From assembly GCF_917627385.1 (NCBI RefSeq), contig NZ_CAKJTL010000042.1:1-64000 (forward strand): a DNA stretch of 64,000 bases, given 5' to 3'. Below the pieces are notes generated by a model. That model was not told where the DNA came from. It worked only from the letters and a program-made list of their open reading frames with translations, and searched no databases. A program made the translations under genes and the position numbers. This stretch comes from Protofrankia sp. CiT1. GTDB lineage: Bacteria > Actinomycetota > Actinomycetes > Frankiales > Frankiaceae. Below, one piece after another: positions 1 to 64,000 of the stretch. The first letter of the stretch is position 1. The number at the start of each line of letters is the position of its first letter.

Positions 1-1006
1 TTGAGGGTGGGCTCGCGGGCCGGGGCAGGCTCATCCAGTAGACTTGCCGCCTGCCCTGCGCTGACCAGATCTGCATGACCACGATCGCCCGTCGGCGGTA
101 CTCGGCCAGCCACTGGGGTGATCCGGTCGCGAGTGTGCTGCCGTCCGGCAGGGTGATTCCCTGTGCGTCATTGCCGCCGAGGGCGACCACAACCGCCTCT
201 GGATCGCTGTTGGTGACCTGCTCGCGGGCGTGAACGGCCCAGTCGAAGAAATCCGGGCGCACCAGGCCGGTGCCGGCATGGGTGTCGGTGTCCGCGTGGA
301 TGGTCCCGTTGGAGCCATGCACGATCGACGGTCCGATACTGTCGCTCAGCGAGTCTCCGGTCACGAGGAGACGCAGCGGGTTGGCGGCGTCGGGATGGCG
401 CCGCGGCGGTATCGCCATGTCAGCCGGGGCGGATGGCGCGGCGGGGGACGGCCCAGCGGATCCGGGTTTCGCCGCGGCGGGCATCGCGGATGGACGCGCT
501 GCCGGGAGACCGTGCTCGGCGGCACCCGCGTGGGCGGAGCTGTCGGTGCCAGCCTGCAGCACGGGTGGTGGCGGAGCCGTCGGGTCGGTGGCCGCCAGCT
601 CCGACGAACTGGCGGAGGCCCCGCCATGGCCGAATGCCGACGCGAGTTCCCGGGGGATCGCGTCGAGCCCGACCACGTTGGTGATCCGGTCGAGCGGACG
701 CCCCACGCCGAGCACGATGCTGCGGATCAGCCCGGGTGACATGCCTTCGCCGGCATGGACCATGCCGGCGGCGTCGAGGACGAGCAGCAGGCTGAGGCTG
801 GTGACCACAAGCCTGAATGCCTGTCTGGCTGACACCGTGCCGCCGGGCGCGGCCCCTGGCGGGCGGCGGGCGTTATCGGCATCCATCCGCCCGGCATGTC
901 GTGTGCCGGGGAGCAGCGCGGTTGTCTCCGTGTTCAGCTGGATTTTCGGATCGCTGTGCGTGTGCCCGCAGGCCGCCGGCTCCTGAATCGGCTCCAGCTC
1001 GCTCAT
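1..1006 (-). CDS. SGNH/GDSL hydrolase-like protein (DUF459 type), C-terminus off the left edge
   Basis: This frame is open from an ATG at 1006 to the window edge, so only about 335 N-terminal residues are visible. A hydrophobic segment near residue 70 (LVVTSLSLLLVLDAAGMV) looks like a membrane anchor and is followed by an Ala/Pro-rich linker. The catalytic region then begins with LRLLVTGDSLSD (block I, nucleophile Ser) and continues to VVALGGNDAQG (block III, oxyanion Asn). The Ser-Asp-His block that would complete the triad lies beyond the edge. Downstream of an MBOAT gene on the same strand, the likely role is as an AlgJ/AlgX- or OafB-like partner that moves acetyl groups onto an extracytoplasmic glycan. 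The family call is firm; the acetylation role is inference from context. Confidence 0.8.
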   Translation of the reverse strand, partial: MSELEPIQEPAACGHTHSDPKIQLNTETTALLPGTRHAGRMDADNARRPPGAAPGGTVSARQAFRLVVTSLSLLLVLDAAGMVHAGEGMSPGLIRSIVLGVGRPLDRITNVVGLDAIPRELASAFGHGGASASSSELAATDPTAPPPPVLQAGTDSSAHAGAAEHGLPAARPSAMPAAAKPGSAGPSPAAPSAPADMAIPPRRHPDAANPLRLLVTGDSLSDSIGPSIVHGSNGTIHADTDTHAGTGLVRPDFFDWAVHAREQVTNSDPEAVVVALGGNDAQGITLPDGSTLATGSPQWLAEYRRRAIVVMQIWSAQGRRQVYWMSLPRPASPPS

Positions 1007-1265
1007 CGTGCCCCCCAACAAGGTTGGAACCTGCTCTTCGTCATCGCTTGACCGGTGCGGCCCGCTGCTTTCATCCACTGTGCTGCTGCTTTGTCCCCGG
1101 CGCTTGTGAGGCTGGCTGCCAGAGAACATATGATCATGTTTCTGCTCGCTCCTCCGGCGGCTCCGCGGATCGTTTACGGCGTGTTTCGGATGCCTCGCGA
1201 CGCATCCACCTGGCAGCCAACAGCCCCCGCAGGGCTGCCAGCGCAGGACTGCCAGCGCCGACCAC

Positions 1266-2900
1266 TCAGAAACGGAAGTAGATAAATGGCGCTACATCCT
1301 GCCGGCCGACAATTCCGTGGGCGACCAGGACACACCCGGCGATGACGACGGCCTGGCCGAAGACGCTGAGCTGAGCGAAAATGTCCGCCGCGCGCAGCCG
1401 CCAGCTTTTCGGGACGAGCTGGGTGAGAAGCCCGGCAGCGATGGCGAACAGGACGGTACCCGTCACGAGGGGCGCCGGTCCTGATCCCGTCAGCAGCCGG
1501 ACGAAGATGTCCATGGCGCCCCCGAGGCTGGGGGAACGGAACAGGACCCAGGCCGCGCAGACGAAATGGAAGACGGCCAGGCGCCTGAGCCACAGCCACA
1601 TGACCGAACGTATCCGGGATGTCCGGGCGGCCGATCCAACGGCGGTGGCGGCGGTCGCCGTGGAGATCGTTATGGTGGTCGCCGGGGCATGGGCTTCGGC
1701 GTCGATACGGGCTTCGGGACGGCCGCCGTCCACCGGCGGCGTCCGTGGCGGCGGCACCTCCGGCCATGCGCTGGTCGAGCTGGTCGAGCTGGTCGCCGCT
1801 CCCGCTGGAGCAATCGGGCGGTGTGCTCCCCGCGATGGCATGTGAGCGGGTGGCCGGCGATGCTCGGTCCATCTGCGCTCTGCCGCCAGCCCGATCCCGT
1901 GCAGAGCGCCCCAGCCGACGTAGGTCCAGGCCGCTCCGTGCCACAGCCCGCCGATGACCATCGTGATCATGAGGTTGGCGTAGGTGCGCCGAGGGCCGCG
2001 CCGGTTGCCTCCCAGCGGTAGGTAGACGTAGTCCCGCAACCAGCGGGAAAGGGTTATGTGCCACCGTCGCCAGAACTCGCGCAGGCTGGCCGCGGTGTAC
2101 GGGCGGTCGAAGTTGTCCGGGAAGCTGAAGCCGAGCAGCAGGGCAATGCCGATGGCCATGTCCGAATAGGCGGAGAAGTCGCAGTAGATCTGCACGCCGT
2201 AGCCGTAGATCGCGACCAGTACCTCCAGCGACGAGTGCTGGCTCGGGGTGTCGAAGACCGGATCGACGATCTGTGTGGCAAGCAGATCCGCGAGCGCGGT
2301 CTTCTTGACCAGGCCGCCGACGATCAGAAAGGCAGCTCGGGTGACCGGCACCTGGCCCGGGTCGCGCGGGGTGGCCAGCTGGGGGATGAACTCACTGGCC
2401 CGCACGATTGGCCCGGCCACGAGATGTGGGAAGAAGGCCTGGTAAACAGCGAAGTCGATCGTCTTCGCCGGGCGGATGTGCCCACGCTGGACGTCAATGG
2501 CGTATGACATCGCCTGAAAGGTGAAGAAGGAGATGCCGACCGGCAGCGCGACCTGAAGCAGCGGGAGCGGCGCGGGCAGGCCGATGCGGTTGAGCATCCG
2601 GTCGACCGAGAGAGCGAAGAAGCCATAATACTTGAACCAGCCGAGCAGGCTCAGATCGCACGCGATCGTCGCGGTGAGGATGCGCCGGTCCGGCCAGCGG
2701 GCCAGGGCGAGTGCGGCCGTCTGGTTGACGGCGGTTGAGGCGATCAGGAGCACAACGAACCGTTTATCGGCATATGCGTAGAAGAAGTATGATGCGCCCA
2801 GGATGAAGAGCTTCCACCGGCGCGGGTGGGGCATCAGTAGCCAGGAGCCCGCCATGACCGCGGTGAAGAACGCGGCAAACTCGATTGTCGGGAAGAGCAT
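1266..2900 (-). CDS. MBOAT-family membrane O-acyltransferase (AlgI-like)
   Basis: A 544-residue polytopic membrane protein. It carries the AlgI/DltB-type signatures: FPHLVAGPIVR near residue 155, FWRRWHITLSRWLRDYVYLPL near 275-295, and the catalytic His in GGLWHGAAW near residue 321, close to where AlgI has its essential His. Such enzymes pass an acyl (usually acetyl) group across the membrane to a glycan or lipid carrier. Residues about 350-420 form a low-complexity, Thr/Ala/Pro/Ser-rich insertion that interrupts the membrane core and is not typical of the family; it may be a long cytoplasmic or external loop. The SGNH-hydrolase gene follows 259 bases downstream on the same strand, which is the classic pairing. 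The substrate cannot be read from the sequence. Confidence 0.9.
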   Translation of the reverse strand: MLFPTIEFAAFFTAVMAGSWLLMPHPRRWKLFILGASYFFYAYADKRFVVLLIASTAVNQTAALALARWPDRRILTATIACDLSLLGWFKYYGFFALSVDRMLNRIGLPAPLPLLQVALPVGISFFTFQAMSYAIDVQRGHIRPAKTIDFAVYQAFFPHLVAGPIVRASEFIPQLATPRDPGQVPVTRAAFLIVGGLVKKTALADLLATQIVDPVFDTPSQHSSLEVLVAIYGYGVQIYCDFSAYSDMAIGIALLLGFSFPDNFDRPYTAASLREFWRRWHITLSRWLRDYVYLPLGGNRRGPRRTYANLMITMVIGGLWHGAAWTYVGWGALHGIGLAAERRWTEHRRPPAHMPSRGAHRPIAPAGAATSSTSSTSAWPEVPPPRTPPVDGGRPEARIDAEAHAPATTITISTATAATAVGSAARTSRIRSVMWLWLRRLAVFHFVCAAWVLFRSPSLGGAMDIFVRLLTGSGPAPLVTGTVLFAIAAGLLTQLVPKSWRLRAADIFAQLSVFGQAVVIAGCVLVAHGIVGRQDVAPFIYFRF

Positions 2901-3138
2901 CGATATTCGTCCCCCCGAATATCACGTTGAGCATCAGCTGATTGACTTAAGGTAGCCGAAGGTCTGCTGGTGATGTCATGGTCACGTCCGCCATCGGCGA
3001 GGAGGCGTTCATCGGCGGCTGTTCGGTCCCGACTGTTCGGGTCCTGGCTGGGTGCTCGATTGCGTGCGTATGGGTGACCTTTGGTGGAAGTTCGATGGAT
3101 TGCGAGCGTCAGCGGCGACCGCTCGCTACCTTCCGTCT

Positions 3139-4044
3139 ATGGGCACGGTTCAGGCCAATGGCATCGAAATCGCGTACGAGCTGCACGGTGACCCCAGCGG
3201 CCTGCCGCTTCTCATCGTCAGCGGGCTGGGCCAGCAGCTTGTCGGCTGGCATCCTGATCTTCTCCGCGCGATGGTGCGCCGGGGCTTCCAGGTCGTTGTC
3301 TACGACAACCGAGACGTCGGGCTTTCCAGTCATTTCGGCCATCTGGGGCAACCTGATCTTATGGCCGCGCTGTCCGGGGACGCCGGCGTCGTTCCCTACC
3401 GGCTCTTGGACATGGCGGCTGATGCCGCCGGTCTGATGGACGCTCTTGGCTGGGAGTCCGCGCACATTTTCGGGATTTCCATGGGCGGCATGATCGCCCA
3501 GACGCTTGCGCTGCGCTTTCCCGGCCGTGTGCGCAGTCTGACGTCGGCTTCCTCGACCACGGGCAACCATGCGGAAAGCTGGCCGACTCCGGCCGCGGCC
3601 GCCGCTTTGCTGCGCCCGGCTGCGGCGGACCGCGAGGCGTTCATGGACGGAGCCGAGGAGGCGTACAGCGTCATCGGCTCCGGAGAGTTCCCCTACGACC
3701 GCGCGTGGGTGCGGGAGCGGGCCGGGCTGGCATGGGACCGCGGGTATGACCCGCAGGGGCCGGTGCGACAGCTGATCGCCATCCTGGTTGCCGAGGACCG
3801 GACGGCCGAGCTCGGCCAGCTGACGATTCCGACCCTGGTCGTGCACGGTACGAACGACCCGCTCATTCCGGTTGCCGGCGGGCGTCTCACCGCGGCCGCC
3901 GTCCCGGCCGCGGAGTTGCTGGAGATCGATGGAATGGGCCACGATCTCCCGCGCCAGGTCTGGGAGCGCCTGTTGGACAAGATCGACGATGTGGTCCACC
4001 GCGGTGAAGCGGCCAGGTCCGCAGGTAGGACCGCTATCGCGTAG
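3139..4044 (+). CDS. alpha/beta hydrolase
   Basis: A single-domain alpha/beta hydrolase of 301 residues from the ATG at 3139. The triad is visible: nucleophile Ser in GISMGGM, acid Asp in GTNDPLI and His in GMGHDLP. The oxyanion-hole strand SGLGQQLVGWH sits near residue 30. The frame extends upstream to a GTG at 3052, but those 29 residues do not resemble a hydrolase N-terminus. MGTVQANGIEIAYELHG is the normal family start, so it is preferred despite the lack of a clear ribosome binding site. The substrate is unknown. The gene is divergent from the MBOAT gene and ends in a region without further genes. Confidence 0.85.
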   Translation: MGTVQANGIEIAYELHGDPSGLPLLIVSGLGQQLVGWHPDLLRAMVRRGFQVVVYDNRDVGLSSHFGHLGQPDLMAALSGDAGVVPYRLLDMAADAAGLMDALGWESAHIFGISMGGMIAQTLALRFPGRVRSLTSASSTTGNHAESWPTPAAAAALLRPAAADREAFMDGAEEAYSVIGSGEFPYDRAWVRERAGLAWDRGYDPQGPVRQLIAILVAEDRTAELGQLTIPTLVVHGTNDPLIPVAGGRLTAAAVPAAELLEIDGMGHDLPRQVWERLLDKIDDVVHRGEAARSAGRTAIA

Positions 4045-4382
4045 TCGCATGTGACAGCCGGCGCTTGGGGATCGACGTGTTTCGACAACTGTCATCCTTG
4101 TTACTTTCCGTTACGGATCAGGTGGATACCGGGGCGCTCGCTGGGTATGTGACGGCATGACGTTGTATCATTACACGGAAGTAGGAATTGGATAAAATCC
4201 CTGCTTCTTGTTCGCATATTGCTTGCGTTGTTATGACCGACTGCTGATCCGACTGGCTGTCACGAGGGGTAAGGGTCATTCGAACAGGTCCGGTATCTGA
4301 CAGCCGTCCCGCCTGGTTCGGTGGACAACTCGGCTTCGCTGGTAGGACGGTCGAGCGTGGGCGACCGCGATGGTTCGTCCCG
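4045..4382 (+). other. gene-free stretch, probable promoter region of the GGDEF gene
   Basis: This 338-base stretch holds no convincing reading frame. It is distinctly more A/T-rich than its surroundings (about 4150-4240), as expected for an upstream regulatory region. The frame of the downstream cyclase gene is open back to a stop at 4245 but contains no ATG, GTG or TTG codon before 4383. Confidence 0.5.
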
Positions 4383-7300
4383 TTGGTCGCCGGCCTGGCG
4401 ATGATCGTGCTGCTTGCGCTGCTCGTCTTGGTGGTAGGGAAAGCAGGTCTGCGAGCGGCCGAACGGGAGCGATTGTCCGACCGTTCTCGACTGGTTGAAC
4501 GAATCGCCCAAAATGCGTCGAATATTTATGATCCGGGACAATTACGGACAGCGGTCGAGCGTTTGTCGTTCAGGCCGGGCCAGCCTGATTCCAACGCGCT
4601 GCTGCTGCGGCAGTTCCAACTGACGCCCGCTGGCGATCCGAGCCTGCTCGTCGCCCTTGTCGACCCGGCGGGCACGCCTGGGGCCGCGTTTCCCGCGGGG
4701 CATCGGCTGTCGATATCTGATCTTGGTGTGGCCTGGTCTGCCGCGCTCGCTGGCCGTGCGGCCGTGTCGCCCGTGTTCGTGCTGGATGACCGGATCGTGC
4801 GGGCCACGGTTGTGCCGGTGGGTGCTGGGCCGCCGTGGGCGATATTGGTACAGGTCGCCGACGAGGCGGTGACCCAGCGGCGCAATGAGCAGCTTGTCGC
4901 GTTCGCCGGTGCTCCCGGCGGATTCAGCGATCTTGATGCCATGGGCGTCACGCTCTCATCCTCGGACCAGGCGTCGCGGGGCCGGCGTCTGCTGGCACCG
5001 GCGGAGCTCACGGGCCTGGTTCCGGGCACGGTCCGGGTATGGACATCAGGCCGCGGCGCGGCACAGGTGACTACTTTCGCTGCCCGCCAGCGGACGACCG
5101 GCTACACGACGATCTTCCGGCAGCCCACCGCGCGCCTGTTCGCTGATCCGCGGGCCGAGCAGCGTCGCTATGATCTGCTTCTGTTCGTTATCTGTGCCGT
5201 CTGTCTGGGCGGGCTGGTCGCGTTCAGGCTGCGCCGGGAGCGGGCCGCCAAGCGCGGCCGAGCCCGAGCGCACACCGTGCTCGGCGGCATCCGGGACATC
5301 ATCGTGGTTGCCGGCGAGAACCGGGCGATGACTTTTGTCAGCCCGGCCGTCTGGGACCTGCTTGGTTATGACCCCGCTTACTGGCTCGGTTACCCGCTGA
5401 CCGACTTCGCGCACGCTGATGACGTGGAGCGGATCGAGCGGTTACTTGCCGAGCCAGGCGGTGGCACCGCTTTCGATGTGCGACTGACCATGGCATCGGG
5501 CGCCACGCGCTGGTTCGACCTGGAGACCAGTGACCTCACCGACCATCCGGCGCTGGCCGGTGTGCTGGTCACCTGCCATGAGACAGGGGAGCGCAAGAGC
5601 CTACAGGATCAGCTCAGCCACCAGGCGTCACACGACGCGCTCACCGGTATCCCCAACCGGACGCTCTTCACCAGCGAGCTGGCGGCGGCGGCCGGTGCCG
5701 CTCGTTCGGGCGGAGCGCCATTCGCGCTCCTGTTCATCGACCTCGATCACTTCAAGCCGGTCAACGACAGCCTTGGTCATGATGCCGGCGACGTGGTGCT
5801 GCGGATCGTCGCGGAGCGTCTCGTCCGGATGCTGCGCGATGGTGATGTGGCGGCCAGGCTCGGCGGCGACGAGTTCGGGATCCTGCTCGCGGGTGCGGAC
5901 GAGGCGTCAGCGGGCGCGGTCGCCGACCGGGTGATCAAATCCATCCGTGCTCCGATAGCGGTTGGAACCTCGGTCGTTCAGGTCGACGTCAGTATCGGCG
6001 TCGCGGCCTCGACGTTGCCGCTGGAGGCCCCCGAACATTTCCTGAGCGTCGCGGACCAGGCCATGTACGAGGCCAAGCGGTCAGGCAAAGGCCGGTTCGT
6101 CGTGGCGGCCGCCGCGCGGCCCAGCGCGCCAGCGGGCACGCCGGGCGTCGTGGGCCGGTCACAGATTCCCGTTATTGATCTTTCTAGCGAACCGCACCCG
6201 ACCGTGCCGCACCAGCCCACGGCCGGCACGGCTGACCGACCCCGCCGCGCATCCGGCCGGCCGGCGCCCACCGGCCGGGCTGGCCGCCATGGGTTTGATC
6301 GCCTGCTGACTCCCCTGGTCAGCGGCGGCGTCCTGCTCATGCTGGTCACGGTCATCCTGTGGCTGGAGACGCAGGCGCGTTATGGCGCCGAGCACCGGCG
6401 CATGGCCGAGCGGACAGGCCTCACGACCATCATGGCCGACTTCTCCGCGCGCATCGCCGACCCGCAGCGCCTGATCGGGCCCGCTTCGCAGGTCCCCTGG
6501 TCGCTGACTGACCAGGCACGTGACACCCAGTTGCTGCGGTCGTTCGCCGCATCGGGCTTCGGCGGGAAGAACTATGTCTGGGCGTTGGCTTCTCCCAGCG
6601 GGGGAACCCTGGCCGCGCTGCAGCCGTCCGCCACGCCGCTGCCGATCGGCCCGCTGGACGAGGCCTGGCGGACCGCGCTCGGTGGGCGGGCCGGCAACTC
6701 ACCGGTCATGACTGTCGACGGCGTCCCGCGTGACTACGTCACCATCCCGGTGATCCGGGCAGGCCAGCCAGTGGCTGTTCTCGTCATGGGTGAGTCGCTG
6801 CGGGACTCACCGACCCAGGCCAGTCTGGCGGCCGGCGGCATGCTCGGGCCCGGCCTGGGTGGCTTCTCCATTGTGGACTCCGCCGGAGCGGTCATGTTCT
6901 CCTGGAACCCCGCGCTGATCGGGCACCAGCTGGCCTTCCAGCACGACCTGGCCGGCCTGCGGGGCGGTGCGGCCAGGCAGATCCACCCGGCTGGAGCCGA
7001 TGGCCAGGTCACGCTCGCCGCCGTGATCGGAAGCCTGGCCGACGGTGGGTACGTCATCTTCCAGCAACCGGTTTCGGGCTTCTACGGAGACATCCGGTCC
7101 GGCCGGTTGCGCGGTGACGTGAGCCTGCTTGCTTGTATCGCCACCGTGGTCATCGGCTTCACCGTTCTCAGCGGTCGGCGGGAAGCGGCACTGCGCCGCG
7201 AAGAAGGACGGCTGCAAGCGCTGCTCCACAACGCGCATGACCTTGTACTTACCAGCGGTGAGGACGGCCGCATCACCTTTGTCAGCTCCGCTGTTGAAGT

Positions 7301-8120
7301 ACTGCTCGGATACCGGACCCCGTGCTATGCCGGCCGGCAGCTACTGAGCGTTGCCCATCCGGAGGACCTGGTCACTCTGGCGGAGTTCTGGCGGCTGGCC
7401 AGGGAGGTGGGTACCGCCGCGGTCCGCGACGTCCGGCTACGAGCTTTTGACGGTGGGTATCGCTGGTTCGACATCGAGGCAAGCGACCTGCGCGATCAGC
7501 CGGAGGCGGCCGGCATCGTACTGACCTGTCACGAAATCGGCGAACGCCGGGCCTTGCAGGATCAGCTGCGCCACCAGGGCCGCCATGACGCTCTCACCGG
7601 GCTGCCGAACCGGGCTGCCTTTGTCCGGCGCCTGCACGGCATCGCCGCGGACGGTGCGGTCTCGACGTTCGCGGTGCTATTTATTGATCTTGACCGGTTC
7701 AAGCCGCTGAATGACACCTATGGTCATGACGTTGGAGACAAAGTATTGCGGATCATCGGAGCCCGGCTGGGCCGGGCGCGCGGGGAGGAGGATGTGGTCT
7801 ACCGCCTCGGCGGCGACGAGTTCGCCGTTGTGCTGTGCGATGCGGACGATACGCAGGCTCACGCCGTCGCGGACCGGTTGCTTGACACGATCCGTCGGCC
7901 TATGTCCGTCGGGGTGGCGGTGGTCAGCGTTGACGCCACCATCGGCATCGCCGTGGCGGAGTCGGCCGACAGCCTCCCGGAGGTCGTCGTTCACAACGCG
8001 GATCTTGCCATGTATCGGGCGAAGAAGGCCGGCCGTAACCGTAACGCGGTGTTGATGCCCACCCCGTCGGAAGCCTCAGGTTCGGGACCGGTGGGAACGT
8101 CGTCCGCCACGTGCGTGTAG
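4383..8120 (+). CDS. double diguanylate cyclase: two membrane-sensor/PAS/GGDEF modules in one chain
   Basis: The 1245-residue chain is an internal duplication. Half 1: membrane helix (about 6-22), extracytoplasmic sensor region, second helix (about 262-282), PAS domain (about 300-415), GGDEF domain with GGDEF at residue 494. Half 2: helix near 640-660, sensor region, helix near 910, PAS near 940-1065, GGDEF at residue 1143. Both active-site motifs are intact, so each domain could make c-di-GMP. The inhibitory RxxD site is present five residues before the first GGDEF (RDGD) but is GEED in the second, so product inhibition may differ. The only usual start codon is TTG 4383, immediately before the first helix and without a clear ribosome binding site; the true N-terminus is uncertain. 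The 3' end overlaps the convergent VWA gene by 45 bases. Confidence 0.9.
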   Translation: MVAGLAMIVLLALLVLVVGKAGLRAAERERLSDRSRLVERIAQNASNIYDPGQLRTAVERLSFRPGQPDSNALLLRQFQLTPAGDPSLLVALVDPAGTPGAAFPAGHRLSISDLGVAWSAALAGRAAVSPVFVLDDRIVRATVVPVGAGPPWAILVQVADEAVTQRRNEQLVAFAGAPGGFSDLDAMGVTLSSSDQASRGRRLLAPAELTGLVPGTVRVWTSGRGAAQVTTFAARQRTTGYTTIFRQPTARLFADPRAEQRRYDLLLFVICAVCLGGLVAFRLRRERAAKRGRARAHTVLGGIRDIIVVAGENRAMTFVSPAVWDLLGYDPAYWLGYPLTDFAHADDVERIERLLAEPGGGTAFDVRLTMASGATRWFDLETSDLTDHPALAGVLVTCHETGERKSLQDQLSHQASHDALTGIPNRTLFTSELAAAAGAARSGGAPFALLFIDLDHFKPVNDSLGHDAGDVVLRIVAERLVRMLRDGDVAARLGGDEFGILLAGADEASAGAVADRVIKSIRAPIAVGTSVVQVDVSIGVAASTLPLEAPEHFLSVADQAMYEAKRSGKGRFVVAAAARPSAPAGTPGVVGRSQIPVIDLSSEPHPTVPHQPTAGTADRPRRASGRPAPTGRAGRHGFDRLLTPLVSGGVLLMLVTVILWLETQARYGAEHRRMAERTGLTTIMADFSARIADPQRLIGPASQVPWSLTDQARDTQLLRSFAASGFGGKNYVWALASPSGGTLAALQPSATPLPIGPLDEAWRTALGGRAGNSPVMTVDGVPRDYVTIPVIRAGQPVAVLVMGESLRDSPTQASLAAGGMLGPGLGGFSIVDSAGAVMFSWNPALIGHQLAFQHDLAGLRGGAARQIHPAGADGQVTLAAVIGSLADGGYVIFQQPVSGFYGDIRSGRLRGDVSLLACIATVVIGFTVLSGRREAALRREEGRLQALLHNAHDLVLTSGEDGRITFVSSAVEVLLGYRTPCYAGRQLLSVAHPEDLVTLAEFWRLAREVGTAAVRDVRLRAFDGGYRWFDIEASDLRDQPEAAGIVLTCHEIGERRALQDQLRHQGRHDALTGLPNRAAFVRRLHGIAADGAVSTFAVLFIDLDRFKPLNDTYGHDVGDKVLRIIGARLGRARGEEDVVYRLGGDEFAVVLCDADDTQAHAVADRLLDTIRRPMSVGVAVVSVDATIGIAVAESADSLPEVVVHNADLAMYRAKKAGRNRNAVLMPTPSEASGSGPVGTSSATCV

Positions 8121-10082
8121 GTAGTCCCGGACGACGTACTGGCCCAGAGCCGCCGGATCCGGGGAAAACACCCGGCCGCCGTTGCGCCGCGCGACCTCGT
8201 CGACGAACTGCACCAGCCGCGGTTCGCTGTCGAGCATGAACACGTTGATCGTTGCGCCGCGCCGGGTCAGCCGGTCCACTTCGGCCAGCGTCAACTCAAG
8301 GGTTTCCGGTGCGGGCGGCCAGGAGAAGGCGGGTGTGCCGTTGCGCATCAGGTGCGCGGTCGGCTCGCCGTCGGTGACCACAAGTACGACCGGTTCGGAA
8401 TCCGGATGTTTCGACACCAGCCGGCCCGCGATCATCAGTGCGTGCTGGAGGTTGGTGCCCTGCACCACTTCGGAGTCCAGTCCGGCGAGCTCCACCGGGC
8501 GCAGCAGGCGGGCATAGTCGGAAAAACCGACCAGATGGATCGTGTCCTGCGGAAATTTTGTACTGATCAGCGTGTGCAGCGCGAGCGCTGTCGACTTCGC
8601 CACCCCCCACGTCCCGCGCAGCGCCATGGAGTAGGACAGGTCGACCAACAAGCACACCACGGCCGAGGTCCGGCGTTCGGTCTCGACGATCTCGAAGTCG
8701 CGGACCTCCAGGCGGATCGCTCCGTCCGGGCCGGTCGGCCCTGCCCGCAGGACCGCGTTGCGAATCGTGTGGACCACGTCGATGGGCTGGGTGTCGCCGA
8801 AGCGCCATGGCCGGGACGTCCCGGTGAGCTCGCCGGCCGCACCGGCGTCAGCGGCATCATGGTCACCGCGTCCGTGCGCGTCCAGCCGGCGGAAGATACG
8901 GGCCAGCGCGGTCTGCCCGATGCGCCGGACAGCCCGTGGGGTCAGTTCCAGCCGGCCGGCGTTGCGGGTCACGAAGCCCTGGCGTTCCAGCTCCTTTTCG
9001 ATCTGCCTGAGGGCACGCAGATCGTCGACGGCATCGCGGCCGAGCGCCCGCGCGACCGCGTCCGGGTCGATGTCCTCCAGCGACGCCCCGGCGTAGTCCT
9101 GGGACAGCGCGGCAGCCAGTTCATCGAGCTCGGCCAGCTCCTGCAACACGCTGGTGGCCTCCCCCAGGCCGAGCGGGGTGTCGCCGGTCATCGGGCTGCG
9201 CAGGTGGCCGTGAGTGGACTGGCCCCAGCTGAGGTCGGGGCGGGCGGCCTGGAGCGCATCGCGCAGCCGGGACAGCTCGGTCGTCAGGCCCATGTCGGCC
9301 ATGGCCGTCGCCATCAGATCGGACAGTTCCTGCCGTTGCTGCGGGGACAGGCCCGCCATCAGCCGCGCGGCGGCGGCGGCACGCCGCGCCAACGAGTCCA
9401 CCAGCTCGTCCAGCGAGCGCGGGTTCTCCGGGAAGAAATCACCGAAGGAGCGCATGAAGTCGTCGAAGACCGCATCGGTGTGCTCGCCGCGGGCATCCGC
9501 CTCCAGCATGCTGTTGAGTGCGTTCAGCATCTCCGCCACGCGGGCCATGCTCGCGGGGGTGGCGTTTTCCAGCGCCTGTTTCATACCGCGGAACTGGGTG
9601 TCGAGCACCTCGCGGCGGAGCAGGTCGGAGATCTTCGCGAACGTCTTGCGGGCGATGGGCGACCGCCACTCGTAATCCGCCAGCGCGTTCACGGCTCGGG
9701 CCGGATCGCCTGGCAGCGCGTCGAGCTCAGCCTCGCGCAGGCGGGCGTCGTCGGAAGGGTCGGGGAACAGCGCGGCCCGCTCCTGCCCGACGGCCGTGTC
9801 AAGATATTCGCGGATCTGTTTCAGGGTGCCGTCTAGGCGGCCGCGCGCGCGGGTCTCGCGGCGGCGCTGTTCCACCTGGCGGCGCAGATCTTCCAGGCCA
9901 CGGTGGTTGTGTGTGCCGCGGCGCAGCAGCGCGTCCAGAGCCTCACGCGGGGTTCTGCCGTTGAGGATGTGCTCGGACATCTCGTCCAGCGCGCCCGCCA
10001 CGTCGAACGGGTAGGCAAGGGGATCGGGACCGCCGCCCCACGGGCCGTACCGGAATCCCGCCGGTCCGGTCCCGGCGCTCAT
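8076..10082 (-). CDS. VWA-domain protein, ChlD/CoxE-like partner of an AAA ATPase
   Basis: A 668-residue protein with a mostly helical N-terminal region of about 450 residues and a C-terminal von Willebrand A domain. The metal-ion-dependent adhesion site is seen as CLLVDLSYSMA near residue 477 (DxSxS), with further MIDAS-like Thr and Asp residues later (QGTNLQ; VVTDGEPT). The start ATG at 10082 overlaps the stop of the upstream AAA gene in an ATGA arrangement, so the two are translationally coupled. AAA-plus-VWA pairs of this kind act as ATP-driven chaperones or metal-insertion machines; a neighbouring pair of this type exists in mycobacteria (recalled as Rv0958/Rv0959). The client is unknown. 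It is not a true chlorophyll-pathway chelatase by context. Confidence 0.85.
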   Translation of the reverse strand: MSAGTGPAGFRYGPWGGGPDPLAYPFDVAGALDEMSEHILNGRTPREALDALLRRGTHNHRGLEDLRRQVEQRRRETRARGRLDGTLKQIREYLDTAVGQERAALFPDPSDDARLREAELDALPGDPARAVNALADYEWRSPIARKTFAKISDLLRREVLDTQFRGMKQALENATPASMARVAEMLNALNSMLEADARGEHTDAVFDDFMRSFGDFFPENPRSLDELVDSLARRAAAAARLMAGLSPQQRQELSDLMATAMADMGLTTELSRLRDALQAARPDLSWGQSTHGHLRSPMTGDTPLGLGEATSVLQELAELDELAAALSQDYAGASLEDIDPDAVARALGRDAVDDLRALRQIEKELERQGFVTRNAGRLELTPRAVRRIGQTALARIFRRLDAHGRGDHDAADAGAAGELTGTSRPWRFGDTQPIDVVHTIRNAVLRAGPTGPDGAIRLEVRDFEIVETERRTSAVVCLLVDLSYSMALRGTWGVAKSTALALHTLISTKFPQDTIHLVGFSDYARLLRPVELAGLDSEVVQGTNLQHALMIAGRLVSKHPDSEPVVLVVTDGEPTAHLMRNGTPAFSWPPAPETLELTLAEVDRLTRRGATINVFMLDSEPRLVQFVDEVARRNGGRVFSPDPAALGQYVVRDYLHARGGRRSHRSRT

Positions 10083-11518
10083 CCGCCGTACACCGTCCGG
10101 CCCGGCAGCTCCTCCTTGGCGAGCCGCCGGTTGAGGTGCAGCCCTTCCATGGCGAGTTCCAGCCCAGCCGCGGCGAGCCCCGGCGATTCCGCGCCGTCGA
10201 TGCCGAGCCTGCCGAGGATCGCGGCGAACCCCGGCACCGGGCCCACTCGCCGCAGCAGCTCCGCTGCCGGGACGAGATCGCCGGTCTCGACCGGGCCGTC
10301 CACTTCGAAACGCCGTTGCAGACCGCTGAGGTCGGTTCCGGCGAGCCGGGCGCGAAAGGTCTCGGCGAGCGCCCGCCGCAGCAGGTGCGCAAGGATCTCA
10401 TCCTCCCGCCCCTCCTCCAGCTGGTCGAACTCGATCTTGCCGCGGACCGCCGGCACGATGGCCGAGAGGTCGACGACCCTCGCCGTCGGGACGCTCTCGC
10501 CGGCCAGCGCGGCCCGGCGCACCGCCGAGGCGGCCACGGTCTCGACGGCGGCCACCGACAGCCGGGCCGATACGCCGGAGCGGCGATCGACCTGTGGCGC
10601 GTCGCGCACCAGCCGGGTGAAGCGCGCGACCACCTCGAGCAGGTGTTCAGGCACAGTGGGAAGGCCCAGCGGTGACTCCCGCCAGGACAGCACGGCCTCC
10701 TGCCGGATCAGGGCCAGCTCGTCGCCCAGGCGAAGCGGGTAATGAGTGCGGACCTCGGCGCCGAACCGGTCCTTGAGCGGGGTGATGATCCGGCCCCGGT
10801 TGGTGTAGTCCTCGGGATTCGCCGAGGCGACGAGAAACAGGTCGAGCGGGAGCCGCAGGAGGTACCCCCGGACCTGGATGTCGCGTTCCTCCAGCACGTT
10901 CAGGAGCGAGACCTGGATGCGTTCGGCCAGATCGGGAAGCTCGTTCACGCTGAAGATGCCGCGGTTGGTGCGTGGTATCAGGCCGTAGTGGACGGTCTCC
11001 GGATCCCCCAGGGTACGGCCCTGCGCGACCTTGACCGGGTCGACGTCGCCGATCAGGTCACCGACGCTGGTGTCCGGTGTGGCCAGTTTCTCGCCGAACC
11101 GTTGGGAGCGGTGCCTCCAGGCGACCGGGGTGTCGTCGCCGAATTCGGTGATCAACAGCCGGCACCGGATGCACGCCGGAGCATAGGGATGATCGTTGAT
11201 TTCGCAACCAGCGACCACCGGTGTCCACTCGTCCAGCAGCCCCACCAGGGTTCGGATCAGGCGGGTCTTGCCCTGCCCGCGTTCCCCGAGGAAGACGATG
11301 TCGTGCCCGGCGAGCAGGGCGCGTTCGACCTGGGGGAGCACGGTGTCCTCGAAGCCGAGGATGCCGGGGAACCGGTTCTCACCATCCGCCATCCGGGCGA
11401 GGGTGTTGTTGCGCAGTTCGGTGCGTACGGACCGGTGCTGATGTCCTGAGCCGCGCAGGACGCCGAGCGTTGTCGGTTCAGGGGACTGCGGGGCCTGAGG
11501 CCCGGACAGATCGAGCAC
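10079..11518 (-). CDS. MoxR/ChlI-like AAA+ ATPase
   Basis: The Walker A motif is GERGQGKTR near residue 75. A Walker B-like strand reads GIFSVNELPDL, with Asn-Glu at the usual Asp-Glu position. Sensor 1 is LVASANPED, followed by a C-terminal lid. The motif HPYAPACIRC is a possible metal-binding or structural Cys pair. The reading frame stays open up to 11797, but that extension runs through a 56-base direct repeat whose period is not a multiple of three, so it is unlikely to be coding. GTG 11518 (VLDLSGPQAP) gives a 479-residue protein close to the usual size; a slightly later start is possible. It is coupled by an ATGA overlap to the VWA gene. Confidence 0.8.
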   Translation of the reverse strand: MLDLSGPQAPQSPEPTTLGVLRGSGHQHRSVRTELRNNTLARMADGENRFPGILGFEDTVLPQVERALLAGHDIVFLGERGQGKTRLIRTLVGLLDEWTPVVAGCEINDHPYAPACIRCRLLITEFGDDTPVAWRHRSQRFGEKLATPDTSVGDLIGDVDPVKVAQGRTLGDPETVHYGLIPRTNRGIFSVNELPDLAERIQVSLLNVLEERDIQVRGYLLRLPLDLFLVASANPEDYTNRGRIITPLKDRFGAEVRTHYPLRLGDELALIRQEAVLSWRESPLGLPTVPEHLLEVVARFTRLVRDAPQVDRRSGVSARLSVAAVETVAASAVRRAALAGESVPTARVVDLSAIVPAVRGKIEFDQLEEGREDEILAHLLRRALAETFRARLAGTDLSGLQRRFEVDGPVETGDLVPAAELLRRVGPVPGFAAILGRLGIDGAESPGLAAAGLELAMEGLHLNRRLAKEELPGRTVYGG

Positions 11519-11561
11519 TAGTTGACGGTACGTCCCCGCGCTCTCATCCGCAGGGAAGTCG

Positions 11562-11670
11562 CATGGACCGGAGGCGGCGCGATCGTGGTGGGTGCGTTGC
11601 CGGAGGTCTGGGGTGGGCATGGACCGGAGGCGGCGCGATCGTGGTGGGTGCGTTGCCGGAGGTCCGGGGA
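11562..11670. repeat. 56-bp direct repeat, about two copies
   Basis: The sequence starting catggaccggaggcggcgcg at 11562 recurs at 11618 with a single change over about 50 bases (ggtctgggg against ggtccgggg). It lies immediately upstream of the probable start of the AAA ATPase gene, in its leader or promoter region. The period of 56 bases shifts the reading frame, which argues against a coding role. Confidence 0.85.
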
Positions 11671-11837
11671 AGCCGGCGGTGGGCTGGTCCGGATGGCGGG
11701 CGGGGCTGGCTGCGTCCCGGGCCGTGCGATCATGGCGTTGGGCGGCGGGCGAGACACGATGGCAGAGACACCCAGGCCGCCAAGGACACGGTCGCACGGC
11801 CGGAAGCCCGGAGCGGACCAGCGGAGATACGTGGAGA

Positions 11838-12320
11838 TCAGCGGTGGTAAGGCGCCACCGAGACGATCGCGACCCGGGCCGGGCGGCCGTTGGGCAAGGT
11901 GTAGGTCACGGTGTCACCTGCCTTGTGGCCGGCAACCGCTCCACCGAGCGGTGACTGCGCCGAGTACACCTCAAGTGATGTGCTGTGATCCTCGCGGGAT
12001 CCGATCAGGAACTTCTCGGTGTCGTCGTCCCCGGGGAAGCGGACCTCGACTACAGTGCCCGGACCTGCCGCGCCGTTGAACTGCGGAGCTTCACCGACTC
12101 GCGCGTCACGCAGCAGATCGGTGAGCTGCCGGATGCGCGACTCCATCTTGCCCTGTTCTTCCTTGGCCGCGTGGTAGCCGCCGTTCTCCTTGAGGTCGCC
12201 CTCCTCGCGAGCAGCTTCGATCTTGTTGGCGATCTCGACACGACCGGTCCCGGTGAGGTGGTCGAGCTCCCCGCGGAGCCGGTCGTACGCCTCCTGGGTC
12301 AGCCACGTCTGCTGCGACAC
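11838..12320 (-). CDS. greA: transcription elongation factor GreA
   Basis: 160 residues, the normal GreA size. The N-terminal coiled coil reaches the RNA polymerase secondary channel and contains the tip signature EEGDLKENGGYHAAKEEQ with the acidic pair (Asp-Leu-Lys-Glu). The C-terminal FKBP-like domain ends with SPLGGAVAGHKAGDTVTY. GreA stimulates cleavage of backtracked transcripts. The start is GTG 12320, with GGAG about 10 bases upstream. It sits next to the DUF4307 gene and mca, the same order I recall in mycobacteria. Confidence 0.97.
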   Translation of the reverse strand: MSQQTWLTQEAYDRLRGELDHLTGTGRVEIANKIEAAREEGDLKENGGYHAAKEEQGKMESRIRQLTDLLRDARVGEAPQFNGAAGPGTVVEVRFPGDDDTEKFLIGSREDHSTSLEVYSAQSPLGGAVAGHKAGDTVTYTLPNGRPARVAIVSVAPYHR

Positions 12321-12694
12321 GCGTCACGCTCCTTACGTTGCCTGGGGCCGCCGGCCGCGCGAGCCAGAACCATGATCTCTGCTCTGCCGGTCGCCGGTAT
12401 CTCGATGGGCCGCACGCATATGACCGGATTATGACGAGTTCGGCTGTATCTCGTTCGGTCCATCGTTGGGTCGGAATTGTCTATTTGATGATAAAGATTG
12501 ATAGGAAGATGGAGCTTGTCAGAACTGGGGATGGTTGGGTCAGGGTTGGAAGTACAGGCGGGGGCAAACGCCCAGCCTAACAGTTGGCGATCCCAGCCGG
12601 GAAACTCCGCGTAGGCAAGCGTCATTGCTCGCCGTACGCGACGAATCAGGGCACGGCTGTGCCCTGATCGCGCGTCAGCATTCCCATGCGGTTG
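12321..12694. other. gene-free stretch upstream of greA
   Basis: The 374 bases between the DUF4307 stop and the greA start contain no supported gene. Positions about 12425-12545 are unusually A/T-rich for this window (for example tatttgatgataaagattga) and are the likely greA promoter region, read leftward. I do not see a confident -35/-10 pair. Confidence 0.4.
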
Positions 12695-13177
12695 TCAGCC
12701 GGCGCGGGTGATCTGACAGTCCTCGACCTCGACCACGTTCGCCTCCTGGGATGTGGTCACTGTGACCTTTACGGTCGTGACCCGCTGGCCGTTTGTAGCC
12801 GGACCGACGACGATGTCGGTGCGCCGGCCGACGATCTGGTTATCCCGGGAGCGTGCGCGGACAGTGCATTGTGCCACGGCGTTGGGTGACTTTTCCACAT
12901 CGAACGTCAGCTGCGCCTGTGTCCCACTGATCCGGAAGGCACGGGTGGCGTAGTCGAGCCGATCCGGCCGGCCCTGGACCCACCCGGCACCGACCGCCGC
13001 GAGCGTGACGACGAGGAGCGCCGCCAGCAGAAACCAGGGAGCCACTCTCATGCCACCAAGCCACGGGATATCGAGCCAGCGCAACGGGAAGCGAGGCGCG
13101 CGCGGCCCTCCCGGCTGGGGGGCGTGCGGCGGCTCGGTCGGCGAGGTCGCTGGAGGCATCGGGGACAATGGTGGCAT
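12695..13177 (-). CDS. DUF4307 family membrane protein
   Basis: A protein of about 160 residues with a Pro-rich N-terminus, a single membrane helix (MRVAPWFLLAALLVVTLAAVGAG split around residues 48-68) and a C-terminal extracytoplasmic domain (RISGTQAQLTFDVEKSP onward) ending with a Cys-containing strand (VEVEDCQI). This matches the actinobacterial DUF4307 family, a fixed neighbour of mca and greA. Function is unknown. The ATG at 13177 overlaps the mca ATG on the other strand; a second ATG at 13159 (MPPATSPTEPP) is an equally possible start. Confidence 0.8.
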   Translation of the reverse strand: MPPLSPMPPATSPTEPPHAPQPGGPRAPRFPLRWLDIPWLGGMRVAPWFLLAALLVVTLAAVGAGWVQGRPDRLDYATRAFRISGTQAQLTFDVEKSPNAVAQCTVRARSRDNQIVGRRTDIVVGPATNGQRVTTVKVTVTTSQEANVVEVEDCQITRAG

Positions 13178-14072
13178 GTCTGAGGCGACCAGCGGGGATG
13201 GCCTGCGACTCATGGCGGTGCACGCCCACCCCGACGACGAGTCCAGCAAGGGCGCGGCGAGCATGGCCCGTTACGTTCACGAGGGCGTCGAGGTACTCGT
13301 GGTGACCTGTACGGGCGGTGAGGCGGGCACCGTGCTGAATCCCGATCTTGACCGACCGGAGGTCCACGCGCGCCTGCCAGAGCTGCGGCGGGCCGAGATG
13401 GAGCACGCGCGCCGCATTCTTGGAGTCCAACAGGTCTGGCTGGGCTTCCACGACTCCGGTCTGCCAACGGGCGACCCGCCGCCGCCGCTGCCGGCAGGAT
13501 GCTTCGCGCTCCTGCCGCTGGCTGACGCGGCCAGGCCGCTGATCAAACTGATACGGGAGTTCCGGCCACAGGTTGTGGTCACCTATGATGAGAATGGCGG
13601 TTATCCTCATCCTGATCACATCATGAACCACAAGATCACAGTTGAGGCGTTCGAGGCCGCGGGCGACTCGCGGCGTTATCCGGAGGTCGGCGATGACGCC
13701 GGTCTGTCGCCTTGGCAGCCCTTCAAACTTTACTATCACCAGACGTTCCACAAGGCGCGCCTGCTTGCCCTGCACGACGCCATGGTCGCCAGCGGGCGCG
13801 AATCGCCTTATGCCGACAGCCTGCTGAAGTGGGCAGACCGTGCGGGTGACTCCGGTCGGATCACCACCAGGGTGCCGTGCGGGGACTTCTTCGAGACCCG
13901 CGACCGCGCGCTGCTGGCCCACGCGACCCAGGTGGACCCGAACGGGCCGTGGTTCCGTATCCCGCTCGAGATCCAGCGCGAGGTATGGCCGACCGAGGAT
14001 TACCAGCTCGCCCGATCGTTGATCGAAGTGGGCACGTTGCCCGAGAGCGACCTGTTCAACGGGATCCGCTGA
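13176..14072 (+). CDS. mca: mycothiol conjugate amidase Mca
   Basis: 298 residues, the usual length. It belongs to the LmbE-like zinc deacetylase family, with the zinc ligands in VHAHPDDES near residue 20 and the distal His pair in GGYPHPDHIMNH near residue 145. Mca cleaves mycothiol S-conjugates of toxins and antibiotics to mercapturic acids and glucosaminyl-inositol. The paralogue MshB has similar motifs, but the neighbourhood (DUF4307 and greA on one side, small membrane protein and YyaL protein on the other) is that of Mca. Start ATG 13176 (MSEATSGDGLRLMAVHAHPDDE) is divergent from, and overlapping, the DUF4307 start. Confidence 0.93.
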   Translation: MSEATSGDGLRLMAVHAHPDDESSKGAASMARYVHEGVEVLVVTCTGGEAGTVLNPDLDRPEVHARLPELRRAEMEHARRILGVQQVWLGFHDSGLPTGDPPPPLPAGCFALLPLADAARPLIKLIREFRPQVVVTYDENGGYPHPDHIMNHKITVEAFEAAGDSRRYPEVGDDAGLSPWQPFKLYYHQTFHKARLLALHDAMVASGRESPYADSLLKWADRAGDSGRITTRVPCGDFFETRDRALLAHATQVDPNGPWFRIPLEIQREVWPTEDYQLARSLIEVGTLPESDLFNGIR

Positions 14073-14138
14073 CCAGCCTGACCAGCCTGACCGCATCGGG
14101 CGGCGGTGCCGGCTAACGCTCGGGCCGCCGTTGTAACC

Positions 14139-14213
14139 GTTCCGAGACGTTCCGAGACGTTCCGAGACGTTCCGAGACGTTCCGAGACGTTCCGAGACGT
14201 CCCGAGACGTCCC
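14139..14213. repeat. 10-bp tandem repeat, seven to eight units
   Basis: The unit gttccgagac is repeated head to tail from about 14139. Six units are identical; the last one or two carry cccgagac instead of tccgagac before the array decays into cccgggg. It lies in the 264-base gap between mca and the TerB-like gene. No spacer sequences occur, so it is not a CRISPR array. It may be an unstable tract or a cluster of protein-binding sites. Confidence 0.95.
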
Positions 14214-14336
14214 GGGGACCGGGGCACGGCCGCGGGCCATCGGTCGTTGCTGGTGACAGGATGTTCTCTCATTGCGGCATCCAGATCCGCACATACGAAC
14301 GCACGGCTCATATGGCAAAGATGAGGGGATCATGTC

Positions 14337-14792
14337 ATGGCGATCTGGGATCGTCTGCGCACTACTACCACGTCCATGCAGCAGCAGCTGAACGCCAAGA
14401 AGAACGATCTCAAAAGCGGTGCCTTCAGGGATGCGAGCATGGCCATGTGCGCGCTGGTCGCCGCCGCCGACGGCAGTATCGACCCGGACGAGCGCCGTAA
14501 GGTCGCCGCGCTCATCGGGTCGAACGAGGTGCTGCAGAACTTCCCGGCGGAGCAGCTGCAGCAGAAGTTCAACGACTACTGCGTCAGGCTGCAGACCGAC
14601 TTCGACTTCGGCAAGGTCAGCGTGATCCAGGACATCGGCAAGACCAAGAAGAAGCCGGCCGAGGCACGAGCGGTGATCCAGATAGGCATCGTCATCGGAG
14701 GCGCTGACGGTCACTTCGACAAGTCCGAGCAACAGGTTGTCCGGGAGGCCTGCTACGCGGTGGGACTGGACCCCAATGAGTTCGACCTCTGA
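14337..14792 (+). CDS. TerB-family tellurite-resistance-like protein
   Basis: 151 residues. The TerB fold is marked by two acidic metal-binding repeats: ADGSIDPDER near residue 43 and ADGHFDKSEQ near residue 123, each at the start of a helix pair. TerB proteins are cytoplasmic or membrane-associated and bind divalent metal, often in Ter stress modules. No other ter genes are visible nearby, so this looks like a stand-alone copy. The ATG at 14337 has a purine-rich GAGGGG stretch upstream. It is inserted between mca and the small membrane protein that normally follows mca. Confidence 0.88.
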   Translation: MAIWDRLRTTTTSMQQQLNAKKNDLKSGAFRDASMAMCALVAAADGSIDPDERRKVAALIGSNEVLQNFPAEQLQQKFNDYCVRLQTDFDFGKVSVIQDIGKTKKKPAEARAVIQIGIVIGGADGHFDKSEQQVVREACYAVGLDPNEFDL

Positions 14793-14907
14793 CCGCCAGG
14801 CACCGGGCGTCTCCTCGATCGTGCCAGGCATCCGGCCGGAGCCCGGCGATACCAGGCCGAGCCGGCACCTGACCACGTTGTCCGGCTGGCCGGCGTAGGG
14901 TCGAGGG

Positions 14908-15153
14908 GTGACAGAGGCGGGACGGGCCCTTGCCCTCGGGGTCAGCGCTGGCGCGGGCGGCTTTCTCGTGGTCCTGCTGTTGGGCCTGGCGGCTGTCGGT
15001 CTCTTCGTGATGATGTCGCGTAGCCTTGTACGGCTGCGTGGCAACGTCGCCGACGGACGCTTCGGTGAGCGCGGGACGCATCAGGACGGGCCTTCCGGCG
15101 TCCATGGCCCCGGCAGCGATATTCCAACTCAGAACTCGGCCGAGCCCGACTAG
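14908..15153 (+). CDS. small single-helix membrane protein next to mca
   Basis: 81 residues from GTG 14908. One strongly hydrophobic helix (GGFLVVLLLGLAAVGLFVMM, residues about 17-36) is followed by a basic stretch (SRSLVRLRGN) and a polar, disordered tail. Mycobacteria have a protein of this size and design directly after mca (recalled as Rv1083), so I take it to be the orthologue. Function is unknown. The stop codon is immediately followed by a palindromic repeat element. Confidence 0.7.
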   Translation: MTEAGRALALGVSAGAGGFLVVLLLGLAAVGLFVMMSRSLVRLRGNVADGRFGERGTHQDGPSGVHGPGSDIPTQNSAEPD

Positions 15154-15320
15154 GGCGTGTTTCGCAAGCGCCGTCTGTCCGGCTCGCCGCGACCAGGCGG
15201 CCGCTGGCCGTGTTCTCAGCCACACCGGTACCACGCATCCGGTATCGGTGTGGCCCGCGGCCTTGCCGGGAACCACTTGGACGCGGCTCCCTGATCGGAC
15301 GACGGCTTCCGAAACACGCC
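15154..15320. repeat. palindromic dispersed element, copy A
   Basis: The ends form an imperfect inverted repeat: left ggcgtgtttcgcaagcgccg, and the right end read on the other strand begins ggcgtgtttcggaag. The inner arms are ctgtccggctcgccgcg on the left and cgcggctccctgatcggacg on the right. The right half (about 15245-15318) is nearly identical to the partial copy at 31615-31692. The element starts at the base after the stop codon of the preceding gene. Confidence 0.8.
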
Positions 15321-15387
15321 GCGGCTCGTCGCTGGCTGGGCGGCGCGGTCCGGTAGGGCTGACACCTGATGGGGGACAGCGCGCACA

Positions 15388-16926
15388 GTGAAGCACCCAA
15401 ATCTTGCGGAACTGCTCGACCTGTTACTAGATGCGGGCAGCTGGAGCTGTTGGGACACCGCCCCAGCGCGGCCTGCCAGCGGCGCCGCCTACCGGCGGGA
15501 CCTGTCGCGGGCCGCGGAACGAAGTGGCGCGGACGAGTCGATCCGCACCGGCGCGGGCCGGGTGGCTGGCCACCGGGTCGCCATCGTGGCCAGCGAGTAC
15601 GGCTTTCTCGGCGGCAGCGTGGGCGTTGTCGCGGCAGAGCGGGCCACCGCCGCGATCGAACGGGCCACCGCCGAGGAACGGATACTGCTCGCGCTGCCCG
15701 CGAGCGGCGGCACCCGGATGCAGGAGGGCACACCCGCCTTTCTACGGATGCTGACGATCAGCGGTGCTATCGCCGAGCACCGGGCGGCCAGCCTGCCGTA
15801 CCTGGTCTACCTGCGCCACCCCACCACCGGAGGAGTGCTCGCGTCCTGGGCGTCGCTCGGGCATGTCACCTTTGCCGAGCCCGGCGCGTTGGTCGGTTTC
15901 CTTGGCCCCCGGGTGGTTGAGGCGCTCACTGGCACGACGTTCGCGGCTGGGACGCAGAGCCCGCGGGAACTGCGCCGGGCCGGTGCGCTCGACGCTCTCG
16001 TCGCTCCTGCTGATCTGCGGGAAGCTGTACGGCGGGTGCTGACCGTTGTGACGGCCGACCGTGGCCTCGCGACAGTGCGCGGCGGCGTAGGGAAACCGCC
16101 GGCCCGCGTCGCCGCGGCTGCCGCGAGGGATCCGTGGGCGTCGGTGCTCGCGACCCGGGCGCCCGATCGCCCCGGGCTGCGCGAGTTCCTGGCTGCCTCG
16201 ACAAGCGACCTCACCTCTCTTGGCGCGTCCGAGCTGGGCCACGGACCTGACGTGCCCGGCACACCGATTGTCACGGCGCTCGCCCTGCTGCGCGGGGCCC
16301 CCTGTGTCGTCATCGGCCAGGACCGGACGGCCCAGCGTCATCGGCCCATCGGGGTGCGTGATCTACATGCGGCACGACAGGCGGTGCAACGCGCCGCGGA
16401 TCTACGTTTGCCCGTGGTCACCGTCATCGACACGCCCGGGGCGGAGCTTTCGCCGGAGGCGGAACGTGATGGGCTCGCCACGACAATCGCGCATTGCCTC
16501 GCGGCGCTGATGAGCGCACCGGTGCCGACGGTGAGTGTGCTACTCGGCCAGGGGACGGGTGGTGCCGCGCTGGCGCTGCTGCCGACGGACGTTGCGGTCG
16601 CGGCCGAGGACGCCTGGTTGGCTCCGTTGCCGCCGGAGGGCGCGTCCGTGATTATGCACCGTACCGTCGACCGCGCCGCCGGCCTGGCCCGCGAAATGTT
16701 CATTACCGCTGATGACCTGCGCCGGCTCGGCATCGTCGACCTGATTCTTCCCGGTCCGGATGCCCCTGGTGGTGCCGACCTGGGAACCCGGATCTCCGTC
16801 GACGTCCGCGGCCGGATGACCGATATTGCCGATGGCGCCGTCGAGCTCCTGCGGACCGTCGGGGGACAGCACCCGGCAACGAGACTGGCGGCCAGGCGCG
16901 AACGCTATCGCCGCCTGCCGCCGTGA
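15388..16926 (+). CDS. acyl-CoA carboxylase carboxyltransferase, AccD3-like (beta-alpha fused type)
   Basis: 512 residues with both halves of a biotin-dependent carboxyltransferase. The N-terminal half carries FLGGSVGVVAAERATAAIER and the crotonase-like oxyanion motif PASGGTRMQEGT with LVGFLGPRVVE. The C-terminal half carries VIDTPGAELSPEAE and a Gly-rich turn LGQGTGGAALAL. It transfers carboxyl from biotin to an acyl-CoA and would need a biotinylated alpha subunit encoded elsewhere. It closely recalls mycobacterial AccD3 (Rv0904c), whose physiological substrate is not settled. The start is GTG 15388 after a GGGGGA stretch. Convergent with leuS. Confidence 0.85.
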   Translation: MKHPNLAELLDLLLDAGSWSCWDTAPARPASGAAYRRDLSRAAERSGADESIRTGAGRVAGHRVAIVASEYGFLGGSVGVVAAERATAAIERATAEERILLALPASGGTRMQEGTPAFLRMLTISGAIAEHRAASLPYLVYLRHPTTGGVLASWASLGHVTFAEPGALVGFLGPRVVEALTGTTFAAGTQSPRELRRAGALDALVAPADLREAVRRVLTVVTADRGLATVRGGVGKPPARVAAAAARDPWASVLATRAPDRPGLREFLAASTSDLTSLGASELGHGPDVPGTPIVTALALLRGAPCVVIGQDRTAQRHRPIGVRDLHAARQAVQRAADLRLPVVTVIDTPGAELSPEAERDGLATTIAHCLAALMSAPVPTVSVLLGQGTGGAALALLPTDVAVAAEDAWLAPLPPEGASVIMHRTVDRAAGLAREMFITADDLRRLGIVDLILPGPDAPGGADLGTRISVDVRGRMTDIADGAVELLRTVGGQHPATRLAARRERYRRLPP

Positions 16927-17036
16927 GGCCGCACACTGCCTCGCCGTGCGGCCGCACGCCCGGGCCCGCGCGGCAGGACATCTTCAGCGTGGCTGTCTGC
17001 CGCCGGGCCGACCGGGCCGGGGATCAGGTGGCCCGC

Positions 17037-19493
17037 TCAGCGAACAACAAAATTGATGAGTTTGTCCCTGACGACGACTGTTTTGAGGAGCGTGCTGTCG
17101 GAAAGGGCGTGCAGCACGGCCTGGGAAGCCCTCGCGGCGGATTCGACTACCGCGTCATCCGCGCCGGCCGGCACTTCAACGCGATCTCGCACCTTGCCGT
17201 TGACCTGGCACACGATCAGCTTTGTCTCAGAGGCCAGCAGGGTCATATCCGCAAGCGGCCAGGAATCCTCCCACACACGCCGTCCAGTGAGCAGTTCGTA
17301 GACCTCGGAGGAGATGTGCGGGGCAAAGGGAAAGAGGAGCGATGCCCCCGTGGCGACCGCGTGCCGGAGAGCCGCCGGACTCGCTCCGTCCCGTTGTGCC
17401 CGGCTCACTGAGTTCGACAGCTCCATGACGGCCGCTATGGAAATGTTGAAGGCGAACTTCTGGGTCATGCTCTCGGTTACGCGGACGATTGTCTCCGCGA
17501 CCTTCCGGTTCAGCCCGGTGTCGATCTGGTGGGTGTCGCCCGCAGCCGGCGCCTGAGTTGTCTCCGCAAGCTCCCGGCCGAGGCGCAGCAGCCGGCGCAG
17601 GAAGCGGTAGACGCCCTCGATTCCCTCGTCGGACCAGTCGGCGCCTGTATCGGGCGGCCCCATGAAGAGCACGTAGCATCGGGCGGTATCCGCACCGTAA
17701 TGCTTCACGATCCGCACGGGTGAGACGACGTTTCCGCGGGATTTGGACATCTTGGCGCCGTCTTTTGTGATCATTCCCTGGGTAAAGAGCTTCGCAAACG
17801 GTTCCGCAACGGGGACTTTGCCGAGGTCGTACAGGACCTTGGTGAGGAAGCGCGCGTACAGCAGGTGCAGGATCGCGTGTTCGATACCGCCGATGTACTG
17901 GTCGACTGGCATCCACTCGGCGAGCGCGTTGAAATCCCAGGCCTGCTCGGTGTTGGTTGGATCACAGTAACGGAGAAAATACCAGGACGAGTCGACAAAA
18001 GTGTCCATTGTGTCGGTCTCGCGGCGGGCGTGTCCACCGCAGGCCGGGCACGTCACGTTGACCCAGTCGTCCGCGGAGGCAAGCGGGGAACGTCCCTTGG
18101 GCGCGTAGTCCTCGATATCGGGCAGGTGGACCGGTAGCTGTTCGTCGGGCACCGGGACCAGTCCGCATGACTGGCAGTGGACGATTGGTATCGGGCAGCC
18201 CCAGTATCGCTGCCGTGATACGAGCCAGTCACGAAGCTTGTAACTCACCGTTTGGCATCCGGCACCTTCGGCCGCGAGCCACGAGGTTATGGCCGCGCCC
18301 GCCGCGGCGCTGGTCAGGCCGTCGAACTCGCCTGAGGAGCGGAGCGTGCCCGCCCCGGTGTAAGGAAGCTGCCCGGCGGCGGGGCCGTCCGGGTCGTCGG
18401 GGGTTATCACCTGGGTGATGGGGAGCCCGAACGCACGCGCGAACGCGTAGTCGCGTTCGTCGTGGGCCGGCACGGCCATGACAGCGCCGGTCCCGTACTC
18501 CATGAGGACGTAGTCGGCGACGTAGACGGGGATATGTTCGTTGTTCGCCGGATTGATCACATGGCGGCCGAGGAAAACGCCGGTCTTCGGCTTGTCGGCT
18601 GCCCCCCGCGTGTCGTTTGTGCTACGCAGCGCCTGGTTGACGTATTCGCGGACGGATTCTTCCTGTGGGGTGCCGGCGGCGAGCCGAAGGACGTCTGGAT
18701 GTTCCGGTGCCAGCACGAAGAAAGTAGCACCGAACAGGGTGTCCGGACGAGTCGTGAAGACGTGGTACTGTTCGCCCGTCTCCACACAGGAGAATATCAC
18801 CTCGGCGCCCTCGGACCGGCCGATCCAGTTCCGCTGCATTGTCTTCACGTGTTCCGGCCACTCGATCTCGTGCAGGCCGGCGAGCAGCCGGTCCGCGTAA
18901 TCAGTGATCCTGAAGAACCACTGCTCGAGCTGGCGTGCTTCAACCTCGGTGCCGCATCGCTCACAGCGCCCGCCGACGACCTGTTCGTTGGCAAGGACGG
19001 TGGCGTCCTTGGGACACCATTTGACGGCGGCGTTCTTGCGGTATGCGAGGCCCTTCTCGAACAGCCGCAGAAATATCCACTGCGTCCACCGGTAGTACGA
19101 TGGCTGGTGTGTGGCGAGCTCGCGCGACCAGTCGATGGAGATTCCCCATTCACGGAACTGCCGCGCAAATGACGCTATTGACTCGTCGGTGGATTCTTTG
19201 GGATGCTTTCCCGTGCGAATCGCGTGGTTCTCGGCCGGCAGCCCGAAGGCGTCGTATCCCATGGGATGAAGCACGCGCCGGCCATTGCGGCGCATGAAGT
19301 GCGCGACCGCGTCACCCACGGCGTAGTTCTTGAGGTGCCCAATATGCGGCTCGCCACTCGTGTAGGGAAGCATCTCAAGTACGTAGGCGGCCCCGCCGGA
19401 CTCCGTGAGGTTGTTGGACACCTGCCAGGTGCGCTCACGGTGCCATATATCTTGCCACTTCTTGTCGATCTCACGAAAATCCGGGGCGTCCAT
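17037..19493 (-). CDS. leuS: leucyl-tRNA synthetase, short 818-residue form
   Basis: A complete class I synthetase. HIGH is seen as PHIGH near residue 50. A zinc-like knob reads WCPKDATVLANEQVVGGRCERC near 158. The CP1 editing domain has TTRPDTLFGATF and DYVLMEYGTGAVMAVPAHDERD, the conserved editing Thr and Asp regions. KMSKS is in GAKMSKSRGN near 588, and a C-terminal domain ends DKLINFVVR. The enzyme charges tRNA-Leu. Actinobacterial LeuRS proteins I know of are about 950-970 residues; this one lacks their extra segment. Codons near the 3' end (AAA, AAT, TTT, GTT) are more A/T-ending than in neighbouring genes. It may therefore be a second or replacement copy acquired by transfer. Confidence 0.93.
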   Translation of the reverse strand: MDAPDFREIDKKWQDIWHRERTWQVSNNLTESGGAAYVLEMLPYTSGEPHIGHLKNYAVGDAVAHFMRRNGRRVLHPMGYDAFGLPAENHAIRTGKHPKESTDESIASFARQFREWGISIDWSRELATHQPSYYRWTQWIFLRLFEKGLAYRKNAAVKWCPKDATVLANEQVVGGRCERCGTEVEARQLEQWFFRITDYADRLLAGLHEIEWPEHVKTMQRNWIGRSEGAEVIFSCVETGEQYHVFTTRPDTLFGATFFVLAPEHPDVLRLAAGTPQEESVREYVNQALRSTNDTRGAADKPKTGVFLGRHVINPANNEHIPVYVADYVLMEYGTGAVMAVPAHDERDYAFARAFGLPITQVITPDDPDGPAAGQLPYTGAGTLRSSGEFDGLTSAAAGAAITSWLAAEGAGCQTVSYKLRDWLVSRQRYWGCPIPIVHCQSCGLVPVPDEQLPVHLPDIEDYAPKGRSPLASADDWVNVTCPACGGHARRETDTMDTFVDSSWYFLRYCDPTNTEQAWDFNALAEWMPVDQYIGGIEHAILHLLYARFLTKVLYDLGKVPVAEPFAKLFTQGMITKDGAKMSKSRGNVVSPVRIVKHYGADTARCYVLFMGPPDTGADWSDEGIEGVYRFLRRLLRLGRELAETTQAPAAGDTHQIDTGLNRKVAETIVRVTESMTQKFAFNISIAAVMELSNSVSRAQRDGASPAALRHAVATGASLLFPFAPHISSEVYELLTGRRVWEDSWPLADMTLLASETKLIVCQVNGKVRDRVEVPAGADDAVVESAARASQAVLHALSDSTLLKTVVVRDKLINFVVR

Positions 19494-19528
19494 CTATCTA
19501 CCTTATCCATCATTCAGCAGGCGGAGCT

Positions 19529-20491
19529 TCATCCTATGCCCTCGGTGGGTGGCGCGACTCGACGCCATCGTGCGGCAGGCGGAGCCGTGGCCGGCCGGCC
19601 CTGGGCCGGGACGATTCCGTTCGAGGCACCTGGCCGGCGCAGGGGATGCCGCCACCGCAGGTACTGGGAGCAGAGCAGGCCGAGCGCGGCCGAGAGGAGA
19701 TGACCGGCGGCGGTGAAGTCGGGCTCGCGCGCCATGTCGAGAGCGAGCCCGGCGGTCAGAGCACCAGCCAGCGGCCAGCGCCGGCCCGGCGGCAGGGCTG
19801 CGGTGAGCACCGCACCACAGGCGATCAGACCGTAGCTCGCGCCGACGTCGACGGCATCGGTGACCGAGTCGTCGACGAGCCGCATGGCCCGGCCGGCCAC
19901 GAGGCCACCGGCGACGAGCAGGCTCGCTCCGATGTGGCCGGTCGCGAATACTCCGAGTGCCGGCCTTGAGCCGATCATCCGTTCCAGCGGCGCGACAACC
20001 GCGGCCACCGCGGCGGCTGACGGGAAGAAGCTGACGCCGTCAAGCCAGCAGGCGCTGGCCAGCAGGACGTAGAGCGGGCGGGTCCGCAGCCCGGTCAGGT
20101 TGGTGGAGTGAGCGACCAGGATGCGGTGATAGAGCTCGAAATCGAGGGTGTGGGCGACCGCGAGGGCCGCTGAGGTGGCCGCCAGGACAACAATGTAGAT
20201 CATTGCCAGTGGCGCGGTATGCCACGCCTGGCGTAGCAGGTCCCAGCCGGCGCGCGGGACCGGCCATGGGAACGAGGGCGGCCATGCGAACGACGGCGGC
20301 CATGGCGGCAGACCGGGATCCCTCTCCCGCCGTGACGTTTGCGACGGTTCCGCCCGGGCCCAGGGCCAGCAGGACGACCGGAAGGGCAGGCCGGGGACGT
20401 CGCGCAACAGAATCCGGTGGGCATACACCACATGGAGTTCAATGTCCGGGAGGCGGCCACGCTTCCCCGGCAACGGGAATGCTGGGCACAT
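19529..20491 (-). CDS. rhomboid-like membrane protein
   Basis: About six hydrophobic helices between residues 95 and 285. The motif [11 protein letters not shown] in one helix and [13 protein letters not shown] in a later helix resemble the rhomboid GxSx and His positions, so a Ser-His dyad is possible, although the pattern differs from active GxSG proteases. This fits the rhomboid-like actinobacterial membrane family. The first 90 residues contain a [16 protein letters not shown] repeat and do not look conserved; the true start may lie well inside (a start near the first helix). The ATG at 20491 overlaps the ATG of the divergent YyaL gene. Function unknown. Confidence 0.65.
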
Positions 20492-22505
20492 GCCGAACCA
20501 CCTTGTTGATCAGACCTCACCCTACCTGCTCCAGCACGCCGACAACCCGGTCGACTGGTGGCCATGGGGCGCCGACGCATTCACCGAGGCCACCGATCGC
20601 GGCGTCCCGGTGCTGTTGTCCGTGGGCTATGCGTCGTGCCATTGGTGCCACGTGATGGCCCACGAGTCGTTCGAGGACGCGACAACCGCGGCATTCATGA
20701 ACGAGCACTTCGTCAACATCAAAGTTGACCGCGAGGAACGGCCTGACGTCGACGCTGTCTACATGGACGTCACCGTCGCCCTCACCGGCCACGGTGGCTG
20801 GCCGATGACGGTCTTCCTCACACCGGCAGGTGAGCCGTTCTACGCTGGTACCTACTTCCCGCCGGCGCCGCGGGCGGGGATGGGGTCGTTCCGGCAGGTG
20901 CTCGAGGCGGTGACGAGCGCATGGCGGACGCGCCGGGACGAGGTGACCGCCTCCGGCGCGGGCATCGCGCGTCAGGTCGCCGCGGCAGCCGATGCCGCGG
21001 GCGGGCCGCCGGCCCCGTTCACCGCGCGGCTGCTCGATGCCGCGGTCGAGCAGGCAGGGCGGGCCTTCGACCCGGTGAACGGTGGTTTCGGAACGGCACC
21101 GAAGTTCCCGCCGTCCGCGCTGCTGGAGATGTTGCTGCGGCACTGGGCCCGCACCGGGGACGCCGCGAGCCTGCGTATGATCACGGCCACCTGCGAGGGA
21201 ATGGCTCGTGGTGGGATTTACGACCAGCTTGCCGGCGGCTTCGCCCGTTACAGCGTGGATGCCACCTGGACCGTCCCCCACTTCGAGAAGATGCTCTACG
21301 ACAACGCCCAGCTGCTGCGGGTTTACCTGCACCTGTGGCGGGCGACCGGATCCGCACTGGCCGAGCGGGTCACCCGTGAGACCGCGGCCTTCCTGCTGGG
21401 CGAGCTGCGGACCCCCGAAGGCGGGTTCGCCTCCGCGCTGGACGCGGACACGACCGTGGCCACCGCGCCTGGTGCTGGCGGGCATGCCGCTGAGGGTGCC
21501 ACCTACGTCTGGACGCCGGCCGAGCTTGTCGACGTCCTCGGCCAGGACGACGGGGCCTGGGCCGCGGGTGTCTTCGGTGTCACCGCCGCGGGAACCTTCG
21601 AGCATGGCGCATCCGTGCTGGCACTCGCCGCGGACGCCGATGATCCCGCCAGGTTCACCCGGGTGCGGGCCCGGCTCGCGGCGGCGCGGGCGCGCCGGCC
21701 CCAGCCCGCTCGGGATGACAAGGTCGTCGCGGCGTGGAACGGCCTCGCGATCGCCGCGCTGGCCGAGGCCGGCGTGCTGCTGGCGGAGCCGGGCTGGGTG
21801 ACCGCGGCCGTCGAGGCGGCAACGCTGCTCCTCGACGTCCACTGGGTGGCGGGCCGGTTGCGCCGGACAAGTCGGCACGGCCGGGCCGGCACCAACGCCG
21901 GGGTGCTGGAGGACTACGGGGATGTTGCCGAGGGCCTGCTCGTCCTGCACCAGGTCACCGGTGATGACCGGTGGTTGGCGGCGGCCGGTGACCTGCTTGG
22001 TGTCGCATGCGCGCACTTTGTCGCGGCTGACGGTGGATTCCACGACACCGCGGACGACGCCGAGCGGCTGTTGCGCCGGCCGCGGGACTCCGCGGACTCG
22101 CCGGCACCGTCCGGCCAGGCGGCGATCGCGGGCGCACTGCTGACCTACGCGGCGCTGACGGCTTCCCGCGACCATCGTGAAGCGGCTGAGCGGGCACTTG
22201 CGGCTCTGGTGCCGATGTTCGGCAGGAACGCGTCCTTCGCCGGATGGGCGGGTGCGGTTGGTGCGGCGTTTCTCGCCGGACCGGCTGAGGTGGCGGTTGT
22301 CGACCGGCCGGACCTGGAAGGACTCGCCCGGCTCACCACCGCGCCGGGCGCGGTCGTGGTGACCTCCGGGCCGTTGGCACACGGTCGGGCCGCCGGGGTC
22401 CATGTGTGCCGAGGCTTCGTGTGTGAGCGGCCCGCGACCACGGCCGAGGCAGTGCGTGAGCAGCTGGGGGTCAAGGTCCTTCCAGTGTCTTCGAGGAATG
22501 TCTGA
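20490..22505 (+). CDS. YyaL/DUF255 thioredoxin-domain protein
   Basis: 671 residues from ATG 20490 ([20 protein letters not shown], the standard family N-terminus). The N-terminal thioredoxin-like domain has the motif [18 protein letters not shown] (CxxC). It is followed by the family block [20 protein letters not shown] and a C-terminal six-hairpin (alpha6/alpha6) glycosidase-like domain with [17 protein letters not shown] and [14 protein letters not shown]. Homologues (bacterial YyaL, human SPATA20, recalled Mtb Rv1084) have no firmly established activity; a redox or N-acylglucosamine-epimerase-like role has been suggested. The position after mca and its small membrane protein is conserved. 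Confidence 0.9.
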
Positions 22506-22517
22506 TGCCTGCTTCCA

Positions 22518-22560
22518 GTTGCTTGTGTATCACTTGTAAGTATGTAATCAACCAGGAGGT
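22518..22560 (+). promoter_or_regulatory. A/T-rich leader with ACTTGTAAGT palindrome and AGGAGG ribosome binding site
   Basis: Between YyaL and the next gene, a low-GC stretch (gtgtatcacttgtaagtatg) contains the small inverted repeat ACTT-GT-AAGT near 22531. It is followed by a consensus AGGAGG at 22555-22560, which sets the start of the downstream gene at ATG 22566. An operator or -10 region is plausible but unproven. Confidence 0.4.
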
Positions 22561-22565
22561 GCGTG

Positions 22566-23171
22566 ATGCACGGGAGCCAACATCGAGAACAGATGGCGAG
22601 GAGGCACGGCATGGCGGGATCGCGCGGGCGCGGCCACGGTCGCTGGGGCGAGCGTGAGCAGGCGCCACCCGCGGACGACGCGCAGGCATGGTTCACCGGG
22701 CGACTGCCCGACGAGTGGTTCAACCGCCCGGTCACGGTGACCGTGGATCGGGATGAGATCATTGTTGTGGGCACGGTGCCCGCTCCCGACGTCGAGTCTG
22801 ACGACCAGGCCGCGGTAGCCGCCGCGGAGTCGGGCCGGATCCGGCGTTTCCGCGAGGCGACCCGGGACGCCCGGATCGCGATCGCGCGGGAGGCGGAGCA
22901 GCGTTATCTGCGCAAGGTTGCGTGGGGGGTGACAGCGGGTGGCACAACCGAGTTGTTCACGACACTGTCCGTTCCGGTAATGACCCGGCTTCGGCAACCG
23001 GAACGCCATGTTCTTGACACGTTGGTCGACTCGGGGGTTGCGCGCAGCCGCAGCGACGCGCTCGCGTGGTGCGTCCGTCTCGTCGGTGAAAACGCCCAGC
23101 CATGGCTCACCCGTCTGCGGGAGGCTATGGAGAAGGTCGAGCAGGTTCGCGCCGAGGGTCCTGAACTGTGA
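22566..23171 (+). CDS. conserved actinobacterial protein of unknown function with RHH-like C-terminus
   Basis: 201 residues from ATG 22566, chosen because AGGAGG lies five bases upstream (a GTG at 22563 is too close to it). The N-terminus is basic and Gly/Arg-rich. The core reads WFTGRLPDEWFNRPVTVTVD, then a charged helical stretch (RIRRFREATRDARIAIAREAE). The C-terminal part, MTRLRQPERHVLDTLVDSGV followed by ARSRSDALAWCVRLVGE, resembles the helix pattern of ribbon-helix-helix antitoxins and CopG proteins. I recognise it as a family widespread in Streptomyces and relatives but know no function. An autoregulatory DNA-binding role would fit the palindrome just upstream; that is inference. Confidence 0.8.
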   Translation: MHGSQHREQMARRHGMAGSRGRGHGRWGEREQAPPADDAQAWFTGRLPDEWFNRPVTVTVDRDEIIVVGTVPAPDVESDDQAAVAAAESGRIRRFREATRDARIAIAREAEQRYLRKVAWGVTAGGTTELFTTLSVPVMTRLRQPERHVLDTLVDSGVARSRSDALAWCVRLVGENAQPWLTRLREAMEKVEQVRAEGPEL

Positions 23172-23316
23172 GAATCCGGCTGGCGCCCAGCGCCGGTCGC
23201 TCTTAGTGGTCGCCGCCGGGGGAGCGTCGTCCGTTGGCGTGCGGGTGTTTTCCCCGGTCATGGAGTTTGTCTTTCCGGTGACCGGCGCCGGCCGGGCGCC
23301 GGTCACCGGCATCAGG

Positions 23317-24000
23317 TCATGTCGCGTAAATAGCGAAGATGACGGCAATGTAGTGGCACGCCGCCGCGACGATTGTGAAGGCGTGGAAAACCTCGTGGTA
23401 GCCGAACGTCCCCGGGGCCGGGTTTGGGCGTTGGGCCGCGTAGACGAACGCCCCGATGCTGTAGAGGACGCCGCCGACAATGATCAGGACCAGCGCTGTC
23501 ACGCCCGCGGTGTGCAGCAGCTGAGGTATGACGAAGACCGCCACCCAGCCCAGGGCGATGTACAGCGGCACCATCAGGAAACGGGGTGAGTGCAGCCAGA
23601 GCATCCGCAGCCCGATCCCGACCGCCGCGCCGCTCCAGACGATCGTGAGTATGGTCCGCGCGGTCTTCGGTGGCAACGACAGCAAGGTCAGCGGTGTATA
23701 CGTCCCGGCGATGAAAATAAAGATCATTGAATGATCGAGCCGCTTCATCAGCGAGCGGGCGCGTGACGTTGCCCACATTTTTCGATGGTAAAGCGCGCTG
23801 GTGCCGAACAGAAGGGCGATGCTCAGCGCATAAATACCGACGGCCAGGCGCGCGCGGAACGTGCCGGCCAAGGCCACCGCGATTACACCGAGTGCCACGC
23901 TGACCGGGAACGCGCCAGCGTGCAGCCAGCCGCGCATCCGTGGTCGTACCAGGTCATGGGGATGCTTGCCGAAGTCATGTCCGGGTACCGTTGTGGTCAC
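23317..24000 (-). CDS. hemolysin III / PAQR-family seven-helix membrane protein
   Basis: 227 residues from GTG 24000 (the frame extends to 24186 but without family resemblance). Seven predicted helices. The family's metal-ligand motifs are visible: SALYHRKMW early, LMKRLDHSMIFIFIAGTYTP in the middle, and the C-terminal FHAFTIVAAACHY with two His. Bacterial members are often called hemolysin III or YqfA, but most are probably zinc-dependent membrane hydrolases or regulators rather than toxins. A gene of this family follows the YyaL homologue in mycobacteria too (recalled Rv1085c). Confidence 0.9.
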   Translation of the reverse strand: MTTTVPGHDFGKHPHDLVRPRMRGWLHAGAFPVSVALGVIAVALAGTFRARLAVGIYALSIALLFGTSALYHRKMWATSRARSLMKRLDHSMIFIFIAGTYTPLTLLSLPPKTARTILTIVWSGAAVGIGLRMLWLHSPRFLMVPLYIALGWVAVFVIPQLLHTAGVTALVLIIVGGVLYSIGAFVYAAQRPNPAPGTFGYHEVFHAFTIVAAACHYIAVIFAIYAT

Positions 24001-24352
24001 GTGGTGACCGTATCTTGCGTCAGCTCTCCTTACTACCCGCCGCGCTACCCGCCGTGAATGTTGCCGTCCGCATTCGGTTTCGCAGCGTGACGGATCTGCC
24101 CCGCCGCGAGGCGCGTCGACCGCGCGACTGTCAGAAGCTCCCACGGTAGAGTCAAAAGATCCTGTACCCGGCCTCGAATCGCCCAAGCCGTGGTGGACTC
24201 GCTATGTAGTGCACAGTGGGGTGTCGGCACGTTGTTGCGGGTTCACTACGCATGCGTTCCGCGATCCCGGGCACGAGTGGGCCTGTCATGGCAGGGACCT
24301 ATGGCGACACAGCGAGGCTGTGGTGGGCTCAACTCAAGCGGAGGTGGGAGCT
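24001..24352. other. divergent intergenic region between hemolysin III gene and pckG
   Basis: 352 bases with outward-facing genes on both sides, so promoters for both should lie here. The pckG frame is open from 24209 but the residues before GTG 24353 do not resemble PEPCK. I see no other gene or clear operator. Confidence 0.45.
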
Positions 24353-26176
24353 GTGACGACCGCGGCGCAGATTCCGGGGCTGGACGCTGCCCCGACTAGG
24401 CATGCCGGGCTGATTGCCTGGGTACGCGAGATCGCCGAACTCGCCCGACCGGAACGCATCCAGTGGTGTGACGGTTCTGACGCGGAGTACGCGGAACTCG
24501 CGCGATTGCTGGTCGACAAGGGCACTTTTGTGCCATTGGACGAGGAGAAGCGTCCAGGTAGTTTTTTCGCGGCTTCTGATCCCACCGACGTTGCCCGGGT
24601 TGAGGACCGTACCTACATCTGCTCGCGCGATCCCGCGGACGCCGGACCGACCAACAACTGGATCGACCCGGATGAGATGCGGGCAAAGCTGCGTGGTCTT
24701 TTTGCGGGCAGTATGCGCGGGCGCACGATGTATGTCGTGCCCTTTTGCATGGGCCCGCTGGGCTCACGAATTTCCGCTCTTGGTGTTGAAATCACCGACT
24801 CGCCGTATGTTGTCGCGTCAATGCGGATGATGACACGAATGGGAGCTCCCGCTCTCGAGCAGCTGGGTACGGACGGGTTCTTTGTCCCGTGTGTGCACTC
24901 GTTGGGCGCGCCCCTTGAGCCGGGCCAGGACGATGTCCCGTGGCCGTGCAACCCGACGAAGTACATCACGCACTTTCCGGAGACCCGGGAGATCTGGTCG
25001 TTTGGATCCGGCTATGGTGGGAATGCCCTGCTGGGCAAGAAGTGCTATGCGTTGCGGATCGCCTCGGTAATGGCCCGCGACGAGGGCTGGCTGGCCGAGC
25101 ACATGCTTATTCTCAAGTTGACGTCGCCGACAAACCAGGTGCACTTCATCGCGGCGGCCTTCCCGTCGGCCTGCGGCAAGACCAATCTCGCAATGATCAT
25201 TCCGACGTTGCCGGGCTGGCAGGCCGAGACTGTCGGTGACGACATCGCCTGGATGCGTTTTGGGGATGACGGCCGGCTGTACGCGGTGAACCCGGAGGCC
25301 GGCTTCTTCGGCGTGGCACCGGGTACGGGTATCGAGACCAACCCGAACGCCATCGAGACCCTGTGGGGGAACACGGTCTTCACCAACGTCGCCCGCACTG
25401 ACGACGGGGACGTCTGGTGGGAGGGGCTGACCAGGGACAAGCCCGCGCACCTCATCGACTGGAAGGGGCGTGACTGGACGCCGGAGGCCACCGAGCCGGC
25501 CGCCCACCCCAACGCCCGCTTCACGGTGCCCGCGAGCCAGTGCCCGACGATCGCGGCGGAGTGGCAGGACCCGAAGGGCGTCCCCATCTCGGCCATCCTG
25601 TTCGGAGGGCGTCGAGCGACCGCGGTTCCGCTGGTGACCGAGGCGCCGACCTGGCAGCGCGGGGTGTTCTTCGGCTCGATCGTCGCGTCCGAGACGACCG
25701 CGGCCCAGGCCGGAGAGATCGGCAAGCTGCGGCGCGACCCGTTCGCGATGCTGCCGTTCTGTGGCTACAACATGGCGGACTACTTCGCGCACTGGCTGGC
25801 GATAGGTCGCAAGGCCGATCCGGAGAAACTGCCGCGGATCTACTATGTCAACTGGTTCCGCAAGAACGCGCAGGGCCGGTTCATGTGGCCGGGCTACGGC
25901 GAGAACAGCCGGGTCCTGGCCTGGGTTGTCGGCCGGCTCGAAGGCCAGGCCGATGGGGTGGAGAGCCCGCTGGGCATCCAGCCCACCGCCGAGGCACTGC
26001 CCACGGAAGGCCTCGACGTCGCGCCTGAGGAGCTCGCCGAGCTGCTCACCCTTGACACCGAGGTCTGGAAGCGGGAAGCGGAGCTGATTCCAGAACACTA
26101 CCGGACCTTCGGGGACGGGCTTCCCGCCGAGTTGTGGGCCGAACAGGAGGCCTTGGTCGCCCGCCTGAAGGACTGA
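24353..26176 (+). CDS. pckG: phosphoenolpyruvate carboxykinase (GTP)
   Basis: 607 residues, the normal size for the GTP-dependent class. The P-loop with catalytic Cys reads [12 protein letters not shown] (kinase-1a), and the metal-binding kinase-2 strand reads [10 protein letters not shown]. The nucleotide and PEP-site blocks [11 protein letters not shown] and [20 protein letters not shown] are intact. It interconverts oxaloacetate and PEP in gluconeogenesis and anaplerosis. The start GTG 24353 is preceded by GGGAG at 24346-24350. Downstream lie two copies of a short hairpin sequence. Confidence 0.97.
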
Positions 26177-26187
26177 CGACCACTCGC

Positions 26188-26290
26188 CGTCCGGCCGAAG
26201 AGTGCGTGATCATGAGTTTTCGCGCACTCGGCGGCCATTACGGTCGTGTCCGGCTGAAGAGTGCGTGATTATGGTTTTTCGCGCACTCGG
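26188..26290. repeat. two direct copies of a 43-bp hairpin sequence after pckG
   Basis: Copies at 26188-26230 and 26247-26290 share gtccggc(c/t)gaagagtgcg, then tgat(c/t)atg, a T-run (gttttcg or gtttttcg) and cgcactcgg. Within each, gagtgcg pairs with cgcactc around a 16-base A/T-rich loop. They may act as tandem transcription terminators for pckG, or they may be binding sites or small mobile repeats. The 7-bp stem is short for a terminator. Confidence 0.75.
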
Positions 26291-26902
26291 ATGCTGTTGG
26301 GCTCGTATGGCTCTGGACGGGATGTCGTAGTGGTCATTACCATGCTGTGTCTGCCGGCGTTTTCATGACGGTTTTTCACGATTACGGTGGACTTCTGTGG
26401 TCAGCATGCGGGGCACGGTGCTGCCGGCCGGATCGGCGTCCGCTATGCGCCATGAGCACGGCTTCGGCCGTTGTCGTTCTGGCCGGGCCCTGTCTTGCCC
26501 GCCACTCGCCGGCCGGTCCGGTGGTGACGTTCATATGAACGGCGGACTACATCGTTGTCCAAGGCTGCTCGATCCGGATTAGGCGATCAACCTGTTGTGT
26601 CTGGAACACAGGCGGTTTCGCCCGGCATCACTATATGGTCGGTGACCGTCGCCGAGTGTGTTGTGCAAAAATGGTCGCCTTTTCGAGGCGAGGGAGCTAG
26701 CGTGTGACCCTGGGTTCCGCTGGCGGACGTTACCGAAGGACGATCCGTCGGGTGGATCCAGCTGGCTCAAGTTGTGGTCCGGCACTGGGCTGGACCACTC
26801 GGGAGGCCCCTCGGTGCCGCATTCGCGACAACGCCAGGAGGCCGGTACCCGGCCCCCTGTGGGGCTTGGTCCCGGACTTCCTCCGAGTAAGCGGGTGGGC
26901 GT
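26291..26902. other. 612-bp stretch with no supported gene
   Basis: Several short open frames exist here on both strands but none has recognisable domains, a good ribosome binding site and consistent codon bias together. The region upstream of the PhoH gene could carry its promoter. In mycobacteria phoH2 is preceded by a small antitoxin-like gene (PhoAT); I could not identify an equivalent here. Confidence 0.4.
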
Positions 26903-28195
26903 GTGCCACGAACGCATGTCGTCGACACAAGCGTGCTCTTGTCTGATCCTGGTGCGCTGCTGCGGTTCGCGGAGCACAATGTTGTGCTTCCGCTGGTTGT
27001 CGTAGGGGAGCTGGAAGGTAAGCGGAACCATCCCGAACTGGGTTGGTTCGCCCGTGAAGCCCTTCGTTTGCTTGACGACCTACGAATCCGCCATGGTCGG
27101 CTGGATCAGGCGTTGCCGTTGGATGACGGTGGAACTCTGCGGGTTGAGCTAAACCACAGTGACCCGGCTGTGCTCCCGCCGGGGTTTCGGGTGGATGACA
27201 ATGACTCGCGCATTCTGGCGGTAGCGCTCAATCTTGCTCGGGAGGGCGACGAGGTAGTTCTTGTCACAAAAGATCTGCCGCTGCGGGTAAAGGCGTCCGC
27301 GGTGGGGCTCGCGGCCGAGGAGTACCGGGCGCAGAGCCCGGTGGACTCGGGCTGGAGCGGCATGGCCGAGCTCGCCGTCTCCCAGGATGACCTGGATCGG
27401 CTCTACGCCCGGGAGACTGTCGAGATAGCCGAGGCGGCCGGGCTGCCCTGCCACACCGGTTTGGTGCTCACCGCCGCCGGCGGCAGCGCCTCGGCGCTCG
27501 GACGTGTGACGGCGGACAAGAAGGTGTGCCTCGTCCGGGGTGACCGGGAGGCCTTCGGCCTGCACGGACGTTCCGCGGAACAACGTGTCGCGTTGGACCT
27601 GCTGCTCGATCCCGACGTTGGGATCATCTCTCTCGGTGGGCGGGCCGGCACCGGGAAGTCCGCGTTGGCGCTGTGCGCGGGCCTGGAGGCGGTGATGGAA
27701 CGACGGCTGCACCGCCGGGTTGTGGTGTTCCGTCCGTTGTACGCCGTTGGTGGTCAGGACCTCGGCTATCTGCCAGGCAGCGAGAACGAGAAGATGGCGC
27801 CCTGGGCGCAGGCCGTTTTCGACACGCTCGGTGCGCTGGTCTCCCAGGAGGTCATCGAGGAGATCGCTGACCGTGGGATGCTTGAGGTGCTGCCGCTCAC
27901 CCACATCCGTGGCCGGTCCTTGCACGATGCGTTCGTCATCGTGGATGAAGCGCAGTCGCTCGAGCGCGGGGTGCTGCTGACCGTACTGTCGCGACTGGGC
28001 CAAGGATCGCGCGTGGTACTTACACATGATGTTGCACAGCGTGACAACCTGCGGGTTGGTCGGCATGACGGAGTCGCCTCCGTGATTGAGACTCTCAAGG
28101 GACATCCGCTGTTCGCGCATGTCACCCTCACCCGTTCGGAGCGATCGCCGATCGCCGCACTGGTCACGACCATGTTGGAGGACCTTGTTCTGTAG
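26903..28195 (+). CDS. PIN-PhoH fusion protein (PhoH2-like RNA helicase/RNase)
   Basis: 430 residues. The N-terminal PIN RNase domain starts [14 protein letters not shown] (first catalytic Asp), with further acidic residues in [10 protein letters not shown] and [11 protein letters not shown] (Asp pair). The C-terminal PhoH ATPase domain has Walker [16 protein letters not shown] near residue 250 and Walker [13 protein letters not shown] near 350, then [12 protein letters not shown]. PhoH2 proteins unwind and cleave RNA in an ATP-dependent manner. GTG 26903 is the likely start. A very strong hairpin follows the stop. Confidence 0.93.
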
Positions 28196-28222
28196 CGCGG
28201 TCCGGTAGCTCACCAACGGCGG

Positions 28223-28264
28223 CATGGGTGCCCGACCGGCAGCGCGGCCGGTCGGGCACCCATG
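28223..28264. terminator. perfect 18-bp stem hairpin after the PhoH gene
   Basis: catgggtgcccgaccggc (28223-28240) is exactly complementary to gccggtcgggcacccatg (28247-28264) with a 6-base loop (agcgcg). It lies 28 bases after the PhoH stop and 88 bases before msrA. There is no T-run, but actinobacterial terminators often lack one. Confidence 0.75.
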
Positions 28265-28352
28265 GCCGCGGCGGTTGTCGACCGGGCGCCCGGGAACGTA
28301 TCGGGGACGGCCGCGGTTGACACCGTCGACACGTTCCTGGAGGTGTTCGCGC

Positions 28353-29024
28353 ATGCTCTTCGCTCGTCACAAGCCGGCTCTGCCAACGGCGGAGCAGACG
28401 CTGCCCGGCCGCTCGGAGGCGGCCTTCGCGGTACCGGACCGACACGCGGTCCTCGGTACCCCGTTGCGGGGCCCTTTCCCCGCGGGTTTCCAGATCGCGG
28501 TGTTCGGGCTCGGCTGCTTCTGGGGCGCGGAGCGGAAGTTCTGGCAGACGCCCGGGGTGTATTCCACCGCGGTCGGGTACGCGGGCGGGATCACCCCGAA
28601 CCCGACCTACGAGGAGACCTGCTCCGGCCTCACTGGTCATACCGAGGCCGTTCAGGTCGTGTTCGATCCGGCCGCGGTGAGCTACGAGGACCTGTTGAAG
28701 GTTTTCTGGGAGGCACATGACCCGACCCAGGGCATGCGTCAGGGCAACGACGTCGGCACCCAGTATCGCTCGGCGATTTACACCCGCTCCGACGAGCAGC
28801 GCGCCGCGGCGGAGCGCAGCCGGGACGCTTTCCAGGCCGTCCTGACCAGGAGCGGTTTCGGTCCGATCACTACCGAGATTGCCCCGGCCGGCCCGTTCTA
28901 CTTCGCCGAGGATTACCACCAGCAGTACCTGTCGGACAGCAAGAACCCGAACGGCTATTGTGGCCTTGGCGGCACGGGGCAGACTTGTCCGGTCGGTGTG
29001 GCCTCGCCTGACGACGTCAGCTGA
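28353..29024 (+). CDS. msrA: peptide methionine sulfoxide reductase MsrA
   Basis: 223 residues from ATG 28353, which has GGAGG nine bases upstream. The catalytic motif is GLGCFWGAE near residue 53. Substrate-binding residues follow in the conserved [11 protein letters not shown] and [19 protein letters not shown] blocks. The C-terminal [15 protein letters not shown] carries the recycling Cys residues. MsrA reduces the S-epimer of methionine sulfoxide in oxidised proteins. The last bases of the gene (from about 28984) are included in a tandem duplication that also copies the toxin-antitoxin genes downstream. Confidence 0.96.
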
Positions 29025-29145
29025 GTCGCCACCGCTGTCGTCGAACGCGTTCACACGCAGACGCGCTCCGCTGACATCGCGATCGGTGCTGGGGCCGTGC
29101 TGGTCAATGCCTGACGCGGGCATGGCACGACCGTGCCCGGCCGCG

Positions 29146-29442
29146 TTACCGCTCGAAGATGTCGTGGGTGCCGATGCGGAGCCACTCGACATGAGGCCCC
29201 GGCTTACCCGGGATCGGGTCGCCGTACTGCCAGAGCGCCCGGCCGTTGTACGCTCACGTCATCTCATAGACACCGGATTCGGACTTGAAGCTCTTCACTC
29301 GCAGCTTCGGATGAAACGAGCCCGACGTCAGCCCATCACGAAACAGCGCAACAGCGTGCCGGAACGCGGCTTGCTGCGCGGGGGAGAGCCGATGGAACTC
29401 CGCGAGAAAGCGGGCAACCGGCTCAAAAGTGGGCACGGTCAC
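29146..29442 (-). pseudogene. RelE/ParE-type toxin, copy 1, interrupted by a nonsense codon
   Basis: Aligned with the intact copy at 29969-30265, this copy has the same length (297 bases) but a TGA at 29254-29256 where copy 2 has TGG (GVYEMT-stop-AYNGR against GVYEMTWAYNGR). Translation from GTG 29442 gives only 62 residues (VTVPTFEPVARFLAEF onward). The remaining C-terminal half, with the catalytic-face strands of RelE-like toxins, is kept almost perfectly in frame after the stop, so the mutation is recent. It is either inactive or needs readthrough. Confidence 0.85.
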
Positions 29443-29479
29443 GACAATAGTAGTGAAGGGTGAGTACCCCGCCGAGAGG

Positions 29480-29671
29480 TCAGCTCGCCTGTGGGTAGGA
29501 GTCTGCGGACAGTACGTCGAGCAGGGCGTCGAACGCGGCATAGCTGGTGCAGATGACCGACCGTCCTGCGGCGAGATCCTCGCGTGCCTCGTCAATCGCC
29601 CGCTGAGTGACAGGGTCCGGTTCGTCGACCCACTCGTGAGGGTCCGGGACGGTGACACCGTAGATCTCCAT
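29480..29671 (-). CDS. antitoxin of duplicated module, copy 1
   Basis: 63 residues from ATG 29671 (MEIYGVTVPDPHEWVDEPDP), with a strong ribosome binding site (ggaggacacatg). It is predicted helical and acidic. The C-terminal part reads AGRSVICTSYAAFDALLDVL, where the second copy reads AGRFIRCYGEDEFDALLASL; the ends (SADSYPQAS) are identical. Its partner toxin is truncated, so this gene may now be an orphan or may cross-neutralise. No DNA-binding fold is obvious. Classed as an antitoxin from gene order (antitoxin first, toxin 37 bases downstream) and size. Confidence 0.75.
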   Translation of the reverse strand: MEIYGVTVPDPHEWVDEPDPVTQRAIDEAREDLAAGRSVICTSYAAFDALLDVLSADSYPQAS

Positions 29672-29968
29672 GTGTCCTCCCGTGCAGTCGGTCCTCTTGG
29701 GAGGCTCCATCTCGGATGGTAGAGCATCATGTGCTGGCTGGACAGCTGCTTCCCCGGCACGTGGCCGCTGCCGCGCGGTGACGGCGGACGCCATCGAGAT
29801 CACCGGCTGTCTTGTCCGGTCGGTGTGGCCTCGCCCGACGCGGGCTGAGCCGTAACCGCTGTCGTCGGACGCGTTCGCCCCAGACGCACTCCACTGACAT
29901 CGCGATCGGTGCTGGGGCCGTGCCGGTCAATGCCTGATGCGGGCACGGCACGGCCGTACCCGGCCGCG

Positions 29969-30265
29969 TTACCGCTCGAAGATGTCGTGGGTGCCGATGC
30001 GGAGCCACTCGACATGAGGCCCCGGCTTACCCGGGATCGGGTCGCCGTACTGCCAGAGCGCCCGGCCGTTGTACGCCCACGTCATCTCGTAGACGCCCGG
30101 CTCACCTTTGAAGCCCTTCACGCGGAGCTTCGGATGAAACGAGCCCGACAGCAGTCCCTCGCAGAACAACCGACGCGCCCGGGTAAACGCGGCCCGCTCC
30201 GCTGGGCTGAGGCGCGCGTACTCCGCCAGGAACCGTGCGACGGGATCGAAGGTGGGCACGGCCAC
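29969..30265 (-). CDS. RelE/ParE-type toxin, copy 2 (intact)
   Basis: 98 residues from GTG 30265. The N-terminal helices (VARFLAEYARLSPAERAAFTRARRLF) are followed by the strand block SFHPKLRVKGFKGEPGVYEM, TWAYNGRALWQYGD and HVEWLRIGTHDIFER. This pattern is typical of RelE-superfamily type II toxins, which cleave mRNA on the ribosome or poison gyrase. His-Asp near the C-terminus and the Arg/Lys-rich middle strand are candidate active-site residues. It lies 39 bases downstream of its antitoxin. Which target it attacks cannot be told from sequence. Confidence 0.8.
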   Translation of the reverse strand: MAVPTFDPVARFLAEYARLSPAERAAFTRARRLFCEGLLSGSFHPKLRVKGFKGEPGVYEMTWAYNGRALWQYGDPIPGKPGPHVEWLRIGTHDIFER

Positions 30266-30304
30266 GACAGTAGGACGGGGAGGGTGAGCAGCCCGCCGAG
30301 AGGT

Positions 30305-30496
30305 TCAGCTCGCCTGCGGATAGGAGTCCGCGGACAGCGACGCAAGCAGCGCGTCGAACTCGTCCTCGCCGTAGCAGCGAATGAACCGTCCTGCGGCGAG
30401 ATCCTCGCGTGCCTCGTCAATCGCCCGCTGAGTGACAGGGTCCGGTTCGTCGACCCACTCGTGAGGGTCCGGGACGGTGACACCGTAGATCTCCAT
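30305..30496 (-). CDS. antitoxin of duplicated module, copy 2
   Basis: 63 residues from ATG 30496, fixed by GGAGG six bases upstream. The N-terminal two thirds are identical in sequence to copy 1 (EWVDEPDPVTQRAIDEARED). The toxin-facing C-terminal segment differs over about a dozen residues (FIRCYGEDEFDALLASL). It is first in the two-gene module, as usual for type II systems, and probably wraps the toxin with this C-terminal segment. Confidence 0.8.
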   Translation of the reverse strand: MEIYGVTVPDPHEWVDEPDPVTQRAIDEAREDLAAGRFIRCYGEDEFDALLASLSADSYPQAS

Positions 30497-30649
30497 GTGT
30501 CCTCCCGTGCAGTCGGTCCTCTTGGGAGGCTCCATCTCGGATGGTAGAGCATCATGTGCTGGCTGGGCAGCTGCTTCCCCGGCACGTGGCCGCTGCCGCG
30601 CGGTGACGGCGGACGCCATTCATGCACCACCAGCGCCATCACAGGTCGT

Positions 30650-30905
30650 TCGGCAGGAGACGGAACGCCTTGTGGTTGCCGAGTGGACGTATCGCGCGGA
30701 AGTAGTGCTGGTCGAGTTCTGCGGTGCGCTACCCGGACCAGCGCGACGGCGAGCCGGGCATCCTCGACGTGGTAGACCACCCGGTAGTCGCCCGCCCTGA
30801 GCCGGCGCACACCCGAAGCTTCGCCGGCGAGTGCTCGGGCCCCGTGGGGACGATGATCGTTCGACAGTCGTGTCGGGGATTCTTGCGATGTGTGCGTGGT
30901 TGCTG
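30650..30905 (-). pseudogene. remnant of a second RelE-family toxin
   Basis: One frame reads RPHGARALAGEASGVRRLRA, then GDYRVVYHVEDARLAVALVR and VAHRR. This is the central and C-terminal core of RelE/StbE toxins (GDYRVVYxVxD...VAHRR). Upstream, matching N-terminal sequence (NHAHIARIPDTTVER) continues only in another frame, indicating a frameshift near 30850. No intact start or partner antitoxin is seen. It is unrelated in sequence to the duplicated toxin next to it, so this locus has collected at least two toxin families. Confidence 0.55.
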
Positions 30906-31000
30906 AAGAGTAAGGGCATGAGATCGATGTTGCTGCCGCTGTCCCCGGCGATCCAGGTCGACCTCGTGGGACCTGGGCGCGGGCCGGTCGTGGTGGGGTC

Positions 31001-31474
31001 ATGAGCAGCCGGCGCCGGGTTTTCGTGGTGACCGAGACATCGGGGGCGTCACCGTCGGTGGTGTTCGATCTGCTGGCGGACGGTGAGGGCTGGTCACGGT
31101 GGGCGGGTCCGCTCGTGTCCCGGTCCCGTTGGGAGCGGGAAGGCACGCCCGCGCCGGGTGGGGTGGGGGCGATACGCCGGCTCGGTCGGCCACCGCTGTA
31201 TGTCCGGGAGGAGATCGTCGAGTATGTGCCCGGCCAGCGGCATGCCTACCGGATGCGTTCGGCGTTGCCAGTCCGGGACTACCTGGGGACGGTCGATCTG
31301 TCTCCGCTGGACAGCGGTGGTACACAGATTGTCTGGCAGGGCAGTTTTGTGCCGCTTATACCCGGGACGGGCGCTGTGGTGGTCGTCGGTGTGAGGCTGT
31401 TCGTCGCCCGGCTGGCCCACCGTCTGGCCAAGGTCGCGATTGCTGGTACGGGCACGTCGTCGCCTGCCACCTGA
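31001..31474 (+). CDS. SRPBCC-family protein (polyketide cyclase/START fold)
   Basis: 157 residues from ATG 31001 after a GGTGGGG stretch. The pattern is that of the single-domain SRPBCC lipid- and ligand-binding fold: VTETSGASPSVVFDLLADGEGWSRWAGP at the N-terminus (first strand and the DxxxWxxW helix), a middle barrel (EEIVEYVPGQRHAYRM), and a C-terminal helix (RLFVARLAHRLAKVA). Ligand unknown. There is no operon partner; the next gene is a convergent TetR regulator. Confidence 0.8.
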   Translation: MSSRRRVFVVTETSGASPSVVFDLLADGEGWSRWAGPLVSRSRWEREGTPAPGGVGAIRRLGRPPLYVREEIVEYVPGQRHAYRMRSALPVRDYLGTVDLSPLDSGGTQIVWQGSFVPLIPGTGAVVVVGVRLFVARLAHRLAKVAIAGTGTSSPAT

Positions 31475-31614
31475 GGGGTGGCGGCGGCTGTGGTCTATTG
31501 ATCCGGTCGATCGTCTACTGATCCGTGGTCCAGCTCCGCCCTTGTGCCCAGCCGGCTCATCCGGTCACCCACGGTTCGTCAGCTGGGAGCAGCGCCAGCG
31601 CCATGCCAGCGCCG

Positions 31615-31692
31615 GTCGGTGTGGCCCGCGGCCTTGCCAGGAGCCGCCTGGACGCGGCTCGCTGATCGAACGGCGACTTCCGAAACACGATG
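31615..31692. repeat. palindromic dispersed element, partial copy B
   Basis: This is the right half of the element seen at 15154-15320: ggtgtggcccgcggccttgcc, then ggacgcggctcgctgatcga and cttccgaaacacg. I could not find the matching left tip, so this copy is truncated or rearranged. It lies between the SRPBCC gene and the 3' end of the TetR gene. Confidence 0.75.
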
Positions 31693-31729
31693 TAGCCAAC
31701 CAGGCCTGCTCGGTGATGGGCGGGTACCA

Positions 31730-32398
31730 CTAGCGCGGCCGGGGGAGCAGCGTGTCCGTGAGGGTCCGGCCCAGCCAGGTCTCGTACTGTTCCGCGCTCC
31801 ACTGCCAGATGACACGCAGCATGTGGTGAACTTCGGGTGTGGTGAGCGTCCAGATGACCGCGGCCGCCTGATCGACCGGCATCTCGTCACGCAGCGGTCC
31901 GCGTTCTGAGATCCAGCGAGCCACCGCCGTCATCTGCCGCCGCTGGCCCAGCCGCTGGTCGTGCTGAAGGGCGGCCATCTCCCGATCGGTCACCGCCGCG
32001 TCGCGCAGGATGTCATCGAGGGGCCGCAGGCGTTCGAGCTGATGGGAGGTGTCCGCAGCCAGCATCGCGATCTGTCGCCGTTGATCGGTTTCTTGGCTGA
32101 TCGCGTATGGTCCCGGTGTTGTGGGTGTCGGGCGCTGCCGGTCCCCATCCCCATCTCCGCCCGGCGCGTCGCTGATGCCCAGCAGCTCCTTGAGCAGCCC
32201 ACGCTTGGACCGGAAGGTGTCGTAGACGGTGTCGGGCGAGACGCCGGCCGTTTTGCTGATCGTATTGATCGTTGTTGTCGCGTAGCCCTGTGTGTAGAAG
32301 AGCTCTCTGGCCGCTTCGAGGATACGCAGCCGGGTCTGGCGGGCCTGTTCGGTGCGCAGCGGCGAGCGGTACCTGCGCTGCTTGGCGGGGTTAGTCAT
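31730..32398 (-). CDS. TetR-family transcriptional regulator
   Basis: 222 residues from ATG 32398 (MTNPAKQRRYRSPLRTEQAR), with GGAG upstream; the frame is open further but without similarity. The N-terminal DNA-binding domain reads RLRILEAARELFYTQGYATT then INTISKTAGVSPDTVYDTFR and SKRGLLKELL, a textbook TetR helix-turn-helix. The C-terminal ligand-binding domain is helical. Its A/T-rich upstream region contains tttagcaatttatagcccga followed by tttgggctataaggta, a possible self-operator. The regulated genes are not evident. Confidence 0.9.
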   Translation of the reverse strand: MTNPAKQRRYRSPLRTEQARQTRLRILEAARELFYTQGYATTTINTISKTAGVSPDTVYDTFRSKRGLLKELLGISDAPGGDGDGDRQRPTPTTPGPYAISQETDQRRQIAMLAADTSHQLERLRPLDDILRDAAVTDREMAALQHDQRLGQRRQMTAVARWISERGPLRDEMPVDQAAAVIWTLTTPEVHHMLRVIWQWSAEQYETWLGRTLTDTLLPRPR

Positions 32399-32522
32399 CC
32401 GGCGTACTCCGACGGTGTCCAGTGACGCTGGAGTCAGCTGGAGAACGCACCGAGCGGAACTGGTAGCGGGTCGTGACAGCACGACACACGCTGCTCGGCA
32501 GCTTACCAGCATCAGCCACCTT

Positions 32523-32556
32523 TTAGCAATTTATAGCCCGATTTGGGCTATAAGGT
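32523..32556. promoter_or_regulatory. imperfect palindrome upstream of the TetR gene
   Basis: The A/T-rich segment tttatagcccgatttgggct followed by ataag contains tatagccc and gggctata as inverted arms around gattt (about 32530-32552). The location, about 130 bases upstream of the TetR start, suits an autoregulatory operator. Assignment is by position and symmetry only. Confidence 0.5.
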
Positions 32557-32691
32557 AATGTGCCCTGCTGTCGCCGTGAAGTCAAATTGTCGCGGAGCCG
32601 GATCCCCATACGGCCTTCGGTCGCGGGACGATTAATGATCGTTGTTCTTTGGGCCGAACAGGCGTGACCTGCCGTCGCGTCCGCTAGGAGC

Positions 32692-32849
32692 GACCGGCAA
32701 TAGGGACGCGGCGTCGCGGGGCTGGGGCACGCACCTCGCCGCGTTGTCGTCGGTCGACACCCCAAGGACCAGGGTGACTCCCTCCTCCGCCTTGCGATGT
32801 ACGCACCCCAGCCCCGCTCCTTGATCCACGCCTCTATTACCGGGCGCTC
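32692..32849. repeat. palindromic dispersed element, copy C
   Basis: The left end gaccggcaatagggacgcgg and the right end (read on the other strand gcccggtaatagaggcgtgg) are inverted repeats. The inner arms cgcggggctggggcacgca and tgcgtaccccagccccg-like sequence pair strongly. The centre (gccgcgttgtcgtcggtcg) is shared with the copy at 47528-47692. It occupies most of an otherwise gene-free stretch between the TetR gene (start 32398) and the lipoprotein gene (end 32982). Confidence 0.8.
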
Positions 32850-32981
32850 TAAGCGGCTGGCTGATGTGCTACTGACACATGGTGCTGATATATGTGTTCA
32901 TTTTGTCTGAGCATTGTTGGTTGTTGTGTGACCGGCGGTGGGGGCTGGCCCGGCAGGGATCAGGCCTGCCCCCGGCCGTCC

Positions 32982-33548
32982 CTATTGCTTACGGAAGGTG
33001 AGAATCGCGCCATTGGATGTCCCGACACCGGCCGCATCGATGTTGCCGGTCACGCCATGGCCACGGAATCCGATGGCCGTTGCCAACCCGGGTATCTGAT
33101 TGTCGCTGGTGATGGTGTAGCCGGCGGCTGGCAGCGCCGTGCGGTAGAAGTTCGCCACCGCCGTGTCGGAAACGCCGGTCAACGCCACTGTGGACTGGCT
33201 GTTGCCGGAGGTGCCACCGTTGACCTTGGCGCCTGGTGGGATCGGGAAGCCAGCTGGGACGTTTGGCTCCTTCAGGGCATCGGCGCCGTTGGTCACCTGC
33301 TCACCGCCGGGCAGCCCTGTCGGCAGGGCCGTCGGCAGTCCTGTCGGCAGTCCTGTCGGCAACGAGCTCGGCGCGCTTGAGGAGGCCGCCGACGAGGTCG
33401 CGTTGCCGTAACCGGATGATCCGCCGCATCCCCCCACCAGCAGCAGGGCCAGGCCCGCGCCCGTGGCCACTGCCGCCATCCGGTACCGGCCGGACTCGGC
33501 CGAACGTGCCAGAGCGTCGCAACGGCGCAACCTGATCTCCCCCTTCAT
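32982..33548 (-). CDS. predicted lipoprotein of unknown function
   Basis: About 188 residues. A signal peptide with lipobox (GLALLLVGGC) is followed by a low-complexity linker with the repeat LPTGLPTGLPTALPTGLPG, encoded by a 12-bp tandem repeat (cggcagtcctgt type). The C-terminal domain (PNVPAGFPIPPGAKVNGG, then STVALTGVSDTAVANFYRTA and LPAAGYTITSD) resembles small surface domains in which a helix-strand unit ends GYTI. The start is uncertain: ATG 33548, ATG 33479 just before the hydrophobic core, or an upstream codon at 33620. Expected to be anchored on the outer face of the membrane. Confidence 0.75.
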   Translation of the reverse strand: MKGEIRLRRCDALARSAESGRYRMAAVATGAGLALLLVGGCGGSSGYGNATSSAASSSAPSSLPTGLPTGLPTALPTGLPGGEQVTNGADALKEPNVPAGFPIPPGAKVNGGTSGNSQSTVALTGVSDTAVANFYRTALPAAGYTITSDNQIPGLATAIGFRGHGVTGNIDAAGVGTSNGAILTFRKQ

Positions 33549-33931
33549 GGGGCCGGGGCTGTCGGCACACCCGTTGTGTGACCGCCTCCGGCTGCCTGGC
33601 TTTGGTGTGTCTTTCACCACTAATATCGGTCACAACACCATAGGCGCAGCCGCTGACAGGCCGGGATGGTTGTCGGCGGCCCGTCAGCGCGCTCCGTTCA
33701 GGGCTGGAGGGAGCTGTGTCGGCCTGGCGACACGGGAGCTGGCGGGTGCGGCGACCGGCAGCCGGTCCACGCTGAGCAGGCTCATGGGCAAACGTATGCC
33801 GTCGCTGGGTTCTGTCGGGGCTGGGATGGCTCCGGCGGCCGGGCCGGCACTCATGAACATGATGGAAACAGCGGCGCCTGGTAGGCCCTTGCTCATCCCG
33901 GATCGGCTTCTCGCCGGTACTGTGATGAGCC
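33549..33931. other. gene-free divergent region between lipoprotein and Nudix genes
   Basis: About 380 bases between outward-facing genes. Short frames occur on both strands but none is convincing. Promoters for both neighbours should lie here; no operator was recognised. Confidence 0.4.
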
Positions 33932-34501
33932 GTGGCAGTGAGCAACAATGCGGTCGCTGGGGTGGTTCTCAACTACCTCGAGGAAAATCCGGGCGAACTT
34001 GAGACAGTGGGTCCGCTGGTGCTGGCCGCTATGGGCGGGCCGAGGCCGGTGACGGACCGCACCACGATGCCGGGGCATGTCACGTGCGGCGCGGTCGCGG
34101 TCACCGCTGACTGGCGGGTGCTGCACATCCACCACCGGCGCCTGGCCCGTTGGTTGCTTCCCGGCGGGCATGTCGAGGCAACCGACCAGTCCCTGTTCGG
34201 TACGGCCCTGCGTCAGCTTGCGGAGGAGACCGGAATCGCCGCGAACACCGTGATCCCGGACACCGCCCGGCCAGTGGATATTGATGCGTACGTCGTCCCG
34301 GCGGATCCCGGTCGGGACGAAACATCACATATCCACTATGACATCCGTTTTGTGCTACATGTTCCAGACGAGGTCGTGCGCCTGCGTTCGGAGGAGATCT
34401 CAGATCACCGGTGGATGCTCCTTCAGGAAATCCCCGGGACGCTGGGTGACAAGCTGCGAATCCGCGGCGCCCGATCCGGGTGGGCGCGCGTCCCCCGCTG
34501 A
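33932..34501 (+). CDS. Nudix hydrolase with a variant Nudix box
   Basis: 189 residues from GTG 33932. The Nudix box region reads GGHVEATDQSLFGTALRQLA then EETGI. It aligns with the consensus Gx5Ex7REUxEExGU but has Asp for the first Glu and Gln for the Glu following Arg, while the metal-binding Glu-Glu pair is kept. Relatives with GGHVE boxes hydrolyse nucleoside diphosphate derivatives; substrate here is unknown and activity may be reduced. The N-terminal 50 residues form a helical extension. Confidence 0.85.
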   Translation: MAVSNNAVAGVVLNYLEENPGELETVGPLVLAAMGGPRPVTDRTTMPGHVTCGAVAVTADWRVLHIHHRRLARWLLPGGHVEATDQSLFGTALRQLAEETGIAANTVIPDTARPVDIDAYVVPADPGRDETSHIHYDIRFVLHVPDEVVRLRSEEISDHRWMLLQEIPGTLGDKLRIRGARSGWARVPR

Positions 34502-34640
34502 TCTGTATCGCTCGGGGTGCCCGAGGCGCCCGGGGAGCCTCGATCCGAGGCGTGGTCAGCGCGGCTGGCCGCCTGCGTTGAGAAACACGTGCGACCCGGC
34601 CCGGACGCGATTTCGCCCGCGCGAGCGGTGGCCCGTCGTC

Positions 34641-36050
34641 TCAGCCGCTGAAACGGGCGATGGCGCGCATCTTGTTCATCGCGTCCAACGCGGCCACCTT
34701 GTAGGACTCGGCCAGGGTCGGATAGTTGAACACGGCGTCGACCAGGTAGTCGATCGTGCCGTCACAGCCCATCACCGTCTGGCCGATGTGGACGAGCTCG
34801 GTGGCGCCAGTGCCGAAGACGTGTACGCCGAGCAGCTTCCGGTCGACGGAGCTGACCAGGAGTTTCAGCATGCCGTAGGAGTCGCCGACGATCTGGCCGC
34901 GAGCGAGTTCCCGGTAGCGGGCGACTCCCACCTCGAAGGGCACAGCCCGTTCGGTGAGCTCGTCCTCGGTGCTGCCCACATAGGAGATCTCGGGGATGGT
35001 GTAGATCCCGATGGGCATCAGGTCGTGCCGCATCACGTGGACGTCCTCGCCGCAGGCCGCGTAGGCGGCGAGCCGGCCCTGTTCCATGGACGTCGCGGCC
35101 AGGGCGGGGAAGCCGATGACGTCTCCGACCGCGAAGATGTGATCTATCTCGGTCCGGAAATCCGACCCCACCTTGATCCGACCACGGTTGTCGGCGCTCA
35201 GGCCCGCGTTGGCGAGGTTCAGCGCGGTGGTGAGCCCCTGGCGACCGGCCGAGTACATGACGGTGTCCGCGGGCAGTCTCTTGCCGCTTTCCAGCAACGT
35301 CAGCGTCCCGCCGTTGTGGCGTCCCACCGACAGCACCGACTCGCGGAATCTGAAGGTGACGGCAAGGTCGCGCAGGTGGTATTTGAGGGCTTCGACTATC
35401 TCCACGTCGCAGAAGTCGAGCATTCGGTCCCTGCGTTCGACGACTGTCACCTTCGTACCGAGCGCCGCGAACATGGACGCGTACTCGATACCGATCACAC
35501 CGGCGCCGACGACGACCATCGAGCCGGGGATTTTGTCCAGGGACAGGATCTGATCGCTGTCAACCACCGTGCGGCCGTCGAAGTCGACTGTGCCTGGCCG
35601 GGCCGGCCGGGTTCCGGTCGCAATGATGATCTTTTCCGCGTGGACCCGCCGCTCGTCGATCTCGTCGGTGCCCTTGATGCTGATGGTATGCGCGTCGATG
35701 AAGCTTGCCGTACCGATGAGCAGCGTGACCCGGTTACGGCTGAGCTGGCTGCGAATGACGTCGATCTCACGCCCGATGACGTGCTGTGTGCGTGAGGACA
35801 GGTCGCCGACCGTTATGTCGTCTTTAAGCCGGTAGCTCTGCCCGTACATCTCCCGTTGGGTCATACCGGTGAGGTAGAGCACAGCCTCACGTAGCGTTTT
35901 CGAAGGAATTGTACCGGTATTGATACAGACTCCACCGACCATGTCACGGCGGTCGACGATCGCCACCCGACGGTCCAGTTTGGCGGCGGCGATAGCCGCT
36001 TTCTGCCCGCCTGGACCTGATCCGATGACGAGGAGGTCGTAGTCGTACAT
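34641..36050 (-). CDS. sthA: Si-specific NAD(P)+ transhydrogenase (SthA)
   Basis: 469 residues from ATG 36050, fixed by GAGGAGG upstream. FAD-binding [20 protein letters not shown] is at the N-terminus. The position of the usual disulfide reads [20 protein letters not shown], with Thr instead of the second redox Cys, which is the hallmark separating SthA from dihydrolipoyl dehydrogenase. The NAD domain has [19 protein letters not shown], followed by the dimerisation domain ([20 protein letters not shown]). It balances NADH and NADPH pools. It is followed, reading leftward, by gene-free sequence and the Nudix gene on the opposite strand. Confidence 0.95.
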
Positions 36051-36600
36051 CGTCACCTCCTCAGGTGAAATCCCCACAATTGATTGCTGTGAGGCTATCT
36101 GGCCGGAAGGCTCGCGACGCCTCAATCGTCAGGTTGTTACCTCCGCTTCTCCGCACACCTCCGCAGCCGTTGGTGGCACGTCGCAGCCGCCGGTGGCACT
36201 TCCTGATTTGAGTGATGGCATAGACGCGGTCTGTGGCCATGGGTGACCGGATCTGGCTGGCGCGGCCGAAAAAATTTTCCGAGTGCCCGTAACCTCCGTC
36301 GAGCCGTGTCGTTGAACCAGGTGCGGGGGTCGTGGGGACTTGCTGGGGGGTTCTCCACGGCCCCCGCTGGTCTCGGCCGCGAGCAGCCCCGGGCATCTTC
36401 CCAACCGTTACGATCTTACTGGTGTGGAGGTCCGGGAGGCCGGTCCGGAAGAAAGGCTTCGGCCCGGAAACCGGTGCGGCCATATCTCCTCCGGGGCGTC
36501 GCTATTGGTCCCGGGGCTTTCGGGCCCACTGGGCCGTGGAGCGCGATCGTGGTTTTCCGTGTACGCGAAGGTCCCGCGCGGAAACCTATGGATGAGTCAG
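36051..36600. other. 550-bp stretch with no supported gene between fumC and sthA
   Basis: Short frames exist on both strands but lack domains, ribosome binding sites and coding bias. It should contain the sthA promoter (read leftward). At its left end, ctatggatgagtca occurs twice at a 15-base spacing (36586 and 36601), the second copy containing the fumC stop codon. Confidence 0.45.
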
Positions 36601-37992
36601 CTATGGATGAGTCATTGACAGGACGTCCAGCGCGGCGTCCAGCTGTTCCTCGGTGAGTGTGCCGGCGGCCACATAGCCACGTTCGAGGACGACCTCCCGG
36701 ATTGTCTTTTCCTCGGCCAGGGACTGCTTGACGACCTTGGCGGCCTCTTCATAGCCCAGGTAGCGGTTGAGCGGCGTCACGATGGACGGTGAGGACTCGG
36801 CGAACCGCCGGCAGCGCTCGACGTCCGCGACGATGCCGTCGACGCAGCGGTCCGCGAACAGGCGGGTGATGGTGGACAGGATGTGGATCGACTCGAGCAG
36901 GTTTCGCGCGATGACGGGCAACATCACGTTCAGCTCGAAGTTGCCCGCGGAGCCACCGAAGGCCACGGCCGCGTCGTTGCCGACGACCTGCGCGACAACC
37001 TGGCACACCGCCTCGGGAATGACCGGGTTCACTTTTCCGGGCATGATCGAGGAGCCCGGCTGGAGGTCGGGCAGGTGGATCTCCCCGAGTCCCGCGCGTG
37101 GGCCCGACGAAGCCCACCGCAGGTCGTTGGCAATCTTGTAGAGGGACAGCGCGATCACCCGTAGTACGCCGGAGGCCTCGACCAAGGCATCCCGGGAGGC
37201 CTGGGCCTCGAAGTGGTTGCGTGCCTCCGACAGGGGCAGGCCGGTGGATGCGACCAGCTGCTTGATGACCGCCGCGGCGAAGCCCGGCGGGGTGTTGATG
37301 CCGGTGCCCACAGCGGTGCCGCCCAGCGGCAGTTCGCCGATCCGCGGCAACGCGCTGTGCAGGCGCTCCACGCCGTAGCGGACCGCGGCCGCGTACCCGC
37401 CGAACTCCTGCCCGAGGGTCACCGGTGTCGCGTCCATCAGGTGGGTGCGTCCGGACTTGACGACTTCGGCGAACTCGATGCTCTTGCGTTCCAATGATGT
37501 GGCCAGATGGTCGAGCGCGGGCACGAGGTCGCGGACGATTGCCTGGGTCGCGGCGACGTGGATCGACGAGGGGAACACGTCGTTGGACGACTGTGAGGCG
37601 TTGACGTGGTCGTTGGGGTGCACCGGCCGGCCCAGCCGCTCGGTGGCCAGCGTCGCCAGCACCTCGTTGGTGTTCATGTTGGATGACGTCCCGCTGCCGG
37701 TCTGGAACACGTCGATCGGGAAGTGGTCGTCCCAGCGCCCGGCGGCGACCTCCGCGGCCGCTGCGGAGATCGCCGCCGCGGTCTCCGTGTCGAGGACACC
37801 GAGGGCCGCGTTGGCGGTGGCCGCGGCAGCCTTGATCTGTGCGAGCGCGGCTATGTGGGCAGGGGAGACCCGCTGGCCCGAGACGGGGAAGTTCTCAACC
37901 GCACGCTGGGTCTGTGCCCGCCACCTGGCTGTGGCCGGTACCCGCACCTCGCCCATGGAGTCGTGCTCAATGCGGTACTCCTGCTCGCTCAT
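36601..37992 (-). CDS. fumC: fumarate hydratase, class II
   Basis: 463 residues from ATG 37992 ([20 protein letters not shown]), with GGAGCGGGA upstream. The superfamily signature [11 protein letters not shown] is present near residue 315. The catalytic regions [14 protein letters not shown] and [20 protein letters not shown] are intact. It catalyses fumarate to malate in the TCA cycle. In mycobacteria fumC and glpX are adjacent; here about 3 kb with a lipoprotein candidate, GH16 and a hydroxylase-like gene separates them. Confidence 0.97.
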
Positions 37993-38522
37993 GTGTTCCC
38001 GCTCCAACCGGTCGTTACCTGTTTGACGGCTGCCTTCCGTTCTGGAGGTTAGGGCCTGGCCGGGCCGCGTGATCGAAGATCGGCTGGACGGGCTGGAGCC
38101 GCGGCCTGTTGCCCGGCAGCCTGTCGCCCGGCGGCGCGGCGGGTCGCGGCGTACGGGAGCTTGGGTGGCGACGGCTGCGTCCGTGGATATGCGACATTGA
38201 TCACAATAAAATTGATCATGACTGCCCAGGCTGACCGGCTCGTGACCGGACGTGTCGCGCGAGAATCATTGACCGGTCATATTTCGGCCAAATTATCTAT
38301 CGATTCTTGTCGTCCAGTCCCTGGCCAAAACGGTTCGATCATACTTTTTCGGATAGCCGATACGGGTTCCGGAACACCTGTCCGGCAGCTGTCCTTCCGG
38401 ACGTCGTGTAACTCTCCCCGGCTTCGCTGTCAGCTGCTGCTAGCGTTGGCGTCGGCGCAAGAAATGGTGCGGCGGGGAACAGAGTGCGGTAACGACTGGA
38501 GTCGGCCGCCCGAACAGGTGGG
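37993..38522. other. gene-free stretch upstream of fumC
   Basis: About 530 bases without a supported gene. The segment about 38195-38300 is A/T-rich (gatcacaataaaattgatca), contains the palindromic-looking tgatcacaataaaattgatca type sequence at 38198-38218, and is a candidate promoter or operator region. Confidence 0.4.
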
Positions 38523-38879
38523 ATGGCGGCGGTCGTGCGTTCCAGGCTCCGTTGTTTGCTGGCTTGTTCCGCGGCTTTGACCGTGGTATTTACCACCAGC
38601 TCCTGTGGACATGGCGATTCCGCCAGGGCTGACGGTTCGTCGACTGCCCTCCTTGCTCCGCTGAATGTGCCGGCAGCGACGGTGCCCGTCGACAGGGCGC
38701 CGGTCGATACAGGGCCGCCCCTGGCCAGGCGGCTGGCTCTTGCCGGGCGGCTGGCGATGGCCTCGGCGTCCCCGGTTGCGTCGGCGTCCCCGGTTGTGTC
38801 GGCGTCCCCGGTTGTGTCGGCATCCCCGTGGAGCGGCCCCCAGTCGGCCGGGAGCAGCACGATTTCTCCGTATCCGTAA
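38523..38879 (+). CDS. possible small lipoprotein with Ala-Ser-Pro-Val repeats
   Basis: 118 residues from ATG 38523, preceded by a purine-rich AGGTGGG. The N-terminus looks like a lipoprotein signal (RLRCLLACSAALTVVFTTSSC, Cys near residue 28). The rest is low complexity: Pro/Ala-rich, then ASPVASASPVVSASPVVSA encoded by an 18-bp tandem repeat (tcggcgtccccggttgtg type, about 38762-38832). No folded domain is visible, so it may be a surface anchor, a decayed gene, or chance. The opposite strand also has a long frame without better support. Confidence 0.4.
   Translation: MAAVVRSRLRCLLACSAALTVVFTTSSCGHGDSARADGSSTALLAPLNVPAATVPVDRAPVDTGPPLARRLALAGRLAMASASPVASASPVVSASPVVSASPWSGPQSAGSSTISPYP
38762..38832. 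repeat. 18-bp tandem repeat, about four units
   Basis: tcggcgtccccggttgcg or -gtg is repeated about four times, the last unit diverging to tcggcatccccgtgg. In frame it encodes (S)ASPVV repeats in the possible lipoprotein. Such tracts change length readily. Confidence 0.85.
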
Positions 38880-39417
38880 CCTTTTCGTCGCGGTGAACAG
38901 AAATCGTCGACCAGGTCTGCCCATGGTGGGAGGACTGCTTTCTTTCCGGGTATTCCGTGGTTGTGGCCAGTAGCGGGGAAATGGCTTTTGCCGGTGTGGC
39001 CGGGCTGTCCGTGACGCCAATCCGGGCAACGCGAGTCCGGTCTTTTTCTGCATTCCAGCGGAGTGGGACGCGTTGCTGGCGGGTGCCCGGGATGACAGGT
39101 TCGACCGGACCTGATGCCTGCTGCCGTGCGCCCCTCCCGAGAGCTGTGGGAGCGCCCGCCCGACGCCCCGCGCCCGCCATTTCGATCAGGTAAGCACCCT
39201 CCTGGGCAGCACAAAAACGGCTGTGCGCCAGCCTGGCGGGCAGCGGGCCGCAGCGGCCGGATGGCGATCGTCGATCTTGAGTTGATTATCGTCATCACGA
39301 AACGTGTGTACTACGCGATGAATCAATTACGCTCCGTGTTAGTGTCGGTGGAGACAGGAAAGCCGGTTGTGCGGGTCGGCGCAGGGCTGTCCCGCCCGGA
39401 TGTTGGGTTGTCGCCAT
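38880..39417. other. gene-free stretch before the GH16 gene
   Basis: About 540 bases with no supported gene on either strand. The last 150 bases (39260-39410) include an A/T-rich run (ttgattatcgtcatcacgaa; gatgaatcaattacgctccg) that probably holds the promoter of the GH16 gene. Confidence 0.4.
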
Positions 39418-40272
39418 ATGCACACCAGACTCCGCATTCTTCTGCCACTGATCGCGGTTTCGGTGGTAGTCGCCAGCGCTGCCGTGGCGTGCACGGACGG
39501 CGCGCTGCTCGCTAGCGGCCCGGCGAGCAGCGCGCCGACGGGCCGCGGGCCGACGGTTGGTGACGGTTCGCGCTCTGCCTCGGCGGATGCCTGGGGCGCG
39601 CCGCTGTTCGTCGAGCGGTTCGACGGCAAGGACGTTGACCCCACAAACTGGTGGGTCTACGACAAGCCGAACGCGGAACCTTTCCCCAGATCGGTGGCTC
39701 GGGCCACGGTCGCGGGTGGCGCACTGCGCCTCACCGGGGGCTTCGACAGCGCTGGCCGGGATCTGGGCGCTGGGATCGCGAACAAGATGAACCTGCGGTA
39801 CGGCCGTTGGGAGGCCCGCGTCCGGGTGGAGCGCGGCGATGGCTACTCGGGGGTGATACTGCTGTGGCCGGCGTCGGGCAACTGGCCCACCGACGGTGAG
39901 ATCGACCTGCTGGAGGCAATTAACGGCAACCGCCAGGGCGCGTCGAGCTTCGTCCACAACGGTCCACGCAACCATGTTGAGTGGCACTATCTGCCCGGTG
40001 ATTACACTCAGTGGCAAACCATCGCGGTCGAGTGGCTGCCCCGATCGATCACCTTCTATCTCAACGGCGTGCCAGAGTGGACAGTGACCACGCCAGCCAT
40101 TCCGGGCGCGGTCAACCCGATCCCGTCGACGTCGGCGATGCACCTGGCGCTACAGCTGGACAAGGGCTGCACCGGCGCGATCCCGTGCCGGAACAGCCGG
40201 ACGCCGGCGACAGTCACCATGTATGTCGATCAGGTACGGATATGGACGGCTCCGCCGCGGCTCACCGGGTAG
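39418..40272 (+). CDS. secreted glycoside hydrolase family 16 enzyme
   Basis: 284 residues from ATG 39418 (MHTRLRILLPLIAVSVVVAS). The signal peptide ends near a Cys (AAVACTDG), so it may be lipid-anchored. After a Ser/Gly-rich linker, the GH16 jelly-roll contains the catalytic signature GEIDLLEAI (ExDxxE: nucleophile and acid/base Glu) near residue 177, preceded by GYSGVILLWPASGNWPTDGE. GH16 enzymes cut beta-1,3/1,4-glucans, laminarin, agar and related glycans. It could trim the organism's own polysaccharide or degrade plant or fungal glucan. It ends 11 bases inside the convergent hydroxylase-like gene. Confidence 0.92.
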   Translation: MHTRLRILLPLIAVSVVVASAAVACTDGALLASGPASSAPTGRGPTVGDGSRSASADAWGAPLFVERFDGKDVDPTNWWVYDKPNAEPFPRSVARATVAGGALRLTGGFDSAGRDLGAGIANKMNLRYGRWEARVRVERGDGYSGVILLWPASGNWPTDGEIDLLEAINGNRQGASSFVHNGPRNHVEWHYLPGDYTQWQTIAVEWLPRSITFYLNGVPEWTVTTPAIPGAVNPIPSTSAMHLALQLDKGCTGAIPCRNSRTPATVTMYVDQVRIWTAPPRLTG

Positions 40273-40972
40273 GCGCGTGTGTCGCGGTGGCCGAGATCGG
40301 GACCATGTCGCGGGGCGGGTTGGTTCCCAGCACGATGTCGCCGATCCTGGATGTGACGCCCAGCCAGTAACGCTCGTTGCGGAAGTGGTGCAGGCGATGG
40401 TTGCGCCAGAGGCGTCGATACATCCGGCTCCGAGGCTGATAGCCGCTGTGGATGAGGAAATGGGTCCAGTCGTAGACGAGCAGGCCCATGGCCGCGCACA
40501 GCGCCGCGGTGGCCGCCTGAGGCGATCCGTGAACGGCTGCGGCGAGGGCGGCCGTGCCGCCGGCAAGGACCTCCTGGGGGCGTACGAACATCGTGTCCAT
40601 GTTCGTCGGGTCACGGTGATGCTGCTCGTGCCCCCAGCCGGCGGCCTGGTAGAAGACACGGCCGATCGGGCTGATCGGCTCGGCATGCAGGATCTCCCGA
40701 TGCACCGCCCATTCCACGAACGGCTGCGCGGCCATCATCGACACCGCGATCAGGGCGTCGCCTCGCCCGAATCGGCCGCGGGCGAGGCGTACGGCCACGA
40801 GGCTCCCGACGGTGCCCAGCAGCACCGGTGGGCGGGGATGGCGGACAAAGCGCCGGGCGGCGGCGGGCAGGGTGGCGACCTCGGTGGCGCGCCCATGAGG
40901 ACCAGGCCTGTCCAGGCGAACGACCGCCGCGTTGACCACGCGGGCCGTGCCGGTGACCGCCCGGATCGGCAA
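40262..40972 (-). CDS. fatty acid hydroxylase / sterol desaturase superfamily membrane protein
   Basis: About 236 residues. The di-iron His clusters of the superfamily are visible: HREILH near residue 90, GHEQHH near 113, HFLIH near 170 and NHRLHHF near 190. Hydrophobic segments surround them. Such enzymes hydroxylate or desaturate lipids (carotenoids, fatty acids, sterols) at the membrane. The annotated start is TTG 40972; the frame continues upstream into the end of glpX, so the start is uncertain. It lies directly downstream of glpX and may be co-transcribed. Confidence 0.85.
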   Translation of the reverse strand: MPIRAVTGTARVVNAAVVRLDRPGPHGRATEVATLPAAARRFVRHPRPPVLLGTVGSLVAVRLARGRFGRGDALIAVSMMAAQPFVEWAVHREILHAEPISPIGRVFYQAAGWGHEQHHRDPTNMDTMFVRPQEVLAGGTAALAAAVHGSPQAATAALCAAMGLLVYDWTHFLIHSGYQPRSRMYRRLWRNHRLHHFRNERYWLGVTSRIGDIVLGTNPPRDMVPISATATHAPTR

Positions 40973-41007
40973 CGGCGTAGCCAGCCCGCGCAGGGTCCTC
41001 GCCCCGC

Positions 41008-42030
41008 TCAGAACGGCACCGTGGAGTAGGCCTGGAGCTTGGTCAGCTGGTGCTGGCTGTCGACCCGGCGGACCGTCCCACTGCGTGACCGCATGACCAG
41101 GGACGACGTGTTCGCCCCACCCGGCCGGTACCGGACCCCGGCCAGCAGCTCGCCGTCTGTGATGCCGGTGGCGACGAAGAAGACGTTGTCGCTGTCCACG
41201 AGTTCACGGGTGGTGAGGACACGTTTGGGGTCATGACCGGCATCGAAGACCTTCCGCTGTTCGTCGGGATCTCGCGGCCAGAGCCGTCCCTGGATGACGC
41301 CGCCGATACAGGCCACCGCGCATGCGGCAATGATCCCTTCGGGGGTGCCGCCAATGCCCAGCAACAGGTCGGCGCCGGTGTCGGCGGACGCGGCCATCAC
41401 CGCGCCGGCCACGTCCCCGTCGGAGATGAGCTTCACCCGGGCACCGGCGGCGCGGATCTGTTCGATCAGCTCGGCATGGCGTGGGCGTTCCAGGACGATA
41501 ACGGTCACATCCCGCGGATGCACGCCCTTGGCTTTGGCGACGGCACGGATGTTCTCCTCAACCGGCGCGGTGATGTCCACCATGCCGGCGGCTTCGGGGC
41601 CTGTGACCAGCTTTTCCATATAGAAGCAGGCACTCGCGTCGTACATGGATCCACGCTCGGAGACGGCCATCACCGCGATCGCATTGTTCATTCCCTTGGC
41701 GGTGAGGGTGGTGCCGTCCACCGGGTCGACGGCGACGTCGCATTCGGGGCCTTCGCCCGAGCCAACGTCCTCCCCATTGAAGAGCATCGGGGCTTCGTCC
41801 TTCTCGCCCTCGCCGATGACGACGATCCCGCGCATCGACACGGTGCCGACGAGCCGCCGCATGGCATCGACGGCGGCTTGGTCCGCGCCGTTCTTGTCAC
41901 CGCGCCCGACCCATCGGGCGGCGGCGAGCGCGGCCGCCTCGGTAACCCGGACGAGCTCGAGGGCCAGGTTGCGGTCGGGGGCCTGCCCCTGGACGACGAG
42001 AGGATCAGGAAGAGTGCTGTCTGCTGCCAC
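41008..42030 (-). CDS. glpX: fructose-1,6-bisphosphatase class II
   Basis: 340 residues from GTG 42030 ([20 protein letters not shown]), the normal size; the frame runs further upstream to 42171 but without family similarity. Metal-binding and active-site motifs are clear: [18 protein letters not shown] near residue 75 and [13 protein letters not shown] near 105, plus [14 protein letters not shown] near 210. It hydrolyses fructose-1,6-bisphosphate in gluconeogenesis, in keeping with pckG in the same window. Confidence 0.96.
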
Positions 42031-42275
42031 GCATCCGAGGGTAGTTGCACGCGCGTCCAGCCGCCCGCCAGCGCCGTGGCCGCCACGCCGAACCGTCCGG
42101 AATTTTCGTATATGCGGTGTTTCGGTGTTTTTCGGGTGTTTTCGGGACGGTTGGAACTGTCGTGCGTTCATCGGGTACCGGACACCGGGTGTGGGTGTCG
42201 GATGGTGGACAGAATTGTGCTTCTTCCTGGTGCAACGCTGGCAGCCCGCTGTGCGTCGAACTGTTTACGGGAGGA

Positions 42276-42312
42276 GAGCGCCCGGCGCGCGGAGGGGGCG
42301 TGCCGGGCGCTC
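42276..42312 (+). terminator. hairpin with T-rich tail in the glpX/DUF4245 intergenic region
   Basis: gagcgcccggc (42276-42286) pairs perfectly with gccgggcgctc (42302-42312) across a 15-base loop and is followed by a T-rich run (ttatgtgtttatttgcc then ttctgttgttttttgcgg). This is the most terminator-like structure in the window, yet it lies between two divergent genes, about 170 bases before the DUF4245 start. A short untranslated RNA or attenuated leader could end here. The remaining 42031-42275 and 42313-42485 contain no supported gene. Confidence 0.6.
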
Positions 42313-42485
42313 TTATGTGTTTATTTGCCTTCTGTTGTTTTTTGCGGCTGGCTTGATCGGCCCTTTCGCCTTACCTGGCTCATGTCGTTTCCCAAATCAC
42401 GGTTTTGTAATGATTTGGCACGCGTTGCCGCGCGGATCGACCGCCCTGTCGGGCCGGGCCCGCGGCGGGACGTCAGGATGGACGG

Positions 42486-43061
42486 GTGGCACGAAGACGC
42501 GGTCAGGAGACGATCCGGGACATGCTGCTGTCCCTTGGCGTGGTGATGGCCGGTGTGGCGCTGTTCACCCTGTTCATGCCGAGGGGTGACGCGGACTTGG
42601 TGGTCGCCGTGGACACAGCCGCCCCGCTGGCCGCCTTCGCGCGGGTGGCACCGTTCGGCGTCGCGGAACCGACGGGCCTGCCCGGCTACTGGAAGGCCAC
42701 GTCGATCCGGACGCAAGCGCCGCCTGGCGCGTCCCGCGCGGACGTGATCGAGCTGCGCATCGGTTACGTCGTTGACCGTCCGGGTAACCGTACGTACGCA
42801 CAGCTCAATCAGGGCAATGCGAGGGACGCCGTCAAACGGGTCCTGGCGGACCGGCCGGTGACGGGGACCGTTGACCTGGCGGGGGCGCCGTGGCAGGAGC
42901 GGCGGGATGATGCCGGCCACCTGGCGCTGACCCGTCAGGTGGGTGACGTCATTCTGATCGTCTCCGACGGCGGTGGGCGGAGCGGCGCTTCTCTCACCGA
43001 CCTGGGGACGCTGGCCGCCTCCCTGCGTGTTCCCAGCGACGGGCCTCAGCGGCTGTCATGA
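42486..43061 (+). CDS. DUF4245 family membrane-anchored protein
   Basis: 191 residues from GTG 42486. One N-terminal membrane helix (MLLSLGVVMAGVALFTLFM, residues about 13-31) precedes an extracytoplasmic domain with the family blocks PTGLPGYWKATSIR and IGYVVDRPGNRTYAQL. This is the actinobacterial DUF4245 family found next to glpX (recalled Rv1100). Function unknown. Confidence 0.85.
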   Translation: MARRRGQETIRDMLLSLGVVMAGVALFTLFMPRGDADLVVAVDTAAPLAAFARVAPFGVAEPTGLPGYWKATSIRTQAPPGASRADVIELRIGYVVDRPGNRTYAQLNQGNARDAVKRVLADRPVTGTVDLAGAPWQERRDDAGHLALTRQVGDVILIVSDGGGRSGASLTDLGTLAASLRVPSDGPQRLS

Positions 43062-43102
43062 CATGCCGATATAATGATCTTGATGGCGTCGGCGGACCGG
43101 CC

Positions 43103-43206
43103 GGCGCCGGCAATAGGGCGTTCGATCAGGGAGCGGCGCCTGGGCGGATGGATCGCGAGGCGCCGACCGGGCGCCGCGAGCCGGACAGTCCTATTGCCGG
43201 TCGCTT
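43103..43206. repeat. palindromic dispersed element, short copy D
   Basis: The left end gcgccggcaatagggcgttc and the right end (other strand gcgaccggcaataggactgt) are inverted repeats. The inner arms gttcgatcagggagcggcgcc and gcgccgcgagccggacagtc correspond to the right and left inner arms of the other copies, so this copy is in reverse orientation and lacks most of the centre. It sits between the DUF4245 stop and the convergent xseB stop. Confidence 0.85.
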
Positions 43207-43267
43207 TACCGGTCGCTCCAACCCGTCCATGACGGTGGCGTGCTCCGCGGGGTAACGGCGGCCGCTG

Positions 43268-43534
43268 TCAGGCGTCCGCCTGCGCGTCTTCGGGCTGGCC
43301 GCCGCTGGCCGGTGCGGTTGTGTGCCGGGCCGTGTCGAGGCGGGCGCGGGCGCCGTCGAGGAAGGCCTGGCACGTCCTTGTCAGCGCCTCACCGCGTTCC
43401 CACAGCGTGAGCGACTCCTCCAGGGTGATGCCGCCGGCCTCCAGCCGGTGGACGACCTCCTCCAGCTCCGCCCGCGCCCGTTCGTACGTCGGGGAAGCCT
43501 CGTGCGCCGGTGGCGCGTCCTGTGAACCTGACAC
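43268..43534 (-). CDS. xseB: exodeoxyribonuclease VII small subunit
   Basis: 88 residues. The family core reads YERARAELEEVVHRLEAGGI followed by TLEESLTLWERGEALTRTCQ. The start is GTG 43534 with GAGGT upstream. The subunit wraps the XseA filament of exonuclease VII, which degrades single-stranded DNA from both ends. The C-terminus (ASGGQPEDAQADA) is a polar tail. The xseA gene lies 4 kb away, on the same strand, rather than adjacent. Confidence 0.93.
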   Translation of the reverse strand: MSGSQDAPPAHEASPTYERARAELEEVVHRLEAGGITLEESLTLWERGEALTRTCQAFLDGARARLDTARHTTAPASGGQPEDAQADA

Positions 43535-43967
43535 CGATACCTCCTGGGCATTGACCGGGGACGTTGACCGGGCGGACCGACGTTACCGACCGTTCTTACC
43601 GGCGGACCGGCAGCAGGGCGAACCGGGGCGGCCTTCCCCGCGTTCCGGGATCGACGGGGTACGCGCCGTGTCCGAGCGCGTGGAGCGGGAACTCGTGCCT
43701 TCCCCGACGCGATGACCGGCCCAGCTCCACCAGACGCCTGGGCACGGGCCAGCCGCGATAAATCATGACCAACAGCGGTCAGCCGTGGCCGTACGGTCCC
43801 ATGGCCGGCGGGCCACCGGTGGTCGCGGGCGTGACACGTGACCGTGTGATCACCTGACCGCGGACTCTGGCACCGGCGCTGGCGATACTGTCGTCGGTGG
43901 AGAGTGGCTGGACACACCACTCGCCAGGTTCCCGCGATCGGTCCCGCGATTTGCGACGCTGATCATC
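43535..43967. other. 433-bp gene-free stretch between xseB and the HpnB-like gene
   Basis: The two flanking genes point outward, so promoters of both should lie here. No gene, repeat or operator was recognised; the sequence is GC-rich throughout. Confidence 0.4.
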
Positions 43968-45206
43968 GTGATGATGTTGGCGGCGTGCGCGGTCTGCTCC
44001 CTGATCGTCTGGCTGGTGCTCGCAGGCGGCCACGGAATGTTCTGGCGCACCGATACCCGGCTTGATCCCTACAGCCCCCAAGCGGATGGCGCGGCCGAGC
44101 CGAACGGCGGTTGGCCCGCTGTGACTGTGATCATTCCTGCCCGCAATGAAGCGGACATAATCCCCTATACTCTTCCATCCCTGCTCAGTCAGAACTATCC
44201 GGGCCCGCTCCAGGTCGTCCTTGTCGACGACGCCAGCGAGGACGGTACCGGGGAGATAGCCCGGACGCTCGGCCGGTCGGCCGGCGCTCATGTCCCGCTG
44301 AGGGTGCTCACCGGCGGAGGGCGCCCGGCCGGTTGGGTGGGCAAGGTGTGGGCCATGGAGCAGGGCGTCCGCGCCTCGTCGCCGGAATCCGAATGGCTTC
44401 TGTTCACCGACGCCGACATCGCTCATGGTCCCGAGTCGGTGGCCCGGCTCGTCCACCATGCCACCACCCGCGGGCTTGATCTCACGTCACTGATGGCGTT
44501 CCTGCGCGCGCGGTCCCGCTGGGAACGGCTCCTCATCCCCGCGTTCGTGTACTTCTTCGCGCAGCTTTACCCGTTCCGCCGGACCAACAGGCCGGCCACG
44601 CGGACCGCGGGCGCCGCCGGCCACGCCATCCTGCTGCGCCGCGGCGCGCTGGAACATGCCGGTGGGCTCGCCTCGATCGCCCGCGCGGTCATCGACGACT
44701 GCTCGTTGGCCAGGACGATCAAACGCAGCGGTGGGCGGATCTGGGTGGGACTCGCCGACCCGGCCACGGACGGCGTCCGTGGCGTCCGGCCGTGCCCACA
44801 GCTGGCGGACCTGTGGTCGATGGTCGCCCGCAGCGCCTACACCCAGCTCCGGCACTCGCCCGTACTGCTCATCGGCAGTGTCGCGGGCCTCGCGCTGACC
44901 TACGTGGCGCCACCGTTGGCGGCTGTGGTGGGGCTGGCCGGGCTGGCGGCCGGGGCTGGCGGCACCGCCGCCATCGTGAGCGCGGCCGCGGGCCTCGGCG
45001 CGTGGGCGGTGATGACCGCCACGTACATCCCCATGATCCGCTACTATCTCCAGTCGGCTCGTAACGCGGTGCTTCTGCCTGTGGTGGCCATCCTGTATGT
45101 ACTGATGACGCTGGACTCGGCACGCGCGCACTGGCGCGGCCGGGGAGCGGCGTGGAAGGGACGGACCTACCCGGCGGTGAACGGCAACCGGGTCCCCGGC
45201 ACCTGA
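43968..45206 (+). CDS. HpnB-like (hopanoid-associated) membrane glycosyltransferase, GT2
   Basis: 412 residues from GTG 43968. An N-terminal helix is followed by a GT-A domain: VTVIIPARNEADIIPYTLPS, VVLVDDASEDGTGEIA, and WLLFTDADIAH (DxD-like). The family-specific block RWERLLIPAFVYFFAQLYPF and RAVIDDCSLARTIKRSGGRI follow, with PTM-type C-terminal helices ending LYVLMTLDSARAHWRGRGAAWKGR. This closely matches the hopene-associated glycosyltransferase HpnB. The natural acceptor in this organism is not certain; no squalene-hopene cyclase is in the window. Confidence 0.88.
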   Translation: MMMLAACAVCSLIVWLVLAGGHGMFWRTDTRLDPYSPQADGAAEPNGGWPAVTVIIPARNEADIIPYTLPSLLSQNYPGPLQVVLVDDASEDGTGEIARTLGRSAGAHVPLRVLTGGGRPAGWVGKVWAMEQGVRASSPESEWLLFTDADIAHGPESVARLVHHATTRGLDLTSLMAFLRARSRWERLLIPAFVYFFAQLYPFRRTNRPATRTAGAAGHAILLRRGALEHAGGLASIARAVIDDCSLARTIKRSGGRIWVGLADPATDGVRGVRPCPQLADLWSMVARSAYTQLRHSPVLLIGSVAGLALTYVAPPLAAVVGLAGLAAGAGGTAAIVSAAAGLGAWAVMTATYIPMIRYYLQSARNAVLLPVVAILYVLMTLDSARAHWRGRGAAWKGRTYPAVNGNRVPGT

Positions 45207-45315
45207 CGCGGGTGAGCAGCGGATGCCGTGGACCGATGTCCGCCGACGTCCGCTGCTCACAGCCGCGTTGCGGGGGATCGGGCTGGTGGCATCCTGGTGG
45301 AGCGGCCGGCGCTGG

Positions 45316-46182
45316 TCATCGCCTGTTGACGGGAGCCTCGGCAGCGGTCCCGCACTCGCTCGGCGGAATCGCCTGATCGCGCAGAAGGGTGTTCCACCGG
45401 CGTTCCCGGCGGGACGGCCCGGCATCGATCGACGCGCCGACCCAGCCTCGTACGGGACGGATCCCGTGCAGGGCATTGACCGCCCATACCTCAAGACCAG
45501 CCAGATCCCGCGGCCTGCTCTCCTCTTCCTGGACACGGACACCACGGGTGGCGGCGAGGCCGAGGATGGCGGCGCGGGTGACTCCCGGGAGGAGGTGGGG
45601 CGTGTCCGGTGGCAGGCAGAGGGTCTTGCCACGCCACCAGAGGACGCTGGTTGTGGTGCCTTCCCGGACCCGGCCGTCGGCGGAGAGGAGCAGCGTTTCG
45701 TCGGCACCGGCCCGAACAGCCGCCTGACGGAGTTCCGCGAGATAGCCCAGATCCGCCCCTTTCACCGTGGGCTGGACACGCTGATCCGCCGTGGGCGAGA
45801 TCCAGAGCCGCACCGCTTCGCCGCGGGCGGGGGCGGGTCGCGGCCAGAGCTGCAGCCTGGGCCGATCATCGATCATGACTAGTTCGACGCGCGGGAACCA
45901 GCGGCCCGTCGCGGGGAGCTGGCGGACGGACGCCACCATGAACGCGACGCACCGCGCGGCCGGCAGGCCGGTCATCCGGGCGCACGCCGAGCTGAATCGC
46001 GCGAGGTGCGCCGGCCATGCTCGTACCCGGCCGTCATCCATCAGCCACGAGTCCACCACCAGCGGCCTGGACGGGTCATTGACCAGCGCGAAGCCCCCCG
46101 GCGCGCAGTCGGCACCGGCACCGGAGCCGACCCACCGCATCCGCGCGGTTGCCGACGTTTGGATATCATCAGGCGTAATCAT
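45316..46182 (-). CDS. class IV aminotransferase (PabC/IlvE-like PLP enzyme)
   Basis: About 288 residues from ATG 46182. The PLP lysine is in RVQPTVKGADLGYLAELRQA. The typical following blocks are present: AVRAGADETLLLSADGRVRE, GTTTSVLWWRGKTLCLPP and LLPGVTRAAIL. Members include 4-amino-4-deoxychorismate lyase, branched-chain and D-amino-acid aminotransferases; the sequence favours an ADC-lyase-like protein but I cannot decide. A start farther upstream (46263) is possible. It is convergent with the HpnB-like gene. Confidence 0.85.
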   Translation of the reverse strand: MITPDDIQTSATARMRWVGSGAGADCAPGGFALVNDPSRPLVVDSWLMDDGRVRAWPAHLARFSSACARMTGLPAARCVAFMVASVRQLPATGRWFPRVELVMIDDRPRLQLWPRPAPARGEAVRLWISPTADQRVQPTVKGADLGYLAELRQAAVRAGADETLLLSADGRVREGTTTSVLWWRGKTLCLPPDTPHLLPGVTRAAILGLAATRGVRVQEEESRPRDLAGLEVWAVNALHGIRPVRGWVGASIDAGPSRRERRWNTLLRDQAIPPSECGTAAEAPVNRR

Positions 46183-46458
46183 CCGTACTATCCCGCTTGC
46201 TGGGCCGCGAGTCGACCCTGGCGGACAGCCGGGTGCGCTGTCAACGTGCCGCCGCGATAACACGAAAGGCCGCCGCCGGTGCGGAAACGTCGCTCGGCCC
46301 CGGGTGAGCAGGTCGCGGCTGACTCGTCACCGTCGGTGCGATCTGTTCTTGACCGAGAAGCGGATGTCCGTAATCGTTCAGGACATGCGACAGACAGAAC
46401 AGGCAGACCCGGGGTCGGGCGATGCGGGGTTTGGTAACGCGGGGTTTGGTACCGCGTC

Positions 46459-47529
46459 ATGAGCTCCGAGGCCGTGGCGGGGCGGCGGCCGGGCGGTGAC
46501 GAGGCCAGCGACGAGGGGTTCGTCGACGCGTTGCCCAAGGTGGAGCTGCACGTCCACCTGGAGGGGTCGATGCACCCGCGGACTCTGCTCACCCTCGCTC
46601 GTCGCCACGGCATCGACGATCTGCCAACCGATTCTGACGGCGTGGCGAAGTTCTACGAGTTCCGCGACTTCGACCATTTCATCGACGTCTACCTGGCTGC
46701 TGTCCGCGTGCTGCGGGACGGCGAGGACTTCGCGCTGCTGGCCCGTGAGACCGCGCTGGGGCTCGCCGCGCAGGGGGTCCGGTACGCTGAGATCACCTTC
46801 ACGCCGTTCCTGCACATCCAGCGTGGTATCGACGCGGCCGAGGTCTTCGACGGGGTCGAGCGGGGCCGTCGGGAGGCCGAGGAGGCGACCGGTATCCAGC
46901 TGCGCTGGGTCACCGACATCCCAGGCCTGCCCGGGATGGATCTGCGCCCCGCGGCCGAGGCGACGATCGAGTTCGCGTTGAGCCACCGTGGACCGGTGAT
47001 CGCGCTCGGGCTGGGCGGGTCCGAGGCCGGTGTGCCCCGGTCGCAGTTCGCGGACGTGTTCACCGCCGCGCGGGACGCCGGGCTGCACCGCGTACCGCAT
47101 GCCGGCGAGACCACTGGGCCGCGCACGATCTGGGACTCCCTCGAGTATCTGCACGCCGAACGCATCGGTCACGGCATCCGCGCCATCGACGACCCGGTAC
47201 TGGTCGACCACCTGCGGGCACAGCACGTCCCGCTGGAGGTGTGCCCGACATCGAACCTCCGTACCGGGGTCGTCGCGGACTATTCGGGGCACCCGTTGTC
47301 CACAATGATCAAAATGGGTCTGCCGGTCAGCCTCAACAGTGACGACCCGCCGATGTTCGGCACCACACTGCGCGATGAGTACCTGCATGCGCTGCGCGGT
47401 CTGGGCCTGACCCGGCGCCAGGTAGTTGATCTTGCGGTGGCCGCTGTCGACCACTCGTTCGCTCCCACCGCGCTCAAGGCCGCCATCCGCGCGGACCTCG
47501 CCGGAGTCGTCGAGGGCCTCAGCCTTTAG
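46459..47529 (+). CDS. adenosine deaminase family protein
   Basis: 356 residues. Zinc and catalytic motifs are intact: VELHVHLEGSM, HAGETTGPRTIW (catalytic Glu), ERIGHGIRAIDD, and SLNSDDPPMFGTTL with the conserved Asp pair. The SDDPPMFGT form is more like adenine deaminase or aminofutalosine deaminase subgroups than E. coli adenosine deaminase, so the substrate should not be assumed. The first 23 residues are a polar extension; another start is possible. Just upstream is the short direct repeat gcggggtttggtaacgcggg (two units of gcggggtttggta). Confidence 0.85.
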   Translation: MSSEAVAGRRPGGDEASDEGFVDALPKVELHVHLEGSMHPRTLLTLARRHGIDDLPTDSDGVAKFYEFRDFDHFIDVYLAAVRVLRDGEDFALLARETALGLAAQGVRYAEITFTPFLHIQRGIDAAEVFDGVERGRREAEEATGIQLRWVTDIPGLPGMDLRPAAEATIEFALSHRGPVIALGLGGSEAGVPRSQFADVFTAARDAGLHRVPHAGETTGPRTIWDSLEYLHAERIGHGIRAIDDPVLVDHLRAQHVPLEVCPTSNLRTGVVADYSGHPLSTMIKMGLPVSLNSDDPPMFGTTLRDEYLHALRGLGLTRRQVVDLAVAAVDHSFAPTALKAAIRADLAGVVEGLSL

Positions 47530-47692
47530 AGCGCCCGAGGACAGGACTGTCCGGCTCGCGGCTCCCCGCGTCCCGCCCGGCCGCGTTGTCGTCGGTCGGC
47601 GCCCAGCACCAGGGCGCCTTCCTCCGCCGCCTTGCCGGATCGGGCGCGGATGAGCCGCTCGCTGATCGAACGCCCTGTCCTCGGGCGCTCTT
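47528..47692. repeat. palindromic dispersed element, full copy E
   Basis: The left tip agagcgcccgaggacagg and the right tip (other strand aagagcgcccgaggacaggg) are nearly perfect terminal inverted repeats. Inner arms are ctgtccggctcgcgg and ccgctcgctgatcgaacg. The centre (gccgcgttgtcgtcggtcgg) matches copy C. The element fills the entire gap between the stop codon of the deaminase gene and the stop codon of xseA; its tips touch both stop codons. Confidence 0.9.
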
Positions 47693-48920
47693 AGACACTC
47701 TGGGGATCTCGGGCGCCGGCGGTCGCGGGGAAGGAGCCAGCGGCAACCCGGATGACCAGCTCGTCACCTGTGTCCACCCCCGCCGGGTCGCGCACGATGG
47801 AGCCGTCGGCGGTCCGGCGCACCAGGGCATATCCGCGATCCAAAGTCGCGGCCGGTGACAGTGCGCGCAGCTGGGCGGATGTGTGGGCCAGCTCGCGCTC
47901 GGCCCCGGCGAGGATCTGCATCACGCAACGTAGCCCGCGGGACCGTAGCTCGTTGACGGACTCGCTCTGGCGGTCAAGTTCGCGGCCGGGCGCGGCCAGC
48001 ACGGGACGGCCGCGTAGATCGGCCAGTCCGCGTTCCTCGTGCTTCAGCCGCTGTTCGACGATCCGCCTGGACCGGTCGCGCAACGCGGTGACCAGGGCGT
48101 GTTGTTCGGCCACGTCCGGCACGATCCGTTTCGCCGCGTCCGTCGGAGTGGACGCGCGGACGTCGGCGACGAAGTCGAGCAGGGGCGCGTCCTGCTCGTG
48201 GCCGATGGCGGATACCACCGGGGTGCCCGCCGCGGCCACGGCCCGTATCAACGCCTCGTCGGAGAAGGGCAGCAGGTCCTCCATCGACCCACCGCCCCGG
48301 GCGATGACGATGACGTCCACGCCGGGGATACGGTCGAGGTCACGCAGCGCGTCGATGACCTGTCCGACGGCGAGCGGCCCCTGGACCGCCACTTCCCGGG
48401 TCACGATGCGCACGGCGGGCCAGCGACGGCGGGCGTTCTCGACCACGTCCCGTTCGGCCGCGCTCGCCCGTCCGGTGATCAGCCCGACCGCCTGCGGGAG
48501 GAACGGGAGCCGGCGTTTGCGGGCAGCGGCGAACAGGCCCTCCGCCGCGAGCACGCCGCGCAGCTGCTCGAGGCGCGCGAGCAGGGCGCCCGCACCGAGT
48601 GGGCGGATCTCCACGACGGCGAGCGCCAGCGTTCCCCGCGTGGGGTGGAAGGACGGCTTGCCCCAGACCACCACTCTGGCGCCATCGACGAGCCCGGCTC
48701 CGATCGCCTCACAGACGGCCCGCGGGCAGGTGAGCCGCAGCGACACGTCGGCGACGGGATCGCGCAGTGTGAGGAAGACGGTGGCGAGCCCGGGGCGGCG
48801 GACGATCTCGGTGAGCTGCCCTTCCACCCAGACCCGCCCAAGCCGGTTGACCCAGTCCCCGATCGCGCGGGAAATCGTGCGGACCGGCAGCGGCTGCTCC
48901 GGTGAGGAGGTGAGTGCCAT
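47691..48920 (-). CDS. xseA: exodeoxyribonuclease VII large subunit
   Basis: 409 residues from ATG 48920. The N-terminal OB-fold domain reads [20 protein letters not shown]. The catalytic domain has [39 protein letters not shown] and [20 protein letters not shown] with the conserved His/Asp region, then the long helical C-terminal part and the tail [16 protein letters not shown]. It forms ExoVII with XseB. The C-terminus abuts repeat element E. Confidence 0.95.
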
Positions 48921-49048
48921 CGAGCCACCGTAACGACGTGAACCGTCGATCCATGCACAAATCGCTTCGGGTGTCCTGACAGGTCGCCGGCGTGTGACGG
49001 TTATCGTTCGCTCCTCCGGCCGCTGCTGGGCCGCGTACACTTCCGGGC

Positions 49049-50011
49049 ATGGGGCGGATCCTGTTGGCCAATCCGCGCGGGTACTGCGCTGGTGTTGACC
49101 GAGCGGTGCTGACGGTCGAGAAGACGCTGGAGCTGTACGGCGCTCCCGTCTACGTACGCAAGCAGATCGTGCACAATGCCCACGTCGTCAAGACGCTGGA
49201 GGCAAAAGGCGCGATCTTTGTGGACGAGACGGACGAGGTTCCTGCCGGGGCGACCGTGGTGTTTTCTGCCCACGGTGTCGCACCGTCCGTCCATGAGGAG
49301 GCGAGGTCCCGGGAACTGCGAACGATCGACGCCACGTGCCCGCTCGTGACGAAGGTGCACGGCGAGGCACGCAGATTCGCCAAGGAGGACTTCGACATCC
49401 TCCTTATCGGCCATGAAGGCCACGAGGAGGTTGTCGGTACCACGGGCCAGGCGCCCGACCGCATCCACCTGGTCGACGGCGTGGAGGATGCGGCGGCCGT
49501 CAAGGTCCGCGACGAGTCCAGAGTTGCCTATCTTTCACAGACCACGCTGTCGGTCGACGAGACCGAGACCACGGTGCACGCGTTGCGTGAGCGGTTCCCG
49601 CTGCTACAGGGGCCGCCGAGTGCCGACATCTGTTATGCCACCCAGAACCGCCAGGTCGCGGTCAAGGAGATCGCCGGCCAGGTCGAGCTGATCCTCGTGG
49701 TCGGGTCGCCGAACTCGTCGAACTCCGTACGCCTGGTCGAGGTCGCCCTTGACCACGGGGTGCCTGCCGCCTACCTGGTGGACGACGCCAGCCAGGTGGA
49801 TCCGGCCTGGCTCGACGGGGTGGAGACCATTGGTGTGACCAGCGGGGCTTCGGTTCCTGAGGAGCTGGTCACCGAGGTGGTCGCCTGGCTCGCCGAACGC
49901 GGTTTCGACGATGTCGAGCAGGTGACTTCGGCCGAGGAGCATCTGCTGTTCGCGCTGCCCCCTGAGCTCCGCCGGGAAATCCGGGCCCGGGAGCGCGCGG
50001 CCAAGGTCTAG
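49049..50011 (+). CDS. ispH: 4-hydroxy-3-methylbut-2-enyl diphosphate reductase
   Basis: 320 residues. The three Cys ligands of the iron-sulfur cluster are in [13 protein letters not shown] (near residue 13), [13 protein letters not shown] (near 100) and [11 protein letters not shown] (near 195). The catalytic Glu lies in [13 protein letters not shown], and [10 protein letters not shown] is the substrate-binding segment. It makes IPP and DMAPP in the MEP pathway, feeding hopanoid, carotenoid and polyprenyl-carrier synthesis. Start ATG 49049 is divergent from xseA. Confidence 0.97.
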
Positions 50012-50032
50012 CCGGCCGACGGACCAGGAGAA

Positions 50033-50109
50033 CCGTTGGATCGGCACATCCGATCCAACGGTGCGATCGATCCAACCGGTGCAATGCGCGACCGCATCGC
50101 ACCGGTTGG
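50033..50109. terminator. two consecutive long hairpins between ispH and the convergent polysaccharide operon
   Basis: Hairpin 1: ccgttggatcgg (50033-50044) and ccgatccaacgg (50050-50061), a perfect 12-bp stem with a 5-base loop. Hairpin 2: ccaaccggtgcaatgcg (50072-50088) and cgcatcgcaccggttgg (50093-50109), a 17-bp stem with one mismatch (a G-U pair in one RNA) and a 4-base loop. Lying between two gene 3' ends, they most likely terminate transcription in both directions. Confidence 0.85.
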
Positions 50110-50110
50110 C

Positions 50111-50155
50111 TTTTCTGGTGTCACACCTGGGTGTTTTCTGGTGTCACGCCCGGGT
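50111..50155. repeat. 22-bp direct repeat at the operon 3' end
   Basis: ttttctggtgtcacacctgg at 50111 recurs as ttttctggtgtcacgcccgg at 50133, a period of 22 bases. The second copy runs into the stop codon and last codons of the GT4 gene. Confidence 0.75.
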
Positions 50156-51415
50156 AGCGGTGGCCACCGCTACCCGGGATCGTCGGGCTGGGCCGCCGGG
50201 CCGCTGAGCCACCATGAGGGAACGCAGCAGTTCCGCCTGGCTGTCAGCCTGCTGGGTGAGGGTGTGCCGAGCGAGCACGTTCGCCCGGGCGGCTATGGAA
50301 ATCCGCTCGGCATAGCCCGGATTACCGAGCAGGTCGGTCAGCCGGCGGGTGAGATCGTCGACATCCCCCGCGCGGGCGAGCAGCCCGGTCACACCGTCCG
50401 TGACGATCTCTGGGATGCCGGCTGTCGGGAATGCGACCACCGGTGTTCCGCATGCCTGCGCTTCCAGAACGCTCAGCGGCAGGCCTTCCAGACTGGACGC
50501 GAGCACCAGCGCGTCGCATGCCCGCAGCAGACCGGCTATATCCGTGCGTGGGCCGAGGAAGCGTATCCGCACGCCCAGCAGGCTGGCGCCGAGCTCGCGT
50601 AGCGTCCTCGCGTGTGCCGGATCGAGGCTCGGCGCGCCCGCGACGGCGAGCTGTGCACGCGCGAACTGTCCGGGCAGTGAGGCCACCGCCCGGATCACGT
50701 TGTCCACGCCCTTGCGTGGGTCGAGCCGGGACAGCGCCAGTACCACGGGTGCGGACGGATCGGCCGCCAGCTGGGCGCGTACCGCGGGATCGGCGGGTCC
50801 CGGCCGCAGCGCGTCCGTGTCGACCCCGTTGCGGATCACCTGGGTACGGCGGGCTGCCGCGGGTGGCAATGACGCCGCCACCGCGTCGCTGACCGCCACC
50901 GACGCCTGCGCGCCGCGCACCGCCAGCCCCCGCAGCCGGCCGATCAGATCCGGTTCGTTCTCCTCATGCAGGTGCAGGACGACCGGCCGGTTCGTCAGCC
51001 GGCCCGCCAGCACGCACTGCAGATGCGACCAGTGGCTGTTCGCGTGTACTGCGTCCACGTCAAGGAGGCGGACGAGTGCCGCCGTGCGTCGGGCGAGCAT
51101 GGCGGTCCGTCCGAACTCCCGGACCGCGCCGACAGGGCTGAGCTGGCCATCCGGCGCGCGTATCCCGCGATCGTCGGGTGCGGGCAGCATGACGTGCAAC
51201 AGCCCGGCCGCCCGCCATGCCTCGGCCGTGGCGCTGCCGGCGGGCGCCGCGAGGATCTGTTCGACCCCACGGTCGCGGAGCAGCGGCGCGAGCCGCAGCA
51301 GATAGCGCTGTGCGCCCCATAGTCCCTCGCCCTGCTCGACAACCAACAACCGGCAGCGGGCTGGTTCCCGCGGCATCCTTGCCGATGTGTCCGTCACGGC
51401 CGTGGGCGTGCTCAC
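50144..51415 (-). CDS. glycosyltransferase family 4 (GT-B)
   Basis: 423 residues. The N-terminal Rossmann half has LLVVEQGEGLWGAQRYLLRL and the HANSHWSHL segment. The C-terminal nucleotide-sugar half has VVLALSRLDPRKGVDNVIRA, CDALVLASSLEGLPLSVLEA and QACGTPVVAFPTAGIPEIV, including the EGxPxxxxEA signature of GT4 enzymes. The GTG start overlaps the stop of the upstream gene (GTGA), so it is the last, translationally coupled gene of the polysaccharide operon. The sugar and acceptor are unknown. Confidence 0.93.
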   Translation of the reverse strand: MSTPTAVTDTSARMPREPARCRLLVVEQGEGLWGAQRYLLRLAPLLRDRGVEQILAAPAGSATAEAWRAAGLLHVMLPAPDDRGIRAPDGQLSPVGAVREFGRTAMLARRTAALVRLLDVDAVHANSHWSHLQCVLAGRLTNRPVVLHLHEENEPDLIGRLRGLAVRGAQASVAVSDAVAASLPPAAARRTQVIRNGVDTDALRPGPADPAVRAQLAADPSAPVVLALSRLDPRKGVDNVIRAVASLPGQFARAQLAVAGAPSLDPAHARTLRELGASLLGVRIRFLGPRTDIAGLLRACDALVLASSLEGLPLSVLEAQACGTPVVAFPTAGIPEIVTDGVTGLLARAGDVDDLTRRLTDLLGNPGYAERISIAARANVLARHTLTQQADSQAELLRSLMVAQRPGGPARRSRVAVATATRA

Positions 51416-54396
51416 CGGTCCGCTCCTGACGCCGCCGGCCCCGGCACCGCCTCTGACGTGGGCTCTGACGTGGGCTCCGACGTGGGCTCCGACGTGGGCT
51501 CCGACGTGGGCGCTGGCCCCGGTTCCGGCGATGTGTCTGTGCCGGCCGGCCCCGGGGAGGTCAGCAGATCGAGCGGGTCAGTGCACAGTAGGCCGATCGC
51601 GGCGGCCACGGCGGCCCGGGAGAAGCTGGCCGGATGGAAGGCCGCGGTGATCGACAGCGCGCCGCGCAGCTCGACGAACTTCACAGAGATGACGTCGCTG
51701 TCTCCGGGTGTGGACGCCGAGTACAGCTGAGGCGTGTCCGTACCGGGATCCGTGCCCGGCGGACCATCGACCCAGCCAAGCCGTTCGAAGCGCGGCACCC
51801 GGCCCAGATGGTTGAGCACCAGGCACGGGTGCGGCGGTGGATGGACGCCGGCCCGCGGTGGTGCTGCCGACGGCAGCCGCCGTCGGTAGCCGCGGGCGGC
51901 AATGAGACACAGCGTGGCCAGCGGCCGGCCAGAGGCAACCGTTTCGCGCAGTGCCCGGCTGATGGCGACCGGATCGACCGGATCGACCGGGAACATGCGC
52001 AGACCCACCGCGAAGTTGCCCGCGACGTTTGCGTCGGCTGGCAGGAAACGCCGGTTGTCAACCAGTGTGAACAGGCCCGCGCTGGCGGGTGTGCCCAGCC
52101 CGCAGCGGTCGAACGCGACCCGGGCCGCGGCGAACATGACGGCGGCGCTGGTCGAGCCGGGGGCGTGGGCATCGCGCCACTCCCGGATATCCGCCAGCGT
52201 CGACATGGGGCTGTGCCGTGCGACAACCGCCACCGCCGGCGCAGCCGGCCGGCTCGGAGCGGCCGTGGATGTTGCGGCTGTGGATGTCGTGGTTGTGGAT
52301 GTTGCGGCCGGTGCCCGCGCGGTGGATGCGGGCGGTGGGCCACCGGCTGCGCGCCTGGACCGCGGCGGTGCCGCCGGTGGTCCGCTCGGCCGCGGACCGC
52401 GCAGCATCGCCAGCAGGCGGCGCGGATCACGACCGCAGAAGTGGATGAGTGCGCGTAGCAGCGGCAGCACCGTCTCGTCCCTGGTCAGCGCTACCGGTGG
52501 GTCGCCGTCGAGGCCGGCGCGCAGCAGGTCGGGGAAGGCGTTCGTACTCAACCAGCCGTCGCCGAGACAGTGGGCTATCGACAATGCCGCGTACCGGCGT
52601 CCGACATAGAGCTGGAACGGCAGGGTCGGCACAGCGGATGCGTAGAGGCGTTCGATATGGCCGGTGAGGTCGTCCGGGTCGGGATCGTCCATCGGGACAA
52701 TCATCGTCACGCAGTGCCGGCGTATCTCGGCGGTCGGGGTCGGCCGCCACCGTGTCGAGCTCGGGTCGAGCGTACGGAACAGCCGGTGGCCGGGTTTCAT
52801 GGTGAACAGTTGTTCCGCGGCCACCCTGACCGCGGCCACGTCCGGCATGTCGGCCGGGCCGGCGAGCATGATGTGCCGCCGGCCTATCCAGGCACGGTCA
52901 CGACCGGCCATACGCATGAAAGCCCCTCTCTTTTCCGTCGTTATGGATTCCGCTGTTACGGACGCGGGCACAGCGACGTCGCTGTTGTGGCCACTGTTCA
53001 GACGCACTCCCAGCGCGGGGCGGCTGAGCATGATGGCGATCATCGCCGTGACGCTCTGCCCCGCAACCCAGGCGAGACCGACACCGGGCAGCCCAAGCGG
53101 CTGGGCGAACTGCCAGACACCTACGGTTATGATCATCGCGGGGATGGCCTGCAGGACGACGATCCGGCCGGCCTGCCGCCGTGCCCGCGCCGCACAGACG
53201 GCCAGTACCGTCACCGCGCGGGCCATACCGCCGAGCAGCAGCAGACGCAGCAGGGTGGTGGCCTGCTCGGCGTAGGTCGTCCCGAAGATTTTCAGGATCG
53301 CTGGAGCCGCGGCGATGCCGGCGGCACCGACCGCCGCGACGACCGGGAGAACCCGGCGCAGGACGGCCGTGTGCAGGGCGTCGACGTTGGCACCGGGCTG
53401 GGCACCCTCGACCGTCAGCGAGATCCCCATCCCGATGGTGATCAGATCGACCGATACCGTCAGCATCCAGGCGATGCCGAACGCGCCGCCGGCCGTCGAG
53501 CCCATCCTGACCACGACGAGTACCGGCAGGAAGGTCGTCGCGACCTGGGCGAAGAGCATTCCCACGGCGTCACCGGACAGGAAGCGAAACATCTCGGTAG
53601 TCCCGCCCAGCGTTTCGCCTGCCGCCCTGCCCCCCGTGGGGCGGGACGGCGGCAGCAGCCGCGTCCACAGCAGCCAGGAGACAGCCGCGATGAACACCAC
53701 CGGCGGCAGCGCCCATGAGCCGAAGAGACTGAGTGCGCCGCTCTGCCCGCCCGCGGCCAGCGCCGCGAGCACCGCCAGCTTGGTGGCGCTGTAGGCGACG
53801 TTTTCGATCGGCACCCAGAGCGCGGCGCGCAGGCCTGTCAACACGCTGTCCTGTAAGGAGAAGATCGACCAGAGCACGACCGCCAGCGTGAAGCCGATCG
53901 CGGTGCTGGGACGTCCCAGCACCGCGAGCGCTGGACTCATCCTGGGGATCACCAGTACGAACACCGTGCCCAGCAGCAGGCTCGCACCGGTCGCCACGCC
54001 GTATCCGATCAGTACCAGGCGCCGGGCGGATGCCCCGGCGCCTGGGAGGAACGTCGCGAACGCGCCGCCGAAGCTGAACTGGGCAAGCGTTGACAGTGCG
54101 GTGAGCGCCGCGACCAGGGCGGTGGCCGCGCCGACCGTGGCCGGGGTGGCGGTGCGCGCGGCGAGAATCCAGTACGCGCTTCCCAACAGGGAGGACACTC
54201 CACTGTTGACGACCAGGGCCAGCCCGTTGCGGTAGAGGACGCCGCGCCGGGCAGTGGCTTGCGCAGGCCGTGTTCCCGGCGCCGGATCCGCCAGGCGAGC
54301 GTTCCCGCGAGTCATCCTGTGCCGGCCTCGCTGTCGCTGATCATGGTAGGGGTATGGGTGGCGTCCGGAGTGCCCCGGCACGCCGGCGGTCATCAT
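51412..54396 (-). CDS. fusion: polysaccharide flippase-like (MATE/Wzx) membrane domain plus condensation-type acyltransferase domain
   Basis: 994 residues in one uninterrupted frame. Residues about 50-475 are a polytopic transporter of the oligosaccharide-flippase type (GVLYRNGLALVVNSGVSSLL onward, 12-14 helices). Residues about 494-970 resemble the PapA/condensation superfamily: SIAHCLGDGWLS near 607 is the HxxxDG motif with the catalytic His, and a C-terminal half contains TLVDNRRFLP. A Pro/Ala/Thr-rich insertion lies around 665-720 and the chain ends with TSEP repeats from a 12-bp DNA repeat. At the junction, ATG 52917 is preceded by a purine-rich gagagggg, so the acyltransferase could also be made separately. 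Both ends overlap neighbouring genes by 4 bases. Confidence 0.8.
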   Translation of the reverse strand: MMTAGVPGHSGRHPYPYHDQRQRGRHRMTRGNARLADPAPGTRPAQATARRGVLYRNGLALVVNSGVSSLLGSAYWILAARTATPATVGAATALVAALTALSTLAQFSFGGAFATFLPGAGASARRLVLIGYGVATGASLLLGTVFVLVIPRMSPALAVLGRPSTAIGFTLAVVLWSIFSLQDSVLTGLRAALWVPIENVAYSATKLAVLAALAAGGQSGALSLFGSWALPPVVFIAAVSWLLWTRLLPPSRPTGGRAAGETLGGTTEMFRFLSGDAVGMLFAQVATTFLPVLVVVRMGSTAGGAFGIAWMLTVSVDLITIGMGISLTVEGAQPGANVDALHTAVLRRVLPVVAAVGAAGIAAAPAILKIFGTTYAEQATTLLRLLLLGGMARAVTVLAVCAARARRQAGRIVVLQAIPAMIITVGVWQFAQPLGLPGVGLAWVAGQSVTAMIAIMLSRPALGVRLNSGHNSDVAVPASVTAESITTEKRGAFMRMAGRDRAWIGRRHIMLAGPADMPDVAAVRVAAEQLFTMKPGHRLFRTLDPSSTRWRPTPTAEIRRHCVTMIVPMDDPDPDDLTGHIERLYASAVPTLPFQLYVGRRYAALSIAHCLGDGWLSTNAFPDLLRAGLDGDPPVALTRDETVLPLLRALIHFCGRDPRRLLAMLRGPRPSGPPAAPPRSRRAAGGPPPASTARAPAATSTTTTSTAATSTAAPSRPAAPAVAVVARHSPMSTLADIREWRDAHAPGSTSAAVMFAAARVAFDRCGLGTPASAGLFTLVDNRRFLPADANVAGNFAVGLRMFPVDPVDPVAISRALRETVASGRPLATLCLIAARGYRRRLPSAAPPRAGVHPPPHPCLVLNHLGRVPRFERLGWVDGPPGTDPGTDTPQLYSASTPGDSDVISVKFVELRGALSITAAFHPASFSRAAVAAAIGLLCTDPLDLLTSPGPAGTDTSPEPGPAPTSEPTSEPTSEPTSEPTSEAVPGPAASGADR
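51455..51510. repeat. 12-bp tandem repeat inside the fusion gene
   Basis: gacgtgggctcc is repeated about four to five times head to tail, encoding Thr-Ser-Glu-Pro units at the extreme C-terminus of the flippase-acyltransferase protein. The number of units is likely variable between strains. Confidence 0.9.
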
Positions 54397-56198
54397 CGGC
54401 CTGCCTGGTAGGAGTAGATGCGGGCAGTCGGGCTGGTGAAGAAGGCCTGGAAGCGTGGCGAACGCGCGACCGCCTGCTCCAGGGAGCCCAGCGCTCCCGG
54501 TGGGGCGAGCCCGAAGACCTCGGCGTAGACCTCCTGCGAGGTTGTGAACGCGAGATAACCGTGCGTGGAGTACTGCCGCAGCACCGCGACGACGCCATCA
54601 AGGTCAGCCGCGCCCAGCTGGCGGTGGCGGAACCCGGCCGTGTGCAGCAGGTTGGGGTCGTCGTCACTGCTCGGACCCCGAAATTCCGGGTACCTGGGGC
54701 CGTACCGGAGCGGGAAGTCGGGGCCGGCGAGAAGAAGCACCGACCCGGCTTCGGCGTGGGCGTCGAAGTAGTCGGCGGCCCGGACGGTGTCCGGAGTCAT
54801 GATGTTGATTTCTTCCTGTCCGGTGAACGCGGGCAGGAACATGGCGACCAGAGCGCCGGTGACGGCGCTGACCCGCGGCGCCTGGCGCAGGCGCCACACG
54901 CCGCCGGTGGGCTCCAGGGCGAGGGCGCCGAGAACAGCCGCGAACGGCAGGGCGAACAGGACGACCCGAAGCGACGCCTCGCCGCCGTAGTTCTGAGCGA
55001 ACACGATCCCGACGGGAACCACCGCGAGCAGCAGCGGGATCCCGGCCACGCGGTTACCCCGGCGCAGATCGCGCCAGGCGCCGATGACGGCCAGCAGCCC
55101 CACGGAAACCGTCAGCGCGTACCCGGCGCGCGCGTTGAAGATTTTCCCGGGCAGCGGGGAGAACTCGTGAACGTGCGCGTTCGTCGCGTTGGCCACCGGG
55201 TTCGTCCCGGAAAGCAGGCCGAAGGTGTGCTGGACGTAGCCGAGGTTCGGCACCAGCCAGGCCAGCGTGAGCCCGGCCAGTACAGCGGTGAGCCACCGCG
55301 GCCGGACGTATCCCGCGGCGCTCAGCGCGCCCATCCCGGCGACGAGCAGATAGGGGGTGAGCTGGTGACTGACGACCACCGCCGCCTGCAGCACACATAT
55401 GATCGTTATAGCTGCCCGCCGTGCCGGGCCCGGGGGCGTCCCGGCCAGGTGTGATGATCGCGGCCCGGTCAGGAACCGCAGCGCGACCAGATACAGACCG
55501 AGCCCCATCGTGAGCCCGAATGCCTGCGGCGCGAAATAACTTTGTCCCACCCAGTTGGTGATGACGAAGAGGAAGGCGGCCGTGGCGGCGGTACGGGCAC
55601 GACCGGTCAGCGTCCGTGCGGTCGCGGCGACTATTCCTGCCTGGACAAGCGGAAAGAAAACCTCGGCCCAGGCCGCGTACGTCACCGGATTCCGCTGTCC
55701 GGCGAGCTGGCCGAACAGCGCGGCAACCGCAAAGAATCCCGGCCACCGATGGTAGATGTCGATCCCGGGGTCGATACTGCCGTGCACATCGATGTACCGG
55801 ACGACGCCGATGTGTTTGTACACCCAGGGGTAGTGCGGAACGTCCGTGCACAGTGGCACCGTCCCGTAGAGGATGACCACGGTTGCCGTGAGGAAACCGG
55901 CGAGCAGCCACGGGCTCGGCCGCCGCTGGCAGAGCGCGGCCGCGTACCCGACGACCACCAGGGCGAGTCCGGCGTACCAGCGCACAGGCAGGGCTGGTGG
56001 CAGCCCGTAGTCACCGAGGGAGTCCACCCGGATGTCGCCCAGTGACGTGGCCCATAGGAGGACGCCGGCAATGCCCACCGCCGTGGTCGGTGCGAGCCTG
56101 CCCAGCGCACGCACCGCTGCCGAGGCCTGGGCGGCCGCTGCCGTTGCCGGCGGGACCGCCAGCCAGCTCAACCGATGGATCGGCGGGCTGGCGGTCAT
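54393..56198 (-). CDS. multi-spanning membrane protein, probable GT-C-type glycosyltransferase
   Basis: 601 residues from ATG 56198, chosen because it overlaps the upstream stop in an ATGA arrangement; the frame extends to 56462 but that part is repeat-coded. At least 12 hydrophobic helices. The first external loop has YPWVYKHIGVVRYIDVHGSI followed by DPGIDIYHRWPGFF, an acidic loop of the kind used by GT-C enzymes that take polyprenyl-phosphate sugars. The C-terminal 150 residues are soluble (RAADYFDAHAEAGSVLLLAG). It probably extends or polymerises the glycan outside the membrane. The exact family is not recognised. Confidence 0.75.
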   Translation of the reverse strand: MTASPPIHRLSWLAVPPATAAAAQASAAVRALGRLAPTTAVGIAGVLLWATSLGDIRVDSLGDYGLPPALPVRWYAGLALVVVGYAAALCQRRPSPWLLAGFLTATVVILYGTVPLCTDVPHYPWVYKHIGVVRYIDVHGSIDPGIDIYHRWPGFFAVAALFGQLAGQRNPVTYAAWAEVFFPLVQAGIVAATARTLTGRARTAATAAFLFVITNWVGQSYFAPQAFGLTMGLGLYLVALRFLTGPRSSHLAGTPPGPARRAAITIICVLQAAVVVSHQLTPYLLVAGMGALSAAGYVRPRWLTAVLAGLTLAWLVPNLGYVQHTFGLLSGTNPVANATNAHVHEFSPLPGKIFNARAGYALTVSVGLLAVIGAWRDLRRGNRVAGIPLLLAVVPVGIVFAQNYGGEASLRVVLFALPFAAVLGALALEPTGGVWRLRQAPRVSAVTGALVAMFLPAFTGQEEINIMTPDTVRAADYFDAHAEAGSVLLLAGPDFPLRYGPRYPEFRGPSSDDDPNLLHTAGFRHRQLGAADLDGVVAVLRQYSTHGYLAFTTSQEVYAEVFGLAPPGALGSLEQAVARSPRFQAFFTSPTARIYSYQAGR

Positions 56199-56644
56199 CC
56201 CTGGCGCCGTTCGTGCTCGTGGCGCTGTCCGTGCTCCCTGCGCTGTCCGTGCTCGTGGTGCCGTTCGTGCTCCCGGCGCCGATCCGGGGCCGTCGCGGAG
56301 AGCTCGCCGAGCGCCCGCCGAAGATCCCAGGCGAGCACCCCACCGGAGGCCAGCCCAAGGCAGAGCAGCAGCGCCGTGGGGTTCCACCAGCCCACCTCGA
56401 CGGTGACCACCGCCAGCAGGGTCAGCATCGCGAGGCTCACGCTCACCGTGACCGCGAGCCACGTCAACGCGTCGTCAAGGCGCAGGGTGGTCAGCGCCGC
56501 CGCGCCTGGCAGCAGCGCCGCCGCCAGCACAGCCAGCACGGCCCGCACCGGTGAGTGCGTGCCGCTGAGGGCCATCAGCAGGGTCAGCGCGGCAAGTGCC
56601 AGCAGGGCGCAGTCCACCGCGCATCGACGCCGTGGTTCGATCAT
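56195..56644 (-). CDS. small three-to-four-helix membrane protein of the polysaccharide operon
   Basis: 149 residues from ATG 56644, with GAGGGCGG upstream. Hydrophobic helices cover residues about 10-105 (ALLALAALTLLMALSG; AVLAVLAAALLPGAAAL; VTVSVSLAMLTLLAVVTVEV; ALLLCLGLASGGVLAWDL). The C-terminal tail is a His/Arg/Glu repeat (HERHHEHGQRREHGQRHEHE) encoded by short DNA repeats. The stop overlaps the ATG of the GT-C-like gene. Function unknown; an accessory subunit is likely from the coupling. Confidence 0.7.
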   Translation of the reverse strand: MIEPRRRCAVDCALLALAALTLLMALSGTHSPVRAVLAVLAAALLPGAAALTTLRLDDALTWLAVTVSVSLAMLTLLAVVTVEVGWWNPTALLLCLGLASGGVLAWDLRRALGELSATAPDRRREHERHHEHGQRREHGQRHEHERRQG

Positions 56645-56849
56645 GCATCCGCCCTCGTGTTCATCAGGTCACGCCGATGACAGCTGGCTGGCATCGGCGC
56701 CGACCGGGCCGGACCAGGCTCACCGCCAGCGGGCGGGTATGCGGTGGGCGCCGTGTCACTGGTGAGCGGGGCCGGGCGGTGCCCGTCGTCGGGGCCGTCA
56801 TCCCGGTGGTCGCCCTGGCCGCCATCCCGGCCACCGCGGTGGCATCCGT

Positions 56850-59444
56850 TCACCGCCATGCTGGCGCTGGCGGCCGGTCGTGAGCCGCTTGGTGGCGGGA
56901 CCGCAGATAACAGGCTGGACCCGCGGCCATACCGGCGAGTTCGCGCAACCAGAGCCGACGCATGGGCAACGTGGCCGGTCCGGCCAGCCGGTGACCAGCG
57001 GCCAGCGGCCCGCGCGTGCCGCCAGCGGACGCGGTGACTGCGCGCCCGGTCCGTCGCCGGGTCGTCCGCAGATGGCCAATCCCGGCGGGAACCGCGACGA
57101 GCAGGCCCCGGGCCGTGGCTGGGTCCAGCAGGTATTTGCAGAGGAACGAGGTCAGCCCGGTGCCGTAGCCGAAAAGCTGCCGGCGCAGCGCGTCCAGCTC
57201 AGCCCGGTGACTGTGCCAGACGAGTGCCGCCGGCTCATAGGCCAGGGCGTGCCCGGCAAGCAGCACGCGGACGAAGACGTCGAGGTCCTCACCGCCAGCT
57301 GACGCGGTGCCGGCGCCGAGCGCCTCGTCGAAGCCACCGAGGGCGAGCAGGACATCGCGGCGGAACGCCATGTTTGCCCCAGTGCCGAACGCCCCCGCGC
57401 TGTAGGGGTACAGCGGGCTCGGCCGCCGGGACCGATCAAGGTCGAACAGCGCCGGCCGGCAGTTCGTCGCCCATGACACCCGGGCGTCGAAGTAACGTTC
57501 CGCCGGGCTTGCCAGGGTGGCCGCGGCCACGAGCCCAGTGACGCAGGCGACATCGGGCCGGCGCTCGAAGCCGCGTACCAGGCCGCGGATCCAGTCGGCG
57601 TCCACGGTCACGTCGTCGTCGGTGAAGGCGACGATCGTGCTGCTTGCCGCTGTCAGGCCCGCGTTGCGTGCCCGGGAGAGCCCAGGCCGTGGCTCCAGCA
57701 CGTACCGGAACCGGGGGTCGCCGGCGGCCTGGGCGTCGAACACGCTTCGGGTCGCCGGGTCGGTCGGGGCGTTGTCGACGATGATGACGTCGAGCCAGGG
57801 CCAGTCGAGCGCGCGTAACGAGACCAGGCTGGCGGCGAGCTGGGCCGGCCGGTCACGGGTGCAGACCACAACGCTCACCGCGGGGGCCGAGAGCAGCCGG
57901 CGGCATGCGTGACCGGCGGCCAGCGGGCCTGCCGGTGCCGGGCACGCCGGTGGCTCCGGGTCCGGGTCCGGACCCGGCAGCTGGTCGAGTCCGTCGATGC
58001 CCAGGTGAGCGCGGATGGCCTCGCCAAGGTCGCGGCTGGCCATGGCCCGCAGCGTCAGGTCGTCGAGGACGTCCGTGTCGAGATCGACGGACAGGAAGCC
58101 GAGCGGTGTGCCGTGCAGGCGGATCAGAAGCCGGGCTTCGCGGTACGGCGTGGCGGCGGTGTCGAGCAGCTCAGCGGGAAGAGCCATCGGTTCGGTGAGT
58201 TCCACCTCCCCGCACCAGATCCGTGCTGTCGTGGCTGCCGGTGCGGTTCGGGCCGCCTGACGGCCTCGCCGGCCACTGACCGCATGCGCGAGGTGAGCGG
58301 CCGGCCCCCGGGTGAGCCCGGTCACCGTCGCGGCGGGCAGCGACGATGGACAGCCGCGCGGCTGATGGCGCGGCTCATCAGAACGGCGGGCCGGCTCATC
58401 AGGAAGGCGGGCTGGGCTGCCAGGACGCCGCCAGCGCAACCACCGGCCATGGACATATCCGGCTGTGGTGATCCCCAGGCCCGCCACGGTGACGCCCGCA
58501 CGCGGCCAGCGCCGCGGTGTGGCCAGGTCGCGGCACAGCGCCCGGGGGAGCACGCGGCGCACGTAGTCCTTTTCGCTGGCGAGTGCCGCATCGCGGCCGA
58601 CGCTGTGGGCGACCGCGGCTTTGGAAAGGCCTTCGGCATAGCAACGGGCCCGGAAGTACCGCCAGGTCGTACGCTCCCGGGTGACCCGATGGCTTACCCG
58701 CGCGAGCGGTTGGTAAAGCATGATCATCGTTGGGTCATGGGCGCGCAGCCGGATGGCGAGCTCGGTTTCCTCGCAGCCCAGCGGCCGGGACCCGAGCCGG
58801 CCGAGTCCGTCGGTGAAACCGCCCACCTGGTCGAAGACCATCCGCCGGAACGACATGCCGGCACCGATTGGGTTCCGGACCGGTGCGCTGGCAGTGGGAA
58901 GTCCCTGGTAGCTACAGCCGACCACCCAGTCGAATTCCGGTGGGAACCAAGGCGGGCGGCTCGACGGCCAGCGCGGCTCGGCCAGCCCGCCGACACCGGC
59001 GACGGCCGGGTCCGCATACGGAGCCAGGAGGTTTGCCAGCCATGATGGTTCAGCCTCGGCATCGTCGTCGAGAAAGGCGATCACATCGCCGGTGGCGGTC
59101 GCGATACCGGTGTTACGGGCTCCGGACAGACCGTTGCGACCGCTGTTGAGCACGACCTGGACGCCGGACAGACCGGCAGCCGCGCGCTGGTGGAGCCTGG
59201 GATTGTGGTCGATGACCACGATGACTTCGTGGGGGGGAACGGTCTGGGCCGAAAGACTTGTCACGGCCCGCTCCAGATCGGCCCACCGCTCTTCGGTGTA
59301 GGCACAGATGACGACGGACGCGCACGCCGCGGGCCAGCTGGCGTCGTCCGGTTCCTCGTCGCGCCCGCGGTCTGGCCAACTGGCCGGGCCGCGGGCCGCC
59401 GGAACTGGCGCCGTTTGCGTCCGCCGTCCGCTGACGGCCGTCAT
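56850..59444 (-). CDS. double GT2 glycosyltransferase (two GT-A domains in one chain)
   Basis: 864 residues from ATG 59444, which overlaps the upstream stop (ATGA). Domain 1 starts SVVICAYTEERWADLERAVT and has VIAFLDDDAEAEPSW (DxD) and a C-terminal CEETELAIRLRA. Domain 2 starts near residue 520 with VSVVVCTRDRPAQLAASLVS and has IVAFTDDDVTVDADWIRGL and GGEDLDVFVRVLLAGH (ED motif). The linker carries a beta-rich segment (ARLLIRLHGTPLGFLSVDLD) commonly found ahead of actinobacterial GT2 domains. It could add two successive sugars to one carrier-linked glycan. A 205-base gap separates it from the next gene of the operon. Confidence 0.88.
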   Translation of the reverse strand: MTAVSGRRTQTAPVPAARGPASWPDRGRDEEPDDASWPAACASVVICAYTEERWADLERAVTSLSAQTVPPHEVIVVIDHNPRLHQRAAAGLSGVQVVLNSGRNGLSGARNTGIATATGDVIAFLDDDAEAEPSWLANLLAPYADPAVAGVGGLAEPRWPSSRPPWFPPEFDWVVGCSYQGLPTASAPVRNPIGAGMSFRRMVFDQVGGFTDGLGRLGSRPLGCEETELAIRLRAHDPTMIMLYQPLARVSHRVTRERTTWRYFRARCYAEGLSKAAVAHSVGRDAALASEKDYVRRVLPRALCRDLATPRRWPRAGVTVAGLGITTAGYVHGRWLRWRRPGSPARLPDEPARRSDEPRHQPRGCPSSLPAATVTGLTRGPAAHLAHAVSGRRGRQAARTAPAATTARIWCGEVELTEPMALPAELLDTAATPYREARLLIRLHGTPLGFLSVDLDTDVLDDLTLRAMASRDLGEAIRAHLGIDGLDQLPGPDPDPEPPACPAPAGPLAAGHACRRLLSAPAVSVVVCTRDRPAQLAASLVSLRALDWPWLDVIIVDNAPTDPATRSVFDAQAAGDPRFRYVLEPRPGLSRARNAGLTAASSTIVAFTDDDVTVDADWIRGLVRGFERRPDVACVTGLVAAATLASPAERYFDARVSWATNCRPALFDLDRSRRPSPLYPYSAGAFGTGANMAFRRDVLLALGGFDEALGAGTASAGGEDLDVFVRVLLAGHALAYEPAALVWHSHRAELDALRRQLFGYGTGLTSFLCKYLLDPATARGLLVAVPAGIGHLRTTRRRTGRAVTASAGGTRGPLAAGHRLAGPATLPMRRLWLRELAGMAAGPACYLRSRHQAAHDRPPAPAWR

Positions 59445-60304
59445 GCGTAGGTCGCCGAGGCGCTGCCGGCCCGGTCCGGCTGCTCTGGGGCGTCTGCCTG
59501 GCGGGGAAGGGCGGTGGCCGGCGGAGCGGCGGATGCCGCGGAGTGGCACCCGGCCGCTTGACCGATCAGCGGGTCGCGTCGGTGCAGCCGTTCGGACAGG
59601 ATCGTGCGCAGTACCCGCAGGCCGTCGCTGCTGGCTCGCAGGTTTGATTCGCCGTGCACGCGGGGGCGTTCGAAGCTGCCGACCTCGGTGATGCGCAGGC
59701 CGGCCGCGGCGACTCGCAGCATGATCAAAGTCTCGATCTCGAAGCCGTCACCCCACTGGCGAGTTCCGTTGTGCTGGCCGGGTGTGAGGCCCAGCGCCGC
59801 GAGACACGTGCGGGAGAAGGCGTTGTAGCCATAACAGAGATCGGTGAAACGCTGGCCGAACAACCGATTGGCCAGGAAGCACAGAGCGCGGTTTCCCAGC
59901 TGCCGGGCGCGGGTGATGTCGGCGCTTCCGCCGCCGTGGGCGAAACGTGTTCCCTTGGCGAAGTCCGCGCCATTGCGAAGAGCGTCGAGGAAGGCAGGGA
60001 TCTCGCTGGGGTCCGCCGAGCCATCGGCGTCCAGCATGACGATGAAATCGCCGGTGGAAGCGGCGAAGCCACAGGCGAGAGCGTTCCCTTTACCACGTCT
60101 GGTTTGGCGCACGACGATTGTGTCGGGACGGATTTCGCAGGCGACACGGATGGTGTCGTCAGTGGACCGGCCGTCCACCAGGATAATTTCCGCGTCGGGC
60201 GGTAGCCGCCGGAAGACGCCAGGTATGTTCTTCGCCTCATTGAGCGTTGGAATGACGATGCTAACCGAGAGGGGGGCCACTGGACGCCGCGACGTCTCGA
60301 ACAA
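59441..60304 (-). CDS. GT2 glycosyltransferase, polyprenyl-phosphate sugar synthase-like
   Basis: 287 residues. The start is TTG 60304, fixed by GGAGG seven to eleven bases upstream. GT-A motifs: VSIVIPTLNEAKNIPGVFRR, EIILVDGRSTDDTIRVA, and DFIVMLDADGSADPSEIPAF (DAD). The block FTDLCYGYNAFSRTCLAALG and GFEIETLIMLRVAAAGLRIT is typical of dolichol/polyprenyl-phosphate mannose or glucose synthase relatives. It is the first gene of the leftward polysaccharide operon and is coupled to the double GT2 gene. No C-terminal membrane helices are seen. Confidence 0.9.
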   Translation of the reverse strand: MFETSRRPVAPLSVSIVIPTLNEAKNIPGVFRRLPPDAEIILVDGRSTDDTIRVACEIRPDTIVVRQTRRGKGNALACGFAASTGDFIVMLDADGSADPSEIPAFLDALRNGADFAKGTRFAHGGGSADITRARQLGNRALCFLANRLFGQRFTDLCYGYNAFSRTCLAALGLTPGQHNGTRQWGDGFEIETLIMLRVAAAGLRITEVGSFERPRVHGESNLRASSDGLRVLRTILSERLHRRDPLIGQAAGCHSAASAAPPATALPRQADAPEQPDRAGSASATYA

Positions 60305-61060
60305 CGGGTATCCTCCGATTCGGGCCAGGCGGAAAAGGTTGTGGCGGAGCCGGCCTGCTCTTCGGGCGTCGCCTCGGCCTCGGGCACGCGACAGACGCCG
60401 CAGGGGCGCCCGCGATGCCCCCTGGCTGCGGTGCCGTCGTGGGGGATGCCCGTCAGGTCGTCAGCTGAGATCGAAGAGTCGACGCGGTCGGCTTGGCTCG
60501 TGGTGCCAGGTCTCATGTGCTGGTGTTCCGGGGGTGTTGGCGGCGCGAAAAGTGATGATCGTGCTGGTGCCTACAGGGCGAGCGCCGCCGATTCGACAGC
60601 TGATGTACGGCAGCAGCCTTGTCGACGTTCGGCCTTGCGTCCGTACACCGTTGCCCCCCTGTACGTTCCGCACCGTCCACGATCATTTTGTTGCTGGCTG
60701 TCTATATCATCGGACAGTGTGTATCTCGGCACGGGGAACATATCACATGACATCACTACTGGTTGTGTAAGTGTCACCGAAGGTTGGCATCGCTGCGTGT
60801 GACGGGGTCACTTATCGTTTAATGATGCTGAGAATTCTTGTGTTCCAGTAGTGGTCCGCTGGCGTGCGGCGGGGCGGCGGAGATGTTGCGGAGGTCTTTG
60901 GTTGGCTATCTGGCGATAAAGAAAACAAAGAAAAACCTGTCCTCGGCGGCCGCGTCCACCGAGCTGCCGGCACCTCCCGTGCCAGCCGCCGCGTTCAGAT
61001 GATCTTTTCTGTGCCCAGGGCGGTACACTGGCCGGCGCGTCCGGGCTGCCCCCGCGGCGG
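60305..61060. other. gene-free region upstream of the polysaccharide operon
   Basis: About 755 bases with no convincing gene. Two A/T-rich islands, 60690-60760 (ttgttgctggctgtctatat) and 60805-60850 (cacttatcgtttaatgatgc), are likely promoter regions for the leftward operon. I cannot place exact -35/-10 boxes. Confidence 0.45.
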
Positions 61061-61267
61061 TCAGCCGCGTCGACGAGAGCGGACGCGGGAGAATGCCGGG
61101 CACGAACAGCGCCCACAGTCCGAGCCGCGCCGGTAATGTCGGTGATGGTCACGAAAATGGCCGCAGCGGCAGGTGGCCCACCATGTGGTCAGGCGTTCCC
61201 GAAGTTCGCGGGGCGCGTTGCTCGGCACGGTGGAAACGGTACCGGACGGCCATGGGCAGCTGACCAC
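61061..61267 (-). CDS. tiny Cys/His-rich (zinc-ribbon-like) protein
   Basis: 68 residues from GTG 61267, with AGCAGGA upstream (the frame extends to 61360). The core reads CRCGHFRDHHRHYRRGSDCG then RCSCPAF: four to five Cys and several His spaced as CxCGHx4HxHYx4DCx2CxC. This would suit a small zinc site, and I recall similar CGH...HYR...DC..C.C proteins in Streptomyces and Frankia. The N-terminal half contains PRELRERLTTWWA, a short helix. Function unknown. The conserved-looking spacing is the main evidence that this small frame is real. Confidence 0.6.
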   Translation of the reverse strand: MVSCPWPSGTVSTVPSNAPRELRERLTTWWATCRCGHFRDHHRHYRRGSDCGRCSCPAFSRVRSRRRG

Positions 61268-61412
61268 GACGTTCCTGCTGCCTTGCTGTACGGCGCCTCG
61301 ACCAGGCTCCCGGGCGATTTTTCTACTGCCGCAACCAGGACGCACCTGATGAATCTTCAATCACGCGGATCGATACCCGGGCCCACATCGGCCGCCATCC
61401 GGCGGGCACGCC

Positions 61413-61976
61413 CTAACCACTCGGCCGACGGCGACTCCTCGTGGCCTTGAGCGCACGTTGACGGTCGCGCCGGGCGACCCGGGCATGCCGCGCCCGGACC
61501 ACCGCTATGAGTACGACGGCAAAGAACCCAAGGAGAAGCACGGGGGCTCGAAGAATCAGATCGGAGCTAATGCTGATCACTTTGTTCTTTATTCCACCAC
61601 CAGCGCTGCCGGCGGCCGGATGCGCAAATCCGATACCGATGGCTATCAGCGCATAAACGAGCGGTGGTGTGATAACGATGCCGAGGAGGTCGTCGGGATG
61701 CACCCGGGTGGCGGCCAGGACGCAACCGGCGACGAACAGAACGCCGAACACCACGCCCAGGGAGCCGGCCAGGACCACATCGATGGCGGCTCCGGCTGTT
61801 CCGGCCAGGAGGACCAGGAGAGCGGCTCCGAGCACGGTAAGGCCACGCCGGCTGCCCGTAACCACGGTAGGCGTGCCTGAGCCGCCTCGCCGAGCCGGGA
61901 TTCGTCCGCGCTGTCCGGTCGGGCCTGCGGCCCGGTCGGGGGGACCGGCCGACGAGCGAGGCGGCGGCGAGCTCAC
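61413..61976 (-). CDS. DUF6542 family membrane protein
   Basis: About 187 residues from GTG 61976 (VSSPPPRSSAGPPDR); the frame is open to 62030. A Pro/Gly/Arg-rich N-terminus is followed by four hydrophobic segments (GLTVLGAALLVLLAGTAGAA; VVFGVLFVAGCVLAA; LLGIVITPPLVYALIAIGIG; PVLLLGFFAVVLIAVV) and a very basic tail. In mycobacteria a protein of this kind lies beside ispH (recalled Rv1111c). Here it is separated from ispH by the polysaccharide locus. Function unknown. Confidence 0.75.
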   Translation of the reverse strand: MSSPPPRSSAGPPDRAAGPTGQRGRIPARRGGSGTPTVVTGSRRGLTVLGAALLVLLAGTAGAAIDVVLAGSLGVVFGVLFVAGCVLAATRVHPDDLLGIVITPPLVYALIAIGIGFAHPAAGSAGGGIKNKVISISSDLILRAPVLLLGFFAVVLIAVVRARHARVARRDRQRALKATRSRRRPSG

Positions 61977-62097
61977 TTGGGCAAGGTACCGCCCGGAGCC
62001 GGGCCGTGTGTCACCGGCGAGTTGTCGCACCCTGTGATAACGCTAGTGACATTACTTTCAGTGTTTCTCCACGTGCTTTCGGCAATGTCTGTGGCGT

Positions 62098-63486
62098 TCA
62101 GCGGACGAGCCGCGAGCTGGGCGGTGCCTCGGCGGGGCCGGCGAGCTCCGCCGCGGACAGGGCGCGTACACCGGATTCAACGCGCGCAGGCGTGGCCAGC
62201 ACGCTGTCCACCACCTCCATAGCGGCAAGCCGTCGTGCCGGTACCAGCACACGGCTCTCCAGCGATCCGACCGCGGCGTTGAAGTCGGTCACGGTCCGGC
62301 CGATCGAACGGCCGAGCCGGTCCACGTGCTCGCCGAGGGTGCCAAGGCGGGTGTACAGGTCCCGGCCAAGCTCGAAGATCTCCCGGGTGCGGGTGGTGAG
62401 CGCCTCCTGCGTCCACGCGTGGGCAACAGTCCGCAGCATTGCGATGAGCGTGGTCGGCGTCGCGATGACGACCTTCTTCCTGGCGGCATGCTCCAGCAGC
62501 GCTGGGTCCTTCTCGAGCGCGGGGGCGAGGAAGGCTTCAGCGGGTACGAACAGCACCACGAACTCCGGGCTGGCGGAGAACTGCCGCCAGTACGCCTTCG
62601 CCCCGAGCGCGTCCACATGAGCGCGCAGATGCCGTGCGTGGGCGCTGAGCCGCTGGTCGCGGATGGTTTCGTCCGGGGCCTCGCTAGCCTCAAGGAAGGC
62701 GATCAGAGGCACCTTCGCGTCCACGATGATGTTCCGGTTGCCCGCCAGGTGAACGACCATGTCCGGTCGCCGCACGCCGTCGCCGTCGGTGATGGTGGGC
62801 TGTTCGGTGAAGTCGCAGCGGGCGATCATTCCGGCGACCTCGGCCACCCGGCGCAGCTGCATCTCCCCCCAGGCCCCGCGAGTCTGGGGCTTGCGCAGGG
62901 CCGTGACCAGGGCGGCGGTCTGCGTTCGCAGCCCCTCGGATACCTGCTGGACACCCCGGACCTGCTCAACGAGAGTCGCGTACGCCTCGATGCGCGCGGT
63001 TTCCAGGTCCGCCAGCCGGTGCTCCATCTTCCCGAGTACCTCCCGCAGCGGACTGATCAGGTGCTCGACGGCCACCCTGCGCTGCTCGAAGTCGCCGGCG
63101 GCACGCGTACCGGCCTCCTGCAGGCGGACGGAGGCAAGGTCGAGAAACTGGCGGCTCGCGCTCTCCAACGCCTGTGCGGACAGGGCCTGGAACGACTCGG
63201 CCAGGCGTTGCTGGCTCTGCTCGACGAGGTTCAGGCGTTCGGTCGCGGATCGCCGTTCGTAGTCCAGCGCCGTCCGCATGCCCGCGACATCAGCCTCGGC
63301 CAGCGCTGCCCGCTCCCGCGCGGCCTGTTCCGACTGGCGTAGCAGTTCACGCTCGCGGGTGGCGGCGTCACGCTCGGAGGCCAGGGTCGCGAGGCGGATG
63401 TCGCCAGCGCGGCGGCCCGCCGCGAAACCGCCCGCGCCGCCCAGCAACAGGCCGAGAAGGAGAAGCAGGGTGGTCGCGACGTCCAT
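62098..63486 (-). CDS. rmuC: RmuC family DNA recombination protein
   Basis: 462 residues from ATG 63486 (MDVATTLLLLLGLLLGGAGG), which places a membrane helix at the N-terminus as in other RmuC proteins. A long coiled coil (residues about 30-200) is followed by the nuclease-like domain: GAWGEMQLRRVAEVAGM, PDMVVHLAGNRNIIVDAKVP (conserved Asp-Lys) and EFVVLFVPAEAFLAPALEKD. RmuC limits inversions at short inverted repeats. This is of interest here because the window holds many palindromic elements. The Ala-rich C-terminus is not conserved. Confidence 0.93.
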   Translation of the reverse strand: MDVATTLLLLLGLLLGGAGGFAAGRRAGDIRLATLASERDAATRERELLRQSEQAARERAALAEADVAGMRTALDYERRSATERLNLVEQSQQRLAESFQALSAQALESASRQFLDLASVRLQEAGTRAAGDFEQRRVAVEHLISPLREVLGKMEHRLADLETARIEAYATLVEQVRGVQQVSEGLRTQTAALVTALRKPQTRGAWGEMQLRRVAEVAGMIARCDFTEQPTITDGDGVRRPDMVVHLAGNRNIIVDAKVPLIAFLEASEAPDETIRDQRLSAHARHLRAHVDALGAKAYWRQFSASPEFVVLFVPAEAFLAPALEKDPALLEHAARKKVVIATPTTLIAMLRTVAHAWTQEALTTRTREIFELGRDLYTRLGTLGEHVDRLGRSIGRTVTDFNAAVGSLESRVLVPARRLAAMEVVDSVLATPARVESGVRALSAAELAGPAEAPPSSRLVR

Positions 63487-63539
63487 GGCCGATAGGCAAT
63501 CACAGGCCTCCGACGCTTTTCGCCGCGACCGCCGCGCCG

Positions 63540-64000
63540 CTACTGGGCGATGCCGCCAGCGTCGGTGCCGGATACCAGCGGATGGATCCGGAACTCGCCA
63601 CAGAAGCTGAGCGGCCTGGTCAGCCACAGACTGCGTGTCTCGTCCGGTGGCGTCACCGCGAGGCCGGCGTACCGCGGGCAACGGTCCCGTGGCCCCATCG
63701 GGACGACGGTCCATTCCAGGCCCGCGGACACGGTGCCGCCCGGCGCCAGGACGATCCGTGATCGTGCTGTCCTCGGGAAGATGGAGCCGACGGTGCTGCG
63801 AGCGGCGTCGACGGGGTGGCGTCCGCTGCTGTCGCGAGCGGCGACACCCGGATAGCCGCTGAGCGCGCAGGAGCTCCGTGTCGTGTTCCTGAAGACGAGG
63901 ACGAGGCCCTGATGGCCCATGGCACCACCGCCGGCTGGCGGCACGGCGGACAGGAGCAGGCCTGGCGTGACACAGCGCGCCATCACGGGCGGGTTCTTCG
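63540..64000 (-). CDS. DUF4232 family protein, N-terminus off the right edge
   Basis: The frame is open to the window edge, so the expected signal peptide is missing. The visible part matches DUF4232: GGGAMGHQGLVLVFRNTTRS then SCALSGYPGVAARDSSGR, and a later strand region with Cys residues (DRCPRYAGLAVTPP; SFCGEFRIHPL). These domains are usually on secreted or lipid-anchored proteins of unknown function. It ends 54 bases before the rmuC start on the same strand. Confidence 0.8.
   Translation of the reverse strand, partial: KNPPVMARCVTPGLLLSAVPPAGGGAMGHQGLVLVFRNTTRSSCALSGYPGVAARDSSGRHPVDAARSTVGSIFPRTARSRIVLAPGGTVSAGLEWTVVPMGPRDRCPRYAGLAVTPPDETRSLWLTRPLSFCGEFRIHPLVSGTDAGGIAQ

Follow-up and report, generated by a model that had tools for sequence, protein, structure and literature searches.

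A Wzx-type flippase and a putative condensation-superfamily acyltransferase in one open reading frame of a Frankiaceae glycan operon: a candidate in-frame join of neighbouring genes

In MprF, a cytosolic aminoacyl-transferring domain and a flippase domain are part of one chain, and the lipid is modified before it is flipped (PMC8131360, PMC11980842). PapA3 acylates trehalose in the cytosol, and translocation follows in the formation of mycobacterial diacyltrehalose/acyltrehaloses (PMC4183827). The mycobacterial MOP flippase MurJ (MviN) carries a C-terminal intracellular pseudokinase, which has been proposed to act as a regulator (PMC6180346). Our study deals with an open reading frame of Protofrankia sp. 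CiT1 in which a flippase of the MOP type is followed by a putative acyltransferase. It lies in a stretch of 64,000 nucleotides, which was analysed as a whole and is called the window in the following. The Frankiaceae, to which this strain belongs, include many plant symbionts.

The frame is located at positions 51412-54396 of the minus strand, and all features of the frame and its operon described below lie on that strand. It comprises 994 codons from an ATG start to one stop without interruption, and encodes a Wzx-like flippase and a probable condensation-superfamily acyltransferase (994 aa). The end of the upstream ORF (54393) overlaps its start (54396) by four bases, ATGA, and its own end (51412) overlaps the start of a GT4 gene (51415) by four bases, GTGA. 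A first-pass annotation made from the sequence alone had reported one frame of 994 residues with four-base overlaps on both sides and the motif HCLGDG in its soluble domain; re-reading of the frame reproduced all of this, including every coordinate given. A second frame is also free of stops across the junction, by chance at the G+C content of the window. Because of this, the open frame is weak evidence of a fusion, and its openness was rejected as an argument in itself. That both halves exceed chance is indicated by homology, since residues 41-470 match flippases over the full length and residues 494-945 match an acyltransferase family from 20 genomes. The idea that the C-terminal half might be a chance frame was likewise rejected in view of its 22 homologues.

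The flippase part (residues 41-467, 52996..54276) gave no match to Pfam (including PF01943 and its kin), NCBIfam or PDB sequences; PF01943 was matched by two of its homologues, L066 (7e-6) and L088 (7e-7). In an AlphaFold model of the full-length protein, pLDDT values of 90-98 were obtained over most of residues 60-465. The input for this model consisted of 42 sequences, all of them flippases, since MAFFT could not place the standalone acyltransferases on the fused protein amid many flippases; the acyltransferase half remained unmodelled. Foldseek searches against the PDB returned members of the MOP superfamily (MATE, WzxE, MurJ), with WzxE (9g9p) as the closest solved polysaccharide flippase (TM-score 0.74, normalised by target). 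Judged by this predicted fold, the N-terminal half is a flippase of the Wzx/MOP type, in agreement with its earlier designation as a polysaccharide flippase. The model shows 12 transmembrane helices, read by eye from its high-confidence part; the earlier estimate of about 13 was right as to a multi-helix membrane part and has to be corrected as to the count. Wzx proteins have both the N- and the C-terminus inside. Twelve helices, together with the larger number of Lys/Arg residues in predicted inner than in outer loops (7 vs 3), would place both ends, and hence the acyltransferase half, in the cytosol. The cytosolic position of this half, for which structure prediction had been proposed as a check, is thus supported by the modelled flippase. 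An alignment scan of genome contigs detected 80 further full-length homologous loci, most of them actinobacterial and some from rhizobia and Chloroflexi. In the flippase tree, the window protein falls within a fully supported Frankiaceae clade shared with the flippases from three genomes of another genus (L135, L141, L142).

The acyltransferase domain (residues 494-945, 51562..52917) represents an unnamed family of about 430 aa, found here in Frankiaceae. Searches with single proteins and with the alignment yielded neither a convincing Pfam or NCBIfam model nor a PDB sequence match for any of the 22 members. PF00668 and related profiles did not match the window acyltransferase, a search of the genome with PF00668 did not return the window locus, and tblastn of the domain against plasmids gave no match. 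In profile comparisons with hhalign, the family aligned with NRPS condensation domains from sister genomes (92.9%, E 3.8e-7, 281 columns) and with PapA-like proteins, one of them encoded in the genome of the window strain (95.6%, E 1.2e-8, 359 columns), whereas the unrelated controls GT4, fumarase and XseA reached probabilities of 0.1-0.2%. On the basis of these profiles we accept that the C-terminal half belongs to the condensation/PapA superfamily. At this level the earlier assignment as a PapA/condensation-type acyltransferase holds; the narrower name "PapA" would describe a resemblance only. The catalytic-type motif HCLGDG (residues 609-614, 52555..52572) contains the H and D of HxxxD, both invariant in the alignment of 22 family members. 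The final G of HxxxDG is A or missing in some of them; in the sister species, e.g., the motif reads HPLGDA with an A in place of the G after the catalytic D. The full HHxxxDG motif of the NRPS condensation type is absent, the first His being replaced in all 22 members. The D and R as well as the G and N of a second motif, DNRRFLP...AGNF (residues 780-795, 52012..52059), are also invariant in the 22 sequences and were aligned by hhalign with NxR...GN of the PapA-like proteins. Further features are an Ala/Pro/Thr-rich insertion within the domain (52192..52404), which is missing or far shorter in most homologues, and a 12-base tandem repeat in 5 copies (51451..51511) encoding a C-terminal (TSEP)n tail. 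An AlphaFold model of the acyltransferase half, built from two sequences only, had a pLDDT of 34.

The operon starts with a gene for a GT2 resembling AglJ/dolichyl-phosphate-hexose transferases (59441..60304), assigned by domain searches and by the gene order in relatives. It is followed by a gene for a protein with two GT2 domains (56850..59549; PF00535, 2e-49, in two stretches), which has the same position in L135, L141 and L142. The two domains are AglG-like and MftF-like, and the second is encoded by a single-domain gene in L085, making this another fusion in the operon. The next gene (54393..56462), which overlaps the fused frame by the four bases mentioned above, encodes a multi-membrane-spanning protein without a Pfam match. 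It is a conserved neighbour in the relatives, and we infer that it may be GT-C/polymerase-like. The downstream gene (50144..51415) was identified as a GT4 glycosyltransferase by domain search. The GT2, GT2-GT2 and GT4 genes found with the flippase, as well as the order in relatives, support the glycan-operon context proposed before. The same genome possesses a paralogous cluster (L105, on the 14.7 kb contig C105) with an AglJ-like GT2, two GT2, a membrane protein and a standalone flippase of 43% identity. An ATP-grasp gene lies next to this cluster, in which no acyltransferase was found.

The acyltransferase family was detected in 20 of 35 Frankiaceae genomes, covering 5 of 7 genera. In all 19 other genomes carrying it, it is encoded by a separate gene, and none of the 80 homologous flippase loci is fused to this acyltransferase. 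Thus the search for further proteins with both domains, which the first-pass annotation had suggested, was carried out and gave no second case among the 20 carriers or the 80 loci, and the fusion is not borne out as an established protein type. Two separate genes in homologues, which it had named together with a sequencing error as evidence against a real fusion, are what these 19 genomes contain. We count the restriction of the fusion to the window genome against a functional fusion. In L135, L141 and L142, the genes for the AglJ-like GT2, the GT2-GT2 protein, the membrane protein, the flippase and the acyltransferase follow each other in the same order as in the window, and the stop of the flippase overlaps the start of the acyltransferase as ATGA or GTGA. 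From these separate, overlapping genes it follows that the fusion would have arisen where two neighbours, coupled in translation, became joined in frame. The coupling in relatives suggests that the two proteins already cooperated as separate chains.

Including these three loci, the acyltransferase gene lies beside flippase, GT2 and membrane-protein genes in five cases (L085, L134, L135, L141, L142). In Frankia canadensis (L085) and a relative (L134), the membrane-protein gene is followed by the acyltransferase gene and then by a GH16 gene. A secreted GH16-like protein is encoded near the window operon, too (39367-40272). These genes might point to a linked enzyme, either a glycan hydrolase or a transglycosylase. 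Four species of the genus of the window strain have a standalone acyltransferase gene next to ispH and xseA, two genes that flank the window operon as well. There it is clearly separate and paired with a flippase of a different subfamily, which counts against the explanation we prefer below. The four genomes in which the genes are adjacent or fused are not united in a single clade of the acyltransferase tree; their adjacency may or may not be of common descent, and we count this topology against the same explanation. One genome (G027) contains two divergently oriented acyltransferase copies about 3 kb apart (L147:6825-8219 and 11498-12949), outside recognised flippase operons.

Our preferred explanation is a glycan-export operon, conserved in Frankiaceae, with glycosyltransferases, a flippase and a soluble cytosolic acyltransferase, the latter two being proteins which are coupled in relatives and here joined in frame, acylation preceding flipping; we give it an even chance. 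The acyltransferase would esterify a hydroxyl group of a lipid-linked glycan or glycolipid precursor at the cytosolic face, with acyl-CoA or an acyl-carrier as donor, and the flippase would then carry the acylated unit outward. The fusion might tether the acyltransferase at the entrance of the flippase and fix the ratio and location of the two partners. An internal start probably gives rise to free acyltransferase as well, so that the cell may hold both forms. Acylation before flipping is plausible by analogy to PapA3 and MprF; substrate, donor and reaction order are inferred, as are the production and function of the long form. The more specific version, in which one bifunctional Wzx-flippase/condensation-acyltransferase acylates and then flips a lipid-linked glycan, accompanied by free acyltransferase from the internal start, appears rather doubtful to us.

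The junction bears on these explanations directly. The linker (residues 468-493, 52918..52995) contains what was formerly the leader of the acyltransferase gene. Up to about codon 465 the coding bias is strong. It weakens over codons 476-493, where GC3 is 0.61 compared to 0.87 in the flippase and the coding score is about zero, and is back after codon 500. Such a drop would be expected for recent read-through of a non-coding leader and was counted against our preferred explanation. The internal ATG at 52917 is directly preceded by the purine-rich, Shine-Dalgarno-like leader GGAAAAGAGAGGGGCTTTC (52915..52937, including the start codon) and is the probable original acyltransferase start. Among 54 internal ATG, GTG and TTG codons it shows the strongest pairing with the anti-Shine-Dalgarno tail of 16S rRNA (-8.5 kcal/mol), and it aligns with the N-termini of the standalone homologues. 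Both this start with its purine-rich leader and the proposal that the acyltransferase may also be made alone had been put forward in the first-pass annotation, and these data lend support to both. With a flippase tail, an old leader including its Shine-Dalgarno sequence and the acyltransferase following each other, the junction resembles a recent in-frame join. A natural mutation and a base error of the assembly would leave an identical pattern, and a single base change at the junction could create or abolish the fusion.

The strongest alternative holds that there is no functional fusion at all: either the junction contains a base error, or a stop codon was lost recently, the acyltransferase is made mainly from 52917 and the long tail is neutral. 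We regard this as a realistic possibility. It is in line with the separate genes in the 19 other genomes, the nearest arrangement being a stop/start overlap, with the intact Shine-Dalgarno sequence and start of the acyltransferase, and with the non-coding-like codon use over codons 476-493. Stops are present in frame +1 near 53042, 53000, 52958 and 52943. Moreover, in-frame run-ons arise easily at this G+C content and in these genomes; in Frankia tisae (L082:2-1735), e.g., the flippase continues in frame into the next gene, which encodes a small membrane protein and stands by itself in L085; this is a second run-on in operons of this type. However, there is no direct sign of an error: one frame runs without a stop, its coding bias is normal until the junction is reached, and the flippase and the acyltransferase of the window are each intact. 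Taken together, the comparison of genomes points to a lineage-specific join of neighbouring genes, the reality of which in the cell is uncertain.

A different target of the acyltransferase, such as a free glycolipid, an intermediate derived from a nucleotide sugar or a specialised metabolite, with the fusion as a mere membrane anchor, is in our view unlikely. Enzymes of the condensation superfamily use many acceptors, and the more divergent family members (L144, L145, L147, L148) are located outside recognisable flippase operons, but in closer relatives the gene is found in or beside glycan operons, near glycosyltransferase, flippase or GH16 genes. That the C-terminal domain is catalytically inactive and regulates flipping, as proposed for the pseudokinase region of mycobacterial MurJ, is very improbable: such a regulatory cytosolic domain on a MOP flippase has a precedent (PMC6180346) and the G after the catalytic D is replaced in the HPLGDA motif of the sister species, but the H and D of HxxxD are retained in 22 of 22 members.

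C-terminal additions are not restricted to the window protein. Flippases of the same family with an extension of about 350-420 residues were found at L003:8614-11154, L005:8755-11280, L007:8569-11262, L015:7881-10325, L066:3664-6000, L071:7816-11235 and in L079. The extensions of L003, L015, L066 and L079 contain an APH-type kinase domain (PF01636), and its HGDFxPGN...DWE motifs recur in those of L005 and L007. The extended flippases fall into two separate clades of the tree, a rhizobial and an Ilumatobacter-like one. The rhizobial long flippases were considered as examples of the window architecture and rejected, as their C-terminus is an APH domain. In an Acidimicrobiaceae MAG (L074:8564-11620, 1018 aa), the flippase frame runs into two alpha/beta-hydrolase-like regions. 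Sequence comparison thus indicates that this flippase family gained cytosolic enzyme tails several times, namely APH kinases twice, an alpha/beta hydrolase, and here an acyltransferase. Repeated enzyme partners on one flippase family would predict where sugar modification falls relative to flipping. If the fusion of the window is real, it would provide direct covalent evidence that the acylation of a bacterial glycan is coupled to its flipping and would point to the likely timing, with cytosolic acylation prior to export. Apart from the fusion, the analysis brings to light an unnamed acyltransferase family linked to glycan-export operons of Frankiaceae.

Among the described systems, WzxE shares with the flippase half the 12-helix MOP fold (TM-score as given above) and the location in a glycosyltransferase operon, but the identity is about 16% and WzxE lacks the C-terminal enzyme domain of about 500 residues. 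The acyltransferase half resembles PapA/condensation acyltransferases, e.g. PapA3, in its superfamily assignment by profile comparison and in the HxxxD motif; it differs from them in that its family was matched by no Pfam or NCBIfam model and no PDB sequence and has only the second His of HHxxxDG. In the Rhizobiaceae and Ilumatobacter fusions, proteins of about 780-1139 aa, a member of the same flippase family also bears a cytosolic enzyme at its C-terminus, but their partner is a phosphotransferase (PF01636) and they belong to separate clades of the flippase tree. In mycobacterial MurJ (MviN), a MOP flippase likewise continues into a cytosolic domain at the C-terminus, yet this protein has 14 helices, is a peptidoglycan flippase and carries a regulatory pseudokinase instead of an acyltransferase. 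The combination in the window had been regarded as unprecedented. Its logic is less so, as MprF already joins a transferase and a flippase (PMC8131360), a membrane flippase and a cytosolic transferase being present on one polypeptide in both cases. In contrast to MprF, the window flippase shows the MOP/Wzx fold, and its transferase would belong to the condensation superfamily and not be tRNA-dependent. With neither the MprF fold nor a tRNA-dependent synthase, the fused protein would at most work like MprF without being a member of that family.
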